DNA of 64,000 nt from a virus. Position 1 is the first letter of the stretch, and the number at the start of each line of letters is the position of its first letter. The notes beneath the pieces are model-generated. The model was not told where the DNA came from, did no database searches, and worked only from the letters and a program-made list of their open reading frames with translations. Below, in pieces: positions 1 to 64,000 of this stretch. The stretch is from positions 1-64,000 of the IMG/VR virus record IMGVR_UViG_3300037091_000121. One strand, given 5' to 3'. The translations under genes were made by a program, and so were the position numbers.

Positions 1-53
1 CCAATACCCCCAGTACCCCTAGTCTCCCACACTGTGCTTGGCGAAAGCGCCAT
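1..53 (-). CDS. 5' end of a beta-helix-type virion protein (cut by window edge)
   Basis: ATG at 53 follows AAGGTG and opens a frame that runs off the left edge; only 17 codons are visible. The N-terminus has the pattern STVWETRGTGG, which resembles the start of the beta-helix protein at 4616-6598 (DSVYEIRPDGA) and of other phage beta-helix or spike proteins. Its position at the end of the leftward structural block fits a virion role. Function is inferred from these few residues only. Confidence 0.4.
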   Translation of the reverse strand, partial: MALSPSTVWETRGTGGI

Positions 54-84
54 CTAGTTCACCTTATCCAAGGAAACTGTCAAC

Positions 85-408
85 TCAGAACTTAGCACCA
101 CCGTTAACCGCAGCGCCCTTCACCTGATTCAGAACAGCACTAGAAGTAGCCTCATAGTGAGCAATCACCGCTAGACATTCCGTAATGATCGCTGTCACTA
201 TGATTCCAGTCATGATAGGCCGGCCGTCAGTGACAGAGCCATCACCCATCGTGTCCGTGTTATTCAGGATAGTAGCACTCATGGAGTTAGCATTCCAATG
301 CGCCACAATGGATTTCGCGGTGAAATAAAGCTGGCTCATAATATCAGCCATCGGCCGAACCTGCTGGTTACAAAATGTAGTAGCTTGGACGTTCACATTT
401 ATAGCCAC
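85..408 (-). CDS. hypothetical protein, 107 aa
   Basis: A GTG start at 408 is preferred over the upstream codon at 426 because AAGGAG lies 8 nt before it. The protein is mostly helical in appearance, with one hydrophobic stretch (PIMTGIIVTAIITECLAVIA) in its second half. It lies in the leftward structural operon between two virion genes, so a minor virion role is possible. No family recognised. Confidence 0.6.
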   Translation of the reverse strand: MAINVNVQATTFCNQQVRPMADIMSQLYFTAKSIVAHWNANSMSATILNNTDTMGDGSVTDGRPIMTGIIVTAIITECLAVIAHYEATSSAVLNQVKGAAVNGGAKF

Positions 409-447
409 TGCCGTTCTCCTTATCATCAGAAGTGTATATATTACAGG

Positions 448-1599
448 TCACGAGAGAGAAGTGTGATACTGGATGGTTACGTTGATATCTCCGCCGGTTG
501 GAACTCCGCAAGTAAACAAAACCTGATCGCCATCAGCACCAGACTGGAAGCAGGTTCTAGCGCCACCGCTGCCCGGAGCTATTCCCCCGGAAGCGAACAG
601 CCTACCTATTGTCCCGGTAGGCGGGGTAACAGTTTGCGCCAACCCCAGAGAAGCGGACACGTTGACGCTATTCGAGTTCGAAGTGTTAACCATAAATGAG
701 GTTACAACCAACTTTGTTCCTGCCGTGTTGGCGACTACTACCGCATTAGTCTGCGCTGCGGTATAGGTAGTGGTCACGGTGATATTGTTGGGATGGCCGT
801 GATGGGTAAAGGGTATTCCTGTGCGAGAAGCCGGAGGAAAAGCAAACTGGCCAACAGCAACCGATGCTGGGTTCGTGCCATATGCGAACGCCTGGAAGAG
901 AGGACCAACCCCTAGCAGGCTAGATCCCGTGGTGGCTTGGCCGCTAGGGGCCGTAACGGGCACCACGACATGGGCGCTCCCATCCAGAATGCCAATGGTA
1001 AAAGGAGCCCCTGCCAGTCCTGCGCCGATACCGCTCTGTCCCTGAGTAAACCAGCCTGAAGTCCCTCCAGCGCCCGCTGCTCCCTGGTTTACCGTCGGTT
1101 GTCCTGAACCATCAACTGCCAGCAGTTTTACATTTCCACCGTTTTGTCCGGCTACTACAAACGGGTTTGCCGTTCCAGCCGAAACACCAAGGGCTAATGC
1201 TCCTTGTGTAGTCCACGGTGAGGTTCCCTGGTTAGCAGTCACCGTTCCTGAAATAGGCTGAGTAGCGGGAAAGTTGGATACGGATACTGACCCTGTAATG
1301 GTCTGTGTCCCAGAGGGTGTATTGATCGTTCGAAGCGCGCCAGCCAGGTTCACAGAAAGCAACGTCTGATCGCCTTCAGTGAATGTTGGTGCAGCAGCGT
1401 TGGCTAGAGCTACCAGCGATCCGATGTTCGTGGCAGCAGGGGCAGCGTTGTTGTTAGTCAGATTTCCAGCGACCACCATCCCGGTCCCGCCAGTGCCAGA
1501 GACGTTGATAGGGTTCCCAACGGTGCCAAACGCATTACCAGTCGCATCCACAAAGGTAACGCGCCAATCAAGCCCTTGGATAAGCGGGACTAGTGCCAT
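448..1599 (-). CDS. virion structural protein, 383 aa
   Basis: Gly/Ala/Thr/Val-rich beta-type protein with a good ribosome site (AGGAGACG) before the ATG. The middle carries VSVSNFPATQPISGTVTAN, a repeat signature seen in many phage tail and head decoration proteins. The C-terminal 120 residues look like a separate beta-sandwich. It follows the adaptor genes in the leftward operon, which suits a tail-associated or surface-exposed virion protein. Exact role unknown. Confidence 0.7.
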   Translation of the reverse strand: MALVPLIQGLDWRVTFVDATGNAFGTVGNPINVSGTGGTGMVVAGNLTNNNAAPAATNIGSLVALANAAAPTFTEGDQTLLSVNLAGALRTINTPSGTQTITGSVSVSNFPATQPISGTVTANQGTSPWTTQGALALGVSAGTANPFVVAGQNGGNVKLLAVDGSGQPTVNQGAAGAGGTSGWFTQGQSGIGAGLAGAPFTIGILDGSAHVVVPVTAPSGQATTGSSLLGVGPLFQAFAYGTNPASVAVGQFAFPPASRTGIPFTHHGHPNNITVTTTYTAAQTNAVVVANTAGTKLVVTSFMVNTSNSNSVNVSASLGLAQTVTPPTGTIGRLFASGGIAPGSGGARTCFQSGADGDQVLFTCGVPTGGDINVTIQYHTSLS

Positions 1600-1602
1600 A
1601 GT

Positions 1603-1824
1603 TTACGTCTCCTCGTCAACCTCGCACTTGGACCACTCGTTTTTAACCTTGTTCATCACCTCATGGCCCTTATCCGTATCCCAATGACCGGGAGGGAACG
1701 CTTCGAGAATATGCTGATGAGCCAAGGCGGTAATGTGCATCCGTTCCATGTTCTTCATAACCTGCTCGAATACCTGATCAATCTCTTCTTGCGTCAAATA
1801 TTCCGGTTTCCAGTTCACGTTCAT
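1603..1824 (-). CDS. hypothetical protein, 73 aa
   Basis: Small charged helical protein beginning MNVNWKPEYLTQEEIDQ. The ATG at 1824 overlaps the stop of the HNH gene (ATGA), so it may be translationally coupled; an in-frame ATG at 1833 is the alternative. Its stop lies 4 nt before the start of the 383-aa structural gene. No function recognised. Confidence 0.55.
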   Translation of the reverse strand: MNVNWKPEYLTQEEIDQVFEQVMKNMERMHITALAHQHILEAFPPGHWDTDKGHEVMNKVKNEWSKCEVDEET

Positions 1825-3077
1825 TTTATGCATAACCTTTCACGTTTAGTCGTGCGTCCATCAGCGGACGCTATCGGTCCACCAGCATCGTGGTATCCTT
1901 TACCCTTTAGGATCTTCCTAATATGCTCTTCGTTCATCCCGAACTCTCCAGCAAGGTATGCGATTTTTACTCCACCTGCTGCGTATCGCTCCCGCATCGA
2001 CTTAACCTGATCGTTAGTCAGCATCGCCCGGCGGGCACTAGCCCCGCTAGGATAATCCTTGAACTCGTGCATCGGGCCTTCGTGGATCGGACCAGGCGCT
2101 GACTTCCAGATCTTTCCCTTAACGATACTTCCTACCAAGGACGGGTCAACCTCAAACCTTCTTGCTAGATCTTCCAGAGAGTGCTTTCCAGTGGCATACA
2201 AGCATCGCATCGAGAGAACGTAGACTTCCTTCAGCTTACTGTTACCAACACGCTCTCCAGATCTAACCTTGCGGGAACCAACCTTCTTCAATGGACCTTC
2301 CTCGAACTTCCTGTCTACTCCTGTAAGAATTCGTTCCATGCTTCTCCTGGTTATTCCCATTGCAACACCTATCTGCGCTGCTGAAAGATCAGTCTTTGCG
2401 TATGCAACCCTGGCTTCAATAACCTCGGCCGAAGTCAACCGGCTACTGTGGTGCGCCTCTCCACTTGGAATCCTACGTCGCTCTCTGGCGTCATCCATAT
2501 TCTGCTTCTGTGTTCCTGCTACTAGGTGTGCCGGGTTGCAACATCTAGGATTATCGCAGGTATGCCTACAAACCTCTTTAGAATCTAGCGGTCTCTCCAG
2601 GCTAATCTCTAGCATCAGGCGAGATACTGGAGTTCTTTTCCCGAACACTCGGAGATGACCGTGGCTGCTGTGTTGAACCTGACCTAACCATCCCCAACAC
2701 TCATTATATCCCCGAACGTCTATTTTCCCCCACAGTCTATCCACTACTGGGCTTCCCCCTTCACGGCAAACCCTATGCGTTCCCATACGCATCATGTCGT
2801 CTACATTTTGCTTCGCCGTCCCCTCGTAGATATGATTCGGATTGCAACAATGTCCATTCCCACAGGAATGGCAAGCTCTCATTCCAGGACCAAGGATTCT
2901 CCCCAGACTCTCCTCCAGAATAACCCTGGCTACCTTTTGAGGTCTTCCGTTCACCCTGGCAAAAGGTCTCCAGTTAGGGTTATCCCTATTGGAGTCTTCG
3001 TTTATCCAGCCCCAACACACCCCAGGTTCGGCTTTTCGGATTCTGGAATGCACTCGCTCCATATCTGTGTTCGGCAC
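1821..3077 (-). CDS. free-standing homing endonuclease with two HNH domains
   Basis: GTG start at 3077 behind GGGAGGG. The 418-aa protein has two tandem HNH_3-type domains (about residues 60-115 and 140-190), each with the CHxCxNxxCCNPxHL zinc/catalytic pattern. About 220 residues with three helix-turn-helix units follow, two ending in I-x-KGK and one in ILTG. Related proteins make site-specific breaks that copy their own gene into empty alleles. It has its own promoter (3101-3129) and lies inside the 3' end of the adaptor gene, so it behaves like an inserted cassette. Tandem HNH domains in one chain are unusual. Confidence 0.85.
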   Translation of the reverse strand: MPNTDMERVHSRIRKAEPGVCWGWINEDSNRDNPNWRPFARVNGRPQKVARVILEESLGRILGPGMRACHSCGNGHCCNPNHIYEGTAKQNVDDMMRMGTHRVCREGGSPVVDRLWGKIDVRGYNECWGWLGQVQHSSHGHLRVFGKRTPVSRLMLEISLERPLDSKEVCRHTCDNPRCCNPAHLVAGTQKQNMDDARERRRIPSGEAHHSSRLTSAEVIEARVAYAKTDLSAAQIGVAMGITRRSMERILTGVDRKFEEGPLKKVGSRKVRSGERVGNSKLKEVYVLSMRCLYATGKHSLEDLARRFEVDPSLVGSIVKGKIWKSAPGPIHEGPMHEFKDYPSGASARRAMLTNDQVKSMRERYAAGGVKIAYLAGEFGMNEEHIRKILKGKGYHDAGGPIASADGRTTKRERLCIK

Positions 3078-3853
3078 GGTATCGGCCCTCCCTTGAATGG
3101 AGTATACCGTTCCGACCTCGATTTGTCAACCACTGATAGCAAGCGAACACGTGAAGCGATAAATCGACCTTGAGTTTCAGGACTGAACGTAGGATAAAAG
3201 CTGGTCAAAGGCGCAGCCCATCGTTGTTTAGCGGCCGGTAGACGGCGTTGTATTTCCGCTGTGTATGCTGCGATACGTTGGGTGTTAATAGGGTCCGGGT
3301 GCGCCGAAAGCCAACCAATCGCAGCGTCGTATCGCACAAGCTGCTGGTCCATATCCGACAGCTCTGGTGTTCCGCTTACCTGCAACCCATCATCAGCCGA
3401 TCCAATCCATCGCCATCGCAGATACTTGACACCAGGCACCAGGAATGGCGGATTCCCCAAGATGGAGTCCTCGGAAGCAGGCGGGTTCAGGATCAGGCTT
3501 CGCCCTTCAATCGCATACTGGGTTGGTGTCCCCGGCTCTGCTGAACGCCAGTTAATCGTCCCGCCAGAGACATTTGTCGTATTTAACGAAATAGCATATG
3601 TAGATGTAGGTTTCAACTGGTAGTGATTATATTCAACCCATATCATCCAAGCGAGGTTCCTGGGCAATGGATACTCTCTTTGGCCGGCGACCAAAAGTAT
3701 GTCGTCGTCCTCGATTACATCCATCTGAAGTTCGGAAGCCAACCAAACCAAGCTTGGATTGATAAAGTGGTCTAGCTCAAGCGCAGGGACTTCGTTGACG
3801 GTAGGATTCCCGATAAGCAGTCGTAAAGTTCCGCGTAGTTGATCGGCTGTCAT
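3002..3853 (-). CDS. neck/adaptor-like protein, C-terminus overwritten by HNH cassette
   Basis: 283 aa. It is helical at the N-terminus and then has an AGQREYPLPRNLAWMIWVEY segment. This matches VPGVQEYVMPADAIEIVWVQY in the C-terminal domain of the 4616-6598 protein, so the two are paralogous head-to-tail connector-type domains. The last 25 or so residues are encoded inside the HNH cassette and the ORF overlaps the HNH gene by 76 bp. The natural C-terminus was therefore probably replaced on insertion. Role at the portal-tail junction is inferred. Confidence 0.6.
   Translation of the reverse strand: MTADQLRGTLRLLIGNPTVNEVPALELDHFINPSLVWLASELQMDVIEDDDILLVAGQREYPLPRNLAWMIWVEYNHYQLKPTSTYAISLNTTNVSGGTINWRSAEPGTPTQYAIEGRSLILNPPASEDSILGNPPFLVPGVKYLRWRWIGSADDGLQVSGTPELSDMDQQLVRYDAAIGWLSAHPDPINTQRIAAYTAEIQRRLPAAKQRWAAPLTSFYPTFSPETQGRFIASRVRLLSVVDKSRSERYTPFKGGPIPCRTQIWSECIPESEKPNLGCVGAG
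3101..3129 (-). promoter_or_regulatory. sigma-70 type promoter for the HNH gene
   Basis: On the minus strand TTGACA, 17 nt, TATACT, followed after a short leader by a Shine-Dalgarno and the GTG of the HNH gene. It lies within the 3' coding end of the 3002-3853 gene. Confidence 0.8.
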
Positions 3854-3910
3854 TCGGTCCTCCTTTCCTCATTACATGATACCCTGAACTGGGCAGACTT
3901 ACAACCTACC

Positions 3911-4204
3911 TCACTTCTTACCCTTCTTGCCACCCTTGTCACCAGAGCCCATAATCCCAAACGCCTTCTCTACTCCACTGTTATACTTATGCTTTAGCTT
4001 GCTCGAATCAGGCTGCTTCACTTTTGCCGGAGCAGCAGGGCCTGAAGCGCCGAACCCACCTTTGTTAGACGCTCGGTCTTTATTCATCGCAGCGAAGGCA
4101 TTGGGGTCGAACTTGTGCAACCCACCACCAGCCACAGGTTTTGGCATCGCCTTTGGTTTCGGCATGGGCTTCGGAGCCATTGGTTTGGGCATCGGTCCTG
4201 GCAT
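3911..4204 (-). CDS. Pro/Lys-rich basic protein, 97 aa
   Basis: Starts with a low-complexity run of Met-Pro-Lys repeats and ends in GSGDKGGKKGKK; overall strongly basic and probably disordered. Similar small basic proteins occur in virions next to neck genes. Clear ribosome site AGGAGG just upstream. No enzyme motif. Confidence 0.6.
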   Translation of the reverse strand: MPGPMPKPMAPKPMPKPKAMPKPVAGGGLHKFDPNAFAAMNKDRASNKGGFGASGPAAPAKVKQPDSSKLKHKYNSGVEKAFGIMGSGDKGGKKGKK

Positions 4205-4216
4205 TGTCGTTCCTCC

Positions 4217-4600
4217 TTATGCAATCTCTGCGTCAAAGCGATAAACATGACCCGTCAGATGCACGTCAATCTCCGCCTTAAAATGCGGAGGGAATCCCGT
4301 AATATGCTTACGAATCGCCACTTCACCAGTAGTCACTGGGGCAGCATTATCAAAAATGATCGTTGAGGCGCCGCCAACAAGAGGTCGCTCCGCATGCAGG
4401 GTATGAGCCACCCCGTCCACAGAGAAAGCCGCGTCAAACCAGAATACGTCCCCCGCCTTCAGACCCACCTTGCCGCTAGTAACCGGACCCTTACGAACCG
4501 TATCCAGAGAAACCGTCCAGTTCTTCAAGTTGATCTTGGGAAGCGTGATGCTTTGGGCCGCGCCACCCAAAAGCAGTTTCAGAATATCCAATGGGTTCAA
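4217..4600 (-). CDS. hypothetical beta-rich protein, 127 aa
   Basis: Compact protein with alternating hydrophobic beta-strand pattern (KNWTVSLDTV, GDVFWFDAAFSVDG, FKAEIDVHLTGHVYRFDAEI). Lies in tight order between two virion genes of the leftward operon. Probably a small virion or assembly protein; no family recognised. Confidence 0.6.
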   Translation of the reverse strand: MNPLDILKLLLGGAAQSITLPKINLKNWTVSLDTVRKGPVTSGKVGLKAGDVFWFDAAFSVDGVAHTLHAERPLVGGASTIIFDNAAPVTTGEVAIRKHITGFPPHFKAEIDVHLTGHVYRFDAEIA

Positions 4601-4615
4601 GATATCTCCTTAAAC

Positions 4616-6598
4616 TTAGAGCGCGATGCTCTTCCTTGCTGAATCCTCAGTCGCTGCCACCATTCCAGCATCGAACTCGGCCTTCAGTGCTGTTGCACGT
4701 TGGGTTGCTACTACTGAATCGGGAAAACACGCCGACCAGAGGTAAGCCCCATACATCACCACTAACCTATAGTATATCGAAGGAAGCTGGTCGGGTCCAG
4801 CGGTCGTAATGCTTGGTGGTGTAGCCTTCCTTCGGATCGTCAAGTTAGGGGCCTGCGACACTGCTAATGCCGAAGGCGCGGGCCTGATAACGAAGTGATT
4901 TCCGCCGTAGTGTGCCCAATAGAGCGGTTCAGCAGGCACTTCATTACGCCAGTCCTCACCTAGCCTACGCCACTGCTCAACGTCGCCCTTCTCCAGTAAC
5001 CTGTTAGTTCCATACTGAACCCAGACGATCTCAATGGCATCGGCAGGCATCACGTATTCCTGAACTCCAGGAACAAGGGTTACTTCCGTGCTATCAGTGA
5101 CCACATAGTACCGGATCTGGCGATATATCTGCTGGCAACCCCAATCTAAGTAGATATCCACGACTGAATCAGGAATGACCTGGGTGTTCCGCTCATTGGT
5201 CAGCTCTCGCCAAAGGTTACGCATCGTTACCGTGGCGGCAGGTTGAACAGTAACAGGAACTCCAGTCTGACCCGCGAGGATGCTGCTAGAGTTCAGCAAG
5301 TCTGCGAAGTTCTCCTTGCAAATACTTGCTGATATCAAGGCTCCGCCGCCAGCCACAGCGTTCAGGGAGAAGTCTCCTGTGCCCGCACTTGTGAACGGGA
5401 TAGCAGTAAGAGTGGTGTCATCAGCCGCTGCTGGCATATTCAGGTATCTGCCTACTCCGGTAGTGAAGAAGTCGTTACACTTGAAGGTGTTGTCAACCCA
5501 AGTCTGACCCCCAGGACCGGTAACTGTAGCAGGGGAAGTCTGGCGATATGCGATGTCGTATAAAGTGTTATTACCGAAGATGCAGCTCTCTATCGTGCTA
5601 AACTCTCCGAAGTGAAGACTTGTCGGAGTAATATCCAGGCCATACTGGGAAGCACCCCAGAGGACACTATTTCTCAAGATCGCACCAGTGCTGTTGGCAT
5701 TGATCTGAACACCTACCGCACCGCCATCCACAACGCAGTAACTCAACCTAATTGGACTGCCACCCTCCACGCTAACACCAGCCTGCCCTGCCCCTGCGTC
5801 TATTCGGCAAAACTCTAACAAGTTTCCGCCAGTATCCCTAATCGCCGCTACGTTCGTTCCGCCCTTTATCCAGCACCTTCGGATTATCTGCAATGCGCTG
5901 ATTTCAAGAGCGTATCCGGCTGTAGATGTAGCGTCAAAGATACAGTTCTCGATAATCTGACCCAGTGCTCCGGCTGATACCGTAGCTCCGGCAAAAGAAC
6001 CCGATGTCATAAGGTTCTTGAACACAGTCCACTCAGCAGTCCAGTTCCCAACCTTAGCCAGATGGGCTATCCCTCCGTCACCACGAACCAAACTGTATCC
6101 TTCAACACGAACGTAATTCTCTTCAGCTCCATTGATACCTATATTGCTGCCGATCGTACTGGCGTATGCCGTAACCACCCCCGCAGAGTTAGTGTCCCTT
6201 ACCCAGATTATGTTTCCAGGGACCACCACCGAGAATTCATATGGTTCCAGAGATGAGACCGCTGTCCCCTTGGCTCCACCAGCTCCTCCTACGTTGGCTG
6301 TCTGTCCGGAGAAAGAACCCGTGGCTCTGTCTACTACAACCGCATTGCTGCTAGTCCTGGTGATAATCTGGTAGAGGTTGCTGTTGACGTGAATCCCGTT
6401 CCCTTGCATCGAAACAGTGAAACCGCCAGTGGCCGAAGTTATACTTGTAGTCCCTGTTCCGGCAGCATCTGTTACAGTTAAAATAGGAGTCGCTGACTGG
6501 CTAAAGTCTGTGCCTGCGAACGAAGGGCTAAATCCTACGCCGTTGGCTAGGGCTCCGTCTGGCCTAATCTCATAAACGGAATCTGCAGTCCAGGCCAT
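4616..6598 (-). CDS. fusion of right-handed beta-helix and neck/adaptor domain, 660 aa
   Basis: Residues 1-450 form a parallel beta-helix-like array with repeats such as IIENCIFDATS, IIRRCWIKGGT, LLEFCRIDAGA, RLSYCVVDGGA and ILRNSVLWGAS. These folds are typical of tail spikes and polysaccharide-binding proteins. Residues 465-660 (RNLWRELTNERNTQVIPDS onward) match the adaptor-like protein at 3002-3853. The protein thus seems to join a spike-like domain to a connector domain. No catalytic residues can be assigned. The ATG overlaps the stop of the preceding 77-aa gene. Confidence 0.7.
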   Translation of the reverse strand: MAWTADSVYEIRPDGALANGVGFSPSFAGTDFSQSATPILTVTDAAGTGTTSITSATGGFTVSMQGNGIHVNSNLYQIITRTSSNAVVVDRATGSFSGQTANVGGAGGAKGTAVSSLEPYEFSVVVPGNIIWVRDTNSAGVVTAYASTIGSNIGINGAEENYVRVEGYSLVRGDGGIAHLAKVGNWTAEWTVFKNLMTSGSFAGATVSAGALGQIIENCIFDATSTAGYALEISALQIIRRCWIKGGTNVAAIRDTGGNLLEFCRIDAGAGQAGVSVEGGSPIRLSYCVVDGGAVGVQINANSTGAILRNSVLWGASQYGLDITPTSLHFGEFSTIESCIFGNNTLYDIAYRQTSPATVTGPGGQTWVDNTFKCNDFFTTGVGRYLNMPAAADDTTLTAIPFTSAGTGDFSLNAVAGGGALISASICKENFADLLNSSSILAGQTGVPVTVQPAATVTMRNLWRELTNERNTQVIPDSVVDIYLDWGCQQIYRQIRYYVVTDSTEVTLVPGVQEYVMPADAIEIVWVQYGTNRLLEKGDVEQWRRLGEDWRNEVPAEPLYWAHYGGNHFVIRPAPSALAVSQAPNLTIRRKATPPSITTAGPDQLPSIYYRLVVMYGAYLWSACFPDSVVATQRATALKAEFDAGMVAATEDSARKSIAL

Positions 6599-6831
6599 CA
6601 GTGGCCTTCCCTTCGGATGCGAAGCATATTAGAGGTGGCTTGGGCTGACTCAAGACTACAGCAGGGATGGAATTCAGCGGGGGAACCAAACTCATTGGCT
6701 CGTTCAACGGCAAGCTCTCGGCTGGAGTAGACGCCAATGAACCGATATGGAGAGACAGTCTCTACGGCTATCCACTTACCCGCCAGTGACCATCCCCACT
6801 CGGTAGGCATAGTGGCCTTCCTGTCCATCAA
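6598..6831 (-). CDS. hypothetical protein, 77 aa
   Basis: Small protein with GKWIAVETVSPYRFIGVYSSRELAVERANEFG, a mixed alpha/beta pattern of the sort seen in small phage regulators or adaptors. ATGA overlaps on both sides show translational coupling with its neighbours. No function recognised. Confidence 0.55.
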   Translation of the reverse strand: MMDRKATMPTEWGWSLAGKWIAVETVSPYRFIGVYSSRELAVERANEFGSPAEFHPCCSLESAQATSNMLRIRREGH

Positions 6832-7349
6832 GAGATGTCGAATGCCAGAATTTTCAACCCCGCTGCAAAGGAGGCTGTTCCACTTACGTCAGTCTGGGAG
6901 AACACAACTCTCCACGCTGACAGACGGGTCCCAGTGGTCACAGTCTCTCGGTAGGGGGGATTGAATGGACCATTCATCACTACGCCTGCATTCAGTTCCG
7001 TTCCTCCTACAGACCCGCTATCTATGAAGACCTTCTCTGGCGACTGTAGTGGTATGACGCTCTCCAGAACTGCCTCTTGAACGAATGGTGCAGCAACAGA
7101 TGCCGCCTGATTGCCAGCGACTAGATTGAACCTAACCCGAGTGTTCCACGTCACGCCGTCTGTGGTATCCTGAACCTTCACGTCAAGGAAGTCGGTTGCA
7201 CCCGTAGCGGCAGCAGTCACGTTGAGCTTGAACTTAAGCATATTCGCCCGAGACAAGTCCATCGGTGCCAACAAATACGTCAGCTTGATGCCTGTGCCAT
7301 TCGTGGTGGCAGGGAGCGTGATGCCGTCTATTTTTCTGCCGCCTATCAT
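6828..7349 (-). CDS. virion protein, beta-sandwich type, 173 aa
   Basis: Beta-rich sequence (LTYLLAPMDLSRANMLKFKLNVT, DFLDVKVQDTTDGVTWNTRVRF) typical of phage head-decoration or tail-terminator-like beta-sandwiches. Overlaps both neighbours by 4 bp in a tightly packed structural operon. Assignment as virion protein rests on context and composition. Confidence 0.6.
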   Translation of the reverse strand: MIGGRKIDGITLPATTNGTGIKLTYLLAPMDLSRANMLKFKLNVTAAATGATDFLDVKVQDTTDGVTWNTRVRFNLVAGNQAASVAAPFVQEAVLESVIPLQSPEKVFIDSGSVGGTELNAGVVMNGPFNPPYRETVTTGTRLSAWRVVFSQTDVSGTASFAAGLKILAFDIS

Positions 7350-7669
7350 TGGCTGTGCGTCCCTTCTACCAAACGGGCCTCTCTGTCAGCAGTACGAGAC
7401 TTCAAAACCTCAAGCGCAGTTTCTAGATGAGTTATTGCACACTCATTCTCAAGGCACTTAAACTCGCTATCCTGGTAGAATTCTAATCTTTTTAGAGCAG
7501 CAGTTATTACGTCTTCTACAAAAGCCCCATTAGGTCCCTTTCGTTCATCACCTCTTCCCAGAGGCCCGTTCTGCCATGAGATTGCAAACCCGGTTCCGTA
7601 AGTGCAACCTCCAGCCGGATTACCGTTCTCATCCCTCCAGTTATGATACCCCAAAACAAACCTATTCAT
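7346..7669 (-). CDS. phage family protein with RTADREARLVEGTH C-terminus, 107 aa
   Basis: Contains SWQNGPLGRG, NGAFVEDVITAALKRLEFYQ and a C-terminal helix ending RTADREARLVEGTH. I recall this layout from a widespread family of uncharacterised phage proteins. Its core ENECAITHLETALEVL resembles the helix of the Acb2/Tad1-like protein at 16741-16956 (ELSLALTHLQTAAMFA). That similarity may mean a related ligand-binding hairpin or may be chance. Position in the virion operon gives no clear role. Confidence 0.65.
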   Translation of the reverse strand: MNRFVLGYHNWRDENGNPAGGCTYGTGFAISWQNGPLGRGDERKGPNGAFVEDVITAALKRLEFYQDSEFKCLENECAITHLETALEVLKSRTADREARLVEGTHSQ

Positions 7670-7947
7670 TCTGCGTCCTCGCTAGGTGTCTTCCCACCCC
7701 TGCAGTTGCAATCCACCGCTACTCTCGTTCTGACTGGCTTCGGACCCTCCGTGCAGTCGTTCACATCCACGGCCTTCGGATACTCCTTGCCTGGCCCGAA
7801 CCCGAAGATAGTGCAGTCCCAGAGGCCAAGGTTCTTGCCGTAGTCAATGAGTTCCGTGGCAGGCTTCCTCAAGTCGCCCATCTCCTGCGTCACGATATCG
7901 AAGGGTTTGGGAGTCTGATAACCATAGCCCAGATCCTTGTTTCGCAT
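7666..7947 (-). CDS. hypothetical protein, 93 aa
   Basis: ATG at 7947 is chosen because AGAGG precedes it and upstream codons would overlap the 42-aa gene in another frame. Sequence MRNKDLGYGYQTPKPFDIVT..., with several Cys and Asp near the C-terminus (VDVNDCTEGPK, VAVDCNC). ATGA overlap with the next gene. No function recognised. Confidence 0.5.
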   Translation of the reverse strand: MRNKDLGYGYQTPKPFDIVTQEMGDLRKPATELIDYGKNLGLWDCTIFGFGPGKEYPKAVDVNDCTEGPKPVRTRVAVDCNCRGGKTPSEDAE

Positions 7948-7960
7948 CACACACCGCCTC

Positions 7961-8089
7961 TCATGTCCATCTCGGTCTGTCCCAACTGTTTTTGTATAAG
8001 CGCTTATCAACCCAAACTCCGTCTTGACGAGTGGCGAAACGCATGGGCACACTCTCCCCGGTCTTCCCATCAAGAACGATAGGTCCCAT
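7961..8089 (-). CDS. small protein, 42 aa
   Basis: Short frame beginning MGPIVLDGKTGESVPMRF and rich in aromatic and basic residues. It ends 14 nt before the next start and keeps normal codon usage, while the longer frame on the same DNA does not look coding there. An upstream in-frame TTG with GGAG is an alternative start. Low information. Confidence 0.4.
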   Translation of the reverse strand: MGPIVLDGKTGESVPMRFATRQDGVWVDKRLYKNSWDRPRWT

Positions 8090-8238
8090 AAAGACGGCGC
8101 TCAACAGTGGCCTTCTCCGTAGCGAGGATGGATCATCCTTCGTCTAGCTGGACTGCGCACTTGGCATCACCCCTCTCGGTATTACAAAAGCATGGGTGGA
8201 GGGAGGACATACCCTCCACCCTTTTTGGTTAATCCTTA

Positions 8239-8883
8239 TTAGGCGTAAGTGTAACCATCAGCGGGACTCACTACAGACTTGCCCCCCAGGCCGGTCACCG
8301 TAACATCCACCAGGCCCGCAACACCCGCAGGGCTTGTAGTGGTAATCTGCGTATCGCTGTTAAGGACGAAGGTGGCAGCCGCAATGGAACCAAAGCTCAC
8401 AGCCGTTGCGCCAGTGAACCCCGTGCCAGTAATCACGACACTCTCTCCGCCTGCCTGTCCACCAGTAGCGACGCTCAATCCAGTCACCACCGGCATCGCT
8501 CCACCAGTCGTAGGGACAGTCGTATTCAGAGCCTTAATCTTGTCCGCACCGGCCTGAACAGCGGCCTCTGCCGCCTGGACACGAGCCACCTCGGGGGAAA
8601 GGTCAACTGACGGACCCACCTTGGCGAGGATAGCCTGCACAGCCGAATCAATCTCCACAAACGCAGCCGTGTTAGAAGTCTCAAGTGCCGTAAGGGCCGT
8701 ATCGAGGTCTGTAATCGTCATTGCCATTTCTGTAACTGTTCCTTCTAGCGCGACGAGGCGCTGGTCGATTGAGAGCAGGCCAACAGCCATCTCTGCCGCC
8801 ATCCGCTCAACCAAAGCTGTCAAATACTCACTGTCTTGGTGCATCCGAAATCTCCCCCTGATAGCAGCGAAGAGATCATTCAC
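8239..8883 (-). CDS. coiled-coil plus IPT/TIG-domain virion protein, 214 aa
   Basis: GTG start with GGGGAAGAG upstream. Residues 1-125 are helical with heptads (LVERMAAEMAVGLLSIDQRLVALEGTV and so on). Residues 130-214 form an immunoglobulin-like IPT/TIG domain (PVVTGLSVATGG, GGESVVITGTGFTGATAVSFG, TQITTTSPAG, GLVDVTVTG). Such Ig-like domains decorate phage heads and fibres and bind surface glycans or host cells. Likely a head fibre or decoration protein. Confidence 0.7.
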   Translation of the reverse strand: MNDLFAAIRGRFRMHQDSEYLTALVERMAAEMAVGLLSIDQRLVALEGTVTEMAMTITDLDTALTALETSNTAAFVEIDSAVQAILAKVGPSVDLSPEVARVQAAEAAVQAGADKIKALNTTVPTTGGAMPVVTGLSVATGGQAGGESVVITGTGFTGATAVSFGSIAAATFVLNSDTQITTTSPAGVAGLVDVTVTGLGGKSVVSPADGYTYA

Positions 8884-8940
8884 CTCTTCCCCTTCTTTTT
8901 GCCGTCAGTAGCATGACCGCTGCGGCTTACACCACGTGCG

Positions 8941-9125
8941 TCAACCTTTTTTTGTAGAACTGGGACTCATTGTGATCGTGACGGCTCCGCCAGTTGCAGT
9001 AGAGGCTCCACTGTTTCGTGTGGCTGAAGTTGGGGAGTTAGAGGCAGCCCCAGTAGCTCCACCTGCGGATTGATTACGTCCTAACGCGCCTTTCGACCCT
9101 TGATTTTTTGGTTTAATTGGCTTGT
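8941..9125 (-). other. open frame without canonical start, possible -1 frameshift extension
   Basis: Directly after the stop of the 9126-9332 gene, the -1 frame stays open for about 60 codons and encodes a Lys-rich start (INKPIKPKNQGSKG) and a Gly/Ala/Ser/Thr-rich end that looks like a virion tail. No ATG, GTG or TTG lies near its beginning. Either a -1 frameshift joins it to the upstream gene, a rare ATT start is used, or it is a decayed fragment. Confidence 0.35.
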
Positions 9126-9332
9126 TTATTTACGTTTCATCCGCTTCTCGCCTAACTTCTCGGCAGCTGGAAGCCCCTCCTTATTATATCCTAACTTCTT
9201 GGCTCCTGCTACCGCATTGCCTTTTCCGGATTTCAGGGCGTCGCGAACCCCCTCCGCCTTCTCTCCGGCCTCTGCCTTCTTCACCCAAGGCTTCTTCGCT
9301 TGGGTCTTCATGGCTTTCTGGAAGTCTGACAC
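9126..9332 (-). CDS. Lys-rich basic protein, 68 aa
   Basis: GTG start immediately after the stop of the 30-aa membrane peptide. Highly basic (KAMKTQAKKPWVKKAEAGEKAEG ending EKRMKRK), probably nucleic-acid binding or disordered. A -1 shift at its stop would extend it by about 60 residues (see the 8941-9125 entry). Function unknown. Confidence 0.5.
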   Translation of the reverse strand: MSDFQKAMKTQAKKPWVKKAEAGEKAEGVRDALKSGKGNAVAGAKKLGYNKEGLPAAEKLGEKRMKRK

Positions 9333-9425
9333 TTATCCACCCCTCCCGCTTTTATAGCTGTCAATCCACAACAGAATCATGGGCACAAAGCAGAGGCCTC
9401 CCAGAATCAGAAGTATCAGCATCAT
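9333..9425 (-). CDS. single-span membrane peptide, 30 aa
   Basis: MMLILLILGGLCFVPMILLWI forms one membrane segment followed by a short basic tail (DSYKSGRGG). Stop and the GTG of the next gene are adjacent. Small single-span peptides in phages include holin- or spanin-like proteins, but size alone does not prove that role here. Confidence 0.45.
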   Translation of the reverse strand: MMLILLILGGLCFVPMILLWIDSYKSGRGG

Positions 9426-9438
9426 CTCACTTCTCCTT

Positions 9439-10806
9439 CTACAAGCGGGTCCAGCGAACTGAGTAATAGTCCAGAATCAGATCAACGTTATCAGTTCCAG
9501 AGCTGCGTTGCACCGCGAAGAACGGCTGGAAAGCCATCGCCGCCGTCAGGTTCTTCATGTTCATAGTCCCAAGGAAGATGTCAAAAACCTCAGTGTTCTT
9601 CGGGTTATTGGCATCCACATTGGTCATCCAGAAACACACGTTAGTCGGATCGCTGAAGTCAATCGTGAAGTCATAATACTGACCAGCTACCATTGCGACT
9701 GGACCAAGCACTGGGTTGAACGCCGTGTTAACCAGCGTTCCGTCATTGGTCTCCAGCGTCACGTTCATATTACCAGCCAACTTGAACCAAGCATACTCCG
9801 AGATGCTGGAAAGAGTGGCGTTGAAGGCCGTAGCAACCCCGAAGACAACGATATCGTTAGACCCTACCGCTGTAGTAGATCCAACCTTCAACCTCGCCTC
9901 AAAGAACGGACCGTCCCCAATGATAGGGTTTGCAACGTCCCACTTGGCGAATGCTAAATTGTCACCCCACCCTAACCCGGCAGTCGATACCCCACTAGTT
10001 GCGTCCAACTGGATCAACGCTTCGCCGTTCCGCGCTCCGTTGCCAGGGTTAGTCAGGTTGAACTTGGCAACCGGCGTTCCTACGCCAGATGAAAAACCAG
10101 ACAGGTTCCCAACAAGAGTTCCGTTGAGTCCAGTAGTGGCCGGTGCCGTAGGAGTAAACGAGACCACCAGATACGGGCCGTAGATTCCAGGAGCCGCAAA
10201 TGTTCCCGTAACACTCTGGAGAAACGTGATTACATCTCCAGCAGCCACCGTAGTTCCAGCAGCCAGTGTCAAGGGATAGTTCACGTTGGCTGTCAGGTTG
10301 GCGCCACCATTAATAGCCGTTGCGGTGGTGTCGGTAGTGTTCGCATGAGCCGCCACTGACAGCAGGGTGCTGGCACCGTTGTTCTTCAAGGAGGTGACTG
10401 TGAAGTAATTCGTCACCGACTGCGTAACAACAGGCGAAACACCTTTAGGCGTGACGTATCCGAATGTTACGCCTGTAATAATACCAGCCGCAGGCGCTGT
10501 CCAGTCCGTAGTCGTCTGTGCAGCTGCCGTTACGGTCAGGGCGTTAGCACCAGGAGTGTCCGTCTGGTTATCAATCAGCAACTGCAATGACTGGGTTGGG
10601 CCACCACCAGCAGCAGGAGGGGGGCCGATGAAGTCATTGAACTCATGGCACTGTGTTCGGTAAGTATCCCTAAAGGTAAAACCCTCAACTTCCTTACCAG
10701 CCTTCGTCCCTAGTGCGTGCTTCCGCTTGTAAGGGCCACGAACGCCAGTTCCCGAGATTAGCCTCAAGTGACCCGGCCTGTTGCCAGTTCCTGCCTGTCC
10801 AGCCAT
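9439..10806 (-). CDS. virion protein with lectin-like C-terminal domain, 455 aa
   Basis: First 65 residues are basic and mention no motif; residues 70-250 are Thr/Ala/Gly-rich beta-structure. Residues 260-455 look like a jelly-roll/LamG-type domain (FFEARLKVG, AWFKLAGNMNVTLETNDGT, YYDFTIDFSDPTNVCFWM, DYYSVRW). Lies just after the capsid gene in transcription order, separated from it only by a LAGLIDADG gene. A capsid decoration or head-fibre protein that binds sugars is the best guess. Confidence 0.6.
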   Translation of the reverse strand: MAGQAGTGNRPGHLRLISGTGVRGPYKRKHALGTKAGKEVEGFTFRDTYRTQCHEFNDFIGPPPAAGGGPTQSLQLLIDNQTDTPGANALTVTAAAQTTTDWTAPAAGIITGVTFGYVTPKGVSPVVTQSVTNYFTVTSLKNNGASTLLSVAAHANTTDTTATAINGGANLTANVNYPLTLAAGTTVAAGDVITFLQSVTGTFAAPGIYGPYLVVSFTPTAPATTGLNGTLVGNLSGFSSGVGTPVAKFNLTNPGNGARNGEALIQLDATSGVSTAGLGWGDNLAFAKWDVANPIIGDGPFFEARLKVGSTTAVGSNDIVVFGVATAFNATLSSISEYAWFKLAGNMNVTLETNDGTLVNTAFNPVLGPVAMVAGQYYDFTIDFSDPTNVCFWMTNVDANNPKNTEVFDIFLGTMNMKNLTAAMAFQPFFAVQRSSGTDNVDLILDYYSVRWTRL

Positions 10807-10844
10807 TTCTAGACCTCCTCATTCGCTCTGGGGATTGTATACCC

Positions 10845-11819
10845 CTACACTAACTTTACGTTACGCTTACTCCAATGCCTATCGCCCTTGGTGCTTGTGT
10901 CGTTGGGTAAATCGAGAAGCAGATGGCCCCACGTCTTCCCCGTAAGTATCTTCTGGATAGTTCCTCGGTCGGAACCATAAGCATCCGCGATCTGTTGGGC
11001 ACTCTCGGTTCCGATGTTGTATCGGTCCACTATCTGCCTAACCTTTGCTTCGGTTAGCATGTGCCTAACCTGACCGATCTTGCGATGCTCTCGCTTCTCG
11101 TAGGCAGACTGCCATTGGCATTTATCAGAGCAGAAACGCCTCTTCGCGTCCCTTATCTCCATTATACTTCCACAACGCTCACACGGCCTCTGATCCGTCG
11201 GCTTGGAGGCAAACCAATGATTGTAGCACTGGTCAACGCTTCGATAGCAAATACGGTTACAGTCATCTTCTCGACAGATACGGGCAGGCTTCGAAACCTT
11301 CTCCGTCTTACCTTCAACTTCTACGAACTCCCTACCAATGCAATCACCGCGCTTGTTAAGAAGCCTGATCTCGTCGTAAAGCACCTTCACGATAGGCTGA
11401 TCGGCAAGAGCCCAACCTCGCTTAACTCTTCCATCGGCGTGATTACCTCGAAGCGAAAGGAACGTAACCACGATCTCTGCCTGACGCTTCTTGGTTACCA
11501 GATACGGCAAAACTTGCGGTAGAACGTGCCTTATCTGATTACCACCCAGTTTCCACTTATAAAGGGCCTTACGACCCTCTCTGCTCTCCGCTCCTTCGTC
11601 AATACGTCCATTACCCGTTAGTCGAACCAATTCCTCAAGTTGACCAACCCTGGTATTAGACGCATCTATTACGGCAACCACAGCTTCTCTGACATTCAAT
11701 CCAAAAGGCTTTCGAAGGTGCAACGCTATGCTACCCTCGGCCTCCAGATACATCGCAACAGCCCGAGCCTCACCCACATCCATAACCTTGTCAGATACAA
11801 CGTTTTCCTTGTATGCCAC
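10845..11819 (-). CDS. free-standing LAGLIDADG homing endonuclease with zinc ribbon and HTH
   Basis: GTG start behind GGGAGGG with its own promoter (11843-11871). Residues 18-35 hold one LAGLIDADG motif (VAMYLEAEGSIALHL). Residues 185-245 hold Cys-rich zinc elements (ICREDDCNRICYRS, RPCERCGSIM, RFCSDKC). Residues 255-300 are a helix-turn-helix ending TIQKILTGKTWGHL, nearly the same as in the HNH gene at 26984-27442. One motif suggests a homodimer. It sits between the capsid and decoration genes as a mobile cassette. Confidence 0.8.
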   Translation of the reverse strand: MAYKENVVSDKVMDVGEARAVAMYLEAEGSIALHLRKPFGLNVREAVVAVIDASNTRVGQLEELVRLTGNGRIDEGAESREGRKALYKWKLGGNQIRHVLPQVLPYLVTKKRQAEIVVTFLSLRGNHADGRVKRGWALADQPIVKVLYDEIRLLNKRGDCIGREFVEVEGKTEKVSKPARICREDDCNRICYRSVDQCYNHWFASKPTDQRPCERCGSIMEIRDAKRRFCSDKCQWQSAYEKREHRKIGQVRHMLTEAKVRQIVDRYNIGTESAQQIADAYGSDRGTIQKILTGKTWGHLLLDLPNDTSTKGDRHWSKRNVKLV

Positions 11820-11842
11820 TGTATACCCTCCCTTGTATAGAG

Positions 11843-11871
11843 AGTATACACGGATCGGCTGTATTTGTCAA
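11843..11871 (-). promoter_or_regulatory. sigma-70 type promoter for the LAGLIDADG gene
   Basis: Minus strand TTGACA, 17 nt, TATACT, 24 nt before the GTG at 11819. It isolates the homing gene from the structural transcript that reads through from the capsid gene. Confidence 0.8.
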
Positions 11872-11898
11872 GACACTATATTGTGGTATTAAACGCTC

Positions 11899-13271
11899 TC
11901 ACAACGAGCCCGCGACCCCAGTTGGGTGGGTAATCCCATGGCTTTCCCTGTAGCTACCCGTCAAAACCAAGTTGCCGGTCGCAAGGCCATCGGTTTCCCG
12001 CTGAAGAGAGATAGGCCGACGATTGAACCAGAGAACAGCAGTCTCTTTCTTATCGGCCATAAGGAACCAGCGACCATCGTTGGTCATATGGGTCATTACG
12101 ATAACCTGAAGATCGAGAGCGCGAATGGTGTTGGGGTCGTTGTCAGCAGTGAAGGGCCTCTGAATCGAGTTCACGATCCGCTGGGCATTGAACCGATCGT
12201 CGGTGCCCACCACGAGCCTGACAGGCTGAATGGCGAGCTTCCGGCCTCTCTGGTCAACCATACCCGAAGACCACTGGTTGAGGAGCGCCTCAAGGCTCTC
12301 AATGGACAGGTCGGCACCGCTCGAAAGCTGGTTCGACCACGTTCCACCGTCAGCCCGGAAGTGGACCTGGGAGAGCAGGGGATAACCCGTCCCGTTAGCC
12401 GTATACTGGACAGCCGTGCCGGCGTTGTTGAAGAGGTCCATAGCGTTGACCTCCTGCGTGTAAGCAGCCGCACGAGCAAGCTCTCGACCGAACTCCGGGA
12501 ACACTCCGTAAAGTTCGTCCTCCATCGCCTCCATAGTGATACGGCACTGGAGAGCATACGTATTGTGGACATACGTGCGCTTCCACGCTTCAGCACCACT
12601 ATCCTGGGCCGCAGGCGCGCCCTGGGCCTTCAGGAAAAACTGGCCAAGACCAGCCATTACCGTCTCGTTCTCCTGGCCCTTAACGGACCCGTCGATACGG
12701 TAAATCTGCTGGAACTGCTTGACAGCCTCGAGCCCAAACCTTCGATCCCCTCGGCTCTTTATCCGAGGGCTACGAGTTTCCTCGCAGATGGGACTATCTC
12801 TTCACCTCATAGAGGTGCGGGGCACTCGTGGAGCTTTCGGCGTTTCTCGTCTACTTGCTCTAGTCTCTGAACCTTCCGAGAATTCCTTCTCGGCTTGGCT
12901 GCGGATTACCATGCCTTTCGGTTTAGGCTTCCCGCAATTCACCCCGTCTTCACTACCGCATCGCTACGGCAGGGAGCAGCTTTAATCCTACTCGTTAAAA
13001 TAAACGTGCTCGCCCTTTACAAGGGTTTGGACTATCTCATCACCCGCTATGGGGTGCCGGACGCTCTAGCCTGTATTCAGGTAGTCTCTGAACCTTCCGC
13101 AATTTATGCGGCTTGGCTGCGGATTGGGATTTCTCCGTTCCCGCAATTCATCCGGTTATCACTCCGGCCTCACGACCGAAGGGCGCCACTTTCAGGGCTA
13201 CGCAGCCCTCTTTCGAGCTGATCCGCAACGTTTGCGGTTGTCATCACGCCTGAGGGAATAATCCCAGGCAT
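11899..13271 (-). CDS. major capsid protein, interrupted by two group I introns
   Basis: Proposed join: 13271-13216, 13010-12998, 12738-11899 (56+13+840 nt, 302 aa). ATG at 13271 has GAGG 6 nt upstream. The spliced N-terminus reads MPGIIPSGVMTTANVADQL-ARLF-FGLEAVKQ. The large exon carries features of HK97-fold capsid proteins: VMAGLGQFFLKAQG, YAVHNTY-like segment, FPEFGRELARAAAYTQE, PVRLVVGTDDRFNAQRI, and the C-terminal GNLVLTGSYRESHGITHP. Scaffold lies upstream and decoration genes downstream. Splice sites were chosen from P1 pairing, a terminal intron G and frame; without splicing the frame is broken by stops. Capsid identity is strong, exact junctions are inferred. Confidence 0.8.
12739..12997 (-). 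other. group I intron 2 of the capsid gene (259 nt)
   Basis: All four core elements are present on the minus strand: P (GAATTGCGGGAA, 12929-12940), Q (AATCCGCAGCC, 12897-12907), R (GTTCAGAGACTA, 12861-12872) and S (GAGATAGTCC, 12791-12800). After S come a P9 hairpin with a GAAA loop (CTGCGAG/CTCGTAG) and a second hairpin (CCCTCGG/CCGAGGG). P1 would pair TTTATTT at 13004-12998 with GATTAAA at 12987-12981, with a U.G pair at the splice site and one U-U mismatch. The intron carries no ORF. Confidence 0.8.
13011..13215 (-). other. group I intron 1 of the capsid gene (205 nt)
   Basis: Core elements P (13138-13149), Q (13115-13125), R (13082-13093) and S (13029-13038) have the same sequences as in intron 2, so one intron probably arose from the other. 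P1 is CAGCTC-GAAAGA-GGGCTG (13220-13203), a 6-bp stem with U.G at the splice site. P9 is a short CCC/GGG hairpin and the last base is G 13011. No ORF inside. Confidence 0.8.
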
Positions 13272-13332
13272 ATTGGACCTCTTTCTTCATTATCATCCTG
13301 GCCCTTGGTATGACAGCCAGGGGTTACCCCTC

Positions 13333-13361
13333 TTGACACTTCCGTCATTTCACTGTATAAT
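13333..13361 (+). promoter_or_regulatory. consensus sigma-70 promoter, leaderless transcript
   Basis: TTGACA, 17 nt, TATAAT, then only 6 nt before the ATG at 13368. Transcription should start at or next to the start codon, and no Shine-Dalgarno is present. Confidence 0.85.
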
Positions 13362-13367
13362 GCTAGT

Positions 13368-13865
13368 ATGAAAGATACGGAACTAGCTTATGCAGCAGGT
13401 ATCCTTGACGGAGAAGGATACGTCGGTATGGTCTACCGGAAGCCTGGAGCCCGTCTTGTTAGGGCTGATTACACCCTACAAACTGTTATCGGTATGACAC
13501 ACGAGCCCACCATTCGATGGCTCTGCGAAACCTTCGGGTTCAACTTCTTCCGAAAGGAACCAAGGCAAGCCCATCACACCGTCGCCTTCTTGGCATCTCT
13601 TCAACACAAGAGAGCCGCTGAATTCCTTCGTCTAGTTCAGCCCTATGTTAGAACAAAGGCTGAACAGGTCTCTCTTGCGATTGAGTTCATCGACGGCCTC
13701 TGCGAGTGGCGTGATAAAGTCGGAGCCAACCGAAAGAGAATACCCGATGATGAACAAGATCGTCGCCACGGATACTATTCCAAACTCCGAGACCTCAACG
13801 GCAGGAAGCGTGGCGATCAATCAGAACCTAACTCTGAAAGAGCAGCCGACCTATATCCTAGATAA
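13368..13865 (+). CDS. LAGLIDADG homing endonuclease next to the intron-bearing capsid gene
   Basis: 165 aa, single LAGLIDADG motif near the N-terminus (YAAGILDGEGYVGMVY). Further conserved features include WLCETFGFNFFRKEP and the helix KAEQVSLAIEFIDGLCEWR. Encoded on the strand opposite to the structural genes, 97 bp upstream of the capsid start and outside both introns. It could cut capsid alleles lacking the introns and so help them spread, as in collaborative homing. That role is inference. mRNA appears leaderless. Confidence 0.8.
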   Translation: MKDTELAYAAGILDGEGYVGMVYRKPGARLVRADYTLQTVIGMTHEPTIRWLCETFGFNFFRKEPRQAHHTVAFLASLQHKRAAEFLRLVQPYVRTKAEQVSLAIEFIDGLCEWRDKVGANRKRIPDDEQDRRHGYYSKLRDLNGRKRGDQSEPNSERAADLYPR

Positions 13866-13872
13866 ACCCAAC

Positions 13873-13906
13873 CACAATCCCTCTGGTTATAGCCAGAGGG
13901 ATTGTG
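13873..13906. terminator. bidirectional hairpin between convergent genes
   Basis: CACAATCCCTCTGG pairs with CCAGAGGGATTGTG around a 6-nt loop between the ends of the plus-strand LAGLIDADG gene and the minus-strand 212-aa gene. No long T-run, so termination may be partial. Confidence 0.5.
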
Positions 13907-13914
13907 CCACATCT

Positions 13915-14553
13915 TCAGGACCACATCTGAAGTGCGTCCAAAGCCCCCGTAATCGCGCCGGTATAGAAGGTAGGAATGAACTGAACATAGGCCAGACCGT
14001 TGATATCACCAGGGCCATTACCAACCACCTGGGTTCCAGTGCTATCCAGACCACTCTGCGGGAAGCCTACGATCCTCACCATTGGGAGAGTAGACACCAC
14101 AGCGTTCAGCACATCCACATGCCACAGACCAGAAGCGCTCTTGACGATATTGAACCTATCCATCAGCATCGCCTGGGTAAACACAGCACTCGCCGGCGTG
14201 GTATGGAAAGCGTTCATGATGTAGGTGGAGGTCGGCTGAAAGGCTGCGAACGCAACCGGGGCTCCAGTAACACCAGTCGCCTTATTACCCGGCTGCCCAA
14301 GAATGGGGCTAGTCAACTGGGCCATACCAGCGGTGGTAGCTGTAGTGCAAACAGCGATGGTGCCATTCGCGCCATCAACATAGATCAGGTCGCCTACGAC
14401 ATAGGACTGTGCAGCGGTCTCTTTGAAGTAGGATTCCGAGACCAATGCGGGGACGTTATTCGGGTCAACTACTTTAGTTCCGTGGTTAGCTGGTTGTGTT
14501 CCGCTCAACGGATAGTCCAGCGTCACGGGGATCAGCAACATTGTTTGGGCCAT
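13915..14553 (-). CDS. head decoration-like virion protein, 212 aa
   Basis: Ala/Thr/Val-rich beta protein with YVVGDLIYVDGANGTIAVCTTATTAG, a pattern found in phage head-stabilising or decoration proteins. It lies between the scaffold block and the capsid gene, the usual place for such proteins. Ribosome site AGGAGATG lies upstream of the ATG. Role inferred from composition and order. Confidence 0.6.
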   Translation of the reverse strand: MAQTMLLIPVTLDYPLSGTQPANHGTKVVDPNNVPALVSESYFKETAAQSYVVGDLIYVDGANGTIAVCTTATTAGMAQLTSPILGQPGNKATGVTGAPVAFAAFQPTSTYIMNAFHTTPASAVFTQAMLMDRFNIVKSASGLWHVDVLNAVVSTLPMVRIVGFPQSGLDSTGTQVVGNGPGDINGLAYVQFIPTFYTGAITGALDALQMWS

Positions 14554-14638
14554 TATTTCATCTCCTTAAGACACTGGGTTACCCGCTCAAATAGATCCAG
14601 GTATCCAAATACATTATACGCGATTCCGTCTAGATTGC

Positions 14639-15481
14639 CTACCACTCCCCTTTTCGGCTACCGTGATCCGGGGAAGCTCGAACATCCACCACTTTTCGTC
14701 CTGCGCTTCGGTTCATAGATTCAGCCACATCCATCGCATTCTGAACCTGCGGGATAGAATCGAATGCGCCTGACGGACTGTATCGAAGAACACGGGCAGC
14801 ATAAACCTCTGGTGGAATCTGAACCGCACGACCAAGCTGTCCAACCAACGGCCTGCCGTCGTCATCCATCACATCCTCTGCGCCCTGCGAGTAGAAAGAA
14901 CGCAGACGACGAGAGTTAGGTTTCCCATCCACATCCTTGTCTCTAATCCAACGAGGAATCCATCCCGGACGAACTAGCGTCTTCCCAGTTTTCAGGCTAA
15001 CCATTGCTGCCACATCATCGAACTCTGGCATATAGGCAGCCAGTGACATTCGAGCCCGATCCGTGGCCGACATATTCATACCTGGGTTACGAGATTTAGC
15101 CCTAGCCTCGTTGTCCTCGGAGTAGGCCCTAGCCACCTCTTCAAGAGCCATATCCATCGCGTATTTGATAGGGTCATTAGCCTGTTCCTCGGAGATTTTA
15201 GGTTCCTTGGATGGAACAGGCTCCTCGAAATCCTTTGTGTCTCTCATATTCTCACGGTGGAGTTCCACATTCGAACCCACACCTAATTCTTCTCTCATCG
15301 CTGCTGCTGTCTCCTTACCAAACGCGTTCGCCTCGGCCGCTTCATCCGCTGGCATCGCAAGGGAGTGGGCGCTGCAGAACTCGCTAGTTCCCATCGCCCA
15401 CTTGTAACACTTCTCCTCGCCATTTCGATAGGAGCAATAGGAATGGCCCTCACACTTCTGTTTGGAGGATGGCTTCTTCAT
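14639..15481 (-). CDS. hypothetical head-region protein with Cys/His N-terminus, 280 aa
   Basis: N-terminal 45 residues contain CEGHSYCSYRNGEEKCYKW and FCSAHS, a likely zinc-binding knuckle. The rest is acidic and helical with repeated RPxG/DxDG loops. Coupled by ATGA to the 54-aa gene after the scaffold. May be an assembly or internal head protein; no family recognised. Confidence 0.55.
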   Translation of the reverse strand: MKKPSSKQKCEGHSYCSYRNGEEKCYKWAMGTSEFCSAHSLAMPADEAAEANAFGKETAAAMREELGVGSNVELHRENMRDTKDFEEPVPSKEPKISEEQANDPIKYAMDMALEEVARAYSEDNEARAKSRNPGMNMSATDRARMSLAAYMPEFDDVAAMVSLKTGKTLVRPGWIPRWIRDKDVDGKPNSRRLRSFYSQGAEDVMDDDGRPLVGQLGRAVQIPPEVYAARVLRYSPSGAFDSIPQVQNAMDVAESMNRSAGRKVVDVRASPDHGSRKGEW

Positions 15482-15642
15482 TCCAACTCACCCTCTTCGT
15501 CATCCTCCAAGCATTCATCCTCCATCCTATGATACTCCTCAAGGCATTTATCCCAAAGATTTCCGTCTACTTCCATGGACACATTAATTGGTATTGCTTG
15601 CTCGGTGGAGTTGTAAGTTTTGCCCCAATCTAGTTCATTCAT
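15478..15642 (-). CDS. small acidic protein, 54 aa
   Basis: MNELDWGKTYNSTEQAIPIN... with a very acidic C-terminus (ECLEDDEEGELE). It follows the scaffold stop by one base and overlaps the next gene by ATGA, so it is probably translated as part of the head operon. Function unknown. Confidence 0.5.
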   Translation of the reverse strand: MNELDWGKTYNSTEQAIPINVSMEVDGNLWDKCLEEYHRMEDECLEDDEEGELE

Positions 15643-15643
15643 C

Positions 15644-16612
15644 CTATCTCTTCCCCTTCGACTTATCGATACGCTTCTTGGCTCTCACGTATTCGTCGAT
15701 GGTATGCATCCCTCGCTCATCCACAGCATCAAGAGCAGCCATCTCCTCCGGTGCGATGCGAGCTACTCGCTTATCTGCAAGCCAGCGAGAACCTTTCGCA
15801 TACTCGTCAGAGTATCCCCTGTCAGCATTAGATGATTGATCCATACCACTCCTCGATTGCGGAACCAATGATCGGTTCACCGCCGCCCTAGCCGACTTGT
15901 CATCCAGGTTAACTGCCCTATCCGGCATCTGGTCGGCATCCATCCAAGCCACCAGCCCCAACGCCGTAGATGCAAGCACCTGAGGGCTCTCCAACCATTC
16001 AGGGGGCATACTCTCAAGTTGCTTACGGAACAACTCATCAAACTGGGGATGGTCCATGATGTGAACATAATCAGGAGCCACAGCAGCCAGAGCATCTGCA
16101 GTCTTTTGCGTGGCGTCATCTACATACTTACGCCCAACCAACCCTCGCTGCTGCGCTAATTGGTCCTGTAACGGTTTGGCGATCTTCTCCGCCTCCTCCC
16201 GGATAGCAGCCCGGAACTGGTCCGGGGTCATCTCCCACATCTCAGGGTCCTGGCCACGCTGCACCGGTTCAGGAATAACGGGTTCCGGTTCTGGAGTAAC
16301 GGGCCGAACATTCGGAGGAGCATCGCCAGTATTCGAACCCATCACCGCTGGTCGTGCCCAATCACGGAACCGCTTCGGGTCACGGATTACCGGATCTCCC
16401 TCATCTGACAGATCAAGGCCGTGAGTAGCCAGCCGATCCTTAAGACCCTTCACACGATCCTGAAGAGCCGATTGAAGTCGGGTTTCGGCTACCTCTTCCT
16501 CGTCTTGAGGTTCTTCTTCTTCGCCCGAATCCCATTCCTGGATGTTTTCTTCTTCTGGCTCCGGTTCAGGGATTGGGTCTTCTTGTTTTGGTCTTGAGAA
16601 CCAACTTGCCAT
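15644..16612 (-). CDS. scaffolding protein candidate, 322 aa
   Basis: Very acidic first 50 residues (EPEPEEENIQEWDSGEEEEPQDEEE), long helical segments (TPDQFRAAIREEAEKIAKPLQDQLAQ) and a basic C-terminus (RAKKRIDKSKGKR). This charge layout is typical of scaffolding proteins, which bind capsid subunits by a basic C-terminal helix. Position between portal and capsid supports the role. It contains SNTGDAPP, close to the GxGD(A/P)P motif of the ejection proteins. Confidence 0.65.
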   Translation of the reverse strand: MASWFSRPKQEDPIPEPEPEEENIQEWDSGEEEEPQDEEEVAETRLQSALQDRVKGLKDRLATHGLDLSDEGDPVIRDPKRFRDWARPAVMGSNTGDAPPNVRPVTPEPEPVIPEPVQRGQDPEMWEMTPDQFRAAIREEAEKIAKPLQDQLAQQRGLVGRKYVDDATQKTADALAAVAPDYVHIMDHPQFDELFRKQLESMPPEWLESPQVLASTALGLVAWMDADQMPDRAVNLDDKSARAAVNRSLVPQSRSGMDQSSNADRGYSDEYAKGSRWLADKRVARIAPEEMAALDAVDERGMHTIDEYVRAKKRIDKSKGKR

Positions 16613-16735
16613 CTATTTCCTCCATCTTTCCGGCTTCGTGGTTAGCTTGGTGACTTCACAACGGTAACACCTCCACTCATAGAAAACAGGGTGGATATTT
16701 TCTGGAAACCACTTATGAAGTCCAATTCGGCACAT
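16613..16735 (-). CDS. small zinc-finger protein, DUF1660-like, 40 aa
   Basis: MCRIGLHKWFPENIHPVFYEW followed by CYRC: the pattern C-x4-HKW ... CxRC matches the small prophage family DUF1660. Two Cys/His pairs could bind one zinc. Lies 6 bp after the Acb2-like gene. Function of the family is unknown. Confidence 0.55.
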   Translation of the reverse strand: MCRIGLHKWFPENIHPVFYEWRCYRCEVTKLTTKPERWRK

Positions 16736-16740
16736 CCAAT

Positions 16741-16956
16741 TCATTCAATAACTTCCGCGTCAGGGTCGTTCAAAACGATTGCTAAATTAGCGAACATAGC
16801 CGCCGTCTGAAGATGAGTAAGAGCCAACGACAACTCCCTGGTCTGTGGAAGTTCTTTCAAGTTATCTCGAAGACATCGAAATCGATATCGGTTGGCCTGC
16901 AATAACTCCCGACCCGACTCTCCCGGTTTATGGTAATAAAACGAATCTCCCCTCAT
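16741..16956 (-). CDS. Acb2/Tad1-like cyclic nucleotide sponge candidate, 71 aa
   Basis: The protein has the layout F-x-YHKP near the N-terminus, a helix (NRYRFRCLRDNLKEL), then TRELSLALTHLQTAAMFANLAIV. This matches my memory of the phage family with a SREKSLALT-x-LE-x-VMWANAAIA signature. That family is grouped with the Acb2/Tad1 hairpin proteins, which bind signal nucleotides of CBASS and Thoeris immunity and so block those systems. Overlaps the next gene by ATGA inside the head operon, so it would be made late unless expressed separately. Family call by eye. Confidence 0.6.
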   Translation of the reverse strand: MRGDSFYYHKPGESGRELLQANRYRFRCLRDNLKELPQTRELSLALTHLQTAAMFANLAIVLNDPDAEVIE

Positions 16957-17261
16957 GATTTATCCACTCCTCGCTCTTTACTAGAAACCGTCAAGCTATC
17001 CACCGGTTCATCAATGATACGCCGAAGCACCGAATGCTGACCCTGCTTGAACTTCACCGTCTCCAGATCAATCTGCGTGTTCACGGCAAGCTGTCGTTCT
17101 ACAAGGTTTAGCCGATACTCCAGGGCTGGCTTAATTACGTCCCGCCAAGTAGAACTCTCTACGAATGACCTAACCATTTGGCGATCTTCTACATCTCTCG
17201 GGTCTACATTCTCTGTCAATTTAGTTGGGTCGGTATGAAGATACTCGTAGGGCTTCTTCAT
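16953..17261 (-). CDS. hypothetical protein, 102 aa
   Basis: Start MKKPYEYLHTDPTKL at 17261 overlaps the previous stop by ATGA. Helical and charged (WRDVIKPALEYRLNLVERQLAVNTQIDLETVKFKQGQ), resembling small phage proteins of about 100 aa that lie near portal genes. No function recognised. Confidence 0.55.
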   Translation of the reverse strand: MKKPYEYLHTDPTKLTENVDPRDVEDRQMVRSFVESSTWRDVIKPALEYRLNLVERQLAVNTQIDLETVKFKQGQHSVLRRIIDEPVDSLTVSSKERGVDKS

Positions 17262-17512
17262 ACACCATCTCTCACAATAGACACCACCGGCTCCCACTGA
17301 CCGTATTGGTCAGATTCACTAGCAGGAATCCACGCATTCTTGTTCCACACAAACATCATCTCCGAGGGGAGGCACACCCGACCATAGCAGCGGCGATGAC
17401 GGTCCATCATCTCGATGTAGCGATATTCGCCCCTCAATGAGCAAAGCTCACCCCACGCCTCCTCGAACAGGTCGGCCTCTTTTCGAATGGCCTCGTAATC
17501 AACCCTAGCCAA
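17258..17512 (-). CDS. hypothetical protein, 84 aa
   Basis: MARVDYEAIRKEADLFEEAWGEL then an Arg/Cys-rich middle and an aromatic C-terminus. Overlaps neighbours on both sides (ATGA and 8 bp). No motif recognised. Confidence 0.5.
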   Translation of the reverse strand: MARVDYEAIRKEADLFEEAWGELCSLRGEYRYIEMMDRHRRCYGRVCLPSEMMFVWNKNAWIPASESDQYGQWEPVVSIVRDGV

Positions 17513-17687
17513 TTTTTTCCTTCTCCTTATTCTTACATTCAGGACACTCTACACCGCGAAGAACCGACCCCGCTGCATCCAAATCAGCAGATTCTTTAAA
17601 ATAATACCATACCAAATGCCCACAAATATGCTTTATGCAGACCCCCAAGCTATCATCATCCAACCCCTGAATCTCCTTTAACCACAT
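17505..17687 (-). CDS. zinc-ribbon protein, 60 aa
   Basis: Start placed at MWLKEIQGLDDD (17687) to limit overlap with the phosphatase gene to 32 bp. CIKHICGHLVWYYF and GVECPECKN supply two Cys/His pairs for zinc. No function known. Confidence 0.5.
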   Translation of the reverse strand: MWLKEIQGLDDDSLGVCIKHICGHLVWYYFKESADLDAAGSVLRGVECPECKNKEKEKIG

Positions 17688-18348
17688 ATCCTTTGTCGAG
17701 TTGATGGATGGACCACTTTCCACTAGGAGAGGGTCTAAAGTCGTAGATACCGCCTGGCTCGGTATTATCACGGAACTCCAGATCGAAGTCAATCTTTGGG
17801 TTATCCGTCCCCGTCTTTACCCAGCCCTCAATCAATTTAATGCACCTGCTGTGCGTTACGCAACACACCGTAATCCCCTGCCCCTCAACGTGCTGCATCA
17901 ACTTCCTGATCCACCCAATTAAACGCTTCTTCCAAGCCGCGAAACTCTCGCCGCCTTTTACCGGAACCATAGGATGATCCTCTGCATACTGGCGCAGCAA
18001 AGGCTTGGCTATCACCGCGCTCATCCCAGTGAACTCACCCATATCCCAGGGCAGCAGTTCCTTCTTCTTCCTCGGCTTCAATCCTATCGGCCCACCGATC
18101 TCTCTAGCAGTCACCAGGGCTCGAACCAAGGGGCTGCAATACAGTTCTACTATGCCAGCATCCTTCAGCCTCTCTCCTCTATCCTTGGCCTCCTTGACAC
18201 CTACCGATGTCAATGGATGATTGCTCTGCCCCCTCACAACGTCACCAGCAGTCCCCTTCTTCTGGTTATCGGCTGTGGCTCCGTGTCTCACAATCAGGAT
18301 TCTAGGGCCTGGAAAAGCAGATACATCGTTAATGTTTTGAGACTTCAT
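17656..18348 (-). CDS. histidine phosphatase superfamily protein, 230 aa
   Basis: RILIVRHGATADNQKKG holds the catalytic RHG. The second half has the partner His in VCCVTHSRCIKLIEGW and the acidic ELLPWDMGEFTG segment, all typical of the phosphoglycerate-mutase/phosphatase superfamily. The family transfers phosphate through a His intermediate. The substrate cannot be read from the sequence. It is encoded right after the portal gene, an unusual place for a metabolic enzyme. It could remove phosphate from a nucleotide or protein during infection. Confidence 0.85.
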   Translation of the reverse strand: MKSQNINDVSAFPGPRILIVRHGATADNQKKGTAGDVVRGQSNHPLTSVGVKEAKDRGERLKDAGIVELYCSPLVRALVTAREIGGPIGLKPRKKKELLPWDMGEFTGMSAVIAKPLLRQYAEDHPMVPVKGGESFAAWKKRLIGWIRKLMQHVEGQGITVCCVTHSRCIKLIEGWVKTGTDNPKIDFDLEFRDNTEPGGIYDFRPSPSGKWSIHQLDKGYVVKGDSGVG

Positions 18349-18535
18349 CTGAACCCTTCAACCATGGGTATCTCTTCACCCATTCGGATTTGGCGGCAGG
18401 AACTTCATGGTCGGGATAGTTAAGTTGAAATAAATCGAACACTTTATTCATAAGGCAGCAAGCCACCATCCTAGCCTCATCGCGCTCTTTCAGAAACCTA
18501 AACGCACTCTCTAAAACCTTCTGATCGTCCATCAC
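18329..18535 (-). CDS. hypothetical protein, 68 aa
   Basis: MMDDQKVLESAFRFLKERDEARMVACCLMNKVFDLFQLNYP..., helical with a short C-terminal loop. Overlaps the portal stop by ATGA and the phosphatase start by 20 bp. No family recognised. Confidence 0.5.
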   Translation of the reverse strand: MMDDQKVLESAFRFLKERDEARMVACCLMNKVFDLFQLNYPDHEVPAAKSEWVKRYPWLKGSDEVSKH

Positions 18536-20652
18536 TGGCCCATCATACCTGGGGGTCCTCCACCCGACTTCGGAGGAGGTGGTCCTGGCGCTCCGATAGA
18601 TTTACCCGGACCCGGAGAAGGCATCGCTGGAGCACCTGCAGGAGGCTGCACAGCCCCTCCACTATCTCCTCCAGGGCCTCCAAGGAGAGGCTGCCCACCA
18701 CCAGAAGCCATTTCCGCCTGTTGAACCTGTTGCTGTGCTTCAACACCCTTCTTGATCGCTCCCATCAACTCTTCCCGGTGAGGATAGTTCAAAGCGCGAA
18801 GGTAGTCATCCGCCAGCATCATCTTCGCCTCAACGTTACTCTGAACCAATGGATCTCCCAGCATCGCGTTACGGATCATCACCGCAATCTGAACTCTGGT
18901 TCCCATATCAGACATCTGCTTCAACCCAGTAGGAACAAACTGAACCCGTCTTCTCAATATGTCAGGAGGGATAGACTTGAACACATTCTCATTCGCCGGC
19001 ACCGTAGAGCGAAACTTCACCTCTCCGTCAGGGCCAACCCCATACTGCGACACCAACCATCTAACCTGATCCCAAATCTTAACGTGCTGTCGAGCCACCT
19101 CTGCTACGTGGTCCTCGAACACACGCTGCAAAGAGCTGTTCACCATCTGCATCTCACCTAGTGTTGACTCGCTCTCTGCAGGCTTTCCCAAGGATATGTT
19201 AGAGGTGGCCGTCAATCGGTCGCAAATATCCTGAAGATGAAGGTGCATTTGGTAATGCTCGGCAGGAAGCGCCATGGGTGGAACCGGCTTGATGCCGCCA
19301 AGGTTCTGCACCCTAATCGGCTTCCCTAGCTGCATAACGAACCGATCAGGGAACAGTCCAGCCGTGTCATCGTAGAAGATGTTTCCATTCCAGTTAAGAG
19401 CAAGGTCCCCATGGTCGATCAACTGATTAAGAACCGCTGTATCTGCATTATGAAACGAGGAGATCAACTCTGCCACGCCCATCGCAAACATCTCGCCAGG
19501 GCGCACCATATAACGCATCATCGTATAGTAAGGCTGTCCGTGTTCATACTCAAGCCAAGACAGACGAAGTATTTTACGGGTGTCCATGTGCATGACAACA
19601 ACGGCCCACTCCATAAGTCCGTCGCCATCGAAATCCGCTTTCCAACAAAGTTCAGCCACTCTGTACTGTCGGTAGAGTCGATCATCGTCACCTCCGTAGG
19701 TTCCTCTGGCAGAATAGCTATCGGATAGCCCTTGAGCATCTAACCTCTCTCTTCGTTCCTGAGATACATCATCCGATTGAGCCGCCATCACCATCTCGAC
19801 GGCATCCTCATCGTAGATACCCTGCTTCACTCCAAGAACAAGGTCCTCGCCACGGATGCTATAAATCTCACCGATACCATACGCCTCTTCAGGTTCTCTC
19901 GCCGTAGGTGGAAGGATGAACATATCCTCCCAAGGGATCACCTTCAGGCAAATGCCCTGGTAGGCGGTGACGGTCTCATGCTCCAGTTTTACTCCTTCTA
20001 CCCCAGCCCACACCGCGTGGTCTGGACGACCAGTCTTGGAAAGGTGCTGTCGGGCTTTGTTCTTGTTGTAATTCACCACCACTCTAGGATGACGCTCAAT
20101 CTTCTGCTCGTAGGTAGTTCTCACCAGGCAGTTCCCAGTAACAGAAATCTCCTTGTGGATCTTCCTGGCAAACCCAATCCAATCAGCAGAGTTCAGCATC
20201 GACCACAAGCAGTCGCCAATCACATCGGAATATTGGTCGGCTTCCTTATCGTCATCCTCGGCTATGGTGGAATACGGGGGAACGTCGTCTAGGATCTGCC
20301 CATTCAGACGGTAGGTATGGGAATCGGCGTAGATACGGGTGAATGGGGAAGGGCTGTCAGAGGAGTTATCCCATCGGTTCGCTGTTCCAGGAGGCATCGT
20401 CTCGTAGGCGTATCGCCATACCTGAGAGGCGTCTCTCCTCCTGGCGACGGTCATGTGGTATCCGTCTATCTCTTGAGCGATTCGAATAGCCAGCGCTGAC
20501 CGACTAACCATCGACTCGGGTATTCGGGTATCTATCCGCTGGAACTGGGGCTCATCCTCTTGAGGTGGCGCTTCAGGTTCTTCCTGATCTTTCTGATCTT
20601 CCTCCTCGGAATCATTGATACCCAGATCATCGGCATTGGGATTATGCAGCAT
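18532..20652 (-). CDS. portal protein, 706 aa
   Basis: Forms the dodecameric ring through which DNA is packaged and ejected. Recognisable portal features: N-terminal helical region with RRRDASQVWRYAYETMPPGTANRW, clip/wing region with TGNCLVRTTYEQK and VIPWEDMFILPPTAREPEEA, and the long C-terminal helices (SNISLGKPAESESTLGEMQMVNSSLQRVFEDHVAEVARQ). Length fits P22- or N4-type portals rather than the shorter HK97 type. The last 60 residues are Pro/Gly-rich and disordered. ATG overlaps the previous stop (TAATG). Confidence 0.85.
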   Translation of the reverse strand: MLHNPNADDLGINDSEEEDQKDQEEPEAPPQEDEPQFQRIDTRIPESMVSRSALAIRIAQEIDGYHMTVARRRDASQVWRYAYETMPPGTANRWDNSSDSPSPFTRIYADSHTYRLNGQILDDVPPYSTIAEDDDKEADQYSDVIGDCLWSMLNSADWIGFARKIHKEISVTGNCLVRTTYEQKIERHPRVVVNYNKNKARQHLSKTGRPDHAVWAGVEGVKLEHETVTAYQGICLKVIPWEDMFILPPTAREPEEAYGIGEIYSIRGEDLVLGVKQGIYDEDAVEMVMAAQSDDVSQERRERLDAQGLSDSYSARGTYGGDDDRLYRQYRVAELCWKADFDGDGLMEWAVVVMHMDTRKILRLSWLEYEHGQPYYTMMRYMVRPGEMFAMGVAELISSFHNADTAVLNQLIDHGDLALNWNGNIFYDDTAGLFPDRFVMQLGKPIRVQNLGGIKPVPPMALPAEHYQMHLHLQDICDRLTATSNISLGKPAESESTLGEMQMVNSSLQRVFEDHVAEVARQHVKIWDQVRWLVSQYGVGPDGEVKFRSTVPANENVFKSIPPDILRRRVQFVPTGLKQMSDMGTRVQIAVMIRNAMLGDPLVQSNVEAKMMLADDYLRALNYPHREELMGAIKKGVEAQQQVQQAEMASGGGQPLLGGPGGDSGGAVQPPAGAPAMPSPGPGKSIGAPGPPPPKSGGGPPGMMGQ

Positions 20653-20861
20653 TATCGCTTTCGTCTAACCTTCTTGGGCTTGGATACTTTCTCTGGCAAG
20701 GACTTAAACTCCCCCTTCGTTGCCTTATCGAACTCATCTACAACTTTGGGCTTGATCTCTCCCTTGGACTCCATAGCATGGAACGCTCGCTGTTGAGATT
20801 TGCTCTGGTACGGAATTGGAGTTCTCCTATTAAAGTAGTGACAGCACCCGCAGGCATACAC
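20652..20861 (-). CDS. small basic phage protein with SKSQQRAFHA motif, 69 aa
   Basis: Starts MYACGCCHYF, then PYQSKSQQRAFHAMESKGEIKPKVVDEFDKATKG, a pattern common in small basic proteins of many phages near terminase and portal genes. Ends in KKVRRKR. Translationally coupled to the portal by TAATG. Function of the family is unknown. Confidence 0.65.
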   Translation of the reverse strand: MYACGCCHYFNRRTPIPYQSKSQQRAFHAMESKGEIKPKVVDEFDKATKGEFKSLPEKVSKPKKVRRKR

Positions 20862-21187
20862 CCCAATGGGGGATTGGTCCCTTTTATGTATCCTTACGAA
20901 TACAGACCTTGTATCATCCTAGCCGGCCGGCACCCAGGGGCGCTGTCACAGATGCGGGGCATCGCGCTACCGAGGATCGCCGCCCCTTCTCTTCTCGACA
21001 CGCCTGGCCCGCCAACCCCGGATCTACTCTGGGAGTGCTGCTGTCGAGCGGATATAACGAGTTCCCGAGTTGCACGGGGTCTTCCGGGGGGACAACCCCG
21101 GTGAGCTAGCTGTTACTCCATCTCGTTGAGTTTCAGTATGGATGGAGGGGATCGCTTGGGTAGCTGCTCCACCCACACTGCACTGAT
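20862..21187 (-). other. 326-nt transcribed region without a confident gene
   Basis: Lies between a consensus promoter and the 69-aa gene. It is GC-rich and can form several hairpins (for example CCAATCCCCCATTGG near its end). A 22-codon frame with two Cys exists but has no good ribosome site. I found no tRNA-like cloverleaf. It could be a long structured leader for the portal transcript. Confidence 0.4.
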
Positions 21188-21216
21188 AGTATACCAAGGT
21201 CAGGGTTGGTTGTCAA
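21188..21216 (-). promoter_or_regulatory. sigma-70 type promoter upstream of the portal block
   Basis: Minus strand GGTTGACAACC (palindromic around the -35), 17-nt spacer, TATACT. Drives the 69-aa, portal and head genes independently of the terminase transcript. Confidence 0.8.
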
Positions 21217-21220
21217 CCCC

Positions 21221-21490
21221 CTACCTCTCGTCCGGAGGGATATAGTCCAAGGTGCTCTTCTTGTGAACTAGATCCTTGCTCTGATCGTGGAACTGATCCT
21301 TGGTCTTGGGCCGCAGAGGTGCGTAGAACTTGTTAAGCTCATCAGAGGGCTTAAAGTCCCGGCCGGAGGTATTCTCCCCGCCGTCGATGCCTCGAACCTG
21401 CGCCGCCATCTTGATAACCTCCGGTGGCAACAACTTGGCTGCCTCACCCGGCGGAAGGCTATTCACACGGCTCGTTTTGTTAAGCGCCAC
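21221..21490 (-). CDS. hypothetical protein, 89 aa
   Basis: Soluble, charged protein (MALNKTSRVNSLPPGEAAKLL ... DELNKFYAPLRPKTKDQFHD). Lies after the co-chaperonin-like gene and just before the head promoter. No family recognised. Confidence 0.5.
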   Translation of the reverse strand: MALNKTSRVNSLPPGEAAKLLPPEVIKMAAQVRGIDGGENTSGRDFKPSDELNKFYAPLRPKTKDQFHDQSKDLVHKKSTLDYIPPDER

Positions 21491-21504
21491 GAGACACCGC
21501 CTTC

Positions 21505-21768
21505 CTAGTAACTTACGCGATCCTTGCCTTTGCCACCGGCAGGCTGGTCAGCCGCCTCGAATGGATGCCAAGCACCCTTCGCCCCGATAACGGCAGGGTC
21601 CCACTCTCCAGGAATCTCAAACTCTGGCAAACACTGGCGGTCCTCAGTGAAGTTCCCGCCAGGGTTGGGTTCATATTCCGACAGGTCGATGGTAGACTTA
21701 GTGGCAGTCTTCCTACCCTCTGGCGAAATCGGGTACGGATCAACCCGCACAATCGGGGAGTTAGCCAT
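21505..21768 (-). CDS. hypothetical protein, 87 aa
   Basis: Start MANSPIVRVDPYPISPEG at 21768 is chosen because AGGAG lies 7 nt upstream. Acidic/polar with several Pro-Gly turns. Lies 11 bp after the GroES-like gene. No function recognised. Confidence 0.55.
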   Translation of the reverse strand: MANSPIVRVDPYPISPEGRKTATKSTIDLSEYEPNPGGNFTEDRQCLPEFEIPGEWDPAVIGAKGAWHPFEAADQPAGGKGKDRVSY

Positions 21769-21779
21769 GGTCATTCTCC

Positions 21780-22427
21780 TTATGCTGCAGCACCGGACGA
21801 GACATCTCCCGCCCCTACCGCTATTATACACGAAGCCTTGATCATTAGCCAATCGTCCACTCCTGGCGAGTACAGTAATTTGGCGTTCTTCCCCCAATGC
21901 ACGGTCATCCCACGAATATCCTCAAACGGCTTGCCATCCAGTAACTCCCCACAGGTGATCCGCAGACCTTCCCTTGGACCACGCTTGACCAACCTGCCAG
22001 GACCATAAGCAAGGATGTATCCACTACGATTCCGATTTTGGTATCGCTCGGGGATCTCTATACCGCCAGTAGTTTCTCTCTTGCGCCACCCACTAACGAG
22101 CAGCCATTCACCGCAAGGGTCTATCCCATATCCAGGGTTGGAGGTTAGGATGGCTACGATGTCTTCATCAGACACCACTCCCTCCATCTCATTGATACCC
22201 GGCTCCATATCCATCCGCTCAAACAGGACGCGCTCTCCAACTCTGGCCTGAAACTTTCGGCAGATCCCAGAAGGAAGGTCCTTCCTCCCTGAACCCAACT
22301 TAACTACTTTCCCTTCGTTGCAGTTCCACGGGTCACCGTCGGGAAGGAAGATGCCTCCCTTAGTTTGGGTTTCGGGTGGAGTTATCTGAACCCTATAATT
22401 CATCCCAGTAGGATTCCAGTTAATCAT
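21780..22427 (-). CDS. two-domain GroES-like co-chaperonin, 215 aa
   Basis: Residues 9-95 follow the GroES pattern: NYRVQITPPETQTKGGIFLPD, GKVVKLGSG, VGERVLFERMD, DEDIVAIL. Residues 100-205 repeat it: GEWLLVSGWRKRETTGGIEIPE, SGYILAYGPGR, DWLMIKASCIIAVGAG. GroES-type caps work with the host GroEL chamber to fold large proteins; T4 gp31 does this for its capsid protein. Its place between terminase and portal suits a capsid-folding role. A tandem arrangement in one chain is unusual. No database check was possible. Confidence 0.7.
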   Translation of the reverse strand: MINWNPTGMNYRVQITPPETQTKGGIFLPDGDPWNCNEGKVVKLGSGRKDLPSGICRKFQARVGERVLFERMDMEPGINEMEGVVSDEDIVAILTSNPGYGIDPCGEWLLVSGWRKRETTGGIEIPERYQNRNRSGYILAYGPGRLVKRGPREGLRITCGELLDGKPFEDIRGMTVHWGKNAKLLYSPGVDDWLMIKASCIIAVGAGDVSSGAAA

Positions 22428-22618
22428 TCCGCCTTTTCCATATAGCTCACTATCATTGTTGTTCGCATTCCTACTCCAAACGCAGACTCAACACATACCT
22501 TCTCGTGCTGGAACTCCAAACCGTTTAGCCAATCACTAGGATCTCTATCCTCATTGAATGACCGAACAACCCACTTCTTTAAATATGTTCCGTTGATACT
22601 TCTCATCTGTTTCTCCAA
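22424..22618 (-). CDS. hypothetical protein, 64 aa
   Basis: MEKQMRSINGTYLKKWVVRSFNEDRDPSD..., mixed alpha/beta. Overlaps the terminase nuclease gene by 16 bp and the GroES-like gene by ATGA. No function recognised. Confidence 0.5.
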   Translation of the reverse strand: MEKQMRSINGTYLKKWVVRSFNEDRDPSDWLNGLEFQHEKVCVESAFGVGMRTTMIVSYMEKAE

Positions 22619-24636
22619 TGGCTGGATGATTGGCTTATAAATCCAGGAGTAGGAGCCGGCGCATCCTCATCATCCAAAGGCTCCGGTCGTGCCGAGAGAC
22701 GAGAGGCCACATAGGCAACCGCATCCATAATATCCGAAGCATCATCCTTCGCAGGCTTGTCACTATAATCTCCATTAGGATATCGCTCGAATGTGTTTCC
22801 AGTAATGAATGTCTTCCCGTTCCTGCGAGCAATCCAAGATCCCGAATCTGTCTCGGGGCACCATACCATGGGAACCGTAACATCGACTCTATGAAGGTCA
22901 GCCATTCCTACTCCAATCTTTTTGGGTCTCCTGAAGGAAATAGACCAACTTCCTCCCTTCCCACGACTATCATACTTTCGAAGGTATGGATCTAGTCCAG
23001 AAATAGTTCCCATCATTTGCAATCTGTTAAGAGCATCCATATTTCTTCCGGATTGCGATATGATAGGAGCAGCTCCCAACCTAGAGAAGAAAGATGGAAC
23101 ACTATCAAACGGAACCGGGGGTGACGGCAGTTGATCCAATGCCCCTTTCCCACCGCTCCCATCTCCACGTATGAACTCATACAAAAACAACCGGAGTTGA
23201 TGAGTAGGCATCTCCGCAATCATCTCGTAAGACGGATACTTATCTGGCATACATTCTCGTAACTGTTGAGCAGTCTCGTATCGTATATACCAGACATACT
23301 TATCGCCATACGGCCCAGTTCTGGTCGTTCCGTGAAACGATTCCAAAAGACTAGTCAACTCCTCCACATACTTAGGATTCGACTCTTCTGACTGGCACAG
23401 AGAAACAGTTCCGTCTTTTCTATAGTGCCCCTCTGAACTTACCCAAGCACATAGACGAATGAACTCATCGCTGTATCGTCTCTTCCCTCCATGCCCTATA
23501 TGCGCTAATGAAGATGTCGTAACCAAGAAGTGGTTAGTATTCAAGTCCATCGCCGGGATGAACTCCGGAGCATCTAGTCGATAACCTCTACCTCCTCGAA
23601 CATGGCGTTTCACCGATAGGCACCGATGCCCCGGCGTAACTACCATATCAACGGATCTTCCATAGAAGTTAATGCAGTCAACCGGAATTCCCTCGAACCT
23701 ATGGACTGCCTTTAGAGTTCCCAATCGGAGTTTCCCGCCGTTCGACTTACCCAATGACTCGTCGTAAACGTATACATCCTCCCCTTCCAACAATTCGTTG
23801 TGCTTCTTCCAGCCCCTGGTAGTGAGGGCCTCGGTTTCCTCATCAACACAGTATAAACCTTGGAAGCAACGAATCATATAATCCTCTCTTGGGTCAATAA
23901 TGAAAGCAGGAAGTCCATCTCCTACCTGGGATGTAAGTCTAGCTCTAACCGCCTCAATCCTCTTCTGAACGCTGATAACACCAGGGACTACATTCAATCC
24001 CCATCCTGGCTTATCAGCATAGAGCCCTCTACCGTTCTCGTCCTCTCCCATGAACAATCGAATTCCTGTCCGTAAGGTCTCCCAGCAACTCCGCATGTCT
24101 TGACGGCTTCCATCGGACCTGGTAGGGACAGTGTTCCCGGCCGGGTCCCCGATGATAACCATAGGTATCTGTTTAAGAGTCCGACCATACGGTTCCCCGT
24201 AATTCTTCTCAATGTGTTCTGCCATCCACTCCGCGAACTCGTAGAAGGACGAGTCTTGCCCCCTACTTGGATGCAGGCTGGGGAAGATTTGCCACTGCCC
24301 CCAAGGATTCAACTGGGTGATAGCCAGAGCAGGGCACCCCGGAGCGTCGAGCCCGCAATGAAGAGGCAACTCCGGCCAGTATCGCAACTCCTCGGCGGCT
24401 ACGTGAGTATCCCACTTGAACTGCGGATATACCGCCATTCCAGAGGATGCAGACCAGTTGATCTCAAGTTCCCGCTCAATCTGGTCGTCTGACATTCCCG
24501 TACACGCCGACTCAAAATCATACTCAGGAACAATTGAATAATGCAGGCGGGCAACCCAGTATCCGTCGACAGTCTTCCTCAACCCAAGAGGTGCGGATTC
24601 TGGATCGGCTGGTCTAGGAGCTTTCTCGTCTATCAT
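22603..24636 (-). CDS. terminase large subunit, nuclease half, carrying an intein
   Basis: 677-aa precursor. Extein residues 1-262 and 615-677 form an RNase H-like terminase nuclease: catalytic Asp in HCGLDAPGCPAL (residue 97), second in MVIIGDPAGN (164), third in KDDASDIMDAVAYV near the C-terminus. Residues 263-614 are an intein. The spliced nuclease is 325 aa. The ATPase half is a separate gene at 25394-26257, with three small genes between, so the large terminase of this phage is made as two polypeptides. The nuclease cuts concatemers into packaged genomes. Confidence 0.85.
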   Translation of the reverse strand: MIDEKAPRPADPESAPLGLRKTVDGYWVARLHYSIVPEYDFESACTGMSDDQIERELEINWSASSGMAVYPQFKWDTHVAAEELRYWPELPLHCGLDAPGCPALAITQLNPWGQWQIFPSLHPSRGQDSSFYEFAEWMAEHIEKNYGEPYGRTLKQIPMVIIGDPAGNTVPTRSDGSRQDMRSCWETLRTGIRLFMGEDENGRGLYADKPGWGLNVVPGVISVQKRIEAVRARLTSQVGDGLPAFIIDPREDYMIRCFQGLYCVDEETEALTTRGWKKHNELLEGEDVYVYDESLGKSNGGKLRLGTLKAVHRFEGIPVDCINFYGRSVDMVVTPGHRCLSVKRHVRGGRGYRLDAPEFIPAMDLNTNHFLVTTSSLAHIGHGGKRRYSDEFIRLCAWVSSEGHYRKDGTVSLCQSEESNPKYVEELTSLLESFHGTTRTGPYGDKYVWYIRYETAQQLRECMPDKYPSYEMIAEMPTHQLRLFLYEFIRGDGSGGKGALDQLPSPPVPFDSVPSFFSRLGAAPIISQSGRNMDALNRLQMMGTISGLDPYLRKYDSRGKGGSWSISFRRPKKIGVGMADLHRVDVTVPMVWCPETDSGSWIARRNGKTFITGNTFERYPNGDYSDKPAKDDASDIMDAVAYVASRLSARPEPLDDEDAPAPTPGFISQSSSHWRNR
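22795..23850 (-). mobile_element. intein with LAGLIDADG endonuclease in the terminase
   Basis: 352 residues. Block A begins with Cys (CVDEETEALTTRGW); block B is VVTPGHRCLS with the TxxH pair. The endonuclease motifs are LCAWVSSEGHYRKDG and LYEFIRGDGSGG. The end is KTFITGN followed by extein Thr. Splicing residues Cys1, Asn-last and Thr+1 are present, but the penultimate residue is Gly instead of the usual His. It interrupts the nuclease between FQGLY and TFERYPNG, close to the third catalytic Asp, so the enzyme should be inactive until splicing. Confidence 0.9.
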
Positions 24637-24859
24637 TCAACTTTCGCCTCAACGCATTGTTTTCTAACTTAACTATCGCAAACTTGCCATGCCAAAACAA
24701 AGCCAGTTTAATTTGTTTCCCCCAATCCTTATTAGCAAAATCCAACCTCTTGCCCAATAACGAAACTTCTTTATTAAGACATCCAATATGCCTATGCATA
24801 TCTTCAATCTGATCTTTCGCATCTGACAATTCTTTTGAAAGTTCTGTTTCGTATGTCAC
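24614..24859 (-). CDS. coiled-coil protein, 81 aa
   Basis: Almost entirely helical with heptads (TELSKELSDAKDQIEDMHRHIGCLNKEVSLLGKRLDFA). Overlaps the nuclease start by 23 bp and the KGG gene by ATGA. Being encoded between the two terminase halves it might bridge or regulate them; this is speculation. Confidence 0.55.
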   Translation of the reverse strand: MTYETELSKELSDAKDQIEDMHRHIGCLNKEVSLLGKRLDFANKDWGKQIKLALFWHGKFAIVKLENNALRRKLNDRRESS

Positions 24860-25185
24860 CTCTTTAACACCTTTCCCTTACCTCCCGGAATCGGGCTCTC
24901 CGCCACAGCCTTACCTGCCGGTTCCAGGGACTCTGGATTTGCCGATCCGCCAGTAGCCTTCTTCAGCACCTCTGCCGAGTTCTGCTTAACTGGCAGCGAG
25001 TCCCCTGCTCCTGTAGAGTGTAGCTTGCCAATTCGGGCGTAGTGCTCCTTACCATGCCGATCATTGGTCACTCCGCCGCCCTTCTTTCCTATTTTGGAGT
25101 AGTAATCTACCCCATGTTTCTCCTTCGTGGAGTTTCCGCCAATTCGTCCCCACTCGGCAGCCTGGTCTTTCTGTTTAGGTTCCAA
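24856..25185 (-). CDS. KGG-repeat (stress-type) basic protein, 109 aa
   Basis: Three KGG-like units: EWGRIGGNSTKEKHG, YYSKIGKKGGGVTNDRHG, HYARIGKLHSTGAG. The family (general stress/con-10 type motif) is small, hydrophilic and of unclear function. It contains GAGDSLP, close to the motif repeated in the ejection proteins. Lies between the split terminase genes and is coupled to the next gene by ATGA. Confidence 0.65.
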   Translation of the reverse strand: MEPKQKDQAAEWGRIGGNSTKEKHGVDYYSKIGKKGGGVTNDRHGKEHYARIGKLHSTGAGDSLPVKQNSAEVLKKATGGSANPESLEPAGKAVAESPIPGGKGKVLKR

Positions 25186-25199
25186 TTGGACACTCTTCC

Positions 25200-25397
25200 T
25201 TAATATTCATTGTCTTCAAGAAACTTCTTTAGACGAATCAAATCCTCTTTACTTGATGAAAAACCCTTACCCCGGCACATCCCATCACAAACCCAAAACC
25301 CTGCTGAACCATCTTTATAGATAGTAACATCCATAGAGTTATTTCCAACATCATCTCCAAGTTCTAGTTTCAACCCTTCATCTGCCTTCTCCATCAT
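25200..25397 (-). CDS. hypothetical protein, 65 aa
   Basis: MMEKADEGLKLELGDDVGNNSM, a beta-strand pair with two Cys (FWVCDGMCRGKG) and a C-terminal helix. Start overlaps the stop of the terminase ATPase gene (ATGA). No family recognised. Confidence 0.5.
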   Translation of the reverse strand: MMEKADEGLKLELGDDVGNNSMDVTIYKDGSAGFWVCDGMCRGKGFSSSKEDLIRLKKFLEDNEY

Positions 25398-26257
25398 TCC
25401 TCCTCCATCTCTACCTGAATAGGCCGTGCTGTCTTGCCTCTCACTTCTCCGGAGACAATTTGCGCGGCGAAGCTAGGGTAAGCAGCAGTACTAATCGCTA
25501 CCAAATGGCCTCCGCCTCTACAAGTTTGCAGAGCAGAGCAGACACTCGCCCTAGCCTCCTCCCAGGCCCCTAGCTCGTCAGCAAGGATAATGGTGACACC
25601 TGATCCTCGCAACTGGTTCTCTCCCTGGGGAACAGCAGCTATGACAGTTCCATTGGATAGCCTGGCTCTCTCCCTTGTCCATACGAACTGGGGGAAGTTT
25701 GGCCACTTCTCTCTTCCCCCGTTTTCCTCGAACTGCTTAACCAAGAATCCGATGCGCTCGTTCAGGATTTCACTAGACCCGTTCTCGCCTCGAAACTTCT
25801 GGGCTGCCAGGATACACTTCCGGTTTCCCGTGGCGTTCATCAACTGCGGCCAGCGCGGGTCCTGACCTCCAGCAGCTATCCAGAGGAGGAAGGCGCACCC
25901 GGTCCAAGTAATCAGAGTTCGACGGCTCTTGGTGATAAGCAGGGGAGTCCTCTCAACTAGCATATCGTCTACGTGGCGAAGGTATGGCCAGTCAGGGATC
26001 AACTGCACCTTGCCACCGCCGGCCTCATCTTTAGTCCAGCACAGTTCTGTTCTGAACCTGGTGAAGCTATGCTGCCAGGGATTAGCCTCTGCCCTCAGTC
26101 TATCCCGATAGTGCTGCATCAGGATAGCAAACTGCTCTTCCGGGGTCTCCTTCTTGTATGCCGGCCGGATCGGCTGGCCCGTCAGTCTAGCTATAGCCGC
26201 CTCCTGGGTGGCGTGGAGGACTTCTGACTTCAGCGGACGCCCCCTCTTTACCGGCAC
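25394..26257 (-). CDS. terminase large subunit, ATPase half, 287 aa
   Basis: Walker A-type loop in LLITKSRRTLITW (about residue 106), adenine-proximal segment WQHSFTRFRTELCW, Walker B in VTIILADELGAWE, and coupling motif LVAISTA. It ends right after the ATPase core (QVEMEEE) without the nuclease domain that normally follows in the same chain; that domain is encoded at 22603-24636. The two halves must associate to make a working packaging motor. Confidence 0.8.
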   Translation of the reverse strand: MPVKRGRPLKSEVLHATQEAAIARLTGQPIRPAYKKETPEEQFAILMQHYRDRLRAEANPWQHSFTRFRTELCWTKDEAGGGKVQLIPDWPYLRHVDDMLVERTPLLITKSRRTLITWTGCAFLLWIAAGGQDPRWPQLMNATGNRKCILAAQKFRGENGSSEILNERIGFLVKQFEENGGREKWPNFPQFVWTRERARLSNGTVIAAVPQGENQLRGSGVTIILADELGAWEEARASVCSALQTCRGGGHLVAISTAAYPSFAAQIVSGEVRGKTARPIQVEMEEE

Positions 26258-26700
26258 TTCTTGTTACCCTTCGGTTCCTGCAGGGACTTTACCATCTGCC
26301 CTTCCAACACATCGTCACCTTCAAGAGCAGCCCGCTTGAACCGTTCCAGCATCGCCTCGGCAGTAGGGACAGTCATCTTCATCTCTCGGACAAGCACCTC
26401 TCGGATAAGAACCTCCGTCTCACTCGCCGTCTTATCGGACACACGAACGGCAAGCGGCTGCTCTGGTAGTCCGAGAAACGTCTCCTTGAATACACGAGCA
26501 GACTCGAAATGACCTCTCTCTGCCAAATACAGAAGCGTAGCCAATCCTTTCTCACCCAGCTTTCGGATGAGAGAGTCTCCCCATATGAGTGAACCTTCCT
26601 CATCTCGGAAAGCGTTTTTATCGACGAATTCTTCCCATTCATCTTCAATCGCTTGTTTTATGTCAGGGGATTCGAAGTCAGCCTTACCAAGTCTTGCCAC
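26248..26700 (-). CDS. terminase small subunit candidate, 150 aa
   Basis: GTG at 26700 is preferred to the ATG at 26775, because the latter overlaps the preceding zinc-protein gene over 70 bp and the GTG has GAGGG upstream. Helical protein with AERGHFESARVFKETFLG and a C-terminal helix AEAMLERFKRAALEGDD. Overlaps the ATPase gene by 10 bp, the normal place of a small terminase. No helix-turn-helix is obvious, so the call rests on position and size. Confidence 0.5.
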   Translation of the reverse strand: MARLGKADFESPDIKQAIEDEWEEFVDKNAFRDEEGSLIWGDSLIRKLGEKGLATLLYLAERGHFESARVFKETFLGLPEQPLAVRVSDKTASETEVLIREVLVREMKMTVPTAEAMLERFKRAALEGDDVLEGQMVKSLQEPKGNKKCR

Positions 26701-26701
26701 G

Positions 26702-26941
26702 TTATTTACGACCCTCGTTGATAGCGTTATCGACACCTTGAAGGGTGAAACACCTACGCAACTCCTGTAGCTCATCCAGAACCGGCTTTAGGAACTGCTT
26801 CCAGCGACGACAGTCGTGGCACTGCCCTTTGGCTGAAGGTTCCTCGGCGTATCCTCCACCGCATGTCTTGCAACAACCCCAACCCGGATCTTTGTCCTTG
26901 GTCATCGGAATATCCATCAGATTAGGTTCTTCCATATCCAA
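26702..26941 (-). CDS. zinc-finger protein, 79 aa
   Basis: CCKTCGGGYAEEPSAKGQC-HDC provides a four-Cys zinc ribbon in the first half; the second half is a helix with WKQFLKPVLDELQELRR. Ribosome site AAGGAGG before the ATG, first gene behind the promoter at 26953-26982. May act in DNA packaging or regulation; unknown. Confidence 0.6.
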   Translation of the reverse strand: MDMEEPNLMDIPMTKDKDPGWGCCKTCGGGYAEEPSAKGQCHDCRRWKQFLKPVLDELQELRRCFTLQGVDNAINEGRK

Positions 26942-26952
26942 CCCCTCCTTCT

Positions 26953-26982
26953 ATCCTATCGCGATGCCTTGGTTCTTGTCAA
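26953..26982 (-). promoter_or_regulatory. sigma-70 type promoter for the terminase block
   Basis: Minus strand TTGACA, 18 nt, TAGGAT, just before the ribosome site of the 79-aa gene. The -35 overlaps the end of the HNH gene. Confidence 0.65.
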
Positions 26983-26983
26983 G

Positions 26984-27442
26984 CTACTCGAAGAGATGGC
27001 TCCAGGTTTGACCAGACCAAATCTTATGAATAGTCCCTTGATAAACACCCAGGTCTTTGGCTATACTAGCCTGGGATTCTCCAGCAAGCATCCTAGCCAT
27101 AGCGCCTATAACCTTTTCCTCGGTTAACCTGGAACCACTTGCTCGTTCCCCTCTAGCTATAAGTTCCGGGTTGCGCCTAGAGTAGTGATTATCACCACTT
27201 GGAATCCTCCCCTTTAATGCAGCATCATGCAGGTTGTCCTTGTTAGTCCCAAGGAATAGGTGATCCACGTTTATACACGCTCTATTATCGCAATGGTGAC
27301 ATACCATCATACCTTCAGGGATAGGGCCTTCGGATTCCATCCACGCCCACCGGTGAGCCAAGTATAGAACAGTTCCTCTCCTAATCTTCCCATATCCGTT
27401 TTTATACTTACATCCCTTGAAGATCACGCATTCAGACTCCAC
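26984..27442 (-). CDS. HNH homing endonuclease, 152 aa
   Basis: HNH_3-type core AHRWAWMESEGPIPEGMMVCHHCDN-RACINVDHLFLGTNKDN, then NUMOD-like GDNHYSRRNPELIARGERA and a helix-turn-helix ending TIHKIWSGQTWSHLF. The last unit nearly matches that of the LAGLIDADG protein at 10845-11819. Its start lies inside the last codons of the helicase gene, so it is expressed from the helicase transcript. Confidence 0.85.
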   Translation of the reverse strand: MESECVIFKGCKYKNGYGKIRRGTVLYLAHRWAWMESEGPIPEGMMVCHHCDNRACINVDHLFLGTNKDNLHDAALKGRIPSGDNHYSRRNPELIARGERASGSRLTEEKVIGAMARMLAGESQASIAKDLGVYQGTIHKIWSGQTWSHLFE

Positions 27443-29105
27443 TAGTCTTCTCCTTCTTCTGCATCAATCTCTCAATCATAGAACTTCCCTTGCCCTTGCT
27501 CAAGTCCTTAAGCATATCCTCGGGAACTCCGCTCCGTCTCAAGAACCCAATCTGCTTCTGACTAGCAGGTTCTTTAATCCACTTGGCTTTAGTCCTGGTC
27601 CAGTCAGCAGAAGAACCCCATTGTCTCTCCACAGCCCTATCTGATAATCTAAACGCTTCCTCAATTCCATCCACCGATCTCGATCCCAGTTGCTTATCAC
27701 CTTGATAAATCTCAGCGGTATACCTTCCAAGGTCATCTTGCTGAATCCTGGCTTCCCCCGCTCCGGCGATGACTAGCCTATAGCCCTCACGCCAAGGAGC
27801 CCAGATTCGGTTAGTAAGCCTACGAATGTCATCGGGGAGTTCATGGTCGGAAAAAAGGTCCCATTCCTCGCACTTATGATTGAGCTGCTCGACAGACCTC
27901 ATCCCCTCAAGCCTAGACGGAGGAACACCGCTTGCATCGACTTTATCCCGCACCTGATCGAGTCGCTTACCTGCAACGTCCATCGTGTCCGGCAAGCCAA
28001 AAATCACGGGCGCCGTTACTAGTTTATTTCTCCTACAGTTATCTACGAGGTCTATCACTAGGAGATTTTCTTTCCCTGGAAAGATCCTAGTCCCTCGCCC
28101 CATACACTGACTATAGAGAGAACTCGACTTCGTTGGGCGCAGCATGATGACACAGGATACCTTTGGCAGGTCCACCCCTTCGGTCAATAACGCACAGTTA
28201 CAAAGCACGTCTATATGGCCGTCTCTGAATTCTTGGAGAAGTATAGCTCTCTCCTCCGGGTCCGTCTTACCAGATACAGCAGCCGCCCTAACCCCCTGCT
28301 CCAAGAACAGTTCGGCAGTATCGATTGCGTGCTTCACGTCCACGCAAAACGCCAGGGTGGGTCGCCCAGGGCACAGCTTTTTCCAATACTCCACGGCCAT
28401 CAGAGACCGCTCTCGATGATTGACCGCTGCAGAGAGTTGGGAGGTAATGAAATCTCCAGCAGTAGTTCCTACATCAGCTAGGTCTGTTCCCGTCTCTACT
28501 CGATAGGCCGAGATAGGACAAAGCCATCCTCCGGCGATAGCATCTCGGATGCCAAGATTGTAAGCCTCTCCCTCGAAGATGCGTCCAAGCGTCTTCTTGT
28601 CACCGCGATTAGGAGTGGCTGTGCATCCGAGCAAGAACGGACCCCCCTCATCCCAACATCCCAGCGCCTTCAAGACCGACTTGTTACCAGGGGCAGCCGC
28701 GTGATGGACCTCATCATACACCACTAACCCTATGTCCATCTTCTCTACTAGGCGCTTCGCCCGCCTTGCCCCGTTCTGTGCCAACGTCTGGATGGAAGCA
28801 ACGATAACATCGGACCCCCAGTAAGCTGACTGCTCCGCCTTCTCGACGGAGATAGTGGCATCGGGCATCGCCTCCCTGATCTTATCAGCCGCCTGGTCTA
28901 ACAACTCTCCGCGATGGGCCAAAACCAACGAAGTTCCTTCTCCCGGCCACCTACGGATCAGATCAGCGAAAGCCACGGTTTTGCCAGTACCGGTGGCCAT
29001 CACCATCATCACTCGGCGCTTTCCTTCCGCCTTGCAGGCAAGGACCGCATCGACCGCCTGCTTCTGGTAGTCTCGGAGGACCGGTCGATCTGGGATGTCA
29101 GTCAT
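27432..29105 (-). CDS. superfamily 2 DNA/RNA helicase, 557 aa
   Basis: Q-like LRDYQKQAVDAVL, motif I MATGTGKTVAF, motif II VYDEVHHAAA, motif III LGCTATPNRGD, motif IV/V region LTEGVDLPKVSCVIMLRPT, motif VI SLYSQCMGRGTRIFPGK. This is the ResIII/RadD type that remodels DNA or branched intermediates in replication and recombination. The C-terminal 60 residues (SQKQIGFLRRSGVPEDMLKDL) form a small domain also seen at the end of other phage helicases. Follows RNase HI in one transcript. Confidence 0.85.
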   Translation of the reverse strand: MTDIPDRPVLRDYQKQAVDAVLACKAEGKRRVMMVMATGTGKTVAFADLIRRWPGEGTSLVLAHRGELLDQAADKIREAMPDATISVEKAEQSAYWGSDVIVASIQTLAQNGARRAKRLVEKMDIGLVVYDEVHHAAAPGNKSVLKALGCWDEGGPFLLGCTATPNRGDKKTLGRIFEGEAYNLGIRDAIAGGWLCPISAYRVETGTDLADVGTTAGDFITSQLSAAVNHRERSLMAVEYWKKLCPGRPTLAFCVDVKHAIDTAELFLEQGVRAAAVSGKTDPEERAILLQEFRDGHIDVLCNCALLTEGVDLPKVSCVIMLRPTKSSSLYSQCMGRGTRIFPGKENLLVIDLVDNCRRNKLVTAPVIFGLPDTMDVAGKRLDQVRDKVDASGVPPSRLEGMRSVEQLNHKCEEWDLFSDHELPDDIRRLTNRIWAPWREGYRLVIAGAGEARIQQDDLGRYTAEIYQGDKQLGSRSVDGIEEAFRLSDRAVERQWGSSADWTRTKAKWIKEPASQKQIGFLRRSGVPEDMLKDLSKGKGSSMIERLMQKKEKTSGV

Positions 29106-29262
29106 CTTTCAATTCCCGCTCCTTTGGCCTTGATCGCATACAGGTTTTACAATTAACCCATATCCAATCTTCGGATGCCTTCACTCCTCCTTCACGGATA
29201 ACCCAACCACAGGAAGTCCAAGAGCCTTTGTTGAAATGGACTATCACTCTCGCCTTATTCAT
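29098..29262 (-). CDS. small protein between RNase HI and helicase, 54 aa
   Basis: Start MNKARVIVHFNKG at 29262 overlaps the RNase HI stop (ATGAATAA) and its own stop overlaps the helicase ATG. Contains SCGWVIREGG and VNCKTCMRSR, a possible zinc site. Tight coupling suggests a replication-related role; unknown. Confidence 0.55.
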   Translation of the reverse strand: MNKARVIVHFNKGSWTSCGWVIREGGVKASEDWIWVNCKTCMRSRPKERELKDD

Positions 29263-29980
29263 CTTCGCTCCAAAGGTCAATAGGGGCTTCGTTAGACCCT
29301 CTCTCTACAGCCTCGGAAGCCAACCGATCAGCCGCCTCATTCTCCACTACTCCGGAGTGTCCACGGACAAAAAGCATCTTGAACTTGGCGCACTCCTTGG
29401 AAAGGGTTCGGATCTCGTTTATCAAGCTCTTGTTCGCTTTAGCTATCCATTTCCCATGGATGACCCCTATCGCATACTGGCTATCGCTCATAACAGTGAC
29501 CTTTGCAGAGTGCCGATCTGGTATCATCAACAGCGCCTCTCGGACAGCCATCAGTTCTGCGGCGTTGTTGGTAGACGGCCCGATGGCCTTGCCTCGCTCC
29601 GTCCTCCTGCCATCTGACAGCAGGACCACGCCAATCCCGCCAGGCCCTCCAGGGTTCGGCCAGCACCCTCCGTCGGTATAGGCCACGTAATCCACCGTCT
29701 TCGGAACCGGAACCTCCTTCGGGATCATGTAGTTCTTGGTCTTCTGCTCGAAGGCCAGTGGCCTTCGCTTTACCTTCTTCGTATCTACTACCTCGGGATT
29801 CATCTCGCGATGGGTAATGTTCCTGGGATCGAACACAGCGAGGAAGTATCGAGCCTCCATTCCAGCCCCACTAGAGGACAGCTCCATCCTGAAGTGGAGG
29901 GCACCCTCAAGCCCCCTCGCCACCGAGTCTGATAACCAATACATTGCGGTATCGTAGTCGTCAGTAGTCTGTATGGTCAT
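29255..29980 (-). CDS. ribonuclease HI with extra N-terminal domain, 241 aa
   Basis: Residues 98-230 are RNase HI with the four catalytic acids: Asp in YTDGGCWPNPGG, Glu in NNAAELMAVREAL, Asp in VMSDSQYAIG, and Asp in NEAADRLASEA. It removes RNA from RNA-DNA hybrids such as primers. Residues 1-95 are an additional domain of unknown type. The -10 ends 6 nt before the ATG, so the mRNA is probably leaderless. Confidence 0.9.
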   Translation of the reverse strand: MTIQTTDDYDTAMYWLSDSVARGLEGALHFRMELSSSGAGMEARYFLAVFDPRNITHREMNPEVVDTKKVKRRPLAFEQKTKNYMIPKEVPVPKTVDYVAYTDGGCWPNPGGPGGIGVVLLSDGRRTERGKAIGPSTNNAAELMAVREALLMIPDRHSAKVTVMSDSQYAIGVIHGKWIAKANKSLINEIRTLSKECAKFKMLFVRGHSGVVENEAADRLASEAVERGSNEAPIDLWSEDE

Positions 29981-29986
29981 GGTTAT

Positions 29987-30015
29987 AGTATACAGTCAAG
30001 GGGGTTGATTGTCAA
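29987..30015 (-). promoter_or_regulatory. consensus sigma-70 promoter, leaderless RNase HI transcript
   Basis: Minus strand TTGACA, 17 nt, TATACT, then 6 nt to the ATG of RNase HI. First promoter of the leftward replication/terminase block. Confidence 0.85.
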
Positions 30016-30042
30016 GTGGGTTCGGTCTTGGCGGAGACAAAG

Positions 30043-30153
30043 AAAAAGCCCTCCGTCTTGTAAGACGGAGGGCTAATGAGAAATTGACCACAAGAGGAAG
30101 GGTTCACAGGAAGGAGCGCGGCTGGGCTGTGAAATCAGCTACGCTCACTAACT
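30043..30153 (-). ncRNA. small RNA candidate of about 110 nt with intrinsic terminator
   Basis: Starts 7 nt after the promoter at 30160-30188 and ends in a perfect 12-bp hairpin (GCCCTCCGTCTT/AAGACGGAGGGC, 30048-30073) followed by TTTTTC. No ORF with a start and ribosome site lies between. The terminator also insulates the RNase HI promoter from upstream readthrough. Function unknown. Confidence 0.65.
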
Positions 30154-30159
30154 GAACCT

Positions 30160-30188
30160 AGTATAGTCCAGAAACTTTATTCTGTCAA
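30160..30188 (-). promoter_or_regulatory. sigma-70 promoter of the small RNA
   Basis: Minus strand TTGACA, 17 nt, TATACT. Its -35 lies back to back with the plus-strand promoter at 30194-30222, so the two diverge from one 60-bp control region. Confidence 0.8.
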
Positions 30189-30193
30189 GGGGG

Positions 30194-30222
30194 TTGCTTC
30201 TTGATACTCATCCCGATATACT
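30194..30222 (+). promoter_or_regulatory. promoter of the rightward small-gene cluster, leaderless
   Basis: TTGCTT, 17 nt, TATACT, and 5 nt to the ATG at 30228. Confidence 0.75.
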
Positions 30223-30227
30223 CTGGT

Positions 30228-30398
30228 ATGACACCAAAGAGATACACGGATGCAGAACTTCTCGGGCTTCTTGAACTGGTGAACGAAGACCATTACTCCT
30301 GGTTCTCGCCAATGGCTGTAAACCTAATCAATGAGCTTATCCAGTTGCGTAAGGAGATTAATGACCTTAAGGACCCGTTCGTGGAGGAATCGGAGTGA
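30228..30398 (+). CDS. hypothetical protein, 56 aa
   Basis: Start MTPKRYTDAELLGLLELV at 30228 lies at the expected transcription start; the upstream in-frame ATG at 30201 is inside the promoter. Helical throughout. First gene of a rightward cluster of small overlapping genes, next to the divergent control region. No function recognised. Confidence 0.6.
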   Translation: MTPKRYTDAELLGLLELVNEDHYSWFSPMAVNLINELIQLRKEINDLKDPFVEESE

Positions 30399-30688
30399 GT
30401 GACAAGCTATCAACTCACTGGGTCTGTGGATGCGATGACACAGACAATTGCCACTGTCATAACTGCCTGATGGAGAAGATCGATGAGTCGGTGGTTCATC
30501 GTGATGACTACGAGAACGTATACATAGAACAGGGGATTTATCTTAGTAATTCCAAGGGAGAGATAGGTCTATTGAAAGATAGACTAATAACGTTAGAGAG
30601 AACAATCGTTCTCCTTGAAGAGTGGATTAGCTCGATTCCGGATCACGTGGGGTTCTGCAAGCCGTTGGGATTGAGGAAGAAGGAGTGA
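30395..30688 (+). CDS. Cys/His-rich coiled-coil protein, 97 aa
   Basis: GTG start overlapping the previous stop. N-terminus HWVCGCDDTDNCHCHNC could bind zinc, followed by a coiled coil. The segment HRDDYENVYIEQG is shared with the next gene (HRDDYETLYIEKC). The C-terminus LLEEWISSIPDHVGFCKPLGL is shared with the 48-aa gene at 31371-31517. It therefore combines parts found separately in its neighbours. Confidence 0.6.
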   Translation: MSDKLSTHWVCGCDDTDNCHCHNCLMEKIDESVVHRDDYENVYIEQGIYLSNSKGEIGLLKDRLITLERTIVLLEEWISSIPDHVGFCKPLGLRKKE

Positions 30689-30913
30689 GTGATGGATTAC
30701 TGCTTTCACGGGTGTGTCTCCCACCTCTGCCGCAAGTGCGTGGAGGATGAGCGAGACGTTGCAGCCAAGCAACGTGATGAAGCCGTGTCTCATCGTGACG
30801 ACTACGAGACTCTCTACATAGAGAAGTGTATCGAGTTGAGGAAGTCCAGAGAAGAGGTTGAACGGTTGAAGGATAGATTATCGGAAGAGGAACTGGGAAG
30901 AAGGAGTGGATGA
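30689..30913 (+). CDS. Cys-rich coiled-coil protein, 74 aa
   Basis: MMDYCFHGCVSHLCRKC, then HRDDYETLYIEKCIELRKSREEVERLKDRL. Paralog of the middle of the 30395-30688 protein. Start codon GTG 30689 or ATG 30692. Unknown function; zinc binding plausible. Confidence 0.6.
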   Translation: MMDYCFHGCVSHLCRKCVEDERDVAAKQRDEAVSHRDDYETLYIEKCIELRKSREEVERLKDRLSEEELGRRSG

Positions 30914-31107
30914 TGGAGAACCGGATGGATATAGAACTTGATCTGGGCGGTGTGATTTCGTTCGGATCTGCCGGGGTGGATAGAAAGTTCATCCATTTTG
31001 AGATAGGAGTGGATGAACCGTGGGGATACAGTCACCGACTCTGGCTTACATCCGAGGATCTAGAGAAGATTATCGAACTAGCTAATTCGACCAAGCAGGA
31101 GATGTAG
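30910..31107 (+). CDS. hypothetical protein, 65 aa
   Basis: ATGA overlap with the previous gene. Beta-rich start (DIELDLGGVISFGSAG, KFIHFEIGVDEPWGYSHRLWLT) and a short C-terminal helix. No family recognised. Confidence 0.55.
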   Translation: MMENRMDIELDLGGVISFGSAGVDRKFIHFEIGVDEPWGYSHRLWLTSEDLEKIIELANSTKQEM

Positions 31108-31153
31108 AGATATAGAGAAGGAGTTTGGGTTTTTGAACTATGAAGGAGAAGGA

Positions 31154-31363
31154 ATGAAAGACGCTCTATCTAGATACAAGGAGCAGGCCCATCTGGTCGA
31201 GGCTCTGGAGCACCAGCGCCCTTTGCTGTCGGGAGATAGTGATAGGTCGAAGCTGGCTGCTAGATGGATACAGCATGCCATAGAGCGAGCTAATGAGAAG
31301 ATGGCTGAAGCACGAGTGGAATGTGAAGGATTGGGGGTCGATTGGCACGACTCTTGCAAGTAG
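31154..31363 (+). CDS. hypothetical helical protein, 69 aa
   Basis: Start MKDALSRYKEQAHLVEAL at 31154 has GAAGGAGAAGG upstream. Helical hairpin type with an Arg/Lys-rich core. Its last codons contain the sigma-54-like site of the next gene. Confidence 0.55.
   Translation: MKDALSRYKEQAHLVEALEHQRPLLSGDSDRSKLAARWIQHAIERANEKMAEARVECEGLGVDWHDSCK
31343..31358 (+). promoter_or_regulatory. sigma-54-like promoter (-24/-12)
   Basis: TGGCACGACTCTTGCA matches the sigma-54 consensus TGGCAC-N5-TTGCA with GG and GC 10 nt apart. Predicted start (about 31369) is 2 nt before the ATG of the 48-aa gene. Overlaps coding sequence of the upstream gene. Confidence 0.45.
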
Positions 31364-31370
31364 GTAGGGT

Positions 31371-31517
31371 ATGACAACCAAAAATCAAGTATCAGAACTG
31401 TTGGAAAGAGTGTCGGATTTGGAGAGGATCGTCACCCTCCTCGAAGAGTGGATTGACGCGCTTCCAGCTCACACAGGATTCTATAAGCCAGAGGGATTGT
31501 GGAAGAAGAATGAGTGA
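31371..31517 (+). CDS. small leucine-rich protein, 48 aa
   Basis: MTTKNQVSELLERVSDLERIV-TLLEEWIDALPAHTGFYKPEGL-WKKNE. Paralog of the last 38 residues of the 30395-30688 protein. Overlaps the next gene by 8 nt. Unknown function. Confidence 0.6.
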   Translation: MTTKNQVSELLERVSDLERIVTLLEEWIDALPAHTGFYKPEGLWKKNE

Positions 31518-31779
31518 CCTATGCTGCTGTAAGATGTGCTTGGATCACGTAACGGCTCAAGTGGAGTTCCTTGCTGCACAGAAGTTCTATGATGAGATGG
31601 TTCAGAAAAGATATAGAATGAGAAGCTTGGGTTACCATTGGTGTCGATATACCTGTGGGTGGGCTTCCGATGAAGTGGAGCGGCTGGCATCCACGCAATC
31701 TGAAACGAAATATAAAAGGAGTTCAGTATGGATGAAGTATTACAGAGTAGCGAGAAAGTTATGGGAAACTCCCAGATAA
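31510..31779 (+). CDS. Cys-rich protein, 89 aa
   Basis: Start MSDLCCCKMCLDHVTAQ at 31510 overlaps the previous stop. Two Cys clusters (CCCKMC and WCRYTCGW) suggest zinc binding. It overlaps the next gene by 52 bp. Unknown function. Confidence 0.55.
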   Translation: MSDLCCCKMCLDHVTAQVEFLAAQKFYDEMVQKRYRMRSLGYHWCRYTCGWASDEVERLASTQSETKYKRSSVWMKYYRVARKLWETPR

Positions 31780-31934
31780 CCGAATGGATCAGATTCTGCT
31801 TGTCCCAGTATCTGTCTGAAGGACAGCTAACCGCCGGAGAATTAGACAATCAGCTTGTCCTTCGCGTGTTTATTACTGTTAACAAGAAGAGTGTTCCCGA
31901 GCTATATATCATTAAGGTTAACAAGCAAGGGTGA
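31728..31934 (+). CDS. hypothetical protein, 68 aa
   Basis: AAAGGAG before the ATG. N-terminal helix (QITEWIRFCLSQYL) and a beta C-terminus (NQLVLRVFITVNKKSVPELYIIKV). Last gene of the rightward cluster. No family recognised. Confidence 0.55.
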   Translation: MDEVLQSSEKVMGNSQITEWIRFCLSQYLSEGQLTAGELDNQLVLRVFITVNKKSVPELYIIKVNKQG

Positions 31935-32276
31935 TGGTTTCTGGGATATTCTTGGGGTTTTGAGCACGAGAGAGTGCAAAATTATGCCAATCGAATGAGT
32001 GCATACCCCCCCCTAGCAAGGACGACGACAGTAGAAGAGAAGCCTATCGAACAAGTGTTTGCTTCTCTGCGAATGGATACATCTAGGGATGATCGGCTCG
32101 AGGGCATCGATAGGCGCAGCACGGCGGGCAAGGAGGGGGCTCGAGTCCATGGGTGGTGCATCGGGTAGGGCTAGGGGCTAGGGCGTCAGGATGAGAGGCT
32201 GGGTGATTACGGGTGTGCGAGGTGGGGGCAGAGGAATGGCCCCTCGATGAGAGGAGCCTGGGTGAGAGGAGAAGGG
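31935..32276 (+). other. intergenic, G-rich, no confident gene
   Basis: 342 bp between the rightward cluster and the leftward small-gene block. A 64-codon frame from 31974 lacks a ribosome site and runs into G-rich DNA (32150-32280, many GGG runs). The G-rich part is only loosely periodic, unlike the strict GGNNN tracts further right. Confidence 0.4.
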
Positions 32277-32546
32277 CTAGCCGAAGATTGAGCGCAGAAC
32301 CTCTCGGCCGCAGTCCGTAGCGTAGTAGTAGTGTTCGGGTGCGGTGCGATAGAACGATATCCATCCCTTCATAAACAATCGGTAGGTGTCGTGATACTCT
32401 TCGGGCAGCACGCCGAACCCAAGGGCTCCGGCCGAGGTTCTAATCTTGCCGAGGAGGTCAATCTCACTCTGCGGAACCGGCTCCGCACCGTTGGCGGATC
32501 GCTTGGCGTTGAAGGTGTTGAGGTCACGTTCTGCACAGGTCATCAT
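32277..32546 (-). CDS. hypothetical protein, 89 aa
   Basis: AAGGAGACG before ATGATG. Sequence MMTCAERDLNTFNAKRSANGAEP, then GKIRTSAGALGFGVLPEEYHDTYRLFMKGWISFYRT. Mixed helix/strand, no family recognised. Own promoter at 32596-32624. Confidence 0.6.
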   Translation of the reverse strand: MMTCAERDLNTFNAKRSANGAEPVPQSEIDLLGKIRTSAGALGFGVLPEEYHDTYRLFMKGWISFYRTAPEHYYYATDCGREVLRSIFG

Positions 32547-32595
32547 CGGTTCGTCTCCTTCTTAATCGGGTGGGCTTGCTTGCCCTCGCAATTAC

Positions 32596-32624
32596 AGTAT
32601 ACCGATCCGGCCCAGGACATGCAT
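32596..32624 (-). promoter_or_regulatory. promoter with ATGCAT -35
   Basis: Minus strand ATGCAT, 17 nt ending ATCGG, TATACT. Sequence from TATTACACC through the -10 is repeated almost unchanged at 32950-33000, so the weak -35 is a conserved variant. Confidence 0.6.
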
Positions 32625-32641
32625 TCCCCCCGGTGTAATAG

Positions 32642-32911
32642 TTAAACCTTGTAAGCACCAACGCCCAGCACGAAGTCTTTCCAGTCCTTGGTGAGCCTGT
32701 AATCTCCAAAGGAGCCAAACACGCGCTCATACTCGCCGGCCAGCTCGAGGATCGTGAACCCAGCAGCGAGCGCCTCTATGGGCTTCTCAAACCACTTGTC
32801 GTTGGTGTCGAACCATTCCTGTATACTCATTGCCTCATCCTCCTCGTGCTTGATCCGGGCCAGGGCGTCAGTCACCTTGTCACTAGTCAGCCATTCAGCA
32901 GCAGTCATCAT
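32642..32911 (-). CDS. hypothetical protein of a small duplicated family, 89 aa
   Basis: Start MMTAAEWLTSDKV at 32911 lies after the promoter and AGGAGG; longer upstream frames cross the promoter. The core MSIQEWFDTNDKWFEKPIEALAAGF-ILELAGEYERVF is paralogous to the 36536-36790 protein, and a broken copy lies at 33065-33136. The family has no recognised function. Confidence 0.65.
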   Translation of the reverse strand: MMTAAEWLTSDKVTDALARIKHEEDEAMSIQEWFDTNDKWFEKPIEALAAGFTILELAGEYERVFGSFGDYRLTKDWKDFVLGVGAYKV

Positions 32912-32949
32912 CGTCTCATCCTCCTGGGTTGGTGGGTCAGTGACACCAT

Positions 32950-32978
32950 AGTATACCGGGATGGGGTAGGACATGCAT
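32950..32978 (-). promoter_or_regulatory. promoter with ATGCAT -35
   Basis: Minus strand ATGCAT, 17 nt, TATACT; same extended sequence as 32596-32624. Drives 32642-32911. Confidence 0.6.
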
Positions 32979-33026
32979 TCCCCCTGGTGTAATACCTGGG
33001 GAATGCAGCACCGTGCACGCACTGGG

Positions 33027-33090
33027 GCTCTCCTAATCCAGGTATGCACGAAACGAGGGCTCTCCTAATCCAGGTATGCACGAAACGAGG
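33027..33090. repeat. tandem direct repeat, 2 x 32 bp
   Basis: Two identical 32-bp units in direct tandem. The unit contains the last codons and stop of the truncated 33065-33136 frame; a 32-bp duplication shifts frame. Too few copies and no spacers, so it is not a CRISPR array. Confidence 0.85.
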
Positions 33091-33136
33091 GATCATTGGT
33101 ATCTAGCCAGTTGTCGAACGATTGCGTTGTGATCAT
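33065..33136 (-). pseudogene. truncated paralog, 23 aa
   Basis: MITTQSFDNWLDTNDPSFRA matches the start of the 32642-32911 family core (MSIQEWFDTNDKWF) but stops after 23 codons at the tandem repeat. Coupled by ATGA to the preceding gene. Most likely a remnant cut off by the repeat. Confidence 0.55.
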
Positions 33137-33279
33137 CGGCCTTCCTCCTCATATATGCGTATAACGATCACACCAAAATCAGAAGCCCATTGTTCCGCCT
33201 CTGCTCGGGTAGAGAATTGGAAATTAGCCTTCGTTGCTGGCCGTGTTTCTGACTTATAGATCAGCTTCCATTTAGCCAT
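33133..33279 (-). CDS. small protein, 48 aa
   Basis: MAKWKLIYKSETRPATKANF, then STRAEAEQWASDFGVIVIRIYEEEGR. A beta-alpha-beta pattern common in small phage proteins. Ribosome site GGAGG upstream; promoter at 33298-33326. Confidence 0.6.
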   Translation of the reverse strand: MAKWKLIYKSETRPATKANFQFSTRAEAEQWASDFGVIVIRIYEEEGR

Positions 33280-33297
33280 TGTTGTTTCCTCCACTGC

Positions 33298-33326
33298 ATC
33301 CTACCGATCCGATCCATGATATGCAA
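33298..33326 (-). promoter_or_regulatory. promoter, TTGCAT / TAGGAT
   Basis: Minus strand TTGCAT, 17 nt ending ATCGG, TAGGAT; preceded by the same TATTACACC element as the two ATGCAT promoters. Confidence 0.6.
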
Positions 33327-33715
33327 CGCCAAGGTGTAATATCTACCTTCTCGGCCTACTCATTCAATCCTTCCCAAACCCCTTCGCTTTGCCTTCATCC
33401 ATCGCAGCGCCACGGTCACAGGGCATTGTCTTTGGCCCTACGGGTGCCCTCGCTAGCTCGGCCAAAGAATTTGACACCAAGACAAGAGATCTAGGCCCTG
33501 GCATTTGCCTTGCCCTTAAAGGACCTTGCCATACAAGCGCCCGGAGGGCTTCGGAGGTCTTTCTCCGCGCCCTGCTAACGCAATGACTGCAGATCCTTGC
33601 ATGTGGTCGCTGCGGCTTCCGACACGCTCCATCCTCTCTGCCGGGACCTTGTCCCTAACACCCCTTTAGACAGGCACGGAACTGCACTCGGTTTGCCCCA
33701 TCTACAATTGTAAAT
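33327..33715 (-). other. intergenic region, 390 bp, no confident gene
   Basis: Lies downstream of the 176-aa gene and upstream of the 33298 promoter. Frames on both strands are short and lack ribosome sites. A 10-bp palindrome TACAATTGTA occurs at its edge (around 33703-33712). It might hold a decayed gene or a structured RNA; I see no clear sign of either. Confidence 0.4.
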
Positions 33716-34246
33716 CTACTCACCGCGCTCGTCCGCCGTCATGGCCTTCTTATGAGCATGCCACGCCTCATCCTCAACTCGATCAGCTTCCGATTGGGCG
33801 ATCCACGCCTCCTCGGAAAGCTTATCTACGTCCTTGTATTTGGCAGTCAGTGCTATGGCCTCTTCCAATCCCTTTTTCCATTCCGCATGCTTCCTAGCAC
33901 GACTAGGGCTTCGAACCTTCTCTCCCGACGGTGCAGCAGTCCTCACCTCATCATCATCCGGGCGCAGGTATCGGTGCTCCTCCTCGGCAAGAAGGTATTC
34001 CTCGATCATTGGCTTCTCCTTCTTCTGGTGTCGGCCAGAGTTCGGATGCCGAGTGCTCTGCTTCCCCGGATCCCCCAGCGGGTCATTGACACGCTGACAC
34101 AGTTCCTCACGAGACAGGCCAATGACTCTGATCCAGTCCTTACCGTGCTCGACGGTGTATCCCTGCTCTCGATAGTCGGCAGTCATCACTCCCACCCAAA
34201 ACTCTGGCAGGCCATTAAGATACGCGCTGGGTTTGTAGTTCCTCAT
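33716..34246 (-). CDS. hypothetical protein, 176 aa
   Basis: N-terminal 60 residues are a compact domain (GLPEFWVGVMTADYREQGYTVEHGKDWIRVIGLSREEL), then a charged linker and a long C-terminal helix rich in Glu, Lys and Ala (KKGLEEAIALTAKYKDVDKLSEEAW). Last gene of a leftward operon starting at 34832. No family recognised. Confidence 0.6.
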   Translation of the reverse strand: MRNYKPSAYLNGLPEFWVGVMTADYREQGYTVEHGKDWIRVIGLSREELCQRVNDPLGDPGKQSTRHPNSGRHQKKEKPMIEEYLLAEEEHRYLRPDDDEVRTAAPSGEKVRSPSRARKHAEWKKGLEEAIALTAKYKDVDKLSEEAWIAQSEADRVEDEAWHAHKKAMTADERGE

Positions 34247-34248
34247 GC

Positions 34249-34527
34249 CTATAATCCTCGAGAAGAGTAGTCCTTATCTATAGCGGTCCAATCGAAAGGA
34301 TCTACAGTGATAACTATCTTATCGCCTTCCTCATCCTCTTGGCTGCGTGCAGACAGGGATGCCTCTTCGTCAGGTTGTGCCCACTTCACCATGCGCTTTC
34401 TCTCCTCTGCCTTCAGCTCGGCCAGGACCGCCGGGAATCTACGAAGTTCGGCCAACAGCGCATCATCCAGGGGCATGCCAAAGTCAGCCCACTCCATCCC
34501 ATCATCGGGTAGTTCTGGGGTATCCAT
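34249..34527 (-). CDS. hypothetical acidic protein, 92 aa
   Basis: Start MDTPELPDDGMEWADFG at 34527 couples to the previous stop by TAATG. Helical middle (LLAELRRFPAVLAELKAEERKRM), acidic C-terminus. No function recognised. Confidence 0.55.
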   Translation of the reverse strand: MDTPELPDDGMEWADFGMPLDDALLAELRRFPAVLAELKAEERKRMVKWAQPDEEASLSARSQEDEEGDKIVITVDPFDWTAIDKDYSSRGL

Positions 34528-34832
34528 TAGAACTTCACCACCGGAGCACATGGCCCAAAATCGGGATAGGTGTTCCTGCTAGTGTTCTCCACGCAGTAGG
34601 CATGTTTGGTTCCATATCTCTCATCAGCCACGTCCTCGTCAATACAGGCGTGAACCTCATCCATGGAATAGACATAATACGGCCGGCCCAGTTCGGTCCA
34701 ATCCTCACCACGCTTGACGAGGAGAAAGATAGCAATCGCCGGCGGTTCAGTATCGCTCTCGCACCATCCGCACATTAGGTCAGCACCGCATCCGCCTACA
34801 TACTTCCCGTGCTTGCAGTATCCGTCTCTCAT
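34527..34832 (-). CDS. zinc-ribbon protein, 101 aa
   Basis: Start MRDGYCKHGKYVGGCGADLM at 34832 has GGGAGG upstream. CKHGKYVGGCG ... MCGWC gives a Cys/His zinc site; the rest is a beta-rich domain (AIAIFLLVKRGEDWTELGRPYYVY). First gene behind the promoter at 34879-34907. Confidence 0.6.
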   Translation of the reverse strand: MRDGYCKHGKYVGGCGADLMCGWCESDTEPPAIAIFLLVKRGEDWTELGRPYYVYSMDEVHACIDEDVADERYGTKHAYCVENTSRNTYPDFGPCAPVVKF

Positions 34833-34878
34833 AGTATTATCCTCCCGTGGTCCCTGGCAGGTCATTCACCCGCACTTC

Positions 34879-34907
34879 ATACTACCGATTCAGCCATCTA
34901 TTACAAA
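34879..34907 (-). promoter_or_regulatory. promoter, TTTGTA / TAGTAT
   Basis: Minus strand TTTGTA, 17 nt ending ATCGG, TAGTAT. Weaker match, supported by the shared CGG before the -10 and its place before an operon. Confidence 0.5.
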
Positions 34908-34920
34908 GCCCTTGTGAAGA

Positions 34921-35112
34921 TCAGAACTTCACCACCGTCTGATACTGCTCGGCCAGATCGTTGCCGGCCCTTGCCAATTGTGCAGCTATGGTGCGCTGGT
35001 CCTGTGTCTGCACGGTGACCCAGACGTGGTTGGAGTGCATCCAGATCCCGAGGGACACAATGGCCGACGTAGCTGCGGTCAGCAGTAGGTAAGTGATACC
35101 AGACTTGTTCAC
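34921..35112 (-). CDS. single-span membrane protein, 63 aa
   Basis: GTG start overlapping the previous stop (GTGA). N-terminal membrane helix (ITYLLLTAATSAIVSLGIWM) then a soluble C-terminus (QTQDQRTIAAQLARAGNDLAEQYQ). Layout resembles inner-membrane spanins, but no partner gene is evident. Confidence 0.55.
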   Translation of the reverse strand: MNKSGITYLLLTAATSAIVSLGIWMHSNHVWVTVQTQDQRTIAAQLARAGNDLAEQYQTVVKF

Positions 35113-35300
35113 GACATCTCCTCCATTGGCATTGCAGTTTCCCACAATGATTTTGACTCCTGTTCCTTAAGGAACTTCCGCCACTCCAGCATCGGCCCGA
35201 TCAGTCCACCCCACAGGCCGCAAACAGGAATGGCAGCCATCCATACGACCCCAGCCGCCAATACAACCCCAACCGCCACATGGAACATGGTAGCCATCAT
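35109..35300 (-). CDS. membrane protein, 63 aa
   Basis: Start MMATMFHVAVGVVLAAGVVW at 35300 overlaps the previous stop by ATGA. One or two hydrophobic segments (up to LWGGLIG) and a charged C-terminus. Adjacent to another small membrane gene; a holin/spanin-like pair is possible but unproven. Confidence 0.5.
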   Translation of the reverse strand: MMATMFHVAVGVVLAAGVVWMAAIPVCGLWGGLIGPMLEWRKFLKEQESKSLWETAMPMEEMS

Positions 35301-35431
35301 TCCTTCATCTCCACCAAACCAGCGTTGCAGCCGAATGTCGAGCGGACCATCCGCAGCCATGTGAAGGCTTCCGCGTAGGTGCTGAAGGCCTGGGTGTAGT
35401 TCGGATCGTCTGCCTCAACTCTGTATCTCAT
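35297..35431 (-). CDS. hypothetical protein, 44 aa
   Basis: MRYRVEADDPNYTQAFSTYA-EAFTWLRMVRSTFG. Starts on the stop of the previous gene (TGATG) and ends on the next start (ATGA). No function recognised. Confidence 0.5.
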   Translation of the reverse strand: MRYRVEADDPNYTQAFSTYAEAFTWLRMVRSTFGCNAGLVEMKE

Positions 35432-35631
35432 CAGACGTTGACCCTGTTCGTTACGAGCATGATCTGTTCCCCCGCCTTGTTCCATTCATTGGCGGACTTC
35501 GGGAAGTGCCCAATCCGCTTCTCCTCTGCCTTATCGAGGCATATCCCTGCGATCAGGGACAGAACTTCGGACAGGCTGGTTCGCTCAATCTCGTTCTGAA
35601 GCTCCTCGGCGTATGTCTTGTTGGCTTTCAT
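35431..35631 (-). CDS. hypothetical helical protein, 66 aa
   Basis: Start MKANKTYAEELQNEIERTSL at 35631 has AGGAGG upstream and follows the promoter at 35670-35699. All helical. First gene of a four-gene coupled operon with two membrane proteins. No family recognised. Confidence 0.55.
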   Translation of the reverse strand: MKANKTYAEELQNEIERTSLSEVLSLIAGICLDKAEEKRIGHFPKSANEWNKAGEQIMLVTNRVNV

Positions 35632-35669
35632 TGCCTTACTCCTCCTAGTGGTCAGGCCAGTGACACCAT

Positions 35670-35699
35670 AGCCTACCGAACTACATTCGTCACTGTCAA
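35670..35699 (-). promoter_or_regulatory. promoter, TTGACA / TAGGCT
   Basis: Minus strand TTGACA, 18 nt ending TTCGG, TAGGCT, lying across the 3' end of the upstream 65-aa gene. Confidence 0.6.
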
Positions 35700-35870
35700 G
35701 ATCTTCTTTTTCAAGGGACGTTCCGCCCATGCTCCTAATGGTCCAAGAGACTGGAGCTGGGTATCCACCAGGGCCAGCATCATCCGGTTAAGGTGCTCAA
35801 TATCAGCATCATCCAGATCCTCATCATACCTGCGCCAGTCTTCCATCATATCCTTCTTGGACCTTCTCAC
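35673..35870 (-). CDS. hypothetical charged protein, 65 aa
   Basis: MRRSKKDMMEDWRRYDEDLD, acidic/basic helical start and a basic C-terminus. Coupled by ATGA to the zinc-ribbon gene. Its 3' end contains the next promoter. Unknown function. Confidence 0.5.
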   Translation of the reverse strand: MRRSKKDMMEDWRRYDEDLDDADIEHLNRMMLALVDTQLQSLGPLGAWAERPLKKKILTVTNVVR

Positions 35871-36058
35871 ACTTCCTCCTCAATATCTCTACTACCACAC
35901 TCCGGACACTCCAGATCATCAGCCACGCCTCCATACTCGATTGTGACCTCCTCCTCGAAACGCCAGCAGCACGCCTCACATCGCCATTCGACCATCTCCG
36001 TATGCCTCTGCGGGCTCTCTATCCAGCGATCCAATGCCCCTTTGTCTATCTCGAACAT
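35867..36058 (-). CDS. zinc-ribbon protein, 63 aa
   Basis: EWRCEACCWRFEEEV ... LECPECGSRDIEEE is a CxxC...CxxC ribbon of the rubredoxin/FmdB-like type. AAAGGAG before the ATG. Role unknown. Confidence 0.6.
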   Translation of the reverse strand: MFEIDKGALDRWIESPQRHTEMVEWRCEACCWRFEEEVTIEYGGVADDLECPECGSRDIEEEV

Positions 36059-36144
36059 GTCGTCTCCTTTTCAGTATGAATTGCCCACCCAGTTTCGGTG
36101 GCCATTCAGATATGATTGCCCGCCACTTGTTCAGCGTTATTTCT

Positions 36145-36534
36145 CTATCCCTTGGTGAGCATCCAAGCACTCGCTTTGTCCTCTACCTTAATGTCAGTGC
36201 TATCCGGATCATTGATAACCACGCATCCGACCTGCGAATACCTGTAGACATGGATGGGCGTTCCACTATCTAGAAACCCTTGCAGCAGATCAGACGTTCG
36301 ACCGTGGTATCCGATCCTCTCGTAAGAATTGGTCACGCTGCCGTCCTTGTTGACGCTGCCCCAGGTTCCGTTGCAGGCAATGGTGATCTCGAATGCGTTC
36401 CTACCGACTTGGCGCCCTTGAGCATACTGGTCGTCAGCATAGGTGGACGGGGACAGGTCGTCAAATTCGGATTTGAACAGGACCGGGTTCAAGTAGTCCT
36501 CTGGTGACATCTCTTCGGCTCGTCTGCTTTTCAT
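36145..36534 (-). CDS. hypothetical protein, 129 aa
   Basis: Start MKSRRAEEMSPEDYLNPVLF at 36534, directly after the previous stop. Beta-rich middle (AFEITIACNGTWGSVNKDGSVTNS) and C-terminus (PIHVYRYSQVGCVVINDPD). No family recognised. Confidence 0.55.
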   Translation of the reverse strand: MKSRRAEEMSPEDYLNPVLFKSEFDDLSPSTYADDQYAQGRQVGRNAFEITIACNGTWGSVNKDGSVTNSYERIGYHGRTSDLLQGFLDSGTPIHVYRYSQVGCVVINDPDSTDIKVEDKASAWMLTKG

Positions 36535-36535
36535 C

Positions 36536-36790
36536 CTAGTATCGCTCCTTCTCGTAAGTGTCATCAATGCGTCTGGTTAGTTCTTCGTGAGTTGCTATCT
36601 TGTGGGGAAGATGGGCAGACATCCAGTCCTGGGCGAACATCGCCGCGCCTGCCTCGTCGCTATAAACCCTGTCATACTCTGACGCCAGCTCCGCGAAGGA
36701 GTAACCTGCATCCAGAGCGGAAGTCATGTCCTCTAAATTCGGATCGTAGTATTCGAGCCATTCTCGAATGCTCATCGTATCGCGTGTCAT
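36536..36790 (-). CDS. hypothetical protein of a small duplicated family, 84 aa
   Basis: MSIREWLEYYDPNLEDMTSALDAGYSFAELASEYDRVY is paralogous to the 32642-32911 protein (MSIQEWFDTNDKW...). Ribosome site AAGGAG; promoter at 36832-36860. Function unknown. Confidence 0.6.
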   Translation of the reverse strand: MTRDTMSIREWLEYYDPNLEDMTSALDAGYSFAELASEYDRVYSDEAGAAMFAQDWMSAHLPHKIATHEELTRRIDDTYEKERY

Positions 36791-36831
36791 CGGATCATTC
36801 TCCTTCGTGGTTGGTCAGTCAGTAACATCCT

Positions 36832-36860
36832 ATCCTACCGATCTGGACCACAACAAGCAA
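36832..36860 (-). promoter_or_regulatory. promoter, TTGCTT / TAGGAT
   Basis: Minus strand TTGCTT, 17 nt ending ATCGG, TAGGAT. Confidence 0.6.
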
Positions 36861-36874
36861 CCCCCCAAATCGTG

Positions 36875-37120
36875 TCAGTCTTTTGTGTCCTCCTGTAACG
36901 CGTAAACTTCCAAGTCCTCCCACTTGGGCAGATCGAAGCGACAGTCTGGCGACAGATCGTGATTCCGGCCCTTTCGCCAGGTTATCTCATGGGCATAGCA
37001 GGCATGGCAGAGAATGGCGTTGCTGTCGCCTCCGGTAGGCAGAACCCGGACCTCGCCGCGCCAAAGTAGACAATAACCGCCGCTGCAATCAGGATTTTGA
37101 ACGGACTTATGAGTGATCAT
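36875..37120 (-). CDS. Cys-rich protein, 81 aa
   Basis: Start MITHKSVQNPDCSGGYCLLW at 37120 with GAGGAG upstream. Cys/His residues (DCSGGYC, ILCHACYAHE) suggest zinc binding. No function recognised. Confidence 0.55.
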   Translation of the reverse strand: MITHKSVQNPDCSGGYCLLWRGEVRVLPTGGDSNAILCHACYAHEITWRKGRNHDLSPDCRFDLPKWEDLEVYALQEDTKD

Positions 37121-37205
37121 GGTGTTTATCTCCTCGTGACAATCATTCAGCAACAGCCCAGTGTATGGATCTTCCATTCAACATGCAATCCACACCCGTA
37201 AAACA

Positions 37206-37382
37206 TCACCTGTTATTACTTGACGGGTACTTGACACAAGCGGCAATCTGCTCCGAAGTCAACACCTCCATCATGGCCGTGGCGTGCCTGGATAGCACGG
37301 TAATGATGGCCTTAAGCTCCTTAATGCTCTGCGCCTGTGCGTCTATCTCGGCAAGCAGGTTGGATATCTGGAGTGAAGTCAT
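37206..37382 (-). CDS. hypothetical helical protein, 58 aa
   Basis: MTSLQISNLLAEIDAQAQSI-KELKAIITVLSRHATAMMEVL, one long helix then a short tail. AAAGGAG before the ATG, own promoter at 37424-37452. The plus-strand frame on the same DNA has no ribosome site. Confidence 0.55.
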   Translation of the reverse strand: MTSLQISNLLAEIDAQAQSIKELKAIITVLSRHATAMMEVLTSEQIAACVKYPSSNNR

Positions 37383-37423
37383 TCTCGTATTACTCCTTTG
37401 TGGTCAAACATCAGTGATGGCCT

Positions 37424-37452
37424 AGTCTACCGGCATGGGCCTTGGTTGTCAA
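37424..37452 (-). promoter_or_regulatory. sigma-70 type promoter, TTGACA / TAGACT
   Basis: Minus strand TTGACA with the ACAACCAA flank, 17 nt ending CCGG, TAGACT. Diverges from the regulator promoter at 37462-37490. Confidence 0.7.
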
Positions 37453-37461
37453 TCCCTCATT

Positions 37462-37490
37462 TTGCACCCAGTGTATAGGTATGATATGAT
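37462..37490 (+). promoter_or_regulatory. promoter of the regulator pair, leaderless
   Basis: TTGCAC, 17 nt, TATGAT, 7 nt before the ATG at 37498. No ribosome site. Confidence 0.65.
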
Positions 37491-37497
37491 ATATGTC

Positions 37498-37863
37498 ATG
37501 GATAAACCAACCAACGGATACCAAACAGCGATGCTCATCCGCAGGCCAGATACAGGGAGAGATCCTTGCAGCTTGTATCTGACAGTTCAGCAGACGGCAG
37601 CAATGCGTGGCTGTCTACCCGTCAGTGTAAGAAACGCCATTGTGTCTGGTCGATTGCCTTCTTGGAGCCTTGGTGGTATATACTTAATCAACCGTGCGGA
37701 CGCCGAGGATTGGGCACTTCGAAAGCCTGCCATCAGTGGCGGCGGACGAGAGGTGAAACACTCCGAGCGAAGAATTGCCAAGCTGCAACGCGCTGCTGCT
37801 TCTCGGGCCTTGAAAGATGGCCGAACCAGTGAACGCGCTCACCGGACTAAAGAAGACGCATGA
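37498..37863 (+). CDS. helix-turn-helix regulator (excisionase/MerR-type), 121 aa
   Basis: SLYLTVQQTAAMRGCLPVSVRNAIVSGRLPSWSLGGIYLINRADAEDW follows the HTH_17 excisionase-type pattern (LTVQEAA...VS..TV...I.SGRLPA..IGG.YLI...DLE.W). The C-terminal 45 residues are basic. It lies between divergent promoters, as expected for a regulator. Targets unknown; the promoters with a palindromic -35 are candidates. Confidence 0.7.
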   Translation: MDKPTNGYQTAMLIRRPDTGRDPCSLYLTVQQTAAMRGCLPVSVRNAIVSGRLPSWSLGGIYLINRADAEDWALRKPAISGGGREVKHSERRIAKLQRAAASRALKDGRTSERAHRTKEDA

Positions 37864-38102
37864 GCTACCAGAGACCCCATAATGAGCCTGCCCGCCCCCA
37901 GAGCATCCGCAACAGCATCACATATGAACCTGACCGCCAAAACATGCCGGTTCAAAAGTGCTGTAGGGTCCCTCGGTGGGTGTCAGAGGCAATCCTCCAA
38001 TTCGCAGAGATCCACAATCAAAGTGAATCGGCCGTGATGAGAACAGCGTTAATGGACTTTGCTTCAGGGTTGCTTGAAAACAAGGACAGGGTTGAGCCGT
38101 GA
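37860..38102 (+). CDS. ribbon-helix-helix-like protein, 80 aa
   Basis: Core CRVPRWVSEAILQFAEIHNQSESAVMRTALMDFASG resembles the CopG/Arc pattern: a beta-strand, then two helices with SESAVMRTAL as the second. ATGA overlap with the HTH gene suggests a regulatory pair. Call by pattern only. Confidence 0.5.
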   Translation: MSYQRPHNEPARPQSIRNSITYEPDRQNMPVQKCCRVPRWVSEAILQFAEIHNQSESAVMRTALMDFASGLLENKDRVEP

Positions 38103-38190
38103 TTGCTCAACCCTGTCCTTCCATACCCTGCCCGACCGGGCCACACCAGACCTAGCCATTCCCCGCCCCGCCCAGCCATTCCGTACCCAA
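38077..38190 (-). ncRNA. small RNA candidate with GGNNN pentamer repeat and terminator
   Basis: Runs from the promoter at 38197-38225 to a 16-bp hairpin (38082-38120) followed by GTTTTC. The body (about 38106-38186) has GG every 5 nt for about 16 units. No ORF with a start site. The hairpin overlaps the end of the convergent regulator gene. Confidence 0.65.
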
Positions 38191-38196
38191 CACTAT

Positions 38197-38225
38197 AGTA
38201 TACCTAGATGAGGGTTGGTTGTCAA
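38197..38225 (-). promoter_or_regulatory. consensus promoter of the GGNNN small RNA
   Basis: Minus strand TTGACA with the ACAACCAACCC flank, 17 nt, TATACT. It begins at the last codons of the 38222-38869 gene. Confidence 0.8.
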
Positions 38226-38869
38226 TCCCTCAAAATCTCACAACTGCAAACCTGAAACCGTCCATAGCTAGGGCGAAAATCACCCACTCCGACCAGCTTT
38301 CCCGCTTGTGTAAGCACATCCCGAAGCACTTGCGGTTCGATATACTCTGGCGTCAACACAAGGAAGATGACTTTCGCCCTCCAACCTTTCTCAACCGCCG
38401 GCCGCTGCCGTGTGATGCCGTTACGCTGAACCACAACTCGGCGCTGATCGAGATAGCTCCAATCCGAGAGGGTTTTACCCGCCAGAGTGATAGGAGCCAG
38501 TTCGGTTTCCACAATCAGACCTGCTTTGAAGAGATCCATTGCGCTCTTTCTTGGTGAGCGAGGGTCTTGCCGAAACTTGGCTGCCCAAACGCAAGCCATT
38601 CGCAAATACTCTCCCGGCAATGCAATCTCGCCTTTCTCCGTTCGGTATACGTAGCTGTTCACGTTGTCCGACTTCTTGGCATCGCTCCCCTTGGCTGCTT
38701 TTGACTTCTCCTCTACTGCCTCACAGTTCCACCGATGGAATAGAATGGGTGTCGTGCCCTCAACCTCCACCTCGCAGCGATAGGGAAACGCCAAAAGATC
38801 CTCTGCGCCGTTGGAAACCTCCTCCAGCGCTGGCATAACATTACGACCATTCAATTTTGTAGCTACCAT
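38222..38869 (-). CDS. phage protein of the VGVGDFRPxYGRF family, 215 aa
   Basis: Start MVATKLNGRNVMPALEEVSN at 38869 with AAAGGA upstream. Pattern: EGTTPILFHRW near the start, IALPGEYLRMA, SAMDLFKAGLIVE, DQRRVVVQRNGITRQRP, AGKLVGVGDFRPSYGRFQV at the end. I recall this as a common phage protein without a known role. The 53505-54110 protein is a distant paralog. The Gly-rich C-terminal loop resembles RAMP/Cas7-type RNA-binding folds, which is only a suggestion. Confidence 0.65.
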   Translation of the reverse strand: MVATKLNGRNVMPALEEVSNGAEDLLAFPYRCEVEVEGTTPILFHRWNCEAVEEKSKAAKGSDAKKSDNVNSYVYRTEKGEIALPGEYLRMACVWAAKFRQDPRSPRKSAMDLFKAGLIVETELAPITLAGKTLSDWSYLDQRRVVVQRNGITRQRPAVEKGWRAKVIFLVLTPEYIEPQVLRDVLTQAGKLVGVGDFRPSYGRFQVCSCEILRD

Positions 38870-38890
38870 AATAGTTTTCCTTTCAAAAAA

Positions 38891-39030
38891 CCCTAACCTT
38901 ACCAAACCCCACCGGACCGGGCCGAACCCTACCACTGCATGCCACGCCGCACCCTTCCGGACCATGCCGATCCTTGCCTCTCCGGGCCGCGCCTCGGCTC
39001 ACCGCACCGCTCCTCGCCACGCCACACCTC
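38891..39030 (-). repeat. GGNNN pentanucleotide tract, about 28 units
   Basis: On the minus strand GG recurs every 5 nt for about 140 nt with only two units broken. It is the 5' leader of the 38222-38869 gene, lying between the sigma-54-like site and the ribosome site. The NNN positions vary freely, so this is not a simple copied microsatellite. Confidence 0.85.
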
Positions 39031-39036
39031 TAGTGT

Positions 39037-39052
39037 TGCAAGAACAGTGCCA
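39037..39052 (-). promoter_or_regulatory. sigma-54-like promoter (-24/-12)
   Basis: Minus strand TGGCACTGTTCTTGCA, a full match to TGGCAC-N5-TTGCA, preceded by the same GAT as the two other sites. Predicted start falls at the beginning of the GGNNN tract. Confidence 0.5.
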
Positions 39053-39070
39053 ATCGACCATCTCCAGAAC

Positions 39071-39133
39071 GAAAAAATAGGCCCATGGTTACACCATGGG
39101 CCTGACGGTAAAGAAGGAGTGTGTTGTGTTAAG
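39071..39133 (-). ncRNA. short attenuated transcript
   Basis: A consensus promoter at 39140-39168 is followed after about 30 nt by a hairpin (AGGCCCATGGTG/CACCATGGGCCT-type, 39079-39103) and TTTTTT. Transcripts should end after about 60 nt, ahead of the sigma-54-like promoter. Either a small RNA or an attenuator. Confidence 0.6.
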
Positions 39134-39139
39134 CAAGTG

Positions 39140-39168
39140 GAGTATACCAGATCGAGGGTTGGTTGTCA
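39140..39168 (-). promoter_or_regulatory. consensus sigma-70 promoter
   Basis: Minus strand GGTTGACAACC, 17 nt, TATACT; upstream of a terminator and then of the sigma-54-like site. Confidence 0.8.
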
Positions 39169-39185
39169 ACCCCTAAAAATAGGGC

Positions 39186-39214
39186 TTGCTTCGGCGATCT
39201 CATCCCGGTATACT
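39186..39214 (+). promoter_or_regulatory. promoter of the recombination genes
   Basis: TTGCTT, 17 nt ending CCCGG, TATACT, directly followed by ATGGTG. Confidence 0.7.
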
Positions 39215-39221
39215 ATGGTGT

Positions 39222-39333
39222 GAGGCAGGGCGTGGCGGGGACAGGCGGGGTGAGGCGCGGCCTGGTGCGACGAGGCGAGGAATGGCAAGGCATGGGTATC
39301 TCACCCCAAGGAGAAACCCTTGGGGTGAGATAC
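39222..39333 (+). other. leader: GGNNN tract (about 15 units) plus hairpin
   Basis: NNNGG repeats from 39222 to 39292 with one unit broken, then a 15-bp hairpin (39296-39333) and AATTATT. Terminator-like, so expression of the downstream gene may depend on antitermination. Confidence 0.8.
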
Positions 39334-39356
39334 AATTATTAGGAAGGGGTCATAAA

Positions 39357-39896
39357 ATGGCTATAGATCAAAGGCATGTTGTAAACATAAACGGTAAACT
39401 TTATCTCAAATACTCCGGTGTCCTTGAAGCGGCGACAGAGGCAGGATTGAAATCTTTGGAAGTTGAGATCATCCAGTTGCCTTGTGCAGATAATGGAAAT
39501 ACAGCAGTTTGCAAAGCCATTGCTATTCTAGAGAAAGACGGGGTAGTAAGACGGTTCATAGAGATTGGAGATGCTTCTCCTCTCAACGCTTCTAAAATGG
39601 TTATCAATGCCACAATCCGCCTTGCATCCACAAGAGCGAAAGGACGGGCGCTCCGAGATGCGGTTTGTCATGGCGAGGCTTTGAGCGATGAAATCCCAGA
39701 GTTAGAGCCAGCTCCACAGAACCGAGAGTGGACGCCGGCCAAAGAGGCAAGCCCTCTCGTTCGCGATCAGTTTTGCCAATGGGAGGGATGCGGGGTGGAA
39801 CTCCCGCCGGCGGTAGTCACGTTCTCCAAAAGGAAGTATAACCTGAGTCTCTGCCGCGACCACCAGCTGGCAACGGATGCCAAGAAAGCACAATGA
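39357..39896 (+). CDS. Rad52/ERF-like annealing protein candidate, 179 aa
   Basis: ATG at 39357 behind AGGAAGGGG. GKLYLKYSGVLEAATEAGLKS, then FIEIGDASPLNASKMVINATIRLASTRAKGRALRDAV. The pattern GDASP..N...M...T.R.A.TRA..RALR is common in phage proteins linked to single-strand annealing. The C-terminus has a zinc site (FCQWEGCG ... LCRDH). It precedes a RusA-like resolvase by an ATGATG overlap, which supports a recombination role. Family call moderate. Confidence 0.5.
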   Translation: MAIDQRHVVNINGKLYLKYSGVLEAATEAGLKSLEVEIIQLPCADNGNTAVCKAIAILEKDGVVRRFIEIGDASPLNASKMVINATIRLASTRAKGRALRDAVCHGEALSDEIPELEPAPQNREWTPAKEASPLVRDQFCQWEGCGVELPPAVVTFSKRKYNLSLCRDHQLATDAKKAQ

Positions 39897-40426
39897 TGAA
39901 CTGGCAAGAGAGATGTGATGCGAGGAAGCGAATAGAGACCACCTTGAGCGACGCGCTGCATTCTACTTACGCAAGAGATGCCGCCCCGCTGTGGCGAGAA
40001 ACGGCACGTCTTGCGATGGCAATGGCTGCCGAGTGCGAGGATCAGTTTCAGCAGAAGGTTGTCCTCACCATCCCTGGGGATGTGGCCAGAGACCTCTCTC
40101 CTAACCTGCGGCTGCACTGGAGAGAAAGAGCCAATAGAACCCATAGGTGGAGAGCGATGGCTCGACTAATATGGCAGTCTGAAGGAAGCGTCCGTTTTAA
40201 GCCGGGGGTTTCAATTCATATCACTGTAAGACGTGGAAGGCTGGTGGATCGAGATAATTGCATCTCGTCCTGCAAGGTCATATTAGACTCGCTGTGGGGT
40301 GATGACGGGATGCTAGGTGCGGATGATGCAAGGTGGGTGAAGTCTATCGAGGTAATTCAGGAGACAGGTGGGAAATGGACAAAGCATCCGGAAGTCAAAG
40401 TCGAAGTGGCAGGGGAAGTCGAATAG
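39893..40426 (+). CDS. RusA-like Holliday junction resolvase, 177 aa
   Basis: C-terminal 120 residues match RusA: LSPNLRLHWRERANRTHRWR, then DRDNCISSCKVILDSLWGDDGMLGADD with the conserved Asp residues that bind metal. RusA cuts four-way junctions. The N-terminal 60 residues are an extra helical region. Overlaps the previous gene by 4 bp. Confidence 0.75.
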   Translation: MMNWQERCDARKRIETTLSDALHSTYARDAAPLWRETARLAMAMAAECEDQFQQKVVLTIPGDVARDLSPNLRLHWRERANRTHRWRAMARLIWQSEGSVRFKPGVSIHITVRRGRLVDRDNCISSCKVILDSLWGDDGMLGADDARWVKSIEVIQETGGKWTKHPEVKVEVAGEVE

Positions 40427-40770
40427 CCCATCTGAGCAACGAGGATCTGATCGTTAAAGATGAGCCGGTTCGAATTCCTAGCCGGAAAGGTTACTCAAAG
40501 ACCAACCCTGGGCCAGTGTTCGTTTGGTTCTGCCGGAATAAGCACACGTCTAATATGCTTATCGAGGCATTGAAGCAAACTGCATATGGCGAGTGGAAAT
40601 CAACTCCCAGGCAGGCTAGATCTCACGGGAAATTCAGTGGATGCGCCTGGGTATTAAAGTCCTGGGGGCTGACAGAAGCTGAGTATAACGCCATGCAAAG
40701 GGTCGCTGTTAAGTTAGACCCTACTGCGTCGAATATGGTTTGGGATGAGGCGGGTCAGTGCTATGTTTAG
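40375..40770 (+). CDS. hypothetical protein, 131 aa
   Basis: ATG at 40375 preceded by AGGTGGG; overlaps the RusA gene by 52 bp. Basic (GYSKTNPGPVFVWFCRNKHTSN, STPRQARSHGKFSG) with a C-terminal helix AEYNAMQRVAV. May bind nucleic acid; unknown. Confidence 0.55.
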   Translation: MDKASGSQSRSGRGSRIAHLSNEDLIVKDEPVRIPSRKGYSKTNPGPVFVWFCRNKHTSNMLIEALKQTAYGEWKSTPRQARSHGKFSGCAWVLKSWGLTEAEYNAMQRVAVKLDPTASNMVWDEAGQCYV

Positions 40771-40774
40771 GGGA

Positions 40775-40803
40775 TTGACAACCAAGGCTCATTCCGGTAT
40801 AAT
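40775..40803 (+). promoter_or_regulatory. consensus sigma-70 promoter
   Basis: TTGACA with ACAACCAA flank, 17 nt ending CCGG, TATAAT, followed by ATGGTG. Confidence 0.8.
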
Positions 40804-40917
40804 ATGGTGCAAGTCCAGGCACGGCCAGGCTAGGCGGGGCGAGGATGGGCAAGGCATGGCACGGCAAGGTGAGGAGCAGCAGCTTGGATACCTAATATCC
40901 AGGCTGCTGCTATTTTC
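40804..40917 (+). other. leader: GGNNN tract (12 units) plus terminator-like hairpin
   Basis: GG every 5 nt from 40818 to 40874, then a 16-bp hairpin (AGCAGCAGC... 40875-40911) and ATTTTC. Same plan as 39222-39333. Confidence 0.8.
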
Positions 40918-40931
40918 AGGCAATCAGTGCT

Positions 40932-41165
40932 ATGTGTAGACCTACTTGGATCGACACTGGGGTCCACTATCGCGGCCGAAGGGTTGTGGTGAGTCAATAC
41001 GATGGCACGATGGCTTTACAAGACACTGGAGGAAACCTGGAGAGCGTTACAGAGGAACTGGAGGATCTTGTTACCGACATCCTGATAATGGTTGAGCAGG
41101 TTAAGTATATGGACAAGGATGTGCTTCAGCAGCAACTTGAAGATAACAGAAGTAAGGGGAATTGA
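40932..41165 (+). CDS. hypothetical protein, 77 aa
   Basis: MCRPTWIDTGVHYRGRRVVV... beta N-terminus and acidic helical C-terminus (LEDLVTDILIMVEQVKYM). The start lies after the hairpin leader. No function recognised. Confidence 0.5.
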   Translation: MCRPTWIDTGVHYRGRRVVVSQYDGTMALQDTGGNLESVTEELEDLVTDILIMVEQVKYMDKDVLQQQLEDNRSKGN

Positions 41166-41166
41166 T

Positions 41167-41343
41167 ATGAGTGTAATAGATCATCACGCAGAGGAGAGGT
41201 TTCATTCTATGGTTCTGCTGGCGACATCAGAACGCGTTAGGCGCATACTCACGGCTGCTCTCCGGCGTCCACCCACTCCTCGCGAGATGACCCGAGCTAT
41301 GCGGGCAGCAGAGGAGAATGATATGGTGGAGAAAGGGCTATGA
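41167..41343 (+). CDS. hypothetical protein, 58 aa
   Basis: Start MSVIDHHAEERFHSMVLLAT at 41167, one base after the previous stop. Helical and Arg-rich (RVRRILTAALRRPPTPREMT). ATGA overlap with the next gene. Confidence 0.5.
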   Translation: MSVIDHHAEERFHSMVLLATSERVRRILTAALRRPPTPREMTRAMRAAEENDMVEKGL

Positions 41344-41531
41344 TAACGAAGCATCAGCTTATCACTGCTTTACAGGAATGTCCTGATAATGCCCAGGTGT
41401 TCTTCTGTGTTCCGCACCCGGAGAGTGTTGAGGACTTCCTAACCGCTTACCTGGCCCAGGTGGAATACGCTCACGATGAGGACTGCACTCCGTTCATCCG
41501 GGTTTATCTAGAGTCGGAGAAGGGGCTATGA
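41340..41531 (+). CDS. hypothetical protein, 63 aa
   Basis: MITKHQLITALQECPDNAQVFF... a helix, a strand and a helix; the pattern LIxALxxxPxDAxVxF recurs in small phage proteins. ATGA overlaps on both sides. Confidence 0.55.
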   Translation: MITKHQLITALQECPDNAQVFFCVPHPESVEDFLTAYLAQVEYAHDEDCTPFIRVYLESEKGL

Positions 41532-42343
41532 AGAGCAGCTTTTTGGCGTGGGCACCATTCCTATCGTCGTCTATTATGTCAGGGATTTGGTACTTCATCG
41601 GGTGGAAAGATGGGCGTAGTTTTGAGAGAAAGAAGTTTAACAAAAAGTTCGCTCCTTGGAGAGATGTGCCCCCTGATTCCAAACGCATAGATATGACAGA
41701 TAAGGTGGGGGGCTATTGTGTTAAATGGTGGAAGCCTTCCAATCGCGGCTTCACAATTTTGGAATTACTCGTAGTAGTGGCAATCATAGCGATACTTATG
41801 GCCCTTCTTTTCCCGGCTTTCGCAGCAGCAAGGAGGCGAGTGCTGCAAACGTCGTGTGCTTCCAATCTTCGTCAGCTTGGTATGGCCATCTCGATGTATG
41901 CCCAGGACCACGACGGCTATCCGCCTATTGGTGGATACAATTACATTCCTCCAGCCCCTGCCCCGCAAGTATGGAACAGGTCGGACTGGGAAGACGGCCT
42001 GGTTGCGCTTGCTTACGTCAATAATTATAATCTATTTCGATGTCCTTCTGCCTCCAACAAGGATTACCGTTCAGCTTATGGAGTGAACCGATGGATTTTA
42101 GGATGGGGGATCTCACAGTTATTAGACGCACCACCGTTCCCTAGCAATACTCTTTTGGCTACTGAAAAACAAGGTTCCGATTGGCCGGTTTGGTTACCTA
42201 CCGAGCAGACAGGGAATCCTTACTACTTCCCCTTGGACCCCCGTCATAACAATCAACTCAACATTCTTTTCGTGGATGGACACGTAGGAAAGTCCATCAT
42301 AGGGGAATTGATCGAGAGCAGCAACATCATTTGGAGATGGTGA
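41528..42343 (+). CDS. type IV/II pseudopilin with H-X9-DG domain, extra N-terminal membrane segment
   Basis: 271 aa. Residues 73-100 are a class III prepilin signal: NRG-FTILELLVVVAIIAI-LMALLFPAF with Glu at +5, the site cut by prepilin peptidase. Next come RRRVLQTSCASNLRQLGMA-ISMYAQDHDGYPP and, near the end, HNNQLNILFVDG (His, nine residues, Asp-Gly). These are hallmarks of pseudopilins of Armatimonadota, Planctomycetota and relatives. Residues 1-35 form another membrane segment (FLAWAPFLSSSIMSGIWYFIG). Coupled by ATGA to the previous gene, which supports the long start; an internal ATG would give an 18-residue leader. Confidence 0.85.
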   Translation: MKSSFLAWAPFLSSSIMSGIWYFIGWKDGRSFERKKFNKKFAPWRDVPPDSKRIDMTDKVGGYCVKWWKPSNRGFTILELLVVVAIIAILMALLFPAFAAARRRVLQTSCASNLRQLGMAISMYAQDHDGYPPIGGYNYIPPAPAPQVWNRSDWEDGLVALAYVNNYNLFRCPSASNKDYRSAYGVNRWILGWGISQLLDAPPFPSNTLLATEKQGSDWPVWLPTEQTGNPYYFPLDPRHNNQLNILFVDGHVGKSIIGELIESSNIIWRW

Positions 42344-42344
42344 T

Positions 42345-42366
42345 TGGCACGGTTCTTGTATATACT
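42345..42366 (+). promoter_or_regulatory. sigma-54-like site overlapping a TATACT box
   Basis: TGGCACGGTTCTTGTA (sigma-54-like, GT instead of GC at -12) followed directly by TATACT and ATGGTG. Could be read by either sigma class. Confidence 0.4.
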
Positions 42367-42428
42367 ATGGTGCTAGTAGGGATGTTGCAATGCCGAGATG
42401 GGTGTTGCATGGCGGGTCTGGGAATAGC

Positions 42429-42470
42429 AAATCACAGTAGAAGGGTGGATGTGTAGGCATCTACCCTTCT
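42429..42470 (+). other. AAATCACAG plus hairpin RNA element
   Basis: AAATCACAG followed by a 13-bp hairpin (42439-42470) and TATATTTT. Same element type as at 52335, 53208, 53335, 53454 and 54681. Confidence 0.6.
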
Positions 42471-42492
42471 TATATTTTAGAGAGAAGATGGA

Positions 42493-42639
42493 ATGAATCA
42501 CCTTGTCTACCTTTGGAGGCGCTATCGGGGCCGATGCTACCGATGCGGCAGGGTTCCTCCTCGCAGCCGAGGTAGGGTCTACTGCGAGGAGTGCTTTGCC
42601 ATCATCGTGCAAGAGTTCAAGATGAGTATGTCCAAGTGA
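42493..42639 (+). CDS. zinc-ribbon protein, 48 aa
   Basis: MNHLVYLWRRYRGRCYRCGR, then RVYCEECFAII: a CxxC...CxxC zinc ribbon. Its stop overlaps the GTG of the methyltransferase remnant. Unknown role. Confidence 0.6.
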   Translation: MNHLVYLWRRYRGRCYRCGRVPPRSRGRVYCEECFAIIVQEFKMSMSK

Positions 42640-42848
42640 GTGACACACAGATCATTAAAGGAGACTGTAGGGAGGTGCTTCAAACTCTCCCATCAGAGTC
42701 GGTTCACATGGTAGTTACCTCTCCGCCATGCGGAACCGTTGGCCGCGTAGCAACCCGGCTCGGACGCCGATCCATCTTGATAGAACTCAATCTAGAGTAC
42801 GCAGAAATGGCGGCCCGAAGAACTTCCCAGAAAGGACTTGGGATCTGA
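42636..42848 (+). CDS. miniature or internally deleted DNA methyltransferase, 70 aa
   Basis: GTG start. IIKGDCREVLQTLPSESVHM-VVTSPPC is the amino-methyltransferase motif IV region (usually SPPY). It runs straight into GTVGRVATRLGRRSILIELN-LEYAEMAARR, the S-adenosylmethionine-binding motif I end of the same family. The 150-250 residues normally between them, including target recognition, are missing in frame. Either a deletion remnant or a protein kept for another use; methylation activity is unlikely. Confidence 0.75.
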   Translation: MSDTQIIKGDCREVLQTLPSESVHMVVTSPPCGTVGRVATRLGRRSILIELNLEYAEMAARRTSQKGLGI

Positions 42849-42880
42849 TGTCAAGGCGCAACCATGTGAGTTTGGTTGAG

Positions 42881-43333
42881 CTACGTGAATGTCACATCAC
42901 AAACGAAGTTGAGGCTACCTCCGACGAAAATCACAATTGTCGGGGAGGTCCCTAGCGGTAACAATAATGGGCACCCGGCCGGATTGGTTCCGGGAGGTGA
43001 AACGGCCGGAGGGATCGGAGGTTGGTGCGGAGTTATGAGAATACCGACATCGCCTGCAGAACCCTTGAGGGTCAATTCTGGCGGTATATTTGGAAGTGGA
43101 GGGATCGGTGGGACGGTAGGGTTAGGGATGGTTGGAGGTAGCTCAAGTAGCATTGCAATGGAGCCAGTCGGAATTTGGATGACGTTATTTCCTGGAACCA
43201 ATGTGAGAGATTGATGTGAGCCGGTGAGTCCTGCCCCTGGAGTAAATCGGACAGGCAGAAGCGTTCTGTCTATTACGACCCCACCGGAGTCGATTACGGT
43301 AACGGCAACCTTCACTTCACACAATGCACTCAT
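42881..43333 (-). CDS. virion protein, beta-rich with Pro-rich middle, 150 aa
   Basis: Start MSALCEVKVAVTVIDSGGVV at 43333 couples to the HNH stop by TAATG. Two beta regions (HQSLTLVPGNNVIQIPTG; PTIVIFVGGSLNFVCDVTF) flank a Pro-rich stretch (PPTIPNPTVPPIPPLPNIPP). Last gene of the leftward ejection-protein block. Virion role inferred. Confidence 0.5.
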   Translation of the reverse strand: MSALCEVKVAVTVIDSGGVVIDRTLLPVRFTPGAGLTGSHQSLTLVPGNNVIQIPTGSIAMLLELPPTIPNPTVPPIPPLPNIPPELTLKGSAGDVGILITPHQPPIPPAVSPPGTNPAGCPLLLPLGTSPTIVIFVGGSLNFVCDVTFT

Positions 43334-43851
43334 TAGCTTACCCAAGACCTTCCTTTGACGACATTTCGGATCTGTATGTTGCTAACCCCATATTCACGCC
43401 CCAGGCCCCTATACGTGACGCCTCCTGCCGAGAAGCGCTCTCGGATCTCTAAAACCTTCTTCTCATTGAGCTTTGCCGAAGGGTGCGCCTCACCTCGGCG
43501 TCTACGCTCGGGTGGGCAGTGTCCTTGAACCCACATCTCCGGGTGCCGTTGCCATATATTTCGACCCTTGGATGCGCAGTCCTTGGCGTTGTCCGATCCT
43601 GTCCCGAGGAATAGATGGGCAGGGTTACAGCAAGGCGGATTGTCGCAGCGATGCAAGACCATAAGCCTGTCGGGAATGTCACCGAACTCCAGAACCCATG
43701 CTACCCGATGAGCGCGCCACTGTTTTCCCATAAACCTGAATCGCCCGTAGCCTTGAGGCACGCAGGCCCTCGTCCAATTCCAGCACACATCATTATCCCC
43801 ATCGGGAATGTCCACCCCGGACCAAAAATAATCAGCAGTGTTCAGTCTCAT
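43333..43851 (-). CDS. HNH homing endonuclease, 172 aa
   Basis: Zinc/catalytic core VLHRCDNPPCCNPAHLFLGTGSDN after an AHRVAWVLEFG helix, then GEAHPSAKLNEKKVLEIRER and a helix-turn-helix (LGREYGVSNIQIRNVVKGRSW). -10 ends 6 nt before the ATG, so its mRNA is probably leaderless. Inserted between virion genes. Confidence 0.85.
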   Translation of the reverse strand: MRLNTADYFWSGVDIPDGDNDVCWNWTRACVPQGYGRFRFMGKQWRAHRVAWVLEFGDIPDRLMVLHRCDNPPCCNPAHLFLGTGSDNAKDCASKGRNIWQRHPEMWVQGHCPPERRRRGEAHPSAKLNEKKVLEIRERFSAGGVTYRGLGREYGVSNIQIRNVVKGRSWVS

Positions 43852-43857
43852 GCCTAT

Positions 43858-43887
43858 ATTGTATCACGTGAAGTGAAGCTATGTCAA
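43858..43887 (-). promoter_or_regulatory. promoter of the HNH gene, leaderless
   Basis: Minus strand TTGACA, 18 nt, TACAAT, then 6 nt to the ATG at 43851. Confidence 0.7.
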
Positions 43888-43892
43888 GTACC

Positions 43893-46800
43893 TTATCCTC
43901 CTGATTGCTTCGTTAGTGATGTAATCTTGTCGCCAAGGGCTCGATATAACAGATATGCCCCCTTGACCTTCCTCTTGGCATCATCGGTCAACTGGTTCTT
44001 GGCATCGTAACTATTCGCTGCCTTCATAATCTGCGTTGAATAGTTGGAGGCTGACTTCATCCTGAAGGCCAGCTTCCCTCTATCAATAATCCTGGCGCTG
44101 GATATATCCGGCTGCTGCGTGTAAGGGTTGTCACTGGAAGAATACCCTTTCTGTATACCCTGGACATACGATCCGTAACCCTTGAATTTGTCCGTCAGGG
44201 TTCCTACCATCGCCTTCTTGCGTGCGTCAGTCATTGGTGGTCCGTAGACTGGTAGTCCAAACGCTTTCATCAAGGAATGAAGCCTGGTTTCCGGAACAGC
44301 ATATTCAGAAGCAGAATCAGTTACTCCCTCATTTGATTTCCCTATTTTGGAAGCATAACGAATCAGTGAGGCCACGGTAGGAGAATTTTTCTTGGCGAAT
44401 TCCCATTGCTCCGGGTAAATACCGAGTGTGCTAAGCTCTGGAGATCCGGGCTCGTGGAGTTCTCTGCCAGTTCCTGCATCTCGGTTAGACGCCAGCGCAT
44501 ATATAGCGGGCCCTGCCAGAGGGATAGAGAACAGCTTGTCAGACCAGGTTCTCTGGTCTCCTCCTGAATCTGGCCGTGTCGGTTGCATCATATCAAGAAA
44601 AGGAGTGAACGGGAACCACCTCCCAATATCAACGACATTCCCTTTCCCGATGGGAACAGTCATTGCCCCTCGCTGATACCTTGGCCTGTCCTCTCGATCA
44701 TCCTCTGAACCGGGGTTCTCCGCCTCTATATCTCGCCGAAGGCGTGGATACCTTGCCAACAAGTCAGGACGGCGAATCGCGGTCCTGATAGCGCTAGCCA
44801 TCGACTTCGTTGGATACGCATTGAAAGCCCATAGCCCTGACCGATTCAAAGCCTCTAGTATAGCAGGCTGGTCAGCATAGTCGAACAGATGATCCTTTAC
44901 CAATTGAGCTGCCGCCTCGTCACCAATCTTACCTCTGGATGCTTCGAACAACGCAAGCTTTACCACCTGGTCAGCAACTGCATGCGCTACTGGACCGGTA
45001 GACATGAAGGCTTTGTAAGCATCCCTCGGGTTGGTGAACTCCGGTGGAACATATATCCTTCGGCCACCAATGCTCACGAACTTACCAGCCCCGGCCAGGT
45101 TTGCTGCTGACCTTCCACCCGCCCCTGATTCTATCTGGTCCATCACGCTGCTTCGCCAGGTGGGGAAGTGTTCGTCTAGAGTCCGCATCGCCTCGGTGTC
45201 TACACCCTTTCGCAGCCAGTTCGTAATATCCCGTCCAGCGGTAGCCAACGGCTTTGCCAACCTCAAGGCGCCTAGATTGGCAGTCTTCATTCCAATCTCT
45301 GCCTGATTCAGACGGGAACCAATCGAGGTTAATAGGCCAGTCGGGTTCATTGTGAGCATAAAACGCTTCACCTCAGAGGGGAGATGCTGAATAGCTTTCT
45401 TTACACCTCGCACCATCTCGTCCTGCTCTGCCTGAACCGCCCGTTTCGATATCCCCTGGACAGCCCTCAAGACAGGGCCAGGAACCTGCTTGCCAGCTAG
45501 TGGGCCATACTTCGGCTCGTCAGGGACCGCTAACCATCCCCCTTTCGGTTTCTCGCCCTTACCGAGAGGTTTGGCGAACGAGTCAGCAACCTCAAGAGCT
45601 TGGGCGTTGGCCGCTGACTTTATGGCCCTCCGGCCTTCCTCTGAACCTGCCGGAGCCTCTATCTGCACCAACCCATGTTCATGCTTCGGAACCGACTTCC
45701 TATCGGCGGTAGAAGCGAAGTAGTTCAAGGAGCCTTTTCTGGTTCCCTTGGGAGGTCCTTTCTCCGCAATGATCTGCTTTAACTCCTCGGAGGTGATCCC
45801 CTTCGTTGCGGCCATCTTCTCGGCCTTTTCAGGATCAACCTTGAATACCCCACGTAGCATCTCTTGGAACGACCGCGTTCCCTTGGCTACTGCCATAGGG
45901 CCTGCCGGTGCTGTAGCGGCTGTCTTGGCCTCCTGGAGTGGCTTTGGGGTTTCTGTAGGGAGTGCTGGCTTCGGTGTCTCTACAGGCGCTACAGTGGCGT
46001 CCTCTGCCTCTTTTGCTAGCTTCCTGTTCCAATGGTCCTCAATCCCCTGCGCCTGCTTGGGATTGTTCTTGCGCAATCGGCTTATCTGTTTCTGGATGTA
46101 TTCCGGGATGCCCTCTGTTGGGCTGCTTGCAGACTGACCCCGCTCGGTTTTGGTTGGCTCTACGGTAGATGTCTTCGTAGATACTGGTTCCGAAGGAGGC
46201 TTTGCCTCTGGATGGAGTTGACGGACTGGCTTCTTGGCCGGGGTTGGCTTGGTCGTCTCTACTCCTTGCTTCTCTGACCATTGCTGTGCTCGTTTCTGCA
46301 GATCTTCTGCGGTTGGTGTTTTGGCTCCCTTGGCTACAGTTTTCTCCTTGGGGGTAGCATGTTTCTCCTTGACCGCGACGAGCTTAGGCTTCTCCGAAAC
46401 AGTAGCAGGAGGATGTTTCTCTCCAATGACTTTAGGAACTTCAAGGTTCCCTGCCTCTGCGTCTCTTGCCAAGCCCTTGATGTGAGACCTAACCTGCTGC
46501 CCAATAGCTCGTATCTCTTCATCGGTTGCGCCGGGATAGTAAGCCCGAAGAAGGTGCATATAGTGACTGTCAGCGCTGGATGGTTTGGACTGCGAGACTA
46601 TATAGGCAGACTTGTCCAATTCGTTATCGAATATCAGTGTAAATAATTTCTTCCCATATCCGTAGCGAGGCTTTGCGGATGCCAGTTGAGCAGGAAGCGA
46701 AAAGCTCTCACCGGGTTTAATGTGCGCGGTGGATGGGAGAGAGACTAATGGCTTCGCGCCCTTGGCAGGAGGAGTGATAGGCTTGCCATAGGCATCTAGG

Positions 46801-48953
46801 AAGCCCGCTTTGACCGGAACAGGTTTATCTGGTTCTATAGGCGGATGAGAAGGCAGTCCAGCAGCTTCCCTTGCTTCTCTTTGCTCCTTCAGAACCTGCC
46901 ATTGGGGCTTTGGCATAGGCACATGCTCAACAGGAGGTGCCGCTGGCGCGACGTGAGGAGTCGCTGTAGGCGCTGAAGGAGGAACGGTAGGAGTAACCGT
47001 TGGTGAGGTGCCAGGAGCCGCAGGAGGGGCCTCTGGTAGCGCTGCTGGTGGATGGGGGGCATTGGTATGGGCCGGGTGAAGTGCCTCTGGGGTATGGGCT
47101 TCCGGCTGCATCCCAGGGAAGCCTTGCTCCTTGGTCCAACCCATCACCTTGTGGAAGAACCCTCTTCGGAACGCGGTTCGCTCTGGAGATGCAGTTTGGT
47201 GCAAAGGCCCCGATAGCTTCCTGTCTCGAAGGGAGTTATGTCGAAGAAGTATCTTGAGGTTTTTGTCTGCCTCCGCTATGGCCTGATCCCCAAGTTCTTT
47301 AACCAGGTTAGGATCAACTCCCAATTTCTTTGCGTGTTCTATACCTACATCGGGTGAGTGAATATATGTGTCAATCGCATCTGCCAGCCGACTGCGGCCG
47401 TGGTTCTCGTTTCTATGGGCTGTCTCTAATGCTTCCTGCTGCGGATCATCCCCAGAGGATTTAACTACCGCGTTACGTATCTTCGTCCCCACCTTGCCAG
47501 CAGAGAGCAGGTTAGTCGCTATGTTGTTTCTTTCTGCTGCCCTTACCGTTCGGCCCTCCGCTGCTTTCTTGCCAATCCCCACCCAACCGCCCGCTACATC
47601 TAAATGACCAGCCTCTGTTGGATACTTCTCGGCAATCTTTGCACCACCCTTCGCCAATGCTTCTCCAAGGATGGGCTTGGCTACCTTTGCTATCTTACCC
47701 GTAATTGCACTTACCCCATGCCCAGTTGCCACGTTAACAGGGTTGAATTCCCAATCGAGCAGATAATCTGCTATACCTAGCGCTTTATAGGTAAGAGTGT
47801 TTCGCTTGACCCCCAATCCTTCCGCACCAACCCGGAGAGCGTTAGGAGGCACTGCGCCACCTTCAGAGACCACCTTCAGGGCTTTGCCTACCGCTTGAAC
47901 AGGATTAGGACCTCCCCTTCCCTGACCTCTCTTAACCGCTGCCGATATCCCTGCAGGATAGACGCTGGCCCCCATATCAAACAATCTCTGCACCGCTCCA
48001 CCGATCTTAACTGGCAGCTCGGTGGCTCTCTCAATCCTGTTTCTCGCCGGAACTGACATCCTGCCAGTGTAAGGCTCAATAGAAGCCTCTTGGGGTTCTC
48101 CTGGCTTTGGTGGAGCGGAATGTGAGGTCTGATGCGGAACACCCTGATACATTGGGGACCCAGAGTAATGCTCTCTTTCAGTAGCGGGGTCGATAATGTG
48201 CGGCGTCCCATTGATCGTCTTGTAGTATTGGATCTTGCCAGTGCGATCTCTAAACGCCCTTCCGCTTACATGAGTGGCCCCAAACGATGCCCAAGGGTAT
48301 CTCCTGATCGATTGAGGGACATCAGGCGTGAACTGAACTCCAGTAGGAGACGCAGCAGCAGGAGGGGCGGTGGCTCTACTTGGCGAAGTCGGAGTGAATA
48401 GATGACCAAATGATGTCTTTTTAGGAGTGCTAGGGGTTTTAGGAGTGCTGGGAGTAGGGGGCGGCGGAGATTCTTGTTGAGTGGGCTCTGGTGACGTGAA
48501 AAGATGCCCAAAGGTAGGAGGATCTCCAGCGCCCTTTGATCCAACAAAAAGATGGCCGAGACGGGGAGGATCTCCAACACCTTGACTGCCTACATAATCA
48601 AAGTGTACCGGATCGACTTCCCCTGCGAACGCCCACCCATGAGGGGCAAGTATTTTAGCTAACTTCTTTTGTTCTTGTAGATTACCGCCTGCGGAGACAT
48701 CCCAAGCTAGGCCCTTCTGGTGTTGGCTCTCTCCGGGTTTGGCTACAGGATTAGGGTTGTTTCCCCTGCCGGCATAGAGACGCTCTTGCATTTCGCGGGT
48801 CCGATGACCGCCGTACGGACTCATGGTCAGATTAAGGCCCGCTGCTTCAGCGTCCTTAATGCCCCGCATTGCCGCCGCCCTTGCATCTGGGTGCATACCC
48901 CGAAGCATCCCTGGCGTTATCGGCCTATTGTCATCTATACCTGGACCTGGCAT
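43893..48953 (-). CDS. giant ejection protein with N-terminal M15 peptidase, 1686 aa
   Basis: ATG at 48953 has AGGGG upstream. Residues 45-120 are a peptidoglycan peptidase of the M15/VanY type: SPYGGHRTREMQERLYAG, SQHQKGLAWDVS with the zinc His and Asp, and DPVHFDYVG with the last His. Next come three linker repeats ending FGHLF or LGHLF with GVGDPP/GAGDPP, a Pro/Ala/Lys-rich disordered middle (about residues 620-990) and a helical C-terminal third. Like T7 gp16 it would be injected and open the cell wall for DNA entry. Last large gene of the virion block. Confidence 0.75.
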   Translation of the reverse strand: MPGPGIDDNRPITPGMLRGMHPDARAAAMRGIKDAEAAGLNLTMSPYGGHRTREMQERLYAGRGNNPNPVAKPGESQHQKGLAWDVSAGGNLQEQKKLAKILAPHGWAFAGEVDPVHFDYVGSQGVGDPPRLGHLFVGSKGAGDPPTFGHLFTSPEPTQQESPPPPTPSTPKTPSTPKKTSFGHLFTPTSPSRATAPPAAASPTGVQFTPDVPQSIRRYPWASFGATHVSGRAFRDRTGKIQYYKTINGTPHIIDPATEREHYSGSPMYQGVPHQTSHSAPPKPGEPQEASIEPYTGRMSVPARNRIERATELPVKIGGAVQRLFDMGASVYPAGISAAVKRGQGRGGPNPVQAVGKALKVVSEGGAVPPNALRVGAEGLGVKRNTLTYKALGIADYLLDWEFNPVNVATGHGVSAITGKIAKVAKPILGEALAKGGAKIAEKYPTEAGHLDVAGGWVGIGKKAAEGRTVRAAERNNIATNLLSAGKVGTKIRNAVVKSSGDDPQQEALETAHRNENHGRSRLADAIDTYIHSPDVGIEHAKKLGVDPNLVKELGDQAIAEADKNLKILLRHNSLRDRKLSGPLHQTASPERTAFRRGFFHKVMGWTKEQGFPGMQPEAHTPEALHPAHTNAPHPPAALPEAPPAAPGTSPTVTPTVPPSAPTATPHVAPAAPPVEHVPMPKPQWQVLKEQREAREAAGLPSHPPIEPDKPVPVKAGFLDAYGKPITPPAKGAKPLVSLPSTAHIKPGESFSLPAQLASAKPRYGYGKKLFTLIFDNELDKSAYIVSQSKPSSADSHYMHLLRAYYPGATDEEIRAIGQQVRSHIKGLARDAEAGNLEVPKVIGEKHPPATVSEKPKLVAVKEKHATPKEKTVAKGAKTPTAEDLQKRAQQWSEKQGVETTKPTPAKKPVRQLHPEAKPPSEPVSTKTSTVEPTKTERGQSASSPTEGIPEYIQKQISRLRKNNPKQAQGIEDHWNRKLAKEAEDATVAPVETPKPALPTETPKPLQEAKTAATAPAGPMAVAKGTRSFQEMLRGVFKVDPEKAEKMAATKGITSEELKQIIAEKGPPKGTRKGSLNYFASTADRKSVPKHEHGLVQIEAPAGSEEGRRAIKSAANAQALEVADSFAKPLGKGEKPKGGWLAVPDEPKYGPLAGKQVPGPVLRAVQGISKRAVQAEQDEMVRGVKKAIQHLPSEVKRFMLTMNPTGLLTSIGSRLNQAEIGMKTANLGALRLAKPLATAGRDITNWLRKGVDTEAMRTLDEHFPTWRSSVMDQIESGAGGRSAANLAGAGKFVSIGGRRIYVPPEFTNPRDAYKAFMSTGPVAHAVADQVVKLALFEASRGKIGDEAAAQLVKDHLFDYADQPAILEALNRSGLWAFNAYPTKSMASAIRTAIRRPDLLARYPRLRRDIEAENPGSEDDREDRPRYQRGAMTVPIGKGNVVDIGRWFPFTPFLDMMQPTRPDSGGDQRTWSDKLFSIPLAGPAIYALASNRDAGTGRELHEPGSPELSTLGIYPEQWEFAKKNSPTVASLIRYASKIGKSNEGVTDSASEYAVPETRLHSLMKAFGLPVYGPPMTDARKKAMVGTLTDKFKGYGSYVQGIQKGYSSSDNPYTQQPDISSARIIDRGKLAFRMKSASNYSTQIMKAANSYDAKNQLTDDAKRKVKGAYLLYRALGDKITSLTKQSGG

Positions 48954-48960
48954 CAATCCC

Positions 48961-51054
48961 CTATCGTCCCTTTGGAGCCCCGACGACCACTTTCTCGCCG
49001 TCCACCTCCATCCAGTAGCTTTTCCCTCCGATCCTGGCTATCCCTCGGTTTCCAGTAGTCCCCCAGACGTTTGTTACCCCCTTGGGGAAGGATAGCCCCT
49101 TCCACTCCCCTGGCACTCTTGACGAGAAATTGATTGTCTCGTTATTGGCGACAGCGTTTCTCCTGAACTCTTTGTCCGTCATCTTGGCGGTGGGGGCGCT
49201 TGGCGCTGCTGTCTGGGCACCCATGCCAAGGTGATTCTTCTTGATCCGAGTTATGAGGTCTGAAAAGTAAGGTTTTGATTTCCCATCAAGACCCTTAAGG
49301 ATATCTGTAGACGAAATTCCTCTACCTATGAACGCCTGCCATACCTGCCACTCATTGCTCCCTTTCTTGAATGGGTTTGGTTCAGCCCTAGTCTTATCCC
49401 ATAGCGAGGCATCAATACCTTTCGGAGCCGGAACATTCAGCTTGGGGGAGAAATCTTGCCCTTGATAGGTATACTTTGCTCTGTCTTCAGGAGGAAGAGG
49501 CTTTCCTACTGCCCTGGCAGGAGATGCAGTTGCTCGTGCTGGATGTGCCGATCTAGGCGTAGCCTCGGTTCCTGGGAATGCCGGAACAGCAGTGTCCTTC
49601 GTCACTGGAGGAAGGACAGGAGGGCCACCAGCCGCCCTTCTCGGTGCAGTAGCCCCTTGCTTCGGCTGATTCGCTTGGTAGTATGCATAGTCCAGCTTCG
49701 TCTTCACCGAGTCCTTCAGATCCTCTCGCTGCGACGGAGTAGAACGCTCCCATACTCGCTTGAACGCCCCTGCTCTTGCCTTTATACCGTCAGGAGTAGC
49801 CGGGTCATAGTCCGGGGCTGGAGGCTGCTGGAAACCTTGCGAGTGCATACCAGTAAGTATCTTCATCGCAGAGGTGCGTTCCTTGCTAGTACTGCCCTTC
49901 GTTCCCGGAGCCGTCATCGCAGCTCCCATATTGCGATGGAGATACTTCTGGAGCCCAGGGTCCATAGTTAGACCAGCAGCCTTATATACTGCATGTAATT
50001 TCCTGATCTTGGAGGCTCTCACATCCGGGTCCATCGCCAGGAGCTTTTTCTCGTCACCTAGCTGGCTCTCCAGTTTGGATGCTTCCCTGCCCGCTGCTGC
50101 CTTCTGGTCAATCCCGGATCTGCCTCTAGGGTGGGCCTCTCGATACCGATCTGACCTTTCGCGCTCTCTTTGCCCTTGCTGTGCCACATCTAGATGGCCT
50201 CTGCCTAACTCAACCTGGGCATCTCTATACCCTTGTACAGCCCTAGCGTTGATCTCTGCGTCCGAAAGCCTTTCGCCAAACAGCTTCTTTTCGTATGCCC
50301 TCCAGTCTTGCAGGTTCATCTGCGCCTTTTCAGCATTAGAGAGACGCTTATCAGCACGCTTTGCTGCTGCTTCTGCTGCTGTCTGCTTCACCGTTGGCTG
50401 GGTGGCAATGGGAGCCTTTAATCTGGAAGGGGTTACAGGTGCGGGTGGAGTAAAAGTGGCGGTTGCTGGCGAAACGCCGTCTGTGGCTGGAGGAGGCGTT
50501 CCTGTAATCGAAGGAGGAGGTGCCGGAGTAGAGGTTGTATCATACATTCCTTCCGTTCCAGAAATGTTTAGACCTCGGGCCTTCCCTTTCCAGGTCTCCG
50601 CTTCAGCGTCAGCCTGATCTGCAAGGCCATTGTAGTATTCCTGGTATTTTTGTCTATCAGCAGGAGCCATACCCATTACCTGGGCAGATACTGCCATCTC
50701 TCGGTAATGTCTCGATGCAAGCCCTGATTGGTTGGCGCCATTCGTGTAACGTCCTAATAGAGTATCATTAGTTCTATCGGTTTCACCTTTAACACGACGC
50801 TTCTCTTCCTCACCCTGGTATGTAACCCGATCCGCTTCTGCCTTCTGCTGATCTGCTATCCTTTGCTTCTCAATCTCTCTCATGGAATCGACGTTCTTCT
50901 GCGCCTGAAGCTGCCTCGCTGCTTCTTGGTTCTTCTCTGCCTCCGCTTGTTGCTGTTGGGCCTGTGCCTGTTCCCCCATGGCCTTGCCGACCATGAGGCC
51001 CTGAGTCACCTGGGCAGCGGCACTGAGGAAGGACGATAATCCAATTGACGCCAT
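48961..51054 (-). CDS. internal virion (ejection) protein, 697 aa
   Basis: N-terminal hydrophobic helix (IGLSSFLSAAAQVTQGLMVG), then a long coiled coil (EQAQAQQQQAEAEKNQEAAR and onward to about residue 110), a Pro/Thr/Ala-rich linker, more helices, and a small beta C-terminus (GNRGIARIGGKSYWMEVDGE). This fits an ejected core protein of a podovirus. Follows the 383-aa and precedes the M15 protein. Confidence 0.65.
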   Translation of the reverse strand: MASIGLSSFLSAAAQVTQGLMVGKAMGEQAQAQQQQAEAEKNQEAARQLQAQKNVDSMREIEKQRIADQQKAEADRVTYQGEEEKRRVKGETDRTNDTLLGRYTNGANQSGLASRHYREMAVSAQVMGMAPADRQKYQEYYNGLADQADAEAETWKGKARGLNISGTEGMYDTTSTPAPPPSITGTPPPATDGVSPATATFTPPAPVTPSRLKAPIATQPTVKQTAAEAAAKRADKRLSNAEKAQMNLQDWRAYEKKLFGERLSDAEINARAVQGYRDAQVELGRGHLDVAQQGQRERERSDRYREAHPRGRSGIDQKAAAGREASKLESQLGDEKKLLAMDPDVRASKIRKLHAVYKAAGLTMDPGLQKYLHRNMGAAMTAPGTKGSTSKERTSAMKILTGMHSQGFQQPPAPDYDPATPDGIKARAGAFKRVWERSTPSQREDLKDSVKTKLDYAYYQANQPKQGATAPRRAAGGPPVLPPVTKDTAVPAFPGTEATPRSAHPARATASPARAVGKPLPPEDRAKYTYQGQDFSPKLNVPAPKGIDASLWDKTRAEPNPFKKGSNEWQVWQAFIGRGISSTDILKGLDGKSKPYFSDLITRIKKNHLGMGAQTAAPSAPTAKMTDKEFRRNAVANNETINFSSRVPGEWKGLSFPKGVTNVWGTTGNRGIARIGGKSYWMEVDGEKVVVGAPKGR

Positions 51055-51065
51055 TTCAAATCACC

Positions 51066-52217
51066 TCAAGATGGAAACTGAAGCCCACCTGGCATTGACA
51101 GTCTGTTCAGCATAGCCTCTTGGGGGCGCCTAGTCTGGTTCCGAACGGAATTTTCACCACCTGGCTCATTGCCTCTTGCGCCGGCGCCTTGCATACCGGG
51201 AGGGCTCTGTGGAGAAGCCATCCCTGACGCGGTGTATCCAGGCAGGGGCATCGCAGGGGCATCACCAGCCCCGGCGCTAGATGGCTTGCGCTTCCTTTTC
51301 GGCTTATCTTTGCTCTTGGCCTTCAGCTTCGCCATGTCCAGGTGGTGAGCGATGATCTGATGGATAATGCTCATCGCGTGCATCATCGGATCGTGTTTCG
51401 GCTGGGGCTGTGCAGGGGCATCTCCTGCACCTGCCATACCCTGCCCCAGGTTCCACATACTTGTATCATGCGGGTTCATTCCACCACCAGCGCCAGGAGG
51501 GTTTAGAGAACCAGCCGTTCCGTTAGGAGAACCTGCTCCACCCTGCAAAGAGGCGAACGGATCGTATGGTTGCGGGATAGGGTTGGTGGAAGGGAAAGGG
51601 CTAGCGTTACCTGCACTGACCGCATCTGATGAGGATGTGCCGTCAGGAACCTCACCCCCACCCTTGTTCGCCTTGTTGTAAGCATACGCCTGCGCTACCC
51701 CAGACAGCGATTGGCCGAGATTGTTAGGAGGTGTAGCCCCTGGCCCACTCGCCATATTGTAAGCCTGCTGGTTCACTCCAGAAGCCTCTAGGAGCGCACT
51801 CCTCCGGGCCGCGATAGCGTCAGCCATGTGTTGTTCGCCGAGCGCCATTCTGTTCGACGCATCATTCTGCTGAAGATTAGCCATTTGGTCATTAGCACCA
51901 CCAGTGGATACTCCACTGGGATTACCAAATGCGGAAAGCGAATTAACATTGGAACGCTCTGCTTGGCCTTGAATTCCTTGTGATTGTGCCAAAGAGTTTA
52001 AATCTTGTTGGTTGCTCATTGGCGAGGAGGTGCCGTAGTTGTATAGCTGGTTGGCTATCGCTCTCTGCTGCTTTAGGGCTGCCTGCTGCGCCGCAGACAT
52101 CTGCCCGCCGCCGCCTCCTAGAAGGCCCGCGAAACCAGACAGGGCAGCCCCTACGGGGCCTCCCGTGGCGAAACCAGCACCAGCACCCAAAATACCACCT
52201 ACTGGGCTTACAGGCAT
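51066..52217 (-). CDS. Gly-rich internal virion protein, 383 aa
   Basis: Starts with a Gly-rich membrane-active segment (VGGILGAGAGFATGGPVG-AALSGFAGLLGGGGG), then a Gln/Ala-rich helix region (SAAQQAALKQQRAIANQLYN). The second half is a disordered Pro/Gly stretch. It contains AGAGDAPAQP and AGAGDAPAMP. Such glycine-zipper segments occur in ejection proteins that form a channel. GGAGG ribosome site. Confidence 0.65.
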   Translation of the reverse strand: MPVSPVGGILGAGAGFATGGPVGAALSGFAGLLGGGGGQMSAAQQAALKQQRAIANQLYNYGTSSPMSNQQDLNSLAQSQGIQGQAERSNVNSLSAFGNPSGVSTGGANDQMANLQQNDASNRMALGEQHMADAIAARRSALLEASGVNQQAYNMASGPGATPPNNLGQSLSGVAQAYAYNKANKGGGEVPDGTSSSDAVSAGNASPFPSTNPIPQPYDPFASLQGGAGSPNGTAGSLNPPGAGGGMNPHDTSMWNLGQGMAGAGDAPAQPQPKHDPMMHAMSIIHQIIAHHLDMAKLKAKSKDKPKRKRKPSSAGAGDAPAMPLPGYTASGMASPQSPPGMQGAGARGNEPGGENSVRNQTRRPQEAMLNRLSMPGGLQFPS

Positions 52218-52244
52218 CTTGCGCCTCCTCCAAAACTAGAGGGG

Positions 52245-52273
52245 TTGACAATCAACCCCCACCCCGGTATACT
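52245..52273 (+). promoter_or_regulatory. consensus promoter facing into convergent virion genes
   Basis: TTGACA with ACAATCAACCC flank, 17 nt ending CCCGG, TATACT. It points away from the 383-aa gene and antisense to the end of the next one. Confidence 0.8.
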
Positions 52274-52279
52274 CCATTG

Positions 52280-52375
52280 TTCTACAATCGATGCATGTCA
52301 TGGCTCTGAAACGCCTTGCCGGTCCAGGAACGGCAAATCACAGCGGATGGGTTAGGGTTTTCCCTTTCCCATCCG
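52280..52375 (+). ncRNA. untranslated transcript with AAATCACAG-hairpin element
   Basis: From the predicted start to a strong hairpin (CGGATGGG/CCCATCCG, 52344-52375) preceded by AAATCACAG (52335-52343). It overlaps the 3' end of the 52352-53059 gene in antisense. A 42-codon frame is open here without a ribosome site. Confidence 0.45.
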
Positions 52376-53059
52376 AACCTTCATCAATGCTGGAGACGAC
52401 TCCGCCCGCTCTCTCTTGATGTTAAGTTCGAACGGCTTTGGCTCTGGTGCCTGCCTTGGCTCTGACCGAGGAGGCATATCATTCGATACCGTCGGTCGCT
52501 CTCTCCCTGCTTTGGCAGGATTGGCTTCAGGAGACTTCAAGGTCATAAACGGGTTCAGAGACCTTGGCTTCCCGATTGGCTTCAATGACTTCTCGTTAGG
52601 GAGGTAAGCCTTCGGGCCACCAGGGCCACCTCGCTTACGGGGCGATTCCGGGTTGTTGCTAGGGATCTTCGCTGACGGTTTTTTCCTTCTGGTGTAAACT
52701 CTTGGAGTTGTTTCTGGCGTTAGGGCTTGAACCCCTCCGGTCAATGGCACGGGCGGATCTCCTGACCCAAAAGACACAGGCTTGACCACTGGCTTTCGCC
52801 CTTTCGTTTGACCTAGAGGCTTGTTAAGCAAAGGGGCACTTACTTTTCCAAAACCACCCCTTGTAGGATGAAGACCTTTAGGACCGTTTGGCCCTGGCGG
52901 CTTCATGGCGGGCGCATCGCCAACCCCAGACATCCGACCAAGCACTGACTTCACCTCGGCAGGCTTGCCCTTGACTTTGACGGATAGCTTATTACTATCC
53001 TCTGGCTTCTTCTTGGTGGCTGGTCGCTTCGGGCTTCCGAAGTCTGTTGGTGCTGGCAT
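52352..53059 (-). CDS. basic Pro/Lys-rich disordered virion protein, 235 aa
   Basis: Start MPAPTDFGSPKRPATKKKPE at 53059 with GAGGAGG. Nearly all Lys, Pro, Arg, Gly, Ser: expected to be disordered and DNA-binding. Contains MSGVGDAPAMKPPG and GSGDPPVPL, the motif shared with neighbouring ejection proteins. Probably packaged with the DNA. Confidence 0.55.
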   Translation of the reverse strand: MPAPTDFGSPKRPATKKKPEDSNKLSVKVKGKPAEVKSVLGRMSGVGDAPAMKPPGPNGPKGLHPTRGGFGKVSAPLLNKPLGQTKGRKPVVKPVSFGSGDPPVPLTGGVQALTPETTPRVYTRRKKPSAKIPSNNPESPRKRGGPGGPKAYLPNEKSLKPIGKPRSLNPFMTLKSPEANPAKAGRERPTVSNDMPPRSEPRQAPEPKPFELNIKRERAESSPALMKVRMGKGKP

Positions 53060-53096
53060 AGTGGCCCTCCTCATACATTATACTCCAAACTGGCAC

Positions 53097-53125
53097 TTGA
53101 CACCAAGGGGCACCCCCGGTATACT
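53097..53125 (+). promoter_or_regulatory. promoter of the tandem structured RNA
   Basis: TTGACA, 17 nt ending CCCGG, TATACT. A weaker minus-strand -10 (TATAAT) for the 235-aa gene lies just upstream, so the two transcripts diverge. Confidence 0.75.
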
Positions 53126-53207
53126 CTCCCTGCCTGACAACCAAGGCATTGTCTGGATCTACAATGCAATGCCCGGTGAGGTTCTGCCCTTCAGAGCAGA
53201 GCAACTC

Positions 53208-53482
53208 AAATCACAGGAGGGCTTCAGCCCTCATAATGCGGCAACTCGGTGGCAAGCCCGAGGGAGGACGCAGAGCCAAGAATCAGGCGTTCCTGGGCAG
53301 GTCACGTCGTTGATCGGCTCTGCAGGGCGCAGTCAATCACAGGTGGCCTTCGGGCCACATAATGCGGCTAACCAGTGGCAAGCCTGGTGGAAGACGCAGA
53401 GCCAAAACCTTGTCTGGCCGGGTCCTGTTGGGTCTAGCGATGCGAGGCGAGTCAAATCACAGGAGGGATGGAAACATCCCTC
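53208..53482 (+). ncRNA. tandem structured RNA, two full units and a partial third
   Basis: Unit A (53208-53277) and unit B (53335-53404) share AATCACAG, hairpin 1, ATAATGCGGC, hairpin 2 with loop TGGCAAGC, and GACGCAGAGCC. Hairpin 1 changes from GAGGGC/GCCCTC to GTGGCC/GGCCAC. Hairpin 2 changes from CTCGG/CCGAG to ACCAG/CTGGT. Both strands of each stem change together, which shows selection on RNA structure. A third copy (53454-53482) has only hairpin 1, next to the ribosome site of 53505. In unit A GCAGAGCC can pair with GGCTCTGC at 53316-53323. Confidence 0.75.
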
Positions 53483-53504
53483 AACTTCCTTCTAAGGAGA
53501 CAAA

Positions 53505-54110
53505 ATGGCTGTAAAGAAGAACGACTCGGTAGCTATCCCCGAGTTCAAAACAACAAAGATGCTGGTTCCCATCGTTGGAGTTTCCCCTCTCTTGTGTAAT
53601 CGAATTACACAAGAAGTGCTCGAAACTCTTTCTGGCGGAAAGAAAGAGGGCGAAAAGAAGTCAAAGGACAACCGGGGATGGAAGGAGATCGCAATGGATG
53701 GGGCGTATCGTCATCCCAAAACGGGGGCCTACGTATTCCCCTCTTCTGGGCTTATGAACGCTCTGGCATCGGCATCATACCGGATGGGTCTGACCAAGAG
53801 CGCGGTCGAAGTGTTCGCTAATGTCCAGATTGAAGATGAGTGGCTGGACATCCTTGGGCCAGCGCCTCGGGCTCGTCAGGACAGCGGCCGCAACCAGGGC
53901 AAGGGATTGGTCGCTGTGAACCGAGCGGAGTTCCCTTTGGGCTGGCATATCAATGTTCCTGTTCAATTCACTTCCGAGATGAGCGCCAAGAAGCTAGGGA
54001 TGCTATTTGAAGCCGCCGGTTTCGGAGTTGGGATTGGATGCTGGAGGCCGGAGAAGAAAGGCCGCTGTGGACGGTTCGTTATTCAGCGCAGTGCTGGAAG
54101 CGACCTGTGA
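53505..54110 (+). CDS. paralog of the VGVGDFRP-family protein, 201 aa
   Basis: AAGGAG before the ATG, directly after the structured RNA. VPIVGVSPLLCNRITQEVLE, AYVFPSSGLMNALASASY, KSAVEVFANVQIE, LFEAAGFGVGIGCWRPEKKG-RCGRFVI. Same element order as the 38222-38869 protein. Function unknown; RNA-binding RAMP-like fold is a suggestion only. Confidence 0.65.
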   Translation: MAVKKNDSVAIPEFKTTKMLVPIVGVSPLLCNRITQEVLETLSGGKKEGEKKSKDNRGWKEIAMDGAYRHPKTGAYVFPSSGLMNALASASYRMGLTKSAVEVFANVQIEDEWLDILGPAPRARQDSGRNQGKGLVAVNRAEFPLGWHINVPVQFTSEMSAKKLGMLFEAAGFGVGIGCWRPEKKGRCGRFVIQRSAGSDL

Positions 54111-54619
54111 TGACATACAGGGCGAAGAAGGGATCTGGAATTAGCCACAAGGTCGCCAATGTGGTAGCATTAGAGATGACTCGATTAGACCCGGAAGGGG
54201 ATGGCATCACGGCTCACGCCCTTCACATATCGCAAAAGCCTATTGACATGCCGCTTCACTCAGAGTTTGAGTGGAGGGACGATTTCGCAGGATCGCTTTA
54301 TCGTGACAGTCAGGCCAGAGGACTTCTCCGATGTGTATTCCTGGTATCAGATGACGAGGAAGGCACTCCCGCTTATGAAGGCAGGGCTTTTCTGGCAATT
54401 AAGGCTGAAGCCACGGATGATGAAGACGGGGATGATGAGTGCGCAAAGGTCTACAAACCAGCGCTTCTGGTCCTGAAGGACGAGAACCTGTCAACCCAAG
54501 TCATCGACGATGCTTTGCGTCAACTGAAAGGTTGGCGTGACCGATGGCATTCTTACTCGGAGGTGGCTACTAGGCTTCAGAAAGTCATCTCGGCCATTGA
54601 TGAAGTATTTGAACAGTAG
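54110..54619 (+). CDS. hypothetical protein, 169 aa
   Basis: Start MTYRAKKGSGISHKVANVVA at 54110 couples to the previous stop (TGATG). Acidic middle (EATDDEDGDDECAKVYKP) and a helical C-terminus (DDALRQLKGWRDRWHSYSEV). Always next to the VGVGDFRP-family gene here; no family recognised. Confidence 0.55.
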   Translation: MTYRAKKGSGISHKVANVVALEMTRLDPEGDGITAHALHISQKPIDMPLHSEFEWRDDFAGSLYRDSQARGLLRCVFLVSDDEEGTPAYEGRAFLAIKAEATDDEDGDDECAKVYKPALLVLKDENLSTQVIDDALRQLKGWRDRWHSYSEVATRLQKVISAIDEVFEQ

Positions 54620-54680
54620 GTAGATTTAACAAGGCGTTTTAGGGCCGGCCCATTCCTTGTATGTCCAGGCAAGTCAAATC

Positions 54681-54714
54681 AAATCACAGAAGCCCGGAGG
54701 ATACCTCCGGGCTT
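54681..54714 (+). other. AAATCACAG plus hairpin RNA element
   Basis: AAATCACAG then AAGCCCGGAGG/CCTCCGGGCTT with an ATA loop. Lies in the 3' region of the 53505-54619 transcript and just ahead of the next promoter, so it may end or process that RNA. Confidence 0.6.
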
Positions 54715-54730
54715 AACCCTATCTTGGGGA

Positions 54731-54759
54731 TTGACAAACAACCCCATTGCCGGTATAAC
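54731..54759 (+). promoter_or_regulatory. promoter of the sigma factor and lyase block
   Basis: TTGACA, 17 nt ending GCCGG, TATAAC; about 24 nt before the first gene. Confidence 0.7.
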
Positions 54760-54782
54760 CTTCTACAGTAGGGGTTGCCGAA

Positions 54783-55058
54783 ATGGCTATGAAAACCTAC
54801 CCGATGGAGATTGGTCTTCTTTACGAGGATGGCAGCCTATGTGGTTACTACAGCCAGGGCCATCACGACCCGGAGATGTTTGTGGAGGCGGTCTGGCTGA
54901 GTGATGACCGAGAGATCGACGTATCCGAGGTGAAGCACGACTTCCGACGATGGGAGATTTGCTATGGGCCGGATGAGTGGGTGCGCTGCTTGAACACCCC
55001 CAGGGATGGTACCACTCGCAGAGGAGTATTTCCAGTGACTATAGTCGAATGGTACTGA
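54783..55058 (+). CDS. hypothetical protein, 91 aa
   Basis: AGGGG upstream of the ATG. Beta-rich, acidic (MEIGLLYEDGSLCGYYSQGH, DDREIDVSEVKHDFRRWEI). First gene of the sigma/lyase block. No family recognised. Confidence 0.55.
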   Translation: MAMKTYPMEIGLLYEDGSLCGYYSQGHHDPEMFVEAVWLSDDREIDVSEVKHDFRRWEICYGPDEWVRCLNTPRDGTTRRGVFPVTIVEWY

Positions 55059-55059
55059 T

Positions 55060-55308
55060 ATGAACAACGATGAGGCTAACGCCTTTATGGACGCACGCCG
55101 AAACGAGCAGCAGTGCCTTATGTTGGACACCTGGGACACCAAGGATGGCGAGAAGAGATTCAATATCTCCTACTGGGCCTGGTCCGAAAAGGGCAAGAAG
55201 TTCCGCATCCACGTGCTAGCCCCAACCCTGGAGATGGCTGCCACCCTGGCTTTGGAAAAAGAGAATAGATTTCGAGATAGCAACAAAATGATTGTCGTGA
55301 CGAAATGA
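55060..55308 (+). CDS. hypothetical protein, 82 aa
   Basis: MNNDEANAFMDARRNEQQCL, then a beta sheet pattern (KRFNISYWAWSEKGKKFRIHV) and a helix. One base after the previous stop; ATGA overlap with the next gene. Unknown. Confidence 0.5.
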   Translation: MNNDEANAFMDARRNEQQCLMLDTWDTKDGEKRFNISYWAWSEKGKKFRIHVLAPTLEMAATLALEKENRFRDSNKMIVVTK

Positions 55309-55427
55309 AACAATGCGAGATTTGCGGGGCCTTGATTGAGACTAGGAGACAGAAGGCACAGAAGTGCCTTCTGTCTTGGTGCTCGGCTGGATGCTGGAGA
55401 AGAACCATTTGGGCTGGCTGGAAATGA
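55305..55427 (+). CDS. zinc-finger protein, 40 aa
   Basis: MKQCEICGALIETRRQKAQK-CLLSWCSAGCWRR: CxxC ... C-x3-C-x3-C zinc finger of the treble-clef kind seen in small phage proteins. ATGA coupled to the previous gene. Confidence 0.55.
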   Translation: MKQCEICGALIETRRQKAQKCLLSWCSAGCWRRTIWAGWK

Positions 55428-55442
55428 CCAAGGAGAACACAA

Positions 55443-55766
55443 GTGAGCTGGGATATCTACCTAGATATCGACACAGGAGGACCTAAACCCGCACAGGTGT
55501 GCGAGGTTGGGAATATGACGTGGAACGTTGACCCGATGTATGTGAGGGCAATGGGGATTTCACTATCTGAACTAGACGGTCGAATTGCAGGAGATGTGAT
55601 GGCACACCTTCGAACCGGACTAACGAATATGGAGGACTGCCCTGACATATACAAGGAAATGAATCCTCCTAACGGGTGGGGAGATTACCACAGCGCTTTG
55701 AAATACCTTCAGGAGATCACCCATGCATGTGCGCAGCATCCTCGTGCAACGATCAGGGTATGTTAG
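55443..55766 (+). CDS. hypothetical protein, 107 aa
   Basis: GTG start with AAGGAG. MSWDIYLDIDTGGPKPAQV, then NMTWNVDPMYVRAMG, PPNGWGDYHSALKYL. This combination occurs in small phage and bacterial proteins of unknown function. Adjacent to the sigma factor gene. Confidence 0.6.
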   Translation: MSWDIYLDIDTGGPKPAQVCEVGNMTWNVDPMYVRAMGISLSELDGRIAGDVMAHLRTGLTNMEDCPDIYKEMNPPNGWGDYHSALKYLQEITHACAQHPRATIRVC

Positions 55767-56294
55767 ATGACCGGATACCCTGACTGGGTTAATCTAGCTC
55801 GATGGGCTGTCACGAAATACACCAAGAACCGAAAGGACGCCGAGGACATCAATCAGGAGGCCATACTTGGGGCTCTGAAGTCTATTCGTAAGCAGGAAGC
55901 GGGCGGTATCGGAACCTGCTCTCGAAACCAAGCGGTTGTCAAAGGGGCCAGGTGGGCTGCTGCCGAATATCTACGTCAAGGTTTCTACAAGCGTTGTATT
56001 CCAGAGGATAAGGTTGTCGGGTATGACGAGATAGGTTATGATCCACCAGGTGAATCGTTCGAGGATGAGGTGATAGACAAGGTTTTGAATGAATACATCA
56101 GGAATCTTGTTAACACCATCCTGCCTGCAGATCAGAGAGAGGTGATTGAGCGAACATACTGGAATGGGCAAATAGAAACCGAGGTGGCTTCTGCGATGGG
56201 ATACTCGGTCAACTGGATAAGAGTGCTTAAGCGCAGAGCAAAGGATCGGCTGGCTATGGTTTTGGATCTTGACCAACAAGTCTCGGATAGGTAG
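55767..56294 (+). CDS. sigma-70 family RNA polymerase sigma factor, 175 aa
   Basis: Region 2: VNLARWAVTKYTKNRKDAEDINQEAILGALKSIRK, continuing to the WAAAEYLRQGF segment. Region 4: LPADQREVIERTYWNGQIETEVASAMGYSVNWIRVLKRRAKDRL, a helix-turn-helix that reads the -35. Regions 1 and 3 are missing or short, as in ECF-type factors. It would direct host polymerase to particular phage promoters, most simply a late set. It lies ahead of the lyase genes. Confidence 0.8.
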   Translation: MTGYPDWVNLARWAVTKYTKNRKDAEDINQEAILGALKSIRKQEAGGIGTCSRNQAVVKGARWAAAEYLRQGFYKRCIPEDKVVGYDEIGYDPPGESFEDEVIDKVLNEYIRNLVNTILPADQREVIERTYWNGQIETEVASAMGYSVNWIRVLKRRAKDRLAMVLDLDQQVSDR

Positions 56295-56303
56295 ACTAGA
56301 GGA

Positions 56304-56429
56304 ATGGAGATAGACATGCATAGATCATTTGATTTTAGAAAACTACAGGGAGAGGTTGATGAGTGGTCCCTGCGTGTTTGTCGAGAGTGCCATAGGGCTA
56401 GGGAAAATAATCGAAGGAACCACCAATGA
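56304..56429 (+). CDS. small protein, 41 aa
   Basis: MEIDMHRSFDFRKLQGEVDE-WSLRVCRECHRARENNRR. One CREC-H motif. AGAGG upstream; ATGA overlap with the lyase gene. Unknown. Confidence 0.45.
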   Translation: MEIDMHRSFDFRKLQGEVDEWSLRVCRECHRARENNRRNHQ

Positions 56430-57382
56430 CTATCAGAACAGATCGGCCCAAGATTTTTCTAACACCTTCTATTGTGGCAATCCTAAAGACTAGGGTCGCA
56501 AAGCCTACATCAAGAATGTCTAATTTGATTAGTCTATGCGACCGGTCAACTGAACCTACGTGGGATATTGGCATCATAAACCACTGCTTGGCATATGTGG
56601 TTACTGGGAACCCGAAGTATTCGGCTAATGCATACAATCTGATGAGCCAAAGTATGGCTTCCGGTATCGGTCAGGTGACAGGTGACAGTGGCTACCAGGC
56701 CAGGAACCTGTTCCCTGCTGCCTCGGTGGTTCTAGATTGGTGCTACCCGGCCCTGACCGCCGCCCAGAGAACAGCACTGGTCGCCAGTATCGAGATGTGT
56801 GCTGATTGGATCTATCCACGCACCAATCCTTCGAGAGTAGGCCAGTGGGGAGTTGAACAGTATGGGAACAATTACCACGCTGGATTTCAATACACCTGGA
56901 CGGCGGGCCTAGCTCTGTATGGAGATAGCGCCAAGGCGCAGGGATACATTGACGAAGGGTTGAGACGGTGGAACAGTGATGTACTGCCCTACCTGAACAC
57001 CACGGCGGCAGGAGGAGCACTTTTGGAGGGTACTAGCTACTCCGTAGACTATCTAGGGATGACAATGCTTCAACTGTTAGCCCATTCAACAGCTACGGAC
57101 ACTGACCTGCTAACGCCTCAACTTGCTACTGGGTGGTGTAGTGATGCGATCCGTTGGTTAGCTCACATGACCGCACCGACCATGGACCGTTTAGCCCCAA
57201 TCGGTGACCAGACAAAAAATTCTGGAGGAGCGCTTCAAGACGCAGCAAGACTACCTATGTTGATCGCTGCATCGAAGGGTAACCTGGATGCCAAGGCGTG
57301 GCTAGATAACACCATTCCCCCTATCAGCCAGCAGCGACTAAACGCCTGGATTGAGACGCTGTTATACCCGGAGACACTGTAA
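56426..57382 (+). CDS. polysaccharide lyase, helical half (heparinase II/III-like), 318 aa
   Basis: All-helical domain of the alpha/alpha toroid type. Conserved catalytic-type segments are EQYGNNYHAGFQYTWTAGLALYG and GGALLEGTSYSVDYLGM. In the family, Asn, His and Tyr from such segments break uronic-acid polysaccharides by beta-elimination. The beta-sandwich half is the next gene, joined by TAATG. No signal peptide or virion-anchoring domain is seen. Not part of the tail operon, so it may act after lysis or inside the cell. Confidence 0.65.
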   Translation: MTIRTDRPKIFLTPSIVAILKTRVAKPTSRMSNLISLCDRSTEPTWDIGIINHCLAYVVTGNPKYSANAYNLMSQSMASGIGQVTGDSGYQARNLFPAASVVLDWCYPALTAAQRTALVASIEMCADWIYPRTNPSRVGQWGVEQYGNNYHAGFQYTWTAGLALYGDSAKAQGYIDEGLRRWNSDVLPYLNTTAAGGALLEGTSYSVDYLGMTMLQLLAHSTATDTDLLTPQLATGWCSDAIRWLAHMTAPTMDRLAPIGDQTKNSGGALQDAARLPMLIAASKGNLDAKAWLDNTIPPISQQRLNAWIETLLYPETL

Positions 57383-58416
57383 TGAGCCTTTCCCTGGATT
57401 TCTACGCCCCTGGCGCTGGCCTGATCTCCTCTCGAACCGATTGGAGCAAGACATCCACACAGCTTATCTTCAACGCAGGCCCTACTGAGGAGAGCCACGA
57501 AGATAGGGCGCAAGGGGAGTTCCTACTATTCAGAAGCGATTGGCTCTGCGCCGAAGCAAAGCTGGCTTCACACAGCGGGATTGCAGGCGATTGCTCGGAC
57601 CATTGTTGTGTGAGCTTCGGTGGCCAGGCCCAAACGTGGACGCAAGATGGGGTGAAGATCCTAGCAAGCGAATTCACGCCCGCCTACACATTCCTGTCAG
57701 CCAACTTGTCCCCTGCTTACGTAGGGCAATGCACCTCATACCAGAGGTCTTTGTTCTTCCTTAAGGGGGCGGCGTCCCAATACCTGCTAGTGAAGGACGA
57801 ATGGGCAGGAAATACGCAACCGGCTGTCTTCCATTTACAAACTCTAGTTCAGCCGGCGATTGGCATTCTATCCTTCGCAGCGGTATATCCCGGAGCAACG
57901 CTATTCGGGGTCAATCTCAACATGCCAGACTGGACAAAGACCTCTGTTAGCAAGAGCGTGGATCAGGTTACGCCATCCTGGAGATTGGACTTGCCAGATG
58001 GAGGTGCGAATGAGTTCTGTGTGGCGCTAGAGGCGTCTCCGGCTGCAGCAAGTGGAACCTTAAAAAGTGTAGTGGCCACACCAGGTCTTCGGGGTGTAGG
58101 TCTGGGCTCCGACTTCGCAGCGTGGCTCACCGGACCAGGGCCGTGGAAGTATGTATCGCCTGTTCCTGGCAAGCACTACTTGCTCGGGCTTAAGCCGAAC
58201 ACTTCATACACTGTTGATATAGGGGGAAGTCTCAACATGACTAGTAGCAGCGCTGGTGTTCTAGTCATATCGGTAGGAACCGATTCTCGGCCTATTATAG
58301 TCACTGAAGGCTCGGTGGTGCCGCCGCAACCTCCTACTGCTACAGGGAGAACCTTCCAGATTACCGTTCCCTCGGATGGAAGCGCCGCAACTATAAAGGA
58401 AATACCCTCGATATAG
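57382..58416 (+). CDS. polysaccharide lyase, beta-sandwich half, 344 aa
   Basis: LSLDFYAPGAGLISSRTDWSKTSTQLIFNAGP-TEESHEDRAQGEFLLFRSDWL follows the heparinase II/III C-terminal pattern (normally ...SHAHxDQGSF...). Here the second His and the Asp of that stretch read Asp and Ala. The rest is beta-rich with a Pro linker and a small C-terminal strand region. Two separate genes for what is usually one chain; the pair overlaps by one base. Confidence 0.65.
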   Translation: MSLSLDFYAPGAGLISSRTDWSKTSTQLIFNAGPTEESHEDRAQGEFLLFRSDWLCAEAKLASHSGIAGDCSDHCCVSFGGQAQTWTQDGVKILASEFTPAYTFLSANLSPAYVGQCTSYQRSLFFLKGAASQYLLVKDEWAGNTQPAVFHLQTLVQPAIGILSFAAVYPGATLFGVNLNMPDWTKTSVSKSVDQVTPSWRLDLPDGGANEFCVALEASPAAASGTLKSVVATPGLRGVGLGSDFAAWLTGPGPWKYVSPVPGKHYLLGLKPNTSYTVDIGGSLNMTSSSAGVLVISVGTDSRPIIVTEGSVVPPQPPTATGRTFQITVPSDGSAATIKEIPSI

Positions 58417-58423
58417 AAACTCC

Positions 58424-58463
58424 TGGGGCTAGGCGCCCACCCATGAGTAAACGCCTAGCCCCA
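58424..58463. terminator. bidirectional terminator hairpin
   Basis: 12-bp perfect stem TGGGGCTAGGCG/CGCCTAGCCCCA between the convergent lyase and tail-fibre genes. Confidence 0.65.
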
Positions 58464-60168
58464 CTGCCGCTCCATTAGCAACAGCGACAATACCTGCCTG
58501 ATTTGGAGCCACTCCAAGAAATGTAGTCCTGCCCTCGACAAGAACATCTAGCCAGTTAATTCCATCGTGAGATACGGAATAGGTTCTGTTAGTAGTCCCG
58601 TCGTCGTGTATCTTAAACCAATTAAACTGCTTTCCAAACATAGTTTTAAGTAAGGGGTTGGATACCCTCGTGTTTGCATCTGACCATTGGGTAACATTTA
58701 AATTCAAGGTGCTACTGAATACACTCTGCTCAAATGTTATTATTTTACCTCCAGCACTATCTCTCAATGCCAACCCGCCTGCGGTAAATGTAGCGGATAT
58801 AAGCCACGTCTCCAGGTGGGTAATCCAAGTGTAAGCCCCAGACGCCAACGTCTTAACCCAGAATTGACCGTGAGACGCTGAAATGTCAGGCGCATTAAGG
58901 AACCTACTTCCTGCATTGTCTACCAGTGTTGCTGTAGTAACATTTACGGACGTTAAGGACGCCGCCAACGGAGGAGTTGTAAGTTCATTCAATCGACCCC
59001 ATGGCAGCCACGCAGATCCCGACCAACGTGCTACTGATATGCCATTGGTGTAGAAATCTAGGTCTCCGGTGGTTGGAGATCCAGGCTCACTTCCGTATGC
59101 CGTGGCGCTGGTTATATTTCCGCCACTACTGGCCGTAGTCCACGAGGGGTTCGCAGCCGCTCCTTGTGTGGTAAGAACTTGACCTGCCGTTCCGTGGCCC
59201 AAGTTGTTCCACGTAGTAGCCCCTCTAAATAACACATCTCCCTGTGCGGTTCCTGATAGGCTAACGTCAGTCAGCGTGGCGAGACTGTCCGTATCTGCTG
59301 GCAAAGAAGCCCACGTTGGGTTAGCCGCCGCCCCCTGTGTCTCCAGGAACTGACCTGCCGTCCCATGACCAAGGTTATTCCACTGTGTCGCCCCCCGATA
59401 GAGCAAATCGCCTTGAGCCACTCCAGCTAGAGATACATCTCCTAGCCCTGCTAGTGTCCCTGATGACGAGGGAGTCCAGGTGGGATTAGCCCCAGGACCT
59501 CCAGTTGTAAGGACAAACCCTGCGGTTCCTGCGGGGAGGTTATCCCAAAATGATGCGCCGCGATACAGAACGTCCCCTTGTGCGGTTCCTGATAGGGATA
59601 CGTCAGACAGAGACGCTAGGCTGCCACCACCGCCAGCAGCAACCCACGAGGCTGACGCACCGGGACCGTTAGAGGACAGAACCTGACCGGCTGTTCCAGC
59701 ACTGCCGTTGGCATCTATCTCGCCATTGGCCTTTACATCGAAGAAAGCCCCGGTCTTAATCTCCCCTGCGGTGAGAAGGCCAGTAACCGTGAGTGGTCCG
59801 CTGATGGTGGAGGTGTTGACGTAGGCAGTTCCGTTGAAAGCGATCAGTTGGCCTAGGGTGGGGGCTGTAAGAGTGAGGGGGGTTCCCTGTAGCTTGCCAA
59901 CCGTGTTGCTGACAGCAGGGCCGGTCACGTCCCCACCCAGCATAGGTGATCCACCACCGCCGCCGCCAGAACCGCCTCCTCCACCGCCACTGCCGCCAGA
60001 GATGTTGATTACCTGACCAGCACTGGCAGCAGCGTTTCTTCCGAAGGTAGTGCTGGCAGCGGTAGGGACGACCCCGCTAATGCGTGTCAGGGAGTCCTCT
60101 AGGTGCCTGACACGGGACTCGTCTGCCGGGTGAGGCATATCCCTGACCCGGCGTGGCTTGAATAGCAT
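58429..60168 (-). CDS. tail fibre with repeated collagen-free modules, 579 aa
   Basis: N-terminal 75 residues end in a Gly/Ser linker. Four repeats follow, of the form L-x-DVSLSGTAQGDVLYRGA-x-W-x-NL-x-x-GTAGQVL-x-T-x-G-x-x-ANP-x-W (about residues 150-345), a known phage fibre module. The C-terminal 200 residues form a lectin-like domain (SHGQFWVKTLASGAYTWITH, NWFKIHDDGTTNRTYSVSHDG). Binds the host surface or supports the receptor-binding part. Confidence 0.8.
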   Translation of the reverse strand: MLFKPRRVRDMPHPADESRVRHLEDSLTRISGVVPTAASTTFGRNAAASAGQVINISGGSGGGGGGSGGGGGGSPMLGGDVTGPAVSNTVGKLQGTPLTLTAPTLGQLIAFNGTAYVNTSTISGPLTVTGLLTAGEIKTGAFFDVKANGEIDANGSAGTAGQVLSSNGPGASASWVAAGGGGSLASLSDVSLSGTAQGDVLYRGASFWDNLPAGTAGFVLTTGGPGANPTWTPSSSGTLAGLGDVSLAGVAQGDLLYRGATQWNNLGHGTAGQFLETQGAAANPTWASLPADTDSLATLTDVSLSGTAQGDVLFRGATTWNNLGHGTAGQVLTTQGAAANPSWTTASSGGNITSATAYGSEPGSPTTGDLDFYTNGISVARWSGSAWLPWGRLNELTTPPLAASLTSVNVTTATLVDNAGSRFLNAPDISASHGQFWVKTLASGAYTWITHLETWLISATFTAGGLALRDSAGGKIITFEQSVFSSTLNLNVTQWSDANTRVSNPLLKTMFGKQFNWFKIHDDGTTNRTYSVSHDGINWLDVLVEGRTTFLGVAPNQAGIVAVANGAAVGLGVYSWVGA

Positions 60169-60173
60169 AGGGG

Positions 60174-60422
60174 TTAGAGGCTTAACGTTCCGGTGAAGTT
60201 GAGCATCCCCGCAGGAACGGTTGTGATCGTAGCTGCAACAGCGTCAACAGTCAGGAACTGGCTGGCAATGTATTGCAACATAGCTGCCTGAGTTGAGAAA
60301 TTATTCAGGTCAGCAGCGCTGAAAACAGCCTGATGATGCTTTCCAGCTACTGTCGCATCAACAGTAACCAGTCCGCCATTTGCGTTTCTATAACCCCCAT
60401 TGACTACCACCGTGACAGCCAT
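60174..60422 (-). CDS. small virion-associated protein, 82 aa
   Basis: Beta-rich with one helix (MAVTVVVNGGYRNANGG, HHQAVFSAADLNNFSTQAAML). Sits between nozzle and fibre genes, so probably a small tail protein. No family recognised. Confidence 0.55.
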   Translation of the reverse strand: MAVTVVVNGGYRNANGGLVTVDATVAGKHHQAVFSAADLNNFSTQAAMLQYIASQFLTVDAVAATITTVPAGMLNFTGTLSL

Positions 60423-60482
60423 TTCAGTTTCCTTGTCCTTTCATTGGATTAGGGAAAGTTCCCCTGTAACTATTATACCACC

Positions 60483-63329
60483 TCAGCCCGAGTGGCGATT
60501 GTGCAAAAGAGGAATGTAAGTTAGTGTCAAAAGCTCGAACTCCGGCCTGTTGAATACACTCCCCGATATTGATAGCTGTCCAGCTCGGCCTAGAAGATCT
60601 CTATCCAGCCTTTGAGATAGTTCCAGCTGCACCCCTGGTAAGTAATTGGGTTGTGAGTTCTGAACATTGGGGTTAAACCCCAATAGGTTTAGGGCGTAAC
60701 TATGGGATGTAGGAGGATACTCACTACGAGCCGTATTAGCCGAAAGGGTGACGTTATCAGTTGTAGCCGCTAGGCGGATCTTAACATTTGTAAGCAAGCT
60801 CTCATCGAGGTGCCTGAACCAGATCTGGTGTACGATTACGAGCGCGTAGGCCGGCGTCGAGAAGTTGATCTGGATAGGAGCCGACCCATCCAGGTTCCCA
60901 CTCTCCGCCTGGTAGACTACGCCACTCGCGTCTAGTTGATAGAGACCGGCGATGCTCTTGAGAGGCACGTCTGTTGCGAATGCACCACAGAAGTTTTGAG
61001 ACACTCCCTCCCCCATCGGATTGTAGGTGCAAGGCTCCCAAGCATCCAGGTCAATATTGTAGTCAAGCCTCTGGTCGCCACCATTAGCCCCTGCCGTGGC
61101 GCTGGCGAAGTAGAGGCAGTAGTATCGACCCTCCAGCCTTCGGTGAGTGGTGGCAAACCACTGGTTCCACTTGGAGGCCGGGGCCGATGTCAGCCTGGGG
61201 CTACAGCGCAGCCAGGAGATGTCCTGCGGATCGCTAGACCCATCCCAAGCCATTACCTTGGGGCCTGGTGCTACCCAGTAAAGGATGCCATTAATCTCCT
61301 TGACAGTATCTCCTCCGTTCTGCAAGCATCCAACAGCAGCAGTCTTCTGAACAGACGTAGGACCCCACTCCGTCTGCGAGTGAGCGGTGCAGCGGTAGAT
61401 GTTGTTCCTGGTGATGATGGTTGCCCACCCCTGGAAGAACCCACCCCACTCTATCTCCTCATCTTGAGCTACGTCTCGGAAGATGTCGAAATTCCAGCCC
61501 ATAGTGGGGCTTCCCCTGGTAAGAGGGTCAACTCCCGAGGTGAACGTCTCGTAATCCTTTGGTCTAAATGGTGTAGCAAGGTTACTGACAGCAATGCCAT
61601 TAGGGTGGCCCGCGTAGTTGAAGAGCCACAACCTGCCTTCTGGGGAACGTTGAACATATCTTGCTCCTGCAGGAGGGGCACTCCTGGAACTCTCCGAGGT
61701 CAATAGGGGGACATCCAGCGTATTCAGCAACTGAATGGTCTCGTTAGGCGTATTGTCTACGTAGCAGGCTCTTACAGAAACTCCGCTGGAGTGGCTGAAC
61801 TGGAAACCGTCAGGGTTATTTGTAGTGGTCGCGTAGTTCAGTCCTCCCGTCAGAGTGACTGTATTCCCTGATATGTTTCTAATCTGAAGGGCTTCCTGCT
61901 TTCCAGTAGCCCCAGGTTCGAATACCAACCAGTTGCCTACAGCTAGACCAACAACCGAAGTTAACCCTGTCGATGTATCTCCTACCGCTGAAGCCCCTAC
62001 CGTTGTCGAGGAATAGTTAGGTACGGAGTCCACGAACAACCACAGCGGTAGACCGTTACTGTCGAGAGTGAGTGATGGCACACCACCGTTACGGTAGATG
62101 CGGATGGTCGTGACGGTGGAATCTGCGGATATGGCAGGGATAATCAGTGCTGACTTTGAGAACGCGCCCGCCGTGGTTTGATCGAACGATATACCCTCTA
62201 CGCTGAAGTCTACAGGTTGACCATTGTTGGTGATTGCCGAAGGGGCGCTCTCCCTCACTCCGTTGCTGTCGTAGTAGGTGTAAACCCATCGATAAGGCCC
62301 TTCCAAGGTTCCGGGGAGATAGACTGATGACATCCAGTCAGAACCACCGCCCTGCGTGTTCTGAACCAACACCCTCATAAAGTTAAGCGCGTTCAAGTCT
62401 CCTATAGGAACGAAGAATGGATACCAAACATTCACGTTCTCTGCATCCGAGAACATCGAAACGCTGTAGTCAGTGGGAGTGTTTACCCCATACTGGAACT
62501 GCATCCTCACCTTTTGCGTGATCGCGTTCTGATCCTGCTTCACCCAAAAGGCAATACTGTGTGAGATACCTCCAACGTATGTTCCCCATTGAGACGGAAA
62601 TAAGAAATCGGTACTGTTGACGTAGTGGCCCAGTGCAGCCGCGTTCACATCGTTCAGGTGGCTTGATACACTGCCGTCAGGAGGAGGGTTGGATGTAGTA
62701 TCTACAAGCTGGTTGAAGTTACCAGCACTGTCAGCGCCCCACGCCGTGTTGTAGTTCTCCATGATGCCAAATGGACGAGGAATGACAACTGGAGAAGCAG
62801 CAGGTGCTGTAGGCAAAGACAGTGAGATAAGATGGTTAGGCGAGTTAGTTGGTGAATACTTGTGCAGAGTATTCTGCCTATCGGTGAGGTAGAACTGATC
62901 TGCCAGCGTAGTGCCCTGGAAGTAGGGCTGTGCCGTGCCTCCTAGGCCCGTTCCACCACTCGCTGCCACCCACCCAGTATCAGTCCCCACCTTGATCTCA
63001 TACAGGACTGCCGTAGCGCCTGGACCCATCGCAGAGAGCCAGGTGAACGAGCCGTCACTCTTGTAAAGGAAATCAAGGAACCTTGGTGGTATCGTTCCCG
63101 GCAACGCCCCGAACTGTGCCGTCTCTCCAAGTCGGGTGAGCCACGTCTTTCGAGATACCCGAATGTTACTAAGAACCGGTGCCTTGTCCTCGGGGAAGTC
63201 TACGCTTCCAGGGTCAGTGCCTTCAAGCAATCCACCAATGGGGGCCTCAATGAGACGCTCCTGCCGGATAGCGCCGTCGCTGGCGATCGAGGGGATTCCC
63301 GAAGCTGCGTAGTCTCCACGAGTCGGCAA
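60483..63329 (-). CDS. tail nozzle/hub-like protein, 948 aa
   Basis: TTG start with GAGGAG 11 nt upstream. The N-terminus LEGTDPGSVDFPEDKAPVLSNIRVSRKTWLTRLGE resembles the start of T7 gp12/P22 gp10-type tail tube proteins, where the strands list attached conditions (norms of DFPxxKAPxLxNxRV). Then long beta-rich domains with repeated WxxxxPG and YxDNTPNE. In podoviruses this protein closes the tail end and is cut or opened on attachment. Family assignment is by resemblance only. Confidence 0.6.
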   Translation of the reverse strand: MPTRGDYAASGIPSIASDGAIRQERLIEAPIGGLLEGTDPGSVDFPEDKAPVLSNIRVSRKTWLTRLGETAQFGALPGTIPPRFLDFLYKSDGSFTWLSAMGPGATAVLYEIKVGTDTGWVAASGGTGLGGTAQPYFQGTTLADQFYLTDRQNTLHKYSPTNSPNHLISLSLPTAPAASPVVIPRPFGIMENYNTAWGADSAGNFNQLVDTTSNPPPDGSVSSHLNDVNAAALGHYVNSTDFLFPSQWGTYVGGISHSIAFWVKQDQNAITQKVRMQFQYGVNTPTDYSVSMFSDAENVNVWYPFFVPIGDLNALNFMRVLVQNTQGGGSDWMSSVYLPGTLEGPYRWVYTYYDSNGVRESAPSAITNNGQPVDFSVEGISFDQTTAGAFSKSALIIPAISADSTVTTIRIYRNGGVPSLTLDSNGLPLWLFVDSVPNYSSTTVGASAVGDTSTGLTSVVGLAVGNWLVFEPGATGKQEALQIRNISGNTVTLTGGLNYATTTNNPDGFQFSHSSGVSVRACYVDNTPNETIQLLNTLDVPLLTSESSRSAPPAGARYVQRSPEGRLWLFNYAGHPNGIAVSNLATPFRPKDYETFTSGVDPLTRGSPTMGWNFDIFRDVAQDEEIEWGGFFQGWATIITRNNIYRCTAHSQTEWGPTSVQKTAAVGCLQNGGDTVKEINGILYWVAPGPKVMAWDGSSDPQDISWLRCSPRLTSAPASKWNQWFATTHRRLEGRYYCLYFASATAGANGGDQRLDYNIDLDAWEPCTYNPMGEGVSQNFCGAFATDVPLKSIAGLYQLDASGVVYQAESGNLDGSAPIQINFSTPAYALVIVHQIWFRHLDESLLTNVKIRLAATTDNVTLSANTARSEYPPTSHSYALNLLGFNPNVQNSQPNYLPGVQLELSQRLDRDLLGRAGQLSISGSVFNRPEFELLTLTYIPLLHNRHSG

Positions 63330-63660
63330 GGTGGGTAATCTCCTCTACTCTATTTCTAACAGCCATCCAGAAAACTATTTTCAGGCGTGAGTACTGTAAT
63401 CCGAGATTGCAGGTGTCCTAGTACTTATAAATACCTGCAAGGCCCTGGTCCATAGCGTTAGCTGGGACCCCCAACTAGCCCCTCGGCGAGAGGCTGTTGT
63501 CCTCCGGACGCCCTCCGGGGGTCGAAGCGCTCCGCTTTCCAGTATGGGCAAAGTCTACAGGAAAGGCTGCTCTTGACCTAGCTTTATATAAAATCCTCTG
63601 CCGAGGCTCCGCCGAGGGTACCCTTCGAAGAAGGGCAGAGACCACGCCCTTGATCTAGGC
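63330..63660. other. intergenic region with palindrome and hairpins, no gene
   Basis: 331 bp. A 16-bp palindrome GATCTAGGCCTAGATC (63652-63667) starts in the last codon of the lysis-type gene, and a CCCTTC/GAAGGG hairpin lies near 63620. A GC-rich stretch with short repeats (63470-63540) follows. Frames are short and lack ribosome sites. Likely 3' and 5' untranslated sequence of the flanking genes. Confidence 0.45.
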
Positions 63661-64000
63661 CTAGATCTTCCATCCACCTCCGTGCCCCTGTGAGATATCC
63701 TCATCAACGCTTATCCCACAAACTGTAGATCCCACCGTCTGCTTGAGGTTCCAGTCAGCGAAGGTGTGGCTCCCGGCCCAGCCCGTAGACATAGACAACC
63801 AAGCATAGCTACCTGGGATGCTCTTCTTGATGTGACTGCAGACCAGACCTGATCCATACACCCCGATTGGATGTGCGTTGCCCGTCTTCGCAAAGGCCGC
63901 GACTACACCCGTGAAGTAGTCCGTGATTACACCCAATACCTCGGCTTGACTGGCATCATGATCGACCGCGAAGTAGATCGGGCTACCTGCCGACTGGCCA
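63661..64000 (-). CDS. glycoside-hydrolase-like (DUF1906/Rv2525c type) protein, C-terminal part
   Basis: 5' end lies outside the window. Visible pattern: SPIYFAVDHDASQAEVLGV-ITDYFTGVV, GNAHPIGVYGSGLVC, YAWLSMSTGWAGSHTFADW, VDEDISQG. This is the C-terminal barrel of the Rv2525c-like glycoside-hydrolase family, used in phage lysins and tail proteins to act on cell walls. The C-terminus ends in GGGWKI. Confidence 0.8.
   Translation of the reverse strand, partial: GQSAGSPIYFAVDHDASQAEVLGVITDYFTGVVAAFAKTGNAHPIGVYGSGLVCSHIKKSIPGSYAWLSMSTGWAGSHTFADWNLKQTVGSTVCGISVDEDISQGHGGGWKI

What the first reader, a model, noticed from the sequence alone, without database searches (positions are those of the whole stretch)
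11899..13271. Major capsid gene with two tandem group I introns and a 13-nt exon between them
Two complete sets of group I core elements (P, Q, R, S) lie within 480 bp. Both introns have a P1 stem with U.G at the splice site and both end in G. Using those sites the three exons join in frame into a normal capsid N-terminus; unspliced, the frame is broken. The middle exon would be 13 nt, about 4 codons (bases 13010-12998). Such a microexon between two self-splicing introns is rare in phage capsid genes. Intron 2 P1 has one mismatch, so the site could shift by one or two nt.
Basis: partly seen in the sequence, partly recalled or inferred. Interest (0 to 1): 0.92.

Follow-up and report, generated by a model that had tools for sequence, protein, structure and literature searches.

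The report
Capsid gene with two adjacent introns
A phage's major capsid gene is interrupted by two self-splicing RNA introns only 19 letters apart, so both must be removed before any capsid protein can be made; such tiny exons are rare but were already known from phage Twort.

Summary
The two group I introns are real. Rfam finds both above threshold on the minus strand (89.3 and 63.9 bits), inside the N-terminal coding region of a major capsid gene; unspliced, the frame stops after 33 codons. From P1 and P10 pairing, the position of P2, the 3' end spacing of related introns in recognisable genes, and uninterrupted capsid relatives, I place: exon 1 13271-13200, intron 1 13199-13009 (191 nt), exon 2 13008-12990 (19 nt, CACGTTTATTTTAACGAGT), intron 2 12989-12735 (255 nt), exon 3 12734-11899. 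The joined 308-aa protein (ERGLRHVYFNEWLEAVKQFQQIYRIDGS) aligns without a gap to the relatives across the junctions. The 13-nt exon scores 5.2 bits lower, needs indels and has weaker P1 helices. No relative checked has an intron here. The two introns belong to one subfamily but are not each other's closest kin, so they probably arrived separately. Neither encodes an endonuclease; two LAGLIDADG-like genes flank the capsid gene, as in collaborative homing. The closest precedent is Twort orf142 (23-nt exon between two similar introns). Splicing itself was not tested. New member of a known kind.

The parts
13200..13271 (-). exon 1 of the major capsid gene, 72 nt, MPGIIPSGVMTTANVADQLERGLR; ends in GCGU
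   Evidence: ATG preceded by AAGAGGT; 4-bp P1 with U.G at 13200; gapless alignment to relatives
13009..13199 (-). group I intron 1, 191 nt, no ORF
   Evidence: RF00028 63.9 bits; sites; reading frames closed
13162..13181 (-). P2 hairpin of intron 1 (CUUCGGUC-GUGA-GGCCGGAG); guide GCGC 13186-13183 just 5' of it, P10 strand GUG 13189-13187
   Evidence: sequence
12990..13008 (-). exon 2, 19 nt, CACGTTTATTTTAACGAGT (HVYFNE plus first base of W)
12735..12989 (-). group I intron 2, 255 nt, no ORF
   Evidence: RF00028 89.3 bits; 3' end 13 nt after the P9-region hairpin as in related introns
12953..12972 (-). P2 hairpin of intron 2 (CUGCCGUA-GCGA-UGCGGUAG); guide GCUC 12977-12974 just 5' of it, P10 strand AGCU 12981-12978
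   Evidence: sequence
12748..12769 (-). P9-region hairpin CCCTCGG-ATAAAGAG-CCGAGGG of intron 2, shared with related phage introns
11899..12734 (-). exon 3 of the major capsid gene, 836 nt including stop
   Evidence: PF25209 and PF10124
13368..13865 (+). LAGLIDADG-like homing endonuclease gene (165 aa), antisense, just upstream of the capsid gene; free-standing
   Evidence: phrog_5046 E 6e-21; I-CreI-type PDB chains, best E 2.2e-4, weak
10845..11819 (-). second LAGLIDADG-like gene (324 aa, with a Cys-rich, HTH-like C-terminal part judged by eye), just downstream of the capsid gene; free-standing
   Evidence: phrog_5046 E 6e-13; I-MsoI E 1.5e-5

Best explanation
The major capsid gene of a GroES-bearing podovirus-like phage carries two ORF-less group I introns flanking a 19-nt exon. 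Each intron folds, pairs its internal guide with the end of the upstream exon (U.G at the site), is attacked by guanosine, and ligates the exons; both must splice to give the 308-aa capsid protein. Exon 2 serves both ribozymes through separate segments: its first bases can form P10 with intron 1 and its last four form P1 with intron 2. The introns use different guides, P10 strands and 3' ends, which should favour inclusion of exon 2 over skipping. They were probably acquired independently at neighbouring sites in a conserved part of the gene, possibly with help from the free-standing LAGLIDADG-like endonucleases on either side. Intron identity, frame restoration and pairing are shown; actual splicing, its order, and the homing step are inferred.
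For: Rfam matches. 94 relatives without an interruption in the fetched capsid frame. Of 4,473 distinct spliced proteins obeying the U/G rule, the two 19-nt models (differing in the 3' site of intron 2) score 205.7 and 205.1 against a mean of 191.5, sd 2.4. The model chosen is gapless to the profile over the N-terminus, ties for best of 140 models of exactly 308 aa, and has the highest P10 sum among the 25 best-scoring models listed of the 31 with P1 of at least 4 bp in both introns. The two introns align to each other up to the same point in P1. Related introns joined by the same kind of rule restore PqqA (E 1.1e-10, full profile), an SU10-type capsid protein and a Synechococcus-phage protein without a gap at the junction, with 3' sites 13, 12 and 13 nt after the same hairpin; here 13 nt. 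The introns group with different relatives in a tree.
Against: No RNA data. The closest capsid relatives are only about 34-41% identical, so single-residue placement rests partly on RNA structure. Capsid HMM score alone does not separate the 3' site of intron 2 at 12735 from 12747 (205.1 vs 205.7), nor the 19-nt exon from a 23-nt one (13204/13013; 205.1). Intron 1 P1 is only 4 bp and competes in the predicted fold with an AGGGCU-GCGU-AGCCCU hairpin. P10 of intron 1 is 3 bp.
Confidence: 0.83

Rival explanations
1. One reading: exon 2 is 13 nt (13010-12998), intron 2 ends at 12739, N-terminus GLARLFFGLEAVK.
For: Open frame and U/G ends; the LF-FGLE stretch resembles LFGLE of the relatives.
Against: HMM 199.9, rank 35; the alignment needs a 1-residue insertion and a 3-residue deletion; no P1 of 3 bp or more at 12998 and only 3 bp at 13204; 3' site 9 nt after the hairpin against 12-14 in related introns placed by gene identity.
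Confidence: 0.05
2. Same introns with exon 2 of 19 nt, but intron 2 ends at 12747 (protein ...HVYFNEYRRFGLEAVK, 312 aa), or exon 2 is 23 nt with sites 13204/13013 (GLEHVYFNE).
For: HMM 205.7 and 205.6/205.1; EY-x-R-F resembles the relatives' EY-x-R-Y.
Against: 12747 lies one base after the hairpin, unlike the related introns (12-14 nt), gives a 4-residue insertion and a weaker P10 (2 of 4); 13204 has a P1 of 3 bp and is out of register with intron 2.
Confidence: 0.1
3. The introns are degenerate or the gene is a pseudogene: no functional capsid protein is made from this locus, or the structure is an assembly artefact.
For: Metagenomic record; no second copy found; two interruptions in an essential gene are unusual.
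Against: Both cores match the full Rfam model above threshold; 836 nt of exon 3 are intact; exact gapless restoration of the protein over three exons is unlikely for decayed or misassembled DNA.
Confidence: 0.03

Closest known systems
Phage Twort orf142 introns 2 and 3 (Landthaler and Shub 1999; described in PMC10136302; gene later identified as tail tube, PMC11878797)
   Same: Two similar group I introns flank a very short exon (23 nt) in a phage structural gene.
   Different: Here the exon is 19 nt, the gene is the major capsid gene, the two introns are not each other's closest relatives, and exon skipping would shift the frame (stop after 49 aa).
Group I introns in phage capsid genes: mycobacteriophage LittleE and lactococcal phage Tuc2009 (PMC3706429)
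   Same: Group I type intron interrupting a major capsid gene; U at the exon end and G at the intron end in LittleE.
   Different: One intron there; the LittleE intron carries an endonuclease gene on the bottom strand. Here two ORF-less introns.
phiNIT1 rNDPL and SIOphi terminase, Bastillevirinae (PMC11878797)
   Same: Small exon between two introns (phiNIT1); skipping of an internal exon (SIOphi).
   Different: Nucleotide-metabolism and terminase genes; exon size not given in the text I read.
Collaborative homing: ORF-less intron plus free-standing endonuclease that cuts its insertion site (PMC3984707, PMC2988022)
   Same: ORF-less introns with free-standing endonuclease genes beside the host gene.
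   Different: Cleavage site unknown here; two introns and two LAGLIDADG-like genes.

Membership tests
Group I intron | Conserved catalytic core scored by covariance model | tested here: met
   RF00028, 89.3 and 63.9 bits, model positions 1-253, gathering score 50
Group I intron | P1 with U.G at the 5' splice site, guide 5' of P2 | tested here: met
   4-bp P1 GCGU/GCGC and GAGU/GCUC, both just 5' of an 8-bp P2
Group I intron | Intron ends in G and splicing restores the host protein | tested here: met
   Gapless 308-aa capsid protein; both introns end in G
Group I intron | Guanosine-dependent self-splicing | not testable with these tools
   Needs RNA
Group I intron subgroup IA | Extra helices (P7.1/P7.2) between P7 and P3 | tested here: inconclusive
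   Extra sequence at that place in both Rfam alignments; no subgroup model was run
Twort-like short-exon intron pair | Two group I introns separated by an exon of about 20 nt | tested here: met
   19-nt exon by the best-supported model
Twort-like short-exon intron pair | The two introns are highly similar to each other, with exon skipping | tested here: not met
   68% identical over 117 core columns, no closer than to introns of other phages, and not sisters in the tree; skipping itself is not testable here
Collaborative homing pair | Free-standing endonuclease cuts the intron insertion site | not testable with these tools
   Two LAGLIDADG-like genes flank the gene; targets unknown
Phage major capsid protein (PF25209/PF10124) | Family HMM match over the curated cut-off | tested here: met
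   41.8 and 31.7 bits, cut-offs 27 and 20.1

The most novel reading that the evidence does not exclude
The 19-nt exon is a jointly used substrate: the two ribozymes splice in an obligatory order or compete through it, and splicing (or frame-shifting exon skipping) sets capsid output, while two free-standing LAGLIDADG enzymes each mobilise one of the introns into the same conserved capsid segment.
Probability: 0.12. Interest if true: 0.7.

Novelty: new member of a known kind. Interest (0 to 1): 0.45.

Why it matters
If it splices as predicted, the whole supply of a phage's most abundant protein depends on two ribozymes acting 19 nt apart. That gives a compact natural system for asking how neighbouring group I introns avoid exon skipping and how short an exon between them can be. 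It also shows that conserved N-terminal capsid codons can be invaded twice, and that such genes are easily mis-annotated: in the ORF list this capsid gene appears only as a truncated 252-aa ORF.

Tried and rejected
Structure prediction of the two flanking endonucleases from single sequences gave mean pLDDT 43 and 35, not usable. No other contig was found carrying this capsid gene with introns, and no relative was found in the genome contigs. Search for other tandem pairs of this intron subfamily with comparable spacing: 102 pattern hits, none with the core elements of two introns; exact motifs only, so a partial survey. Tandem duplication of one intron was considered and is disfavoured by the tree (modest support on about 120 columns). 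My own first model (3' site of intron 2 at 12747) was dropped after calibration on related introns. Blastn with the intron region found only a 16% stretch in DNA polymerase genes of Salmonella-phage-type records and nothing in plasmids. An exact search with 17 of the 19 exon-2 bases gave 4 contigs with no capsid relative in them.

Full report
Setting. The window is most of a 67,202-base virus record. On the minus strand a GroES gene, a portal gene and a capsid gene are found, as in Pelagibacter phage HTVC023P, Roseobacter phage CRP-901, phage DSL-LC04 and Planktothrix phage Pag-Yong1, where GroES precedes the capsid gene by a few genes. The capsid reading frame visible to an ORF finder is only 252 aa (12657-11899) and matches PF25209, PF10124 and phrog_371; relatives are about 300 aa.

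Observation. Rfam finds two full-length group I introns just upstream of that frame (89.3 and 63.9 bits). Read straight through from the ATG at 13271 (preceded by AAGAGGT) translation stops after 33 codons; with only intron 1 removed it stops after 30. The 94 capsid relatives fetched read on without interruption through the fetched frame; none has an intron here.

Finding the sites. I enumerated splice combinations near the intron ends in which both upstream exons end in U and both introns end in G, keeping those with an open frame: 4,473 distinct proteins, each scored against an HMM of 93 relatives. Mean 191.5 bits, sd 2.4. HMM score alone cannot choose between two 3' ends of intron 2 (12747 or 12735), or between 19 and 23 nt, so RNA structure was used.

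P1. In both introns an 8-bp P2 is plain in the fold. Directly 5' of it lie GCGC (intron 1) and GCUC (intron 2), pairing with GCGU and GAGU with U.G at the site. Aligning the introns to each other puts the two chosen sites in register.

3' ends. 60 viral contig stretches carry the same intron core motif. Several share the hairpin with loop ATAAAGAG found near the end of intron 2. In recognisable genes their splice sites can be read: the L140 intron interrupts pqqA, and the joined peptide matches PqqA over the whole profile (E 1.1e-10), the intron ending 13 nt after the hairpin; L143 interrupts an SU10-type capsid gene (E 2.1e-29), ending 12 nt after it, with no gap at the junction against MW202879; L147 ends 13 nt after it, again gapless at the junction against Synechococcus phage S-EIVl. 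L125 and L099 give 12 and 14 by mutual alignment of their joined products (read by eye; no database match). With 12735 the exon 3 start GGCU pairs with AGCU next to the guide (P10, 4 bp), and the protein aligns to the profile without a gap across the N-terminus. For intron 1, CAC of exon 2 pairs with GUG beside the guide; given the other sites, 19 nt is the length that keeps both the frame and a gapless alignment.

Result. Exon 1 72 nt, intron 1 191 nt, exon 2 19 nt, intron 2 255 nt, exon 3 836 nt; 927 nt of coding sequence, 308 aa. Shown: intron identity, frame restoration, consistency of pairing. Inferred: actual splicing, order, efficiency.

Working. Exon 2 offers separate segments to the two ribozymes: CAC (P10, intron 1) and GAGU (P1, intron 2). 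Skipping exon 2 would shift the frame (49 aa). PMC10136302 shows that differing guides, P10 and P9 elements can suppress skipping in engineered tandem introns; the two introns here differ in all three. A hairpin AGGGCU-GCGU-AGCCCU at the first 5' site competes with P1 in the predicted fold; whether ribosomes opening it matter is open.

Origin. Over about 117-129 core columns the two introns are 68% identical, no more than to introns of other phages; intron 2 groups with L119 (support 0.81), intron 1 with L123 and L100 (0.94). Independent arrival is favoured, with modest support. Neither intron holds an ORF. Two LAGLIDADG-like genes flank the gene (weak matches to I-CreI and I-MsoI); annotated relatives have no gene at the upstream position. 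This is the layout expected for collaborative homing (PMC3984707), untested here.

Comparison. Twort orf142 has a 23-nt exon between two IA2 introns with skipping (PMC10136302); capsid introns are known in LittleE and Tuc2009 (PMC3706429); phiNIT1 rNDPL has a small exon between introns (PMC11878797). The find is therefore a new member of a known kind, with a shorter exon than the published phage case whose size I could read. A motif search of 2.9 million viral contigs for comparable pairs of this subfamily found none, which is a partial survey.

Noticed in passing
L140 (IMGVR_UViG_3300027741_003327), around 680-970: A group I intron of the same subfamily interrupts a pqqA gene (24-aa PQQ precursor peptide) on a viral contig; the joined peptide matches PF08042 over its full length.
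   Followed up: partly
L143 (IMGVR_UViG_3300035250_000005), around 2400-2700 of the reverse complement: An SU10-type major capsid gene carries an intron of the same subfamily: a second capsid gene invaded, in another capsid family.
   Followed up: partly
L123 (IMGVR_UViG_3300001199_000352), around 5211-5450: The closest relative of intron 1 seems to sit in a tRNA gene (3' exon reads GTCGCAGGTTCGAGTCCTGCC...GGGAGCCA).
   Followed up: no
L114, 12387-12425 and 12842-12881: Two intron cores of the subfamily 455 nt apart on one contig; possibly another tandem pair with a longer exon.
   Followed up: no
window 1821-3077 (-): HNH homing-endonuclease-like gene (PF13392, PF05551), overlapping the end of an SU10-adaptor-like gene (3002-3853); a third endonuclease gene in this phage.
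   Followed up: no
window 17656-18348 (-): Histidine phosphatase superfamily gene (PF00300) beside the portal gene.
   Followed up: no
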